The notes under the pieces were generated by a model that had not been told where the DNA came from, made no database searches, and saw only the letters and a program-made list of their open reading frames with translations. From assembly GCA_919901855.1 (NCBI GenBank), contig CAKKQC010000017.1:1-20844 (forward strand): a stretch of 20,844 nucleotides of DNA. Reading direction: 5' to 3'. Positions within the stretch are counted from its first letter, which is position 1. Every line of letters starts with the position of its first letter. Position numbers and translations under genes: made by a program. The DNA comes from a bacterium. Its GTDB lineage: Bacteria > Oederibacteriota > CAKKQC01. Of the stretch, positions 1-20,844 are shown piece by piece.

Positions 1-83
1 GCACACACCGGCTTGTTCACGTACTAGTGTCACTGTATTACGCGAGGCTCATTAATTACTGAAGCACGTCCCCAATTGCGGTT
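1..83. other. Gene-free edge downstream of the DUF2723 gene
   Basis: This short stretch follows the stop codon of the DUF2723 gene in the direction of transcription. It is visibly richer in A and T than the rest of the window (for example the run around 50-58). I see no convincing hairpin with a T tract and no coding frame. It may hold the end of the transcript or the upstream region of a gene outside the window. Confidence 0.4.
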
Positions 84-2189
84 CTATCTCGCGGTCGACA
101 CTCCCGCGCGCTTGAGCATCGCGGCCAGCATCCGCTTGAGCATCGGGTTGCCGGGTTCCAGGGCGATCGCTTCCCGGAGGCGCGTAACGGCCTGCGGCAC
201 GTCGCCCTTGAGGTACCACGCGTTCGCGAGGACCTCGTACGCGCGCGCGAACTTGCGGTCCCGGGCGAGGCCGGCTTCGGCGAGTTGGATGGCCTCATCG
301 GCCTGCGGCGGCATCCGGCGCAGGGCGAGCAGCCCCAGGTTCACCCACGCCTCGGGGCGGTCCGGAGCGCCGTCCCGGGCTTCCCGCCAGCACCGCTCGG
401 CCCGCCCGAGGTCGCCGAGCCCGTAATACACCAGCCCCGCGTTCAGGGCGGCCTCCGGCGACCCCAGCCGCCGCGCGCGCTCGAAGAGCCGCATGGCAAG
501 CGCCTCCTCGCGCCGCGTGTGCCGCCAGATCCCGCGGCCGAAATAGCCCTGGATGTAATTGTCGCGCTGGACGCGGTCGAACGGGTCCCGCTTGGCCGCC
601 GCCGAGAACACGCCCCGGAGCCGCCAGCGCAGATTCCTCCGGTCCGCGGCGTCCTCGTGCGCCATCGACGGCTTGTCGTGCACCCAGAGCTGGTAGACCA
701 GCCCCTCGTTAACAGCCCACTTGCCGAACGGCCAGCCCGTGGACGTCGTGAGCGTGTAGCACCAGGGGCGACCCGGGTTCGCCTCCATGATGTCTTTGGC
801 CTCGATCCAGATGTGTCCCCAGGGCTTCAGCGACTTCATCCTCAGGTCCGGATACTGCATCTGGATCTGGGCCAGCCCCCAGTCGAAGTGCAAAAAGATC
901 GGGATGATCAGCCGGACATCCGGCCGCAGGTCGTCGACGAAGAGCCCCTGGAGCAGCGGCGCGATGTAGGCGTCCCCCTCGGCGAAAAGGATGGCGTTGC
1001 GCGGGATCGTGTCCGCCAGGTTCGCCATGAAGTCCGAGGCGTAGTAGTTCCACCGCTTGGAGACCCGGTTGAATCCGCCCACGGCGGACTGGACCGCGAG
1101 CGCCAGCGCGGCAGCGACAACAACCCCTCGCAACCATCGCCCCGGCTGCTCCGCCAGGAGCGCAAGGCCCCCGGCGAGTAACAGCCCCGCGGCCCACCAT
1201 CCCGCCGAGAAGAAGGGGTCCGCGACCCAGAGGGCGTCCGGTTCCAGCTTGGGGTAGAAGGCGGCCGCCGCGATTTCGCCCACTCCCCCGGCGGCCACCG
1301 CCATCAGCCACCACGCCCGCCGGCGCCACGCGAGCCCGAGGGCCACGGGCACGAGCAGGACTCCCGGCCAGCCGAACCCCGCCCGGAACCGGTCCGCGAA
1401 CCGGCCGGCCAGGAGGAGGCCGCCATTCCCCCGGCCCTGCTTCTCGATGGACACGTACTGCCGGCGCAGAACCAGCCACTGGAACCGTCCCCACGTCACG
1501 GGCTCCGCCCACCGGAAGGACGGGTGTGCAGCCGTAGTGCGCAGGGGCAGGTAGAGGTACAGGGAGGCTCCCAGCACCACTCCGCAGGCCGCGAGCGCAC
1601 CCGCCCGCGCCGCGCCCGGCCGGCCCCGGATACTCCGGACGAACTCGGCCAGCAGGAACGGCGCGAAAGGCACGAGCATGTAGTAGTGCCCGCACGCCGC
1701 CAGTCCTGCCGTCAGGCCCCCGGCGGCGCCGCGCCGCCCGGGGGTCGCATCCTGACTGCTGAGAAGGGCCGCCAGCCCCGCGAGCAGCGCGATCGTGACC
1801 GTGTAGACCGAGCCCTTGGGCAGCGTCATCTGGTTCCAGACCTCGAGGGGCAGGCCACCCGCCACCCCGAGCGCGAGCACGAGCCACGCCGGAAGGCCGG
1901 GCGCGAGCCGGAAGAGCGCGATGGTGCCCGCGGCCGCGGCGGTGGAGGCTGCGGCGAGGGATAGCAGGCTCACGCGCCACGCCACCGACCCGGCGGGGAT
2001 CCAGCGCGCGGCGAGGTGGCCGAGGAGCGTCGGCAAGGGATAGCCGGGCGGGTGCGCGATCCCTAGGTGCAGGGCTACCCCCGCCGTCTCGCCGGAATCC
2101 CCGTGCGGCGCCCCCGGCGCGAGGGTGAGGAGCCCGGCCTGCCAGACGATCAGGAAGGCCGCCGCCGGGACCAGGCGGCGCGGGATCAT
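84..2189 (-). CDS. DUF2723 membrane protein (TMEM260-like, probable glycosyltransferase) with C-terminal TPRs
   Basis: A 701-residue polytopic membrane protein. The N-terminus has the DUF2723 signature: a first hydrophobic segment (residues 8-24), then D31-S-G-E34 and the motif L42-G-I-A-H-P-P-G-Y-P51. Many hydrophobic segments follow up to about residue 370. A second conserved block, with G-D near residues 405-406 and R-P-D-V near 422-425, matches the soluble part of this family. About three TPR motifs fill residues 577-701. Family knowledge: DUF2723 proteins are related to TMEM260, a protein O-mannosyltransferase, and D and E in the first loop are typical of GT-C fold enzymes. The substrate here is unknown. 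The ATG lies 13 bases after the pgsA stop, with a weak GAGGCGG upstream, so the two are probably co-transcribed. The family call is firm; the enzymatic role is inferred. Confidence 0.85.
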   Translation of the reverse strand: MIPRRLVPAAAFLIVWQAGLLTLAPGAPHGDSGETAGVALHLGIAHPPGYPLPTLLGHLAARWIPAGSVAWRVSLLSLAAASTAAAAGTIALFRLAPGLPAWLVLALGVAGGLPLEVWNQMTLPKGSVYTVTIALLAGLAALLSSQDATPGRRGAAGGLTAGLAACGHYYMLVPFAPFLLAEFVRSIRGRPGAARAGALAACGVVLGASLYLYLPLRTTAAHPSFRWAEPVTWGRFQWLVLRRQYVSIEKQGRGNGGLLLAGRFADRFRAGFGWPGVLLVPVALGLAWRRRAWWLMAVAAGGVGEIAAAAFYPKLEPDALWVADPFFSAGWWAAGLLLAGGLALLAEQPGRWLRGVVVAAALALAVQSAVGGFNRVSKRWNYYASDFMANLADTIPRNAILFAEGDAYIAPLLQGLFVDDLRPDVRLIIPIFLHFDWGLAQIQMQYPDLRMKSLKPWGHIWIEAKDIMEANPGRPWCYTLTTSTGWPFGKWAVNEGLVYQLWVHDKPSMAHEDAADRRNLRWRLRGVFSAAAKRDPFDRVQRDNYIQGYFGRGIWRHTRREEALAMRLFERARRLGSPEAALNAGLVYYGLGDLGRAERCWREARDGAPDRPEAWVNLGLLALRRMPPQADEAIQLAEAGLARDRKFARAYEVLANAWYLKGDVPQAVTRLREAIALEPGNPMLKRMLAAMLKRAGVSTAR

Positions 2190-2202
2190 GGCCCCGGCCG
2201 CC

Positions 2203-2745
2203 TCACCCAGGGCGGCGCGGCTGGAGGTCCCGCAGGCCGCGGTAGAGGTAGTCCAGCCCCGAGATGGCCGTCAACGCCATCGCGGCGTCCAGGGCCCTCA
2301 GCGCCAGGTCGTGCGGCAGCACGGTGTGATGGTTGAACAGGATCGCGGTCACGGCCGCCAACTGCATCGCCGTCGTCGCCTTGCCCAGCCCGCTGGGCTC
2401 CACCCGCCGGTTCCGCGTGATCAGGTGGCCGACGATCCAGCCGCCCACGATCACGACCTCGCGCGTGAAGACGAGGACGAGCGCCCAGAGCGGCACGACC
2501 CGCGTCGACGCCAGCAGCGCGAAGGAAGTGAGCAGGAGTGCCTTGTCCGCGAGGGGATCGAGGAACGCCCCCAACTCGGTCCGCTGGCCGGGGCCGCGGG
2601 CCACCCAGCCGTCGAGCCAGTCCGTCAACGCGGCGACCGCGAACGCGACGAAGGCCTCGAAATGACGCCCGTACAGAAAGAGGGTGGCGAAAGTCGGAAT
2701 GAGGATGATCCGAAGGAGCGTGAGCAGGTTGGCGAGGTTCACCAT
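2203..2745 (-). CDS. pgsA: CDP-alcohol phosphatidyltransferase, probably phosphatidylglycerophosphate synthase
   Basis: A 180-residue integral membrane enzyme with a complete CDP-alcohol phosphotransferase signature: D42, D45, G46, A49, R50, G59, D63 and D67 in the spacing D-x2-D-G-x2-A-R-x8-G-x3-D-x3-D. The first residues (NLANLLTLLRI) match the usual N-L-x-T-x-x-R opening of PgsA-type proteins. About four to five hydrophobic segments follow. The family transfers the phosphatidyl group from CDP-diacylglycerol to an alcohol at the inner membrane; the length and N-terminus favour glycerol-3-phosphate as acceptor. Cardiolipin synthase or another family member cannot be excluded. The ATG is the only start, because an in-frame stop lies just upstream. 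No clear Shine-Dalgarno is visible, and the gene starts 30 bases after the fmdB-like stop. Confidence 0.85.
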   Translation of the reverse strand: MVNLANLLTLLRIILIPTFATLFLYGRHFEAFVAFAVAALTDWLDGWVARGPGQRTELGAFLDPLADKALLLTSFALLASTRVVPLWALVLVFTREVVIVGGWIVGHLITRNRRVEPSGLGKATTAMQLAAVTAILFNHHTVLPHDLALRALDAAMALTAISGLDYLYRGLRDLQPRRPG

Positions 2746-2775
2746 GGGCGGTCAGCCGTCCCGCGCTTGAATCCG

Positions 2776-3006
2776 TCAGACCCCGGCGAGCGCCCGGGAG
2801 CAGGGATGCGGACACGCCCCGGGGCCCCCGGGGCACGCGCAATCCGCCGAGGCGGGCACCGTCGCCGCGCCGACCGCGAACGGGGCAAACAGGCGCTCGA
2901 CCTTCCGGCTACGGCAGTCCGGGCACTCGGGCTGGTCCGCCGCCCCGAACGAGAGATAGTCGAACTTGGTCGAGCACTCCTCGCACCGGCACGCAAGAAT
3001 CGGCAT
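2776..3006 (-). CDS. FmdB-family small zinc ribbon protein
   Basis: A 76-residue protein starting MPILACRCEEC. It has two CxxC pairs (C8/C11 and C28/C31) that would form a zinc ribbon, the hallmark of the FmdB / CxxC_CxxC_SSSS regulatory family, followed by a short conserved-looking VERLF stretch. The tail is alanine- and cysteine-rich (further C around the ACPGGPGACPHPC region) and is less conserved in the family. I chose the ATG at 3006 because a near-perfect Shine-Dalgarno (GGAAGGAG, six bases away) precedes it. An in-frame ATG seven codons upstream overlaps that site and is unlikely. The function of the family is poorly known; a role in transcription or translation is often suggested. It sits between tRNA-Arg and pgsA and is probably transcribed with them. 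Confidence 0.85.
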   Translation of the reverse strand: MPILACRCEECSTKFDYLSFGAADQPECPDCRSRKVERLFAPFAVGAATVPASADCACPGGPGACPHPCSRALAGV

Positions 3007-3043
3007 GTCGTTCTCCTTCCATTCCATTTTCCGAAAGACGCCT

Positions 3044-3116
3044 CGCGGCCGGAGGGACTCGAACCCACTGCCTGCGGTTTAGGAAACCGCCGCTCTTCCT
3101 GATGAGCTACGGCCGC
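3044..3116 (-). tRNA. tRNA-Arg (anticodon CCT)
   Basis: A 73-base cloverleaf on the minus strand. The acceptor stem GCGGCCG pairs perfectly with CGGCCGC, followed by discriminator G. The D-arm is GCTC/GAGC with an ATCAGGAA loop. The anticodon stem GCGGT/ACCGC is perfect with loop TTCCTAA, giving anticodon CCT, which reads AGG as arginine. The variable loop is AGGCA. The T-arm has the usual TTCGAGT loop, but its five-pair stem contains one T-T mismatch (GTGGG against CCCTC). No CCA is encoded; the genome reads AGG after the discriminator. A large hairpin lies directly against the 5' end, and an FmdB-like gene follows 37 bases downstream. Confidence 0.93.
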
Positions 3117-3154
3117 ATGCCGTCGCTCGTCAACTTCGTTGACGAGCACGGCAT
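3117..3154 (-). promoter_or_regulatory. 17-bp hairpin in the 5' leader of tRNA-Arg
   Basis: An almost perfect inverted repeat abuts the mature tRNA 5' end with no spacer. The inner arm of 10 bp (3125-3134 with 3138-3147) closes on a three-base loop. An outer arm of 7 bp (3117-3123 with 3148-3154) is interrupted by a single bulged base at 3124. It lies between a TATAAT box and the tRNA, so it would be transcribed as the precursor leader. There is no T tract, so it is not a typical terminator. It could guide RNase P or other processing, or be a selfish palindrome. Confidence 0.6.
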
Positions 3155-3163
3155 ACATAAATG

Positions 3164-3169
3164 ATTATA
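3164..3169 (-). promoter_or_regulatory. Candidate -10 element (GGTATAAT) for tRNA-Arg
   Basis: A consensus TATAAT reads on the minus strand about 50 bases before the mature tRNA. It is preceded by GG, as are two other TATAAT boxes in this window. No good TTGACA-like -35 hexamer is seen 16-18 bases upstream; a GC-rich hairpin (3180-3197) occupies that position instead. The call rests on the -10 box and its placement only. Confidence 0.45.
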
Positions 3170-3193
3170 CCTCTGGCCGGGCGCGCTCCTGCG

Positions 3194-3258
3194 CGCCACG
3201 GCCGCGCACACTTGCAGGGATTTCATTGGACTGCGTCGACTCCTGTCGCCACGGCCGC
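3194..3258 (-). repeat. Two tRNA-5'-end-like direct repeats
   Basis: The 12-mer GCGGCCGTGGCG occurs on the minus strand at 3258-3247 and again at 3205-3194. Each copy is followed by a small hairpin closed by an AGGA loop (CGAC/GTCG in one, GGCGCGC/GCGCGCC in the other). The mature tRNA-Arg begins GCGGCCGTAGC and has AGGA in its D-loop, so both copies resemble its acceptor strand plus D-arm. The rest of the 3170-3323 interval holds no gene that I can see. Confidence 0.4.
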
Positions 3259-3281
3259 AGGGTAAGATGCCCTACTCCAAT

Positions 3282-3311
3282 GGCAGTGACGCGCTACTGC
3301 GCGTCACTGCC
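3282..3311 (-). terminator. Hairpin after the TPR lipoprotein gene, possible terminator
   Basis: A perfect 12-bp stem (3282-3293 with 3300-3311) with a six-base loop begins 12 bases after the TAG of the TPR lipoprotein gene. The sequence that follows on the minus strand starts ATTGGAG and lacks a T run, so it is not a canonical intrinsic terminator. It may still end or stabilise the transcript before the tRNA promoter. Confidence 0.5.
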
Positions 3312-3323
3312 CCTCCGGAATCC

Positions 3324-4145
3324 CTACCTCGTCTTCTCCAAATATGCGTGCGCCTGCGGGTTCTGCGGCTCCAGCTTGATCGCCTGCCGCCAGGCCTCGC
3401 GCGCCGGTCCGATCCTTCCGCTCGACGCCAGCGCGGCCCCCAGCCACACGTACGTCGTGGCCCGGGGGGCAAGCGAGGCGGACTTCTTCAGCTCCTCCAC
3501 GGCGCCTTCCCGCCACCCGATCAGCCGGTAGTCGTTACCCAGCGAAAGGTGCCAGTCAGCGTTCTGGGGCTCAATCTCGATCGCGCGCCGGTGAGCCTCC
3601 ACCGCGAGCTCGAGGTTGTTCTTGAGCGCGATGTTGTCGCGGAGGACGTAGCCCAGCAGGTCCAGGGCTTCCGCATCCATCGGGTTCAGCCGGACGATCC
3701 GCTGGAGCAGCCGGGTCGCCCGCCCCGGGTCCCCCGCCACGTAGGCCTCGTTGGCCTCCACACGGGCGGCCGGCGTGTCCAGGACGTACCACCGCCCCGA
3801 CCGGTTGGCCAGCGTGATCCCCCGCGTCCCGGTCTCGGGACGCTTGCCCCCGGTGTCCCACGTCAGCTTCACGATCGCCCGCCACAGCGGCCCCGGCCCC
3901 GGCTTGTTCGTGCACTCGGCCGCCGTGAGCTTGCGCCGCACCGCCCAGGCCTCCTGCTGTTCGACGAACGCGCGCTTGCTCTCGACCGGCTTCACAGCCG
4001 GCAGGAGCAGGCGGTACTGGCGGTCGAACCTGCCCTGGATCGCGAAGTTGAAATAGTCCTGCACGAGCGCCACGGGGTCCTTGTAGCCGCACCCGGCCAG
4101 CACGGCCAGGACCGGCAGCAGTACGAGCGCGCGGGAACGGTTCAT
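3324..4145 (-). CDS. TPR lipoprotein
   Basis: A 273-residue protein with a lipoprotein signal: hydrophobic residues 6-17, then the lipobox L16-A-G-C19. After the cysteine there is a globular region of about 110 residues (aromatic-rich start, VQDYFNFAIQGRFDRQY) reminiscent of NTF2-like/DUF4878 folds, but I do not recognise it with certainty. From about residue 130 to the end there are three to four TPR-type helical pairs (for example A-I-E-I-E-P-Q-N and A-I-K-L-E-P-Q-N turns). It is probably anchored in the outer or inner membrane facing the periplasm. The ATG follows the stop of the PorV-like gene by 17 bases, with AAGGAG ten bases upstream, so it is likely the third gene of the Fn3/PorV-like unit. 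A longer open frame continues upstream but only overlaps the PorV-like gene in another frame. The partner and function are unknown; a scaffold for the neighbouring secretion genes is a guess. Confidence 0.8.
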   Translation of the reverse strand: MNRSRALVLLPVLAVLAGCGYKDPVALVQDYFNFAIQGRFDRQYRLLLPAVKPVESKRAFVEQQEAWAVRRKLTAAECTNKPGPGPLWRAIVKLTWDTGGKRPETGTRGITLANRSGRWYVLDTPAARVEANEAYVAGDPGRATRLLQRIVRLNPMDAEALDLLGYVLRDNIALKNNLELAVEAHRRAIEIEPQNADWHLSLGNDYRLIGWREGAVEELKKSASLAPRATTYVWLGAALASSGRIGPAREAWRQAIKLEPQNPQAHAYLEKTR

Positions 4146-4162
4146 GGTCAAGGGGTCTCCTT

Positions 4163-5470
4163 TCAGGGTACGGGCTGCGCCACCGCGCTCGTCTCGAAGA
4201 ACGGGCGGCCCTCGATGGCGGGCTCGACCCCGACGACGGTGGTCACGAAGAAGAAATAGGTCTTGCCGATCTTGAGGCCCCGGACCGACAGGCTGGTGCC
4301 GGTGACGGCGGAATCCCGGTTCACCTTCACGAAGTCCGCGTCCTTCGACTCGCCCATGTAGATGTTGTAGCCGGTCACCTGCGGCTCCGTCGACACGGGC
4401 CACTCGAGGTAGACCTGCCCCTCGCGCTTGCTCACCCGCGACTGCTCCTCGGCCGCGCGGTACGAGACCTCGGAGAGGTGCAGGAAGCTGGAGGAGAACG
4501 ATATCCGGTGCGTCACGCCGAGATCGCCGTAGTGCCCGAGGGCGTAGTCCACGCCGAGCGTGAACCGGCCGGACGTCATCCGGTACCCGAGGCCGAAGGT
4601 CGCGCCGGCAAGCCCGCCGGCCCCCTCTTCGCCGAACTTGTACCCGAGCCGGACGGAGACGTTCTGGACCGCCGACACCGAGATCATGTACTCGGCCCCG
4701 AGCCGGATCCGGATGAAGTTCGTCTGCACCGGGGCCAACGGGAAGATCACGTCCGCGGTCAGGAGCGGCACGTCCCATAGGCCGCGACGGCCCGCGAGGG
4801 ACGCCACGCCGCGCACGGGCGCGAGCGCGTAACCGGTGCCGAGCTTGAGCATGACGGGCATGGACGCACCGTTCATCCCGGAACCGATGTTCGAGATCGC
4901 GAGCCCGGTCGTGAGCTGCGGAATCGGGGTCCTGTAGAGCAGACCGGCGTCCGCGGCGACCGCGCTGCCGCTGGTGACGGCCAGGTCCTGACTGACCATC
5001 TTGACCGAGGCGCCCACCGAGAGCGCCGGCCGCACGGGATATCCCCAGCCCGCGGTCACGGCGGTCTGTCCCACGTTGTAGGCCCCGGTGGATACCGGCT
5101 CGCCCGAGGGGCCGATCCCCATCCCGTCGCCGGCCGCGAACAGCCGCGTGAAGCTGATCCCGGCCGTGCCCATCCGGCCCAACGGCAGTACGGCCGCCAG
5201 ATGGTCGAACCCGATGGACTGGAGCCAGAACGCGTGGAGGTAGTTGAATCCCATATCCTGGCTGCGCGCCAGCCCGCCGGGGTTGTGCTCGAGCGCGCCC
5301 ATGTCGTCGGCCAGCCCGACGAAGGCCTCCCCCATCCCGGCCGCGCGCGTGGAAGTCGCCATGATCGTGAACTCGCCCGACGCGCTGCCCGCGCCCGTGG
5401 CCCGGGCCCATCCGGCCGGCCGGAGGCAGGCGACCAGCAGGGCGCAGGCGAGCCGGCGACCGGCGCTCAC
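4163..5470 (-). CDS. PorV/PorQ-family (UPF0164-like) outer-membrane barrel with C-terminal Fn3 domain
   Basis: A 435-residue exported protein. After a signal peptide (about residues 1-24) comes the family signature STRAAGMGEAFVGLADD followed by E-H-N-P-G-G-L, typical of PorV/PorQ/UPF0164 barrels, where the loop usually reads N-P-A-G-L. Alternating hydrophobic beta-strands continue to about residue 335. An Fn3-like domain fills the last 100 residues (EPQVTGYNIY ... GKTYFFFVT). PorV in the type IX secretion system is an outer-membrane shuttle that binds cargo C-terminal domains. Here the gene starts at a GTG that overlaps the stop of the giant Fn3 gene (GTGA), so the two are translationally coupled; the product may serve that cargo. 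The 19.1-20.7 kb gene is a paralogue. The family is clear, the shuttle role is inferred. Confidence 0.82.
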   Translation of the reverse strand: MSAGRRLACALLVACLRPAGWARATGAGSASGEFTIMATSTRAAGMGEAFVGLADDMGALEHNPGGLARSQDMGFNYLHAFWLQSIGFDHLAAVLPLGRMGTAGISFTRLFAAGDGMGIGPSGEPVSTGAYNVGQTAVTAGWGYPVRPALSVGASVKMVSQDLAVTSGSAVAADAGLLYRTPIPQLTTGLAISNIGSGMNGASMPVMLKLGTGYALAPVRGVASLAGRRGLWDVPLLTADVIFPLAPVQTNFIRIRLGAEYMISVSAVQNVSVRLGYKFGEEGAGGLAGATFGLGYRMTSGRFTLGVDYALGHYGDLGVTHRISFSSSFLHLSEVSYRAAEEQSRVSKREGQVYLEWPVSTEPQVTGYNIYMGESKDADFVKVNRDSAVTGTSLSVRGLKIGKTYFFFVTTVVGVEPAIEGRPFFETSAVAQPVP

Positions 5471-8400
5471 TGCCCCACCACGAGCTTACCCCGGGTGACC
5501 TTGCCTTCGGTGCGCACGATCCAGAGGTAGATGCCCGCCGAGACCATGGTCCCGTTGTCGTTCTTCCCATCCCAGAGCCACAGCGCCCCCGTCCCCGTCG
5601 GGCTCTTGCGCACGAGCTCGCCGTTCAGCGTGTAGAGCTCGACCACCGAGCCCGCGGGGAGCCCGTCGAACCGCACCGGCGTCTTCGCGGGCTGCGCCGG
5701 GTTCGGAAACACCGCCAGCTTGAGCGCCGGCAGGGAGACGCCGACTTCGGTCGACGTGACCGTGCAATCAGAGAGCCCCAGTGGCTGGGTAGCGTGCAGC
5801 TCGATCACATAGAAATAGCTCTTCCCGGGTTGCACGCCAGAGTCGGTCCAGGTAAGAGCGCCCGGAGGCGCCGAGCCGATGACCGCCTTGCCCCCCGAAC
5901 CACCGGAGGACGAGTCCCCCCGGAGGATGTCGAAGCCGACCACGGTGCCGGTGGAAGTCCAACCCCACTGGAGTCCGACGGCAGGCGTGCCCGTCGGCCC
6001 CGTCACGGCCCACGCGCTCAATGCCTTCGTGAAGGAACAAGCTCCGTTGGTGTTGGCGGTCGCGCAGTCACAGGCTCGCGTCGAACACCCATCCTCGCTC
6101 ACCGCGATTATCTCGAAGCGATACTGGGTGGCGGGTTCCAATCCTCCCACCGTGAGGGAGAACGAAAGAGAAACCTGATCATCCCATATCGTCCCCGACG
6201 GATTCTCCAGATCGCAGGTTGATCCCTTGGTTCGGTAGACAAAGTACCGGCTGACCGGATTCGCGGTCGTCGTGCGGTTGACTGTATCTCCAGGAGGCGC
6301 GAAGTCCCAGGTCACCAGTACAGTCGTGGAGATCTGGGTGGTGGCCACGATGTTCGCGAATGCCACCGGGCAAGGCGGCAGAACGCCGAGCCATTGCGGC
6401 TGGCAGACGCTAGTCCTGGCTAGTCCGCAGTCAAGGGACAGGGTCGCACATCCGTTACGGCTGACCGCCATGATCTCGAAGCTGTAGGCCGTGTCGGGGC
6501 TGAGTCCCGTCACCGTAACCGCGAACGACAACGCGACCTGGTCGTCCCATAGCGTCGCACAAACCTGCTGAACGTAGCAGCTCGAGCCCGTCGACCGATA
6601 CACGAAGTACTTGCTGACGGGATTCCACGTGACCGCCCGGTTCATCGTGTCTCCGGGGAGCGCGAAATCCCATGAAACCCATACATCGGTCGAGTTCATT
6701 TTCGCGGCCGACATGTTCGCGGTCCCGTCGTGCGCAATCCCCCACTGGGGCGGAGCACAGGAGTAGCAGAAGTCGCCGGAGACGTTCGAACACCCGCCCT
6801 GGTCCACGGTAAGGACCTGATAACACCAGGAACCCGTGGTCGCCGCTCCGGAATTAGTGAACGTGTAGGCCGTGTTCACCCCGTCGTCATAGACCGTGCC
6901 GAAGTACGCCTGCTGAGCGCCGGATGCCGTCGACCGGAAAATCAGGTAGCGGGATACCGGCGTGTCACCCGCGGCGGGCCGTGTCCATCCCAGGGTCATC
7001 GTGTTCGGCGGCAGGCCGGACAACGCGGTCGGCCCGACCGGGGTCGGCGGCGTGCACACGCGGCACCCGGTCGTCGGCGGCGGATCGGACCATATCGTGC
7101 ATCCCGCCTGATCGATCGCCATCACCTGGAAGCAGTACTCCTGCGTCAGGTTGAGACCCGTCACCGTCATCGTGAGCGCCGCCAGCGGGCCGGCGTCGTA
7201 CACGGTGCCGGAGATAGTCTGGGCGTATCCCGCCCCGGTCGACCGGTAGACGTAGTACCGGGACAGCCCGACGCCGGGTTCGCCCGGCGTCGGCGGCGCC
7301 CAGGACACCAGCAGCGACGACGGCGCCCGCGCATTCACACCCACGGTCGTGATCAGCCCCGGGGGCGTGCACCCGTGGAACCCCGATGGCGGCCCCGCCG
7401 ACCAGGTCGTGCACCCCTGCTCGTCCACGGCCATCACCTGGTACCAGCAGTCCTGGGTGAGCGCAACACCGGTCGCCGTGAACGAGAGGTTCAGCCCGCC
7501 CGCCTCCCACGACGTGCCGGAAAGCGACTGCGCGCCGCCGGCCGCCGTTGCCCGATAGACCAGGTACCGCGAGATCGGGATCTCACCACCAGTCGAAGGC
7601 GCCCAGGAGACCAGGAGCGACGAGGGCGGCCGCGCCGCGAGCCCCAGAGTCCCCGGTGGCGGAGGCGTGACACAGGCCGTCGTGAAACAGGCCTCGGCGG
7701 AGAAGTTCGTGCAGGACGGCAGGCCGTCGTCTGCCACCTCGATGATGGCGCAGTACGTGGAGTCCACCGTGAGGCCCGTGATCGTCACCGTGAACGTCGG
7801 CCCGCCATCCGAATCCCAGACCGTTGCCGTGACCACCTTGCCCGCCAGCGTCCCCGTAGACCCCGCCCCCAGCCAGACGAAGTACTTCGACAGCGGACTG
7901 CCGCCTACCACGGGCCGCGGCCATGCGACCGTCAGGTGCCCGGTCCCCGTCGTTCCCGTCGGGGTAGCCACGACTCCCGGCGGCGTGCAGGGCGGGGTCG
8001 GGGGACAGGGGTCCGTCAGGTTCGAGGTGGCCGTCACCTCGGTGGAACACGCGCTGTCGCACAGCGCGCCGGACGCCGTCACCACATAGGCGTAAACGGT
8101 TCCCGGCGCGGCGGTCATGTCGTCGTAGTAGACCGAGACCCCGGGCATGACGTCGAGCTGGATGGCCCCACAGGCCCCGCCCGCCGGCGCCCGGCATATC
8201 TTGTAGGTTGACGCCGGCACGCCGCTCCAGGACAGCCGGACCCGGTCGCACCATCCCACGCTTGAGAGGTTGAACGGGGGCGACAGGTCGCATCCGGTCG
8301 TCACGCACTCCTCCGTCGAGGTGCTCGAGCACAGGTTCGCCGCGATCGCGACCACTTCGTAGCAGTACTGCGTCACCGGCGGGAGCGCCGTGTTGGTCCA

Positions 8401-9828
8401 TGTGTAGACCGGCGCTCCCGTGTCGAACTCCTTCCACGCCAACGTCTGCGAGCCGCCGGGCGAGAGGCTGCGGAAAACGTTGTAGTACGAGATCGGCGCA
8501 TCCCCGGCCGCCGGCTCCGTCCACGTCAGCAGGACCTGCGTCGGTCGCGGGAGCGCGGACAGGCTGAGGATGGGCCCGGGCGGACTGCACGGCGGCGCGC
8601 CACCGCCGACGTAGGTCACGCAGGCCTGGTTGGAGCAGGGGCCTTCGCACCCGCCCACGACGGCCGTCACCGTGTAGCAGTAGTTCTGCGAGAGGACCAC
8701 CGCCGTGTCGTCCCAGTAGACCGAGACCCCCGGCTGCGTCGAGAGCAGCACCCCCTTCGCCGCGCAGGACCCGGCGGAGGGGGCGCGGTAGATCCGGAAC
8801 GCGGTCGCGCCGGCGACCGGCGACCACATGATCCGGATCCCGCTCGCCCACGACGCCGCCGAGCACGACGGCGCCGTCCCGCCGCAGGTCGGGGTCGCGA
8901 AGTCCTGCTCCGGCAGGACGTCTCCCGGCGGCCCCTCGTTCCCATCCGTGTCGATCGCGGCGACCTTGTAGAAGTACGTCGTCCCGTTGTCCAGCCCCTT
9001 GTCGTTGTACGGACTGCCGACGCCGCAGACGCGGGTGATACCCGCCGGTAGCGGCACCGGCATCGGCGATGATACCGGCCCCGGCAGCGCGCTGGTCGCC
9101 CGGTAGAGGCAGTACTGGGCGACGGGGTAGGTGCCCGGGCACACGAGCGGATACTGCCAGTTGAGCGTGATCGCCGTATCGCCCGGGAATGCGGACACCG
9201 CATTCGGTGCGCACGGCGGCGTCCCGACGGTCAACCGCAGGCTGTCGATAAGTACGGACGTGCAGGCGCTGACCGACGAGAAGATGACGGCCACCTGGTC
9301 GATCTTGGAGAGGGTGAGGCCCTGGCTGGCGAGATCCCCGAGGACTGCGGGCGCGTCTACCCAGCTTCCCGCCGTCGAGAGCGTGACCAGCGGCCCGTAG
9401 GCCGTGTGGCCGTCGGTGTCCTTGACCCTCAAGCCCATGTCGACCGAGACACCCGGCTTCGGCAAGCTCCCGCTGACCACGACCTTGAGGTAGCCGGTGG
9501 ACCAGTCCTTGGGGGCGAAGGTCTGAATCGTGACCGGATGGAGGCCATCGCAAAGATTCGAGACGCAGTCCGTATTCGGGTCGAATACGAGGTCCTCCTG
9601 CAACCACACGACGCCCGACGCCGTCCCCTCCTGCCCGATCGTCGTGTCCCGGAAGAGGGTCACGCACGGACCAGTCGCGCCGCAGGTCAGGCTCCTCGCG
9701 CACGTGGTCGGGGGCGACGTCCAGGCCGTGTAGGGCGTCCCCGTGGGCTCGAACGAGTTGATGATGAGGTCCGCCCGCGCGGGTGCGCCGGCGGAGAGCA
9801 CGGTCAGGACGAGAATAGCGGTCTTCAG
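5467..9828 (-). CDS. Giant secreted cysteine-rich Fn3-repeat protein with FlgD-Ig/type IX sorting-like C-terminus
   Basis: About 1,453 residues. The N-terminal 200 residues form a beta-rich domain with paired cysteines that resembles a carbohydrate-binding sandwich (tentative). About eleven Fn3-like repeats follow, with recurring SW/TW strand B, YFVYRST strand C and YCYxVxA strand F motifs and CTPPG-type linkers. Most carry cysteines, suggesting disulfides in an oxidising location. The last 88 residues (AVFPNPAQP ... LYTLNGELV ... WDGKNDNG ... SAGIYLW ... GKLVVGQ) match FlgD-Ig / type IX sorting-like domains. No ATG, GTG or TTG lies between an in-frame stop at 9853-9855 and a GTG at 9801. Starting at 9801 would cut the signal peptide in half. 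I therefore place the start at CTG 9828 (or ATT 9831), which restores KTAILVLTVLSAGAPARA; AGGGGG stands eight bases before the ATT. The frame is certain, the start is not. It follows flgK and is coupled to the PorV-like gene. Likely a surface or secreted adhesin-like cargo. Confidence 0.82.
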   Translation of the reverse strand: MKTAILVLTVLSAGAPARADLIINSFEPTGTPYTAWTSPPTTCARSLTCGATGPCVTLFRDTTIGQEGTASGVVWLQEDLVFDPNTDCVSNLCDGLHPVTIQTFAPKDWSTGYLKVVVSGSLPKPGVSVDMGLRVKDTDGHTAYGPLVTLSTAGSWVDAPAVLGDLASQGLTLSKIDQVAVIFSSVSACTSVLIDSLRLTVGTPPCAPNAVSAFPGDTAITLNWQYPLVCPGTYPVAQYCLYRATSALPGPVSSPMPVPLPAGITRVCGVGSPYNDKGLDNGTTYFYKVAAIDTDGNEGPPGDVLPEQDFATPTCGGTAPSCSAASWASGIRIMWSPVAGATAFRIYRAPSAGSCAAKGVLLSTQPGVSVYWDDTAVVLSQNYCYTVTAVVGGCEGPCSNQACVTYVGGGAPPCSPPGPILSLSALPRPTQVLLTWTEPAAGDAPISYYNVFRSLSPGGSQTLAWKEFDTGAPVYTWTNTALPPVTQYCYEVVAIAANLCSSTSTEECVTTGCDLSPPFNLSSVGWCDRVRLSWSGVPASTYKICRAPAGGACGAIQLDVMPGVSVYYDDMTAAPGTVYAYVVTASGALCDSACSTEVTATSNLTDPCPPTPPCTPPGVVATPTGTTGTGHLTVAWPRPVVGGSPLSKYFVWLGAGSTGTLAGKVVTATVWDSDGGPTFTVTITGLTVDSTYCAIIEVADDGLPSCTNFSAEACFTTACVTPPPPGTLGLAARPPSSLLVSWAPSTGGEIPISRYLVYRATAAGGAQSLSGTSWEAGGLNLSFTATGVALTQDCWYQVMAVDEQGCTTWSAGPPSGFHGCTPPGLITTVGVNARAPSSLLVSWAPPTPGEPGVGLSRYYVYRSTGAGYAQTISGTVYDAGPLAALTMTVTGLNLTQEYCFQVMAIDQAGCTIWSDPPPTTGCRVCTPPTPVGPTALSGLPPNTMTLGWTRPAAGDTPVSRYLIFRSTASGAQQAYFGTVYDDGVNTAYTFTNSGAATTGSWCYQVLTVDQGGCSNVSGDFCYSCAPPQWGIAHDGTANMSAAKMNSTDVWVSWDFALPGDTMNRAVTWNPVSKYFVYRSTGSSCYVQQVCATLWDDQVALSFAVTVTGLSPDTAYSFEIMAVSRNGCATLSLDCGLARTSVCQPQWLGVLPPCPVAFANIVATTQISTTVLVTWDFAPPGDTVNRTTTANPVSRYFVYRTKGSTCDLENPSGTIWDDQVSLSFSLTVGGLEPATQYRFEIIAVSEDGCSTRACDCATANTNGACSFTKALSAWAVTGPTGTPAVGLQWGWTSTGTVVGFDILRGDSSSGGSGGKAVIGSAPPGALTWTDSGVQPGKSYFYVIELHATQPLGLSDCTVTSTEVGVSLPALKLAVFPNPAQPAKTPVRFDGLPAGSVVELYTLNGELVRKSPTGTGALWLWDGKNDNGTMVSAGIYLWIVRTEGKVTRGKLVVGQ

Positions 9829-9847
9829 AATGCCTCGATCCCCCTGT

Positions 9848-9860
9848 GGGTATTATACCC
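9848..9860 (-). promoter_or_regulatory. Palindromic GGGTATAATACCC promoter-like element
   Basis: A perfect inverted repeat (six-base arms, one central base) contains a consensus TATAAT (9852-9857, minus strand) in the 34-base gap between the flgK stop and the start of the giant Fn3 gene. It could give that gene its own transcription start around 9845. No convincing -35 hexamer is seen within the flgK 3' end. The palindrome could also be an operator. Confidence 0.4.
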
Positions 9861-9862
9861 GT

Positions 9863-12127
9863 TCAGGAGGTCAGCACCGAAGCCGTCGAGGAGCCCGCGA
9901 ACGTCGACGCCGCCATGCGGTTGATCAGCACGTTCAGGCACTCGTCCAGGGCCGCCATGGCCCGCACGGACGCCTCGTAGGCCCGCGTATACTCCATCAG
10001 TTGCGCCTGTTCCTCGTTCACGTCCACCTTCGCGATCGCGTCCTGCTGCAACTGGAGCTGGCCCACGGCCGCCTTCGCCTGGTCGAGCATGGCGTCCGCG
10101 TTTGCCCGCGCCGCCTGCATCTGGGCGAGCAGGGTGTCGGTGAAGACGCCGAACGTGGGCTGAGCCTCGAGGTTGAACAGCATGGACAGGTTCCCCTCCG
10201 TGTCCGTGACCGTGACCGGCGAGAGCGGGTTTGCGGACGTCGCGGGGAGGGCGTTCAGGCCCTGGATCGTGAAGGACTGCGTGGCGGGGTTCCACAGCAC
10301 CTGGAAGGTGGCCCCCGCGCCCGTGAGGGCGGTGTTGATCCCCGCGAGAATCCCCGCCGGCCCGGTCAGGTCCTGGGTGGCGTCCCAGGCGTAGGTTACG
10401 GCGTTCGGCGAACCCGCGGGCGCCTGCCACTGGAACGTGACCTGTCCCTTGTTCGCGGCGACCGTCCGCCACTCCAGCGCCGCCTGCCCCACCACCGTCA
10501 GCGACGGGATCGTCCGGTCGAGTGGTCCGAATCCATTGTTCACCGCCGTGAGCGAGACCTGCCTGCCCTCGAGCCGCAGCGCCTGCGTCAGGTTCCCGAG
10601 CTCGTCGTAGACGGTCAAGGGGCCACTCCCGATGAGCGTGAGCCGTTCGCGGAAGCTGTATTCGAAGCTCGCGCGCACGGTCCCGCCCATCGCCGTGTTG
10701 ATCTTGGCCACGATCTGGTCGATCGAGTCGGCGGTAGTCCACAATATCCTCACGCCGTTGATCACGAGCGTGCCCGACGCCGTCGGGATGGTCTGGAACA
10801 CGCGGAACCCTCCCGCGACCCCGTTCGCGGTCATTGGCGGGAACGGAGGCGACGCGCCGTTGAGCGGCGAATGCCCCATGTCGTTCATGGCCCTCGTCGG
10901 ATCGACCATCCCGACTCCGGTGTTGATCGCGCCCCGGCTCTGGACCATGGCGTTCATGACGAGGTCGCGCAGGGCGCCGAGGGTGGCGGCCTGCTCCGTA
11001 TTCGTCCCGTCGCCGTTGATCCGGGAGGCCGCGAGCAGGTTCGCGTCGGCCGCGATCGCGGGATTGACCGCGATGTCGCCGGCGTCCAGCGGCGCGAGGC
11101 CGGTGCCGATGGCGAAGAACGGAAGGCCCGTTGTGGTCCCGTCCGTCGCGTAGCCACCCATATGCAGGATGTTCACCTGCGCGATCAGGGAGGACGCCAG
11201 CTCGTCGAGCTCGAGCCGCTCGTCCGCCACGACCTGGTCGCGCGCCGTCATGAGGCCCTTGAGCGCCCCACCCGGGATCTCCCCCGTGATATCCAACGCG
11301 GAGCCCCCGCCCGGCTCCCGCCATCCGATGGCGGCGTACGCCGGCTCGTGGACCATCGACAGGGGCGTCAGGACGCCCGCCTGCGCGCCACGGACGAGCG
11401 CCCGCGCATTGCCGGTCATGACCAGCACCGACCCGTCCCCGAGCCTGACGGTGTCGATCTTGATCAGCTTGGACAGGTCCGTCAGCGCCTGATCCCGGCT
11501 GTCCAGGAGCGCGTTGGCCGACCCGCCCGCCGCCTGGGCCGCCATGATCCCCTGGTTGGCCGACGCAATCCGGCCGAGCAGGCCGTTGATCTGGGTAATC
11601 GTGCTCCGCACCCGCAGGTCCTGGGTGTTGTCCAGGTCCCGCAGCGACGCATCGGCCTGGTGGAAGAGCGTGGTCATCGCCACGGCGTCCTGAAGGAGGG
11701 TCCCCCGGCTCACGGTGCCGGCGGCCAGCCCCTTCCAGTCGTCGAAGAACGTCTGGACCGCGGTCATGAGGCCCTGGCCCGGTATCGCGTTCAACTCCGG
11801 GAAGAGCACCTGCATGTCGGCCAGCGCCTGCTGGATGGCCTGCTGCTCGCCCATGACCGCGGACTCGCTCCGGATCCTGAGATCCAGGAACTCGTCCCGC
11901 ACGCGCTCGATGGAGGCCAGCCGGACGCCGCTCCCGATCTGTCCCGGCCCAAACGAGGAGTTCAGCGACGGTATGGACAGCGGCGCGAGCGCGGCCAGGA
12001 TCGGGACCTGCCGGGAGTACCCCCGCGTGGTCGCGTTGGCGATGTTGTTCGCGAGGATCTGCTGCGCGAGCGACTGGACCCGCAGGGAGGTCATCATTGT
12101 CGCGATCGAGCCGAAGGTCGAGGCCAT
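9863..12127 (-). CDS. flgK: Flagellar hook-filament junction protein FlgK (HAP1), enlarged
   Basis: A 754-residue axial protein that joins the hook to the filament. The N-terminal helix region carries the rod/hook family signature (LAQQILANNIANATTRGYSRQ, residues 20-40). The C-terminus (VDVNEEQAQLMEYTRAYEAS, then ALDECLNVLINRM, residues 701-738) is diagnostic of FlgK. It is about 200 residues longer than enterobacterial FlgK (547). The excess lies at about residues 410-660, between the usual D2/D3 region and the C-terminal helices. It contains one good flagellin-hook IN-like motif (452-508, GTLVINGVRI ... IVAKIN ... LTLIGSG) and a weaker second one (560-652). The ATG at 12127 has AAGGAG seven bases upstream. 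It follows flgN by 36 bases. No flgL follows in this window. Confidence 0.95.
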   Translation of the reverse strand: MASTFGSIATMMTSLRVQSLAQQILANNIANATTRGYSRQVPILAALAPLSIPSLNSSFGPGQIGSGVRLASIERVRDEFLDLRIRSESAVMGEQQAIQQALADMQVLFPELNAIPGQGLMTAVQTFFDDWKGLAAGTVSRGTLLQDAVAMTTLFHQADASLRDLDNTQDLRVRSTITQINGLLGRIASANQGIMAAQAAGGSANALLDSRDQALTDLSKLIKIDTVRLGDGSVLVMTGNARALVRGAQAGVLTPLSMVHEPAYAAIGWREPGGGSALDITGEIPGGALKGLMTARDQVVADERLELDELASSLIAQVNILHMGGYATDGTTTGLPFFAIGTGLAPLDAGDIAVNPAIAADANLLAASRINGDGTNTEQAATLGALRDLVMNAMVQSRGAINTGVGMVDPTRAMNDMGHSPLNGASPPFPPMTANGVAGGFRVFQTIPTASGTLVINGVRILWTTADSIDQIVAKINTAMGGTVRASFEYSFRERLTLIGSGPLTVYDELGNLTQALRLEGRQVSLTAVNNGFGPLDRTIPSLTVVGQAALEWRTVAANKGQVTFQWQAPAGSPNAVTYAWDATQDLTGPAGILAGINTALTGAGATFQVLWNPATQSFTIQGLNALPATSANPLSPVTVTDTEGNLSMLFNLEAQPTFGVFTDTLLAQMQAARANADAMLDQAKAAVGQLQLQQDAIAKVDVNEEQAQLMEYTRAYEASVRAMAALDECLNVLINRMAASTFAGSSTASVLTS

Positions 12128-12142
12128 CGTGACTACTCCTTC

Positions 12143-12159
12143 CCCCGCTTCAGGCGGGG
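12143..12159 (-). promoter_or_regulatory. Small hairpin just upstream of the flgK ribosome binding site
   Basis: CCCCGC pairs with GCGGGG around a five-base loop in the 36-base flgN-flgK gap, ending just before the GGAAGGAG ribosome binding site. It could modulate flgK translation or protect a processed mRNA end. It is short and lacks a T tract, so it is not a terminator. Confidence 0.35.
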
Positions 12160-12163
12160 TCCG

Positions 12164-12550
12164 CTATAGCTTCCGTTCCACCGTAGCGCCGGCGCCACCC
12201 CAGGCCACCGCTCCCGCCCGGCCGTAAAGACCCCCCGGGGCCCGGCCGTCGAGCTCACGGACGACCGCGTGGAACCAGGCCGCCCCGCCCGCCAGCTTCG
12301 CCACCACGGCCAGCCGCTCGCGGGCCGCGGAGGCCTCCTTCAGGCAATCGAGTCGCTCGGCCTCCGGAAGGCTCCCGGCCGCCTCCGTGAGCCGGAGCAG
12401 GGCGTCCCTCGCCTCCGCCGCCCGCACGCCCAGCCCATCGAGCACCGCAGCGGGCGGACGCGCCTCGGCCCCGAGCCTCACCCGGGCGTCCGCGAGCGCG
12501 TCCTCGAGCCGCCGCAGCGCTGCTCTAAGGGCCGACGGATCGTCCGCCAT
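12164..12550 (-). CDS. flgN: FlgN-like flagellar export chaperone
   Basis: A 128-residue, mostly alpha-helical protein. Long amphipathic helices rich in A, L, R and E (residues 5-30, 40-60 and 66-100) are followed by a flexible tail with the L-Y-G-R-A-G pattern (108-113), similar to the Y-x-x-x-G tail of FlgN proteins. FlgN is the cytoplasmic chaperone for FlgK and FlgL during type III export; its position immediately before flgK fits this well. The sequence is divergent and low in complexity, so the call leans on size, helical content and context. The start ATG overlaps the stop of the TPR gene by one base (TGATG), with GGAAGGAAGAG just before it. A longer open frame upstream merely overlaps the TPR gene. 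Confidence 0.6.
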   Translation of the reverse strand: MADDPSALRAALRRLEDALADARVRLGAEARPPAAVLDGLGVRAAEARDALLRLTEAAGSLPEAERLDCLKEASAARERLAVVAKLAGGAAWFHAVVRELDGRAPGGLYGRAGAVAWGGAGATVERKL

Positions 12551-13902
12551 CACTCTTCCTTCCGTTCCCGCCGCGAGTACTTGTCGGACATCTTCGAGAT
12601 CTCGGCCTGCACCTTCGCCCACTCGGCCGCCTTGGCCGGGAGGGTCAGGAGCCGCACCTTCGCCTCGGTTGCCTCCGGCGTGTCCGGATATTCCCGGTCC
12701 ACGCGCGCGTAGAGGCTCTTGGCGCCCTCGAAGTCCTTGCTGTCCTCGGCGATCCTCGCGACCGCGAGGAGGGCGTCCGCCGCGAGCGTGTTCTTCGCGT
12801 ACTTGCCCGCCAGGCTGTGGTAATCGCGGAGGGCCGCCTCGATCTGGCCGGTCCGCTGTTCCGCGTTCGCGAGCTTGAGCCAGGCCCACGCCGACGTCTC
12901 GGCATACGCGGTGGCCTTGAGATACCCGTCATACAGCTTAATGGCCTCGGCCCAGCGATTGAGGGTCTCGTAGGCCGATCCGGCCCCCCGGGTGGCGTCG
13001 TCCAGCGTGGCTCCCGCGGGCCCCAGCTTCAGCACATCGAGAAAGCTCTCGAGGGCCTTGGCGGTCTCCCCGCCCTGCCGCAGGTCGTCCGCGGCCTTGA
13101 GCCGCCACTTGATCTTCTCCTCCGGTTCCTTCACCAGGTCCGCGATCTTGAGGTGGAACTCGGCCGCGCGGCCCCAGATCTCGGCGGTCTCCGCCAGGGT
13201 CGCGATCTCGATCCAGCGGTCCTCGTCGGGCACCGGGGGGCCCTTGGCCGCCTCCTCGATCCGGGCTTCCACCATGGAGCTCAGCTTGGCCTCCGCCTTC
13301 TTGCGCCAGGCCTCCTGCCTTGCCGTGTTCTTGATCTCGCGGAACGTGAGCGCCGCGTTCGTGACGTCGCTGCCCCACTCGTAGATCGTCCCGATCTCCC
13401 ACTGGGCCTGCTGCCGCTCGTCGTCGGTCCGCGCCGCCTTCATCTTGTCCCTCGCCGCGTTCACGGCCGCGGCCGACAACTGCGTCATGCGCGACCGCGC
13501 CAGCCGGGCGTCGACCGAATCGGGATACTTCTTGACGACCCGGGCATAGGCCCCCAGGGCCTCGGGCACCCGGCTCTCGGCCGCGTGGAGGTCGCCGAGC
13601 TGGACGAGCACCCACGGGGCCCGCTCATCGTCGCCGGCGCCCGCCAGGAAGCGTTCATAGGCCGCCGCGGCGTCCTTGGTCTTGCCCGCCTTCTGGAGCT
13701 TCTGAGCGTCGGACAGCGCCTGGTCCGCATCGTCGGAGGCCGCGTACGCTCCCCCGCCCGCGAGGAGCAGGCACGCTACCGCCGCGAGCGCCGCCAACAC
13801 GCGCGCCGCCCCTCCACGCACGAACGGCCGGCCGGGGCACACCATGCCCCCGCCGGCCACCTGATCGGCCCTGATTGTCCCATCCTCGATCCGATTCTTC
13901 AT
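12550..13902 (-). CDS. Periplasmic TPR protein within the flagellar operon
   Basis: A 450-residue exported protein. A hydrophobic segment (residues 34-51) ends in A-Y-A54, a likely signal peptidase I site. The mature part is helical throughout, with TPR/Sel1-type pairs: residues 58-145 (QKAGKTKDAAAAYERFL, VPEALGAYARVVKKYPDS), a less regular middle, and 260-420 (TAKALESFLDVL, RWAEAIKLYDGYL, FEGAKSLYARVDREYPDT). The end is charged (SRRERKEE). The ATG at 13902 has GGAG five bases upstream; an internal ATG at 13845 would give a shorter, more typical signal peptide. It lies between flgJ and flgN and its stop overlaps the flgN start, so it is co-expressed with rod, ring and junction proteins. It is not a standard flagellar protein. 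Spirochete periplasmic collar proteins such as FlcA are TPR proteins, but homology is not shown here. Confidence 0.8.
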   Translation of the reverse strand: MKNRIEDGTIRADQVAGGGMVCPGRPFVRGGAARVLAALAAVACLLLAGGGAYAASDDADQALSDAQKLQKAGKTKDAAAAYERFLAGAGDDERAPWVLVQLGDLHAAESRVPEALGAYARVVKKYPDSVDARLARSRMTQLSAAAVNAARDKMKAARTDDERQQAQWEIGTIYEWGSDVTNAALTFREIKNTARQEAWRKKAEAKLSSMVEARIEEAAKGPPVPDEDRWIEIATLAETAEIWGRAAEFHLKIADLVKEPEEKIKWRLKAADDLRQGGETAKALESFLDVLKLGPAGATLDDATRGAGSAYETLNRWAEAIKLYDGYLKATAYAETSAWAWLKLANAEQRTGQIEAALRDYHSLAGKYAKNTLAADALLAVARIAEDSKDFEGAKSLYARVDREYPDTPEATEAKVRLLTLPAKAAEWAKVQAEISKMSDKYSRRERKEE

Positions 13903-13957
13903 GCTCTCTCCGTCCTGTGGCGCCTCGCCGGGGGCGCTTCCCGCGGGTTCTTAGTCG

Positions 13958-14275
13958 CTACCGGACCTTCCCGGACCGGGCCAGCTCCGCTTCGAGCATC
14001 CTCCCGATCCCGAATCCCCCCGACGTCGCCAGATTCCCCGACAACGCCTCGTCGTACATCTCTCGGTACATCTTGGAGGCGCGATCGTTGCCCAGGAAGC
14101 CCGTGTCCAGCGTCGTGGACCGCATCGACTTCAAGAGCTCCGAGATGAAGAGGGCCTCGAACTGCCCCGCCACCTGGTGCAACGCATCGCCTTCCGTCTT
14201 CGGCGCCGCGGCGCGGCGTTCCCACGCCACCCCGTTCAGCGCCTGAAGGTATTGTCCCACGGCCGCCGCCGCCAT
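13958..14275 (-). CDS. flgJ: FlgJ-type rod-binding protein (no muramidase domain)
   Basis: A 105-residue protein that matches the N-terminal rod-binding domain of FlgJ: Q-F-E-A-L-F-I-S-E-L-L-K-S-M (residues 38-51), then F-L-G-N (60-63), M-Y-R-E-M-Y-D-E-A-L (69-78) and G-G-F-G-I-G-R-M-L (86-94). In enterobacteria FlgJ also has a C-terminal peptidoglycan hydrolase; here it is missing, as in many alpha- and deltaproteobacteria and spirochetes, so a separate enzyme must open the cell wall for the rod. No signal peptide is present, as expected for a protein exported through the flagellar type III apparatus. The ATG overlaps the flgI stop by one base (TAATG), so it is translationally coupled to flgI. 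Confidence 0.9.
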   Translation of the reverse strand: MAAAAVGQYLQALNGVAWERRAAAPKTEGDALHQVAGQFEALFISELLKSMRSTTLDTGFLGNDRASKMYREMYDEALSGNLATSGGFGIGRMLEAELARSGKVR

Positions 14276-15381
14276 TACAACGACACCACTTCGGCCTGAA
14301 GCGCGCCGGCCGCCCTGAGCATCTGGAGCACCGCGACCATCTCGTGCGGAGTCGCGCCGATCGCGTTGAGCGCGTCGACGACCTCGGCAATGTTCGCGCC
14401 TTCCGGCAGGGCGATGAGGTTCCCCGCGCCCGTCGTCCGGACCGTCGTCGATTCGGCATCCTCGGTAAGGACCGACTGGCGCTCGCTGCGGACCATGAGG
14501 TGCAGCGTCCCGTGGGCCACGGCCACCGAGCTGACCCGCACGTCCGACCCCATCACGATCGTCCCCGTCCGCTCGTTGATCACGACCTTCGCGAGGGCGG
14601 GCGCCTCGTACTCGAGCCCCGTCACCGCGCTGATGAACTCGACCACGTGCTCCCCGTAGTCCGAGGGCACCCGGAGCTTGATCGACGAGGCGTCCAGCGG
14701 ACTGGCCACGGTCGAGAGGAACGTCTTGTTGATGACGTCCGAGATGCGCGTGCAGGCGGTGTAGTCCGGCTGCTTGAGGAGCAGGGTCACTTCGCCCTGG
14801 GTGAACACCGTGGCCGGCACCTCGCGCTCCACTATGCCGCCCCCGGGGAGCCGCGCGGTTGTGTAGCGGTTGGTCGACGCCATCGGCGTGGTCGGGGTGT
14901 CACGAAGCCCCCCGTCGACCGTGATCGGCCCCTGCGCGACCGCGTAGGTCGTGCCGTCCGCGCCCTGGAGGGGCGTCTGCAGCAGGTTGCCCCCCCGGAG
15001 GCTCCGGGCGTCCCCCAGGGACGAGACCACGACATCGAGCTTGTTGCCCCCCTTGAGATACGGCGGCAGACTGGCGGTGACCATTACCGCCGCCACGTTG
15101 CGGACGCGAACGTACTGCGGCGGGACCACGATCCCGAACCGCTTGAGCATGTTGATGATGCTCTGCACGGTGAAGATGGTGCCCGATCGGGCGCCGATCA
15201 CGGTATCCCCCGTGCCGGGCAGCCCGACCACGATGCCGTAGCCGATGAGCTGGTTCTCCCGGGCCCCCTGGATATCCACGACATCGCGGACCTTGACGGG
15301 CACGGCTGCGGCGGTTGCCGCTAACCCGGTCGAAACGACCGCGAGGAGCAGGGCGGAGCAGGCAAAGCGGCGAATCGTCAT
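14275..15381 (-). CDS. flgI: Flagellar P-ring protein FlgI
   Basis: A 368-residue periplasmic protein of typical family length. A Sec signal peptide (residues 1-26, cleavage near A-A-A) leads to V-K-V-R-D-V-V-D-I-Q-G and the hallmark N-Q-L-I-G-Y-G-I-V-V-G-L-x-G-T-G-D (43-59). The F-G-I-V-V-P, L-P-P-Y-L-K-G-G-N-K-L-D and S-L-G-D-A-R-S-L-x-G-G-x-L-L-Q-T-P-L blocks follow, as in all FlgI. FlgI polymerises in the peptidoglycan layer around the distal rod; FlgA assists its assembly. The ATG lies nine bases after the flgH stop, with a G-rich AGGGGGG just before it. The flgJ start overlaps its stop codon. Confidence 0.97.
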   Translation of the reverse strand: MTIRRFACSALLLAVVSTGLAATAAAVPVKVRDVVDIQGARENQLIGYGIVVGLPGTGDTVIGARSGTIFTVQSIINMLKRFGIVVPPQYVRVRNVAAVMVTASLPPYLKGGNKLDVVVSSLGDARSLRGGNLLQTPLQGADGTTYAVAQGPITVDGGLRDTPTTPMASTNRYTTARLPGGGIVEREVPATVFTQGEVTLLLKQPDYTACTRISDVINKTFLSTVASPLDASSIKLRVPSDYGEHVVEFISAVTGLEYEAPALAKVVINERTGTIVMGSDVRVSSVAVAHGTLHLMVRSERQSVLTEDAESTTVRTTGAGNLIALPEGANIAEVVDALNAIGATPHEMVAVLQMLRAAGALQAEVVSL

Positions 15382-15390
15382 GACACCCCC

Positions 15391-15978
15391 CTAGAACGCG
15401 AACAGCATCGAGAGCAGGCGGGAGATGAGGCCGAGCTTGGCCTTCTCCGACACCGCGCCCCGGCCGGTATACCGGATCTGGGCGTCCGCCACGAGGGTGG
15501 ACAGCACCGAGTTCTCGGCCGTCACATCCTCCGGACGCACGATCCCGGTGATCTCCATGACCTGTTTCTCGTCGTTGACCGTAATGACGCGGTTTCCGTT
15601 GATGACGAGGTTGCCGTTCGGCAGGACGTCGATCACGCGCACCGTGATGCGCCCATGCAGATCGCCTCCGCGCGTCGATTTCCCCCCGCCCTGGAAGTTC
15701 TCTTTCCCCGTGATCCCGAGGTCCTGGAACGGCAGAAGCGTGGAACGCTGGGACCCCCACGTGATCCCGGACGAGGAGGTCTTCTTCGCCTGGGTGTCCG
15801 TCCTGTGCGACGCCGACGCCGATTCGGCGATGTTCACGGTCAGGACGTCCCCGACCTTGAACGCCTTCTTGTCCTTGTAGAGCGAATCTCCGCCGGCCGG
15901 CCACAGCGACTCGGCGAACGCCATCCGCGCGGCCATGCACACGGCCACCACCCCGATGACCCAGCGCAACTGCCTCAT
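15391..15978 (-). CDS. flgH: Flagellar L-ring protein FlgH, apparently without a lipobox
   Basis: A 195-residue outer-membrane ring protein. Conserved blocks are S-L-W (24-26), F-K-V-G-D-V-L-T-V-N-I-x-E-S-A-S-A, then G-K-E-N-F-x-G-G-G, the I-T-V-R-V-I-D-V-L-P-N-G-N-L-V-I-x-G-x-R motif and G-I-V-R-P-E-D-V. The end is I-S-R-L-L-S-M-L-F-A-F. I chose ATG 15978 because AAGGAGG precedes it by six bases; an in-frame GTG 11 codons upstream overlaps the flgA stop and has no such site. Most proteobacterial FlgH are lipoproteins. Here the only cysteine in the signal region (C14) follows V-A-V, which is not a lipobox. The signal ends A-F-A22, which suits signal peptidase I. Confidence 0.95.
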   Translation of the reverse strand: MRQLRWVIGVVAVCMAARMAFAESLWPAGGDSLYKDKKAFKVGDVLTVNIAESASASHRTDTQAKKTSSSGITWGSQRSTLLPFQDLGITGKENFQGGGKSTRGGDLHGRITVRVIDVLPNGNLVINGNRVITVNDEKQVMEITGIVRPEDVTAENSVLSTLVADAQIRYTGRGAVSEKAKLGLISRLLSMLFAF

Positions 15979-16007
15979 ACCAGCCTCCTTGATGCGGGTG
16001 CCCGAGT

Positions 16008-17069
16008 TCACGGCATCACCGCTTCGACCAGTCCGGCCCCCACGACGCGGGCCCGGAGGGACCGCTTCGAGTTCAGGTTAACGACCGTGATTATGTCTCC
16101 CGCGCCGCCCTCTTCCCGCGCCTGCGCCGACGCCCGCGCCTCCACGGACCCGATCCGCGCCACGAGCATGACCTGTGACCCGCGGCGGACCTGGAGGGGC
16201 TGGGCCACCGCCGACCGGCGGACCCACGCGCCCGCCTGCATCGGACGGAGCACCCGCTGCCCCACCAGCGTGTCCCGCGAAGTCGCGGCATCCTCCGGCA
16301 CTTCCGCCAGATCGGCTTCGGCGTCGGTCAGGTCGGCCTCGGCCAGCACCGTGCCCGGCTCGAGAGAGCGAGCGGCCTGGACCCCCGTCACGCGGGCATG
16401 CACGCGATACGAGAGCATCACGCGCGCCACGCGCTCGCCGTCGGCCCACGCCTCCACCATCACCGGCACCAGCCCCACCAGGCGCCGCGCCGAAACGTCG
16501 GCCTTCAGCTCGATCCCGGTGTCCGGCACGTTCAAGGTCCGCGGCACGTCCGGATCCTCGATCCGCACCTCGGCGCCGGGCCGCGCCGCCTTCTTCTCGA
16601 GGAACGCGTGCCCGAACCGCACGAGCTCGTCGCCCGACAACGGCTTGATGGCCGCGGTCACCCGGGCCGTCTCGACCGGTCCCGCGAACTCGACGGTCGC
16701 CCGGAGCCCGCCGGTCCGCAGCCGGCGCCGGACGTCTTCCGGAGTCACCGCCCGCTCGACTCCGGGCTGGGGCACATGCGCGATCCGCATGGCCGCGAGT
16801 TCCTTCAACCGCGCCTCGGGAAGCCCCGAGAGCTCGGCAACGTCCCCGAGCAGGATCCAGTGGCTTCGGATGGCGACCTGCGGCTTGAACGTCACCTGCA
16901 CGACACCCGGCCCCGCCGGAACGCCGGCGGGCTCCGTCGCAATGGAAACGGCAGGTTCCATCCGGCCCTGAGCCTGCGGCAGCACGGGAGCTGCCGAAGG
17001 AACCGCTGCGGGAACTACCGCCGTGACGTGTCCGGCCAATGCGACCGCGAGAGCGACTACAGTCCGCAT
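16008..17069 (-). CDS. flgA: Flagellar P-ring assembly chaperone FlgA
   Basis: A 353-residue periplasmic protein. A signal peptide (residues 1-22) is followed by a Pro/Ala-rich linker (to about 55), a variable N-terminal domain, and a C-terminal SAF-type FlgA domain (about 230-353). Within it A-R-S-L-E-P-G-T-V-L, D-L-T-D, L-V-G-Q-R-V-L-R-P-M-Q-A-G, V-R-R-G-S-Q-V and G-D-I-I-T-V-V-N-L-N-S align with the usual FlgA pattern. FlgA helps FlgI form the P-ring. The protein is longer than the enterobacterial form (about 219 residues), because of the linker and a larger N-terminal half. The start overlaps the flgG stop by one base (TGATG). flgH follows by 29 bases. Confidence 0.92.
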   Translation of the reverse strand: MRTVVALAVALAGHVTAVVPAAVPSAAPVLPQAQGRMEPAVSIATEPAGVPAGPGVVQVTFKPQVAIRSHWILLGDVAELSGLPEARLKELAAMRIAHVPQPGVERAVTPEDVRRRLRTGGLRATVEFAGPVETARVTAAIKPLSGDELVRFGHAFLEKKAARPGAEVRIEDPDVPRTLNVPDTGIELKADVSARRLVGLVPVMVEAWADGERVARVMLSYRVHARVTGVQAARSLEPGTVLAEADLTDAEADLAEVPEDAATSRDTLVGQRVLRPMQAGAWVRRSAVAQPLQVRRGSQVMLVARIGSVEARASAQAREEGGAGDIITVVNLNSKRSLRARVVGAGLVEAVMP

Positions 17070-17860
17070 CAGCGGCGGATGTTGTTGGCGGCCTGAAGCA
17101 TGTCGTCGCTCGTCTGCACGGCCTTCGAGTTGATCTCGTAGGCGCGCTGTGCGACGATCATGTTCACCAGCTCTTCCACGACCTTGACGTTGGACTGCTC
17201 CAGGTACCCCTGGGTCACGGCCCCGAAGCCCTCCTGGCCCGGGACGCCCGTCAGGGGATCCCCGGAGGCCTCGGTCGTCGAGAAGAGGTTCCGCCCCGTC
17301 GCGTGCAGGCCGGCGGGGTTCAGGAACCTCGCAAGCTCGATCTGGCCGACCTGCTCGTTCGTGGAGCCGCCGGGCAGCGCCACGCTGACGGTCCCGTCAC
17401 GGCCGATCACGATCTGAGTGGCCTCCGGCGGGATCGTGATCTCCGGCTCGAGCGGGTTGCCGTCCGAGGTCACCACGCGTCCCGTTGAATCCCGCTTCCA
17501 GGTCCCGTCGCGCGAGTAGGCGATCGAACCGTCCGCCTGGAGGACCTGGAAGAACCCCTCCCCCTCGATCGCGATGTCGAGCGGGCTGTCGGTCTGGATC
17601 ATCTCCCCCTGGAAGAAGATCCGGGGCGTGGCCACCGGCCGGACGCCCTCGCCGACCTGGATCGGCACCGGCGTCTGGACGCCCGGAGCGGTCGGAGGCG
17701 ACCCCGCCGGCTTGATGGTGTGGTAGAGCAGGTCCTGGAAGTCGACCCGCGTCTTCTTGTAGCCCGTCGTCGACACGTTCGCCAGATTGTTGGAAATCGT
17801 GTCGACGTTCATCTGCTGGGCCAGCATGCCCGACGCAGCCGTGTACAGCGCCTGAATCAT
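17069..17860 (-). CDS. flgG: Flagellar distal rod protein FlgG
   Basis: A 263-residue protein of typical family length (260-262). It opens [12 protein letters not shown], followed by the rod/hook signature [13 protein letters not shown] and D-F-Q-D-L-L-Y, which is characteristic of FlgG. The G-E-G-F-F-Q-V block, Y-S-R-D-G-T-W and the C-terminal [20 protein letters not shown] motif complete the family match. FlgG forms the straight distal rod that crosses the P- and L-rings. I place the start at ATG 17860 because AAGGAGG stands seven bases upstream; an in-frame GTG 12 codons earlier lies ahead of that site and has no family counterpart. The stop overlaps the flgA start. Confidence 0.97.
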
Positions 17861-17946
17861 CTCGGGACCTCCTTGACAGTTTCGGACGGAACCCAAGGGG
17901 CTCCGCGTCGCCGGTCATGTCGAATAGGGGTCCGGGGGGTGCTTGA

Positions 17947-18036
17947 GGAGCCGCCTCCGTCAGTCGGCGGCTCCCACGTCCAGGGCTTCCCTCGCTGCCG
18001 CGAAGCGTCCGCTTCGCCGCGGGTCGTCTTCGACCC
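17947..18036 (-). promoter_or_regulatory. Three hairpins in the flgF-flgG gap
   Basis: Three inverted repeats lie in a 90-base stretch: 17947-17955 with 17966-17974 (perfect 9 bp, ten-base loop), 18000-18007 with 18010-18017 (8 bp, almost no loop) and 18021-18026 with 18031-18036 (6 bp, four-base loop). They occupy the only long gap inside the flagellar operon (17861-18095). No T tract follows. They may control mRNA processing or the FlgF/FlgG ratio. Confidence 0.45.
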
Positions 18037-18070
18037 GGAGGGTCCAGCCTTCATCACTCAGCCATCCCAT
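17960..18070 (-). CDS. Possible 36-residue small ORF between flgF and flgG
   Basis: An ATG at 18070 with GAAGGG four bases upstream opens a frame of 36 codons (MGWLSDEGWTLRVEDD ... EALDVGAAD). The peptide has a balanced composition. Its third-position GC is about 70% by hand count, plausible but somewhat low for this genome. Its stop codon falls inside the loop of the 9-bp hairpin at 17947-17974, an arrangement seen in leader peptides. There is no recognised homologue, and chance is a serious alternative. Confidence 0.2.
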   Translation of the reverse strand: MGWLSDEGWTLRVEDDPRRSGRFAAAREALDVGAAD

Positions 18071-18095
18071 CGAACCCTTCAGTTGTAAGGAAACC

Positions 18096-18872
18096 TCAGC
18101 CGAACCTGCCCACCTGCGTGATGAGCGTGTTGATCGTCTCATCCTGGGCGGTGATCGCCCTCTGGTTCGCCTCGTACGTCCTCAGGGCCTCCAGCATGGC
18201 CACCATCTCGGTCACCGCGTTCACGTTCGACCGCTCGAGGTGGCCCTGAATGACCCTGGACCCGGACGCGCGGAACCGCGCCCCCGGAACCGGAGCCAGG
18301 AGGCTCTCCCCCTCCTTCGTCAGCATCGAGGTGTCGTCCGGCTCGACGACACCCAGCGTCCCCACCGCTTCGCCGTCCAGCAGGATCCCGCCGTCCGCGC
18401 CGATATCGAGGCGGCGCCGCCCAACCATGATCTGGGCGCCCGTGGACGTCAGCACCGGATCGCCGGCCTGCGTGACCAGACGGCCCCGGCCGTCGACGGC
18501 GAAGTCGCCCGCGCGCGTGTAGCGCCGGCCGCGAACCGTGTCCACCATGATGTAGCCTTGGCCCTCGAGCGCCACGTCCGTCGGGTTGTCCGTCTGCATC
18601 AGGCTCCCCTGCGTGTTGTTCGGCAGGATCGCGTCCACGAGCGCGCCCTGCCCCCGCGTCCCGACCTGGGGCGCAAGGTCGGACGTGATGCCGCCGAGCG
18701 AGATGAGCGAATCGTTCAACCGGTGCATGAGCTGGGTGGGATGCGCGCGGATGACCGCCGCGTCCCGCTTGAAACCTGTCGTGCTGACGTTGGCGAGGTT
18801 GTTCGCGATGGCGTCATGGCGCGAGGCTTCGGCGAGCATGCCGGAGGCTGAGGTGTACATTCCGACTATCAT
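18096..18872 (-). CDS. flgF: Flagellar proximal rod protein FlgF
   Basis: A 258-residue rod protein. It begins MIVGMYTSASGM and has the rod/hook signature [16 protein letters not shown] (residues 21-36), then the L-E-G-Q-G-Y-I-M-V region, Y-T-R-A-G-D-F and a C-terminal S-N-V-N-A-V-T-E-M-V-A-M-L-E-A-L-R-T-Y-E-A-N-Q helix. FlgF forms part of the proximal rod and is exported by the flagellar type III system. Its length and first-gene position before flgG fit flgF rather than a second flgG. The ATG has no clear Shine-Dalgarno. A possible promoter (18884-18912) would start the mRNA only a few bases before it, so translation may be leaderless. Confidence 0.93.
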   Translation of the reverse strand: MIVGMYTSASGMLAEASRHDAIANNLANVSTTGFKRDAAVIRAHPTQLMHRLNDSLISLGGITSDLAPQVGTRGQGALVDAILPNNTQGSLMQTDNPTDVALEGQGYIMVDTVRGRRYTRAGDFAVDGRGRLVTQAGDPVLTSTGAQIMVGRRRLDIGADGGILLDGEAVGTLGVVEPDDTSMLTKEGESLLAPVPGARFRASGSRVIQGHLERSNVNAVTEMVAMLEALRTYEANQRAITAQDETINTLITQVGRFG

Positions 18873-18883
18873 GTGCTGGCGAA

Positions 18884-18912
18884 ACCCTATCGCGGAGGGC
18901 GGTTCCTGTCAA
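18884..18912 (-). promoter_or_regulatory. Candidate promoter of the flagellar operon
   Basis: TTGACA (18907-18912, minus strand) is a perfect -35 hexamer. Seventeen bases further on is TAGGGT (18884-18889), a three-of-six match to the -10 hexamer. The distance to the flgF ATG would leave a leader of only a few bases. I see no sigma-54 (-24/-12) or clear sigma-28 motif. The -35 hexamer is also part of a palindromic repeat block, so it could be coincidental. Confidence 0.3.
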
Positions 18913-18913
18913 T

Positions 18914-19036
18914 GGGGGGCCTGGCGCCCCGGGGGGGGGCCGCGCTAGGGTTCATCGAAGGGACAGGTGAACACCGCCTCCTGTCCCGGGGCCTGACACC
19001 GGCCCCAATGCCTCCAATAAACCCCAAGGGGTCAGT
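18914..19036. repeat. REP-like palindrome cluster with a poly-G tract
   Basis: Between flgF and the upstream gene I see successive inverted repeats: 18916-18920 with 18926-18930 (GGGGC/GCCCC), 18960-18967 with 18980-18987 (GGGACAGG/CCTGTCCC, 8 bp), 18988-18993 with 19001-19006 (GGGGCC/GGCCCC, loop TGACACC) and 19022-19025 with 19028-19031. A run of nine G occupies 18931-18939. The style (GGGGCCTGACACC, GGGGTCAG, CCTGTC) resembles extragenic repeats dispersed in many GC-rich genomes. The whole interval 18873-19139 has no coding frame I would accept. Confidence 0.5.
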
Positions 19037-19067
19037 CCGCCTCCGGGAGCCGGTCCTGCCCCCCCCC

Positions 19068-19132
19068 GGACAGCCGAACGGCCCGGTCGAAACGCCCTTG
19101 GCGTCGTTGACCGGGCCGTCGCCCCTCTGTCC
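19068..19132 (-). terminator. Strong hairpin after the PorV-like/Fn3 gene
   Basis: A perfect 11-bp stem, 19078-19088 with 19109-19119, contains a small inner 5-bp stem. It is flanked by an outer pair GGACAG/CTGTCC (19068-19073 with 19127-19132). It lies 20 bases after the TAA of the upstream gene in the direction of transcription. A run of nine C on the plus strand (19059-19067) follows instead of a T tract. It would separate this gene from the flagellar operon or protect its mRNA end. Confidence 0.55.
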
Positions 19133-19139
19133 GGCTGGA

Positions 19140-20690
19140 TTACTGGCGAGGTATCGCGATGAAGGTCTGCTCCGGCGACGGCGGCCCCTCGACCGGCGGG
19201 GTCGACCGCGACACCGAGCGCACGTAGATGTAGTACCGCTCTCCTGCCACCACCGGCTGGGCCCCGCTCGGGCCCGGGAACTGCACCATGCGCACCGTCG
19301 TCGAGCTCAAGGGCTGGGAGTTGTACCGGACGTGTCCCGATCCCGACATCGTTGAGATGTACACGTTATACCCCGCAACGTTCTCCCCCACCGAGCCGCG
19401 CCAGGAAACCGTGATCTCGCCCTCCGCCGCCTGCTGCGTGATCTCGACGGCCCCCAGTTGGGGTGCGATCGGGGTGGCCGGGACCTCGGCCGAACGCTCC
19501 GACTCGAGGGGCGGCTGCGTGTTCGAGATCGCGGTCACCACGAAGTAGTACGTCCGGCCGTTCTCGAGGCCGATGATCCGGGCCGACGACAGCCCCACGG
19601 TGTTGATCTTGCGGTATTCGCCGCCAGGCGCGGTGGAGATGTAGATGTTGTACGCGCCCACCTGGGGCTCGGGGTTCGGCGTCCAGACGAGTTCCACCTC
19701 GCTGTCCTTGGGACTGGCCTTCAACCCGAGGGGAGACGTCGGACGGACGCCGCTGGCCGTCACGCGCCCGAAGCGGATCGCGAAGGAGGCGCGGTGGTTG
19801 TTACCGAGGTTGCCCGCATGGCCCATGTACGCGTAATCGACCTCCCAGTCGGTCGCGCGATACGAAAGCCCCGCGGAGTACCGTCCCGGCAGCGTCGAGA
19901 ATCCCGAATAGCCCAGGCGCACGCCCAGCGCTCCCTCGAAGAACCAGCCCTCCACCCCCGCGTGCAGCGTCGTCGCCGCCGGCTTCGACACGGTCGGGTC
20001 CTTGAAGTTCTCCGCGTCCAGGGCCAGGGTGATCCACCGCTCGAACTGGTACGCCGTGCCCACCCGGATCACGGAGGGGATCGTCTGCGACCCCAGCCCA
20101 CCCGGCTGGCGGATCTCGGTAGAAAGATCCTGCGCCGAGAACCCGAACCGGACCTCCTTGCCGAACCTCGGCAATGGCAACCGGTACAGGACGCCCCAAT
20201 CGAGTCCAAGGCCGTTGCCCCCGACGTCCCGCAGCACCGAGCTCGCGTTGTAGAACTTGATGTTCAGCCCGCCAAAGAACGTACGGTCCTCGGTCAACGA
20301 GGAGGCGAAGGTGGCGTAGAAGACGTCCTCCTTGAGTTTCGCGATGTCTCCGTGGAATCCGGAGAAGTCCTTCCGCTCCCAGGACAGTCCCATGATCGCA
20401 TCCGCCATGACGGGAAACGCCGCCGAGAAGAACAGGTAGGTCACGTTGCCGTCGTAGATCGCGGCGTAGGAGCCGGAGAGTTCCGCGCGGGTGAGCTGAC
20501 CCAATCCCGCCGGGTTCCACCAGACCGAGCTGTTCTCGTCGCTGACCGCCACGAACGCGCCACCCATCCCGAGCGGCCGCGCCCCGATCCCGGTCACACC
20601 GCCCTTGGTGAAGTAGGCGGCCGCCCCGATCGGCAGCAACACGAGCGCCGCCCACAACGCGACGCCGGACCGCAGGCTCCTGGTCAGCAT
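19140..20690 (-). CDS. PorV/UPF0164-like outer-membrane barrel with two C-terminal Fn3 domains
   Basis: A 516-residue exported protein when started at ATG 20690. A signal peptide (about residues 1-24, ending G-A-A-A) leads into the UPF0164/PorV signature G-A-R-P-L-G-M-G-G-A-F-V-A-V-S-D followed by W-W-N-P-A-G-L-G. Beta-strand-like segments continue to about residue 315 (of the 516), followed by two Fn3-like domains. The first (EPQVGAYNIYIST ... NGRTYYFVVTA) closely resembles the Fn3 tail of the 4.2-5.5 kb protein; the second contains V-A-G-Y-N-V-Y-I-S-T and R-Y-Y-I-Y-V-R-S-V. The open frame extends 37 codons further, but a TATAAT box (20716-20721) lies inside that extension, so the shorter start is favoured although its Shine-Dalgarno (AGGA, very close) is poor. 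It is probably an outer-membrane barrel; transport or cargo docking is an inference. Confidence 0.82.
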   Translation of the reverse strand: MLTRSLRSGVALWAALVLLPIGAAAYFTKGGVTGIGARPLGMGGAFVAVSDENSSVWWNPAGLGQLTRAELSGSYAAIYDGNVTYLFFSAAFPVMADAIMGLSWERKDFSGFHGDIAKLKEDVFYATFASSLTEDRTFFGGLNIKFYNASSVLRDVGGNGLGLDWGVLYRLPLPRFGKEVRFGFSAQDLSTEIRQPGGLGSQTIPSVIRVGTAYQFERWITLALDAENFKDPTVSKPAATTLHAGVEGWFFEGALGVRLGYSGFSTLPGRYSAGLSYRATDWEVDYAYMGHAGNLGNNHRASFAIRFGRVTASGVRPTSPLGLKASPKDSEVELVWTPNPEPQVGAYNIYISTAPGGEYRKINTVGLSSARIIGLENGRTYYFVVTAISNTQPPLESERSAEVPATPIAPQLGAVEITQQAAEGEITVSWRGSVGENVAGYNVYISTMSGSGHVRYNSQPLSSTTVRMVQFPGPSGAQPVVAGERYYIYVRSVSRSTPPVEGPPSPEQTFIAIPRQ

Positions 20691-20844
20691 GGTCCTACGA
20701 GTAGCCACCAAACGCATTATACCGGAAGGAGCGGAAAAGAAGAGACGGGAGCATGAAACCGGCGCCGCCGGAAGGCATCTGTTCACAACACCGTAACGCA
20801 ATACCGGACATACCCCGTCTTGTTCATCCCCACCTTGCCCAGCA
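20691..20844. other. Upstream edge without a recognisable gene
   Basis: The 154 bases upstream of the PorV-like gene hold its probable promoter and otherwise no coding frame that I can support. The purine-rich stretch at about 20723-20750 on the plus strand reads as pyrimidines on the transcribed minus strand. Confidence 0.4.
20716..20721 (-). promoter_or_regulatory. Candidate -10 element (GGTATAAT) of the PorV-like gene
   Basis: A consensus TATAAT on the minus strand, preceded by CCGG, lies 25 bases before the chosen ATG. It predicts a transcript start near 20709 and a leader of about 20 bases. The -35 region is pyrimidine-rich (TCTTCT-like) and does not match TTGACA. Confidence 0.45.

Follow-up and report, generated by a model that had tools for sequence, protein, structure and literature searches.

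Gene Organization of the Locus

The window, i.e., the whole stretch of 20,844 nucleotides analysed here, is contig C17 of a 4.68 Mb assembly with a completeness of 93%; we infer that this genome and the 45 genomes compared with it belong to the phylum Candidatus Goldiibacteriota (FCPU426). The unit under study comprises three genes, all of them on the minus strand. The cargo gene (positions 5467-9801), an open reading frame of translation table 11 with a GTG start, encodes a secreted Fn3 protein of 1444 aa with a C-terminal sorting domain (CTD). It is followed by the gene of a 435-aa outer-membrane barrel of the PorV/PorQ family (4163-5470); the cargo stop codon TGA (5469-5467) shares the bases GTGA with the GTG start of the barrel gene (5470), an overlap of 4 bases. 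The third gene (3324-4145), encoding a lipoprotein of 273 aa with TPR repeats and the lipobox LAGC, starts with ATG at 4145, 17 bases past the barrel stop. This layout had been described in a first-pass annotation made from the sequence alone, and gene calls and domain scans agree with it. The cargo start given there, at 9828, needs a CTG codon and may be the true one; it would give the protein a good signal peptide, LKTAILVLTVLSAGAPARA.

The unit is flanked by flgK (9863-12127, minus strand; TIGR02492, 245 bits), upstream of which the genes flgF-G-A-H-I-J are present. A further barrel of the PorV family, which has two Fn3 domains, is encoded directly upstream of flgF (19140-20801, minus strand); throughout the phylum its gene stays together with the flagellar operon.

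Cargo Protein and Its Sorting Domain

Domain scans of the cargo showed at least five Fn3 repeats, a C-terminal match to TIGR04183, the curated model of type A T9SS CTDs, and a weak FlgD_ig match. The TIGR04183 score was 28.1 bits in the genome search, above the cut-off of 23, which assigns the domain to type A by the curated model, and 22.2 bits, slightly below the cut-off, for the whole protein. The type A-like domain (5470-5712, minus strand; TIGR04183 match at 5476-5712) contains the motifs FPNP, YTLNGELV and AGIYLWIV. Its structure, predicted from the last 95 residues of the cargo and 41 CTDs of other genomes, is a seven-stranded Ig-like beta-sandwich at the extreme C-terminus (pLDDT 90).

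A Foldseek search with this model gave three matches below E 0.001, all of them CTDs of PorZ and PorU. In VIA-align comparisons the highest scores were obtained for the CTDs of PorZ (Z 12.0; 2.6 A, 89 residues), NucA from the SprA-PorV complex (Z 11.1; 1.5 A, 72 residues), PorU (Z 11.0) and mirolase (Z 10.7), beneath which lies a broad field of other Ig-like domains at Z 8-9.7. A sequence profile built from the 42 CTDs detected PorZ (4e-12) and PorU (5e-9), then FlgD (3e-5). An origin of the domain from FlgD was rejected, since T9SS CTDs outrank FlgD both in the fold search and in the sequence profile. The type B CTD model TIGR04131 and the PorP/SprF barrel had no match in the NCBIfam scan of the trio, which gave TIGR04183 and the PorV family instead. 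A structure unlike type A and type B sorting domains would have counted against the proposal of the first-pass annotation; sequence and predicted fold alike resemble type A CTDs.

PorV-Family Barrel and TPR Lipoprotein

The barrel scored 124.4 bits against NF033709, the PorV/PorQ family (cut-off 90), and 32.9 bits against NF033710, the equivalog model of PorV proper (cut-off 250); it is therefore a PorV-family member and not PorV itself. In fold searches with the predicted structure (pLDDT 84), the PorV chains of SprA complexes (8gl6_F, 6h3i_F) were the top matches, with the FadL family next, and the profile of the barrel family detected PorV at E 6e-40. The designation of the barrel as PorV-like is thereby upheld by family score, fold and profile.

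At the C-terminus of the barrel protein, an Fn3-like domain was found (4226-4423, minus strand; residues 350-415, PF00041, E 0.0012, which is under the curated cut-off). At this place several homologues carry a fused TPR domain and others an OmpA domain. Because OmpA domains located there face the periplasm, the Fn3-like tail and the TPR lipoprotein probably face it as well. Barrels of the PorV family fused to OmpA domains are encoded at L053:3388-5457, L063:4670-7048 and L141:7342-8793, one of them also with a FlgD_ig-like part. No obvious TPR lipoprotein follows any other PorV gene of the genome, as judged by eye from the start sequences.

SprA Translocon and Other Type IX Components

Of the type IX core genes named for a search by the first-pass annotation, a homologue of SprA/Sov was found on contig C23 (TIGR04189, 204.8 bits in the genome search and 264 bits for the whole protein; cut-off 200); the window genome accordingly encodes a SprA/Sov-like translocon, the absence of which would have weakened the original proposal. 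SprA homologues are present in 40 of the 45 genomes of the phylum, mostly with scores under the curated cut-off. The gene sprA is located 13 bp upstream of a gene for a 705-aa CTD protein, which in turn shares 4 bases with a PorV-family gene, and the three likely form one operon. In the relatives G006 (contig C2) and G011 (contig C76), the flagellar operon has sprA and a CTD gene upstream of it at a distance of ~8-20 kb (L256, L258).

PF14349 (SprA_N) gave no match, in a search without a control match, while TIGR04189 did match. GldL and GldM (PorL/PorM) also had no match; no control genome matched, including the Bacteroidetes and Ignavibacteria MAGs meant as positive controls for GldL, so that loss and divergence are not separable here. 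The same applies to the C25 peptidase of PorU (PF01364), for which neither the genome nor any control genome gave a match.

Pairing of Cargo and Barrel Genes in the Genome

Fifty-eight PorV-family matches were found in the genome after split hits were merged. Genes were called in the DNA around these matches, and CTDs were detected with an iterated profile seeded by the CTD of the window alone, gene position being unused. A CTD gene is located directly upstream of 46 of the 52 testable PorV-family genes, whereas of the remaining genes in these regions the profile marked 26 of 252 as CTD genes (Fisher 4e-29); the background of 10% is if anything too high, because the examined regions were chosen for PorV or CTD genes. 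In 24 of the 46 pairs the two genes overlap by 4 bases. With curated models only, 25 of the 58 PorV matches are preceded, on the same strand and at no more than 400 bp, by a CTD match; the expected number is ~0.15. For six of the 52 barrels the upstream gene is not a CTD gene, and 26 CTD genes in the examined regions lack a barrel directly behind them.

Distances among the barrels and among the CTDs of the 46 pairs are correlated (Mantel r 0.59; none of 5000 permutations reached this value, the maximum being 0.14), also after one near-identical pair is left out (r 0.56) and inside the three CTD subtypes (r 0.54, 0.67 and 0.82), which were defined by hand-written motif patterns and split the set differently in two analyses (29/8/9 and 21/13/12). 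The correlations show CTD and barrel moving as a pair; taken alone, covariation fits either recognition or duplication as a unit. The pair in the window is one ordinary example among about 46 probable surface proteins with their own barrel gene behind them. The first-pass annotation had suggested looking for other proteins with the same C-terminal domain, and the 46 paired CTD genes belong to this group; its premise that a cargo is rarely encoded with its own shuttle is not supported, the linkage being the rule for PorV-family genes here and in many further phyla.

Pairing in Other Phyla

Among other genomes, CTDs were found in 41 of 56 close upstream neighbours of barrel genes and in 28 of 450 other genes. 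The sample from other phyla consisted of 80 loci from named genomes, chosen by barrel similarity only. At a gap limit of 700 bp, a CTD was present upstream in 47 of 74 cases. Per-phylum samples are small, phyla were assigned by hand and taxon labels are those of the MAG records; with this limit, pairing was found in Elusimicrobiota (13/13), WOR-3 (4/4), Desantisbacteria (4/5), Krumholzibacteriota (3/3), Aerophobetes (2/2), Latescibacterota (2/2) and genomes labelled Caldithrix/Deferribacteres (2/2); in Goldiibacteriota it was found in 7 of 23 cases, and in Zixibacteria (0/2), Firestonebacteria (0/3) and Bacteroidota/Ignavibacteria (0/2) in none. Whether the pair is conserved in relatives had been raised as a decisive point; it is conserved in so far as such pairs of cargo and barrel are widespread, but the place beside flgK is not shared.

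Proposed Role of the Cargo-Barrel Pair

We read the cargo-barrel pair as a type IX-like unit of secretion and surface display with a dedicated shuttle, at a probability of about 0.68; judged from sequences and structural models, it probably functions as such a unit. Sec would carry the Fn3 cargo across the inner membrane. The beta-sandwich at the C-terminus of the cargo would then be recognised, inside the SprA-like translocon, by extracellular loops of the PorV-family barrel encoded by the next gene, and the barrel would depart together with the cargo. Because a PorU-type sortase was not detected, in a search without a working control, the barrel probably stays bound as the surface anchor of the cargo. 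The TPR lipoprotein may be a periplasm-facing accessory of this single pair. Gene order, protein families, predicted folds, the presence of SprA, the genome-wide pairing of one cargo with one barrel and CTD-barrel covariation are the observations from which we infer binding specificity, transport, anchoring and the role of the lipoprotein. Against a dedicated shuttle it can be said that the Ig-like fold is shared by FlgD and other proteins, and that covariation would also result if pairs duplicated as units without specificity. The lack of GldL, GldM and C25 matches, in searches in which no control genome matched, the six barrels with no CTD gene before them and the 26 CTD genes with no barrel next to them likewise count against it.

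Alternatively, the barrel may be purely an anchor or assembly partner, like PorQ or like PorP with PG1035, with transport carried out by a different, shared PorV and the pairing reflecting co-assembly at the surface, not shuttling. NF033709 spans PorV and PorQ, the trio barrel scores higher for PorQ (52.6) than for PorV (32.9), OmpA domains on other barrels suggest fixation to peptidoglycan, and PMC9143113 supports PorP-like barrels as anchors of type B cargo. CTD-barrel covariation is compatible with either role; PorV of the SprA complex, however, ranks first by both fold and profile, although no PorQ structure was among the competitors, and a barrel serving as anchor only appears unlikely.

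Flagellar Neighbourhood and the Second Barrel

The first-pass annotation suggested that the trio directly behind flgK could be a surface-display or filament-associated module. In favour of a flagellum-specific module of the flgK operon are the distance of only ~35-60 bp between flgK and the cargo start and the weak FlgD_ig match in the CTD; in the fold search, however, T9SS CTDs rank above FlgD. The trio was found behind flgK in no relative where the region after this gene is readable; instead, flgK is followed by Lnt and neighbours or by further flagellar genes. Barrel homologues were not found near flagellar genes, and in the sister genome G001, where the sequence breaks 290 bases past flgK, no barrel match was present at 1e-30. 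The gap between flgK and the cargo gene contains GGTATAAT (9852-9859, minus strand), a likely -10 box, found three times in the window against 0.01 expected; the trio thus likely has its own -10 box. Gene order in relatives and this box speak against the module, which is very unlikely, and the place of the trio behind flgK is incidental. Least probable of all is that the barrel is a transporter of hydrophobic compounds of the FadL type and the cargo an Fn3 protein that merely has an Ig-like end in common with T9SS cargo. In favour of this are the FadL family as second-best fold match and weak matches to the UPF0164/Toluene_X models, but PorV is far stronger (6e-40 vs 7e-4), and small-molecule transport leaves the pairing with CTD genes and the presence of SprA unexplained.

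The three copies of GGTATAAT in the window (3164-3171, 9852-9859 and 20716-20723) are located upstream of tRNA-Arg, the cargo gene and the flgF-linked barrel gene, respectively, and the sequence occurs just once in the remaining ~545 kb of own-genome DNA examined. TATAAT is intergenic in 13 of 17 cases in the examined DNA of this genome, though only 6% of that DNA is intergenic.

The flagellar link in the window belongs to the second barrel (19140-20801) and not to the barrel of the trio. The second barrel immediately precedes flgF in each of the 12 genomes read at this place (the window genome and G001, G006, G011, G015, G016, G020, G023, G027, G031, G037 and G039). At E 1e-40 it was found in 30 of the 45 genomes of the phylum and in none of ~244 genomes outside it. 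Orthologs, i.e., 25 matches with about 40% identity or more, picked by hand, are present in 25 of the 30 genomes that have a flagellar match and in none of the 15 that lack one (Fisher 4e-8). In an earlier survey, flagellar genes were reported in Goldbacteria and in none of the sibling clades (PMC7031533). The second barrel is possibly an undescribed outer-membrane component of the flagellum. In most relatives, the flgF-linked barrel gene is preceded by a second PorV-like gene of ~700 aa. Three such genes were scanned (L266:9939-12041, L256:15654-17795 and L261:17100-19193), two of which have a FlgD_ig-like part; in the window genome the contig ends before the corresponding place.

Comparison with Known Systems and Significance

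In Porphyromonas gingivalis, the gene of a CTD protein, porU, stands immediately before the PorV gene (porU-porV, PG0026-PG0027), the same order as here. In contrast to porU, the upstream gene in the window encodes an Fn3 protein without a C25 peptidase domain, the genome-wide C25 search being uncontrolled. The FlgD Ig-like domain shares with the CTD of the window a weak Pfam match and a related Ig-like sandwich, but T9SS CTDs stand well above it by fold, and PorZ and PorU are ahead of it by profile.

Published accounts restrict the T9SS to Bacteroidota or the FCB group (PMC12618676, PMC11285876, PMC4793230). In Bacteroidota, all type A cargo is served by one PorV (PMC12618676), the loops of which bind the CTD within SprA (PMC10994853). 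The pair described here resembles type A cargo with a shared PorV (PMC10994853, PMC5562754) in the CTD fold, the PorV-family barrel and the presence of a SprA homologue; it differs in having one barrel per cargo, where that system has a single PorV shared by all cargo of type A. Private PorP/SprF shuttles are known for type B cargo (PMC12618676), and the cited papers give private shuttles to type B cargo only (PMC12618676, PMC9143113, PMC11285876, PMC4793230). In SprB-SprF of Flavobacterium johnsoniae, a type B system of this kind (PMC12618676, PMC9143113), the cargo gene is likewise followed by its own barrel gene, with a C-terminal CTD and SprA, whereas here the CTD is type A-like, the barrel belongs to the PorV/PorQ family, tens of pairs are present per genome and the phylum lies outside Bacteroidota.

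In literature searched mostly without subscription journals, no paper was found on PorV multiplicity or T9SS in Goldiibacteriota or Elusimicrobiota, nor any describing private type A pairing. What is new is the pattern, outside Bacteroidota, of type A-like cargo with private shuttles of the PorV family, rather than the position beside flgK. As a tentative generalization, at least 12 phyla outside Bacteroidota might use SprA export in which each type A-like cargo has a private PorV-family barrel as shuttle and anchor, possibly with neither the GldLM motor nor the PorU sortase; in Goldiibacteriota, two further PorV-family barrels would be fixed in the flagellar rod/ring operon. A single genome with tens of matched CTD-barrel pairs supplies a natural data set on the rules of recognition between CTD and shuttle, and the pairing offers a route to predicting surface proteins in uncultured phyla.
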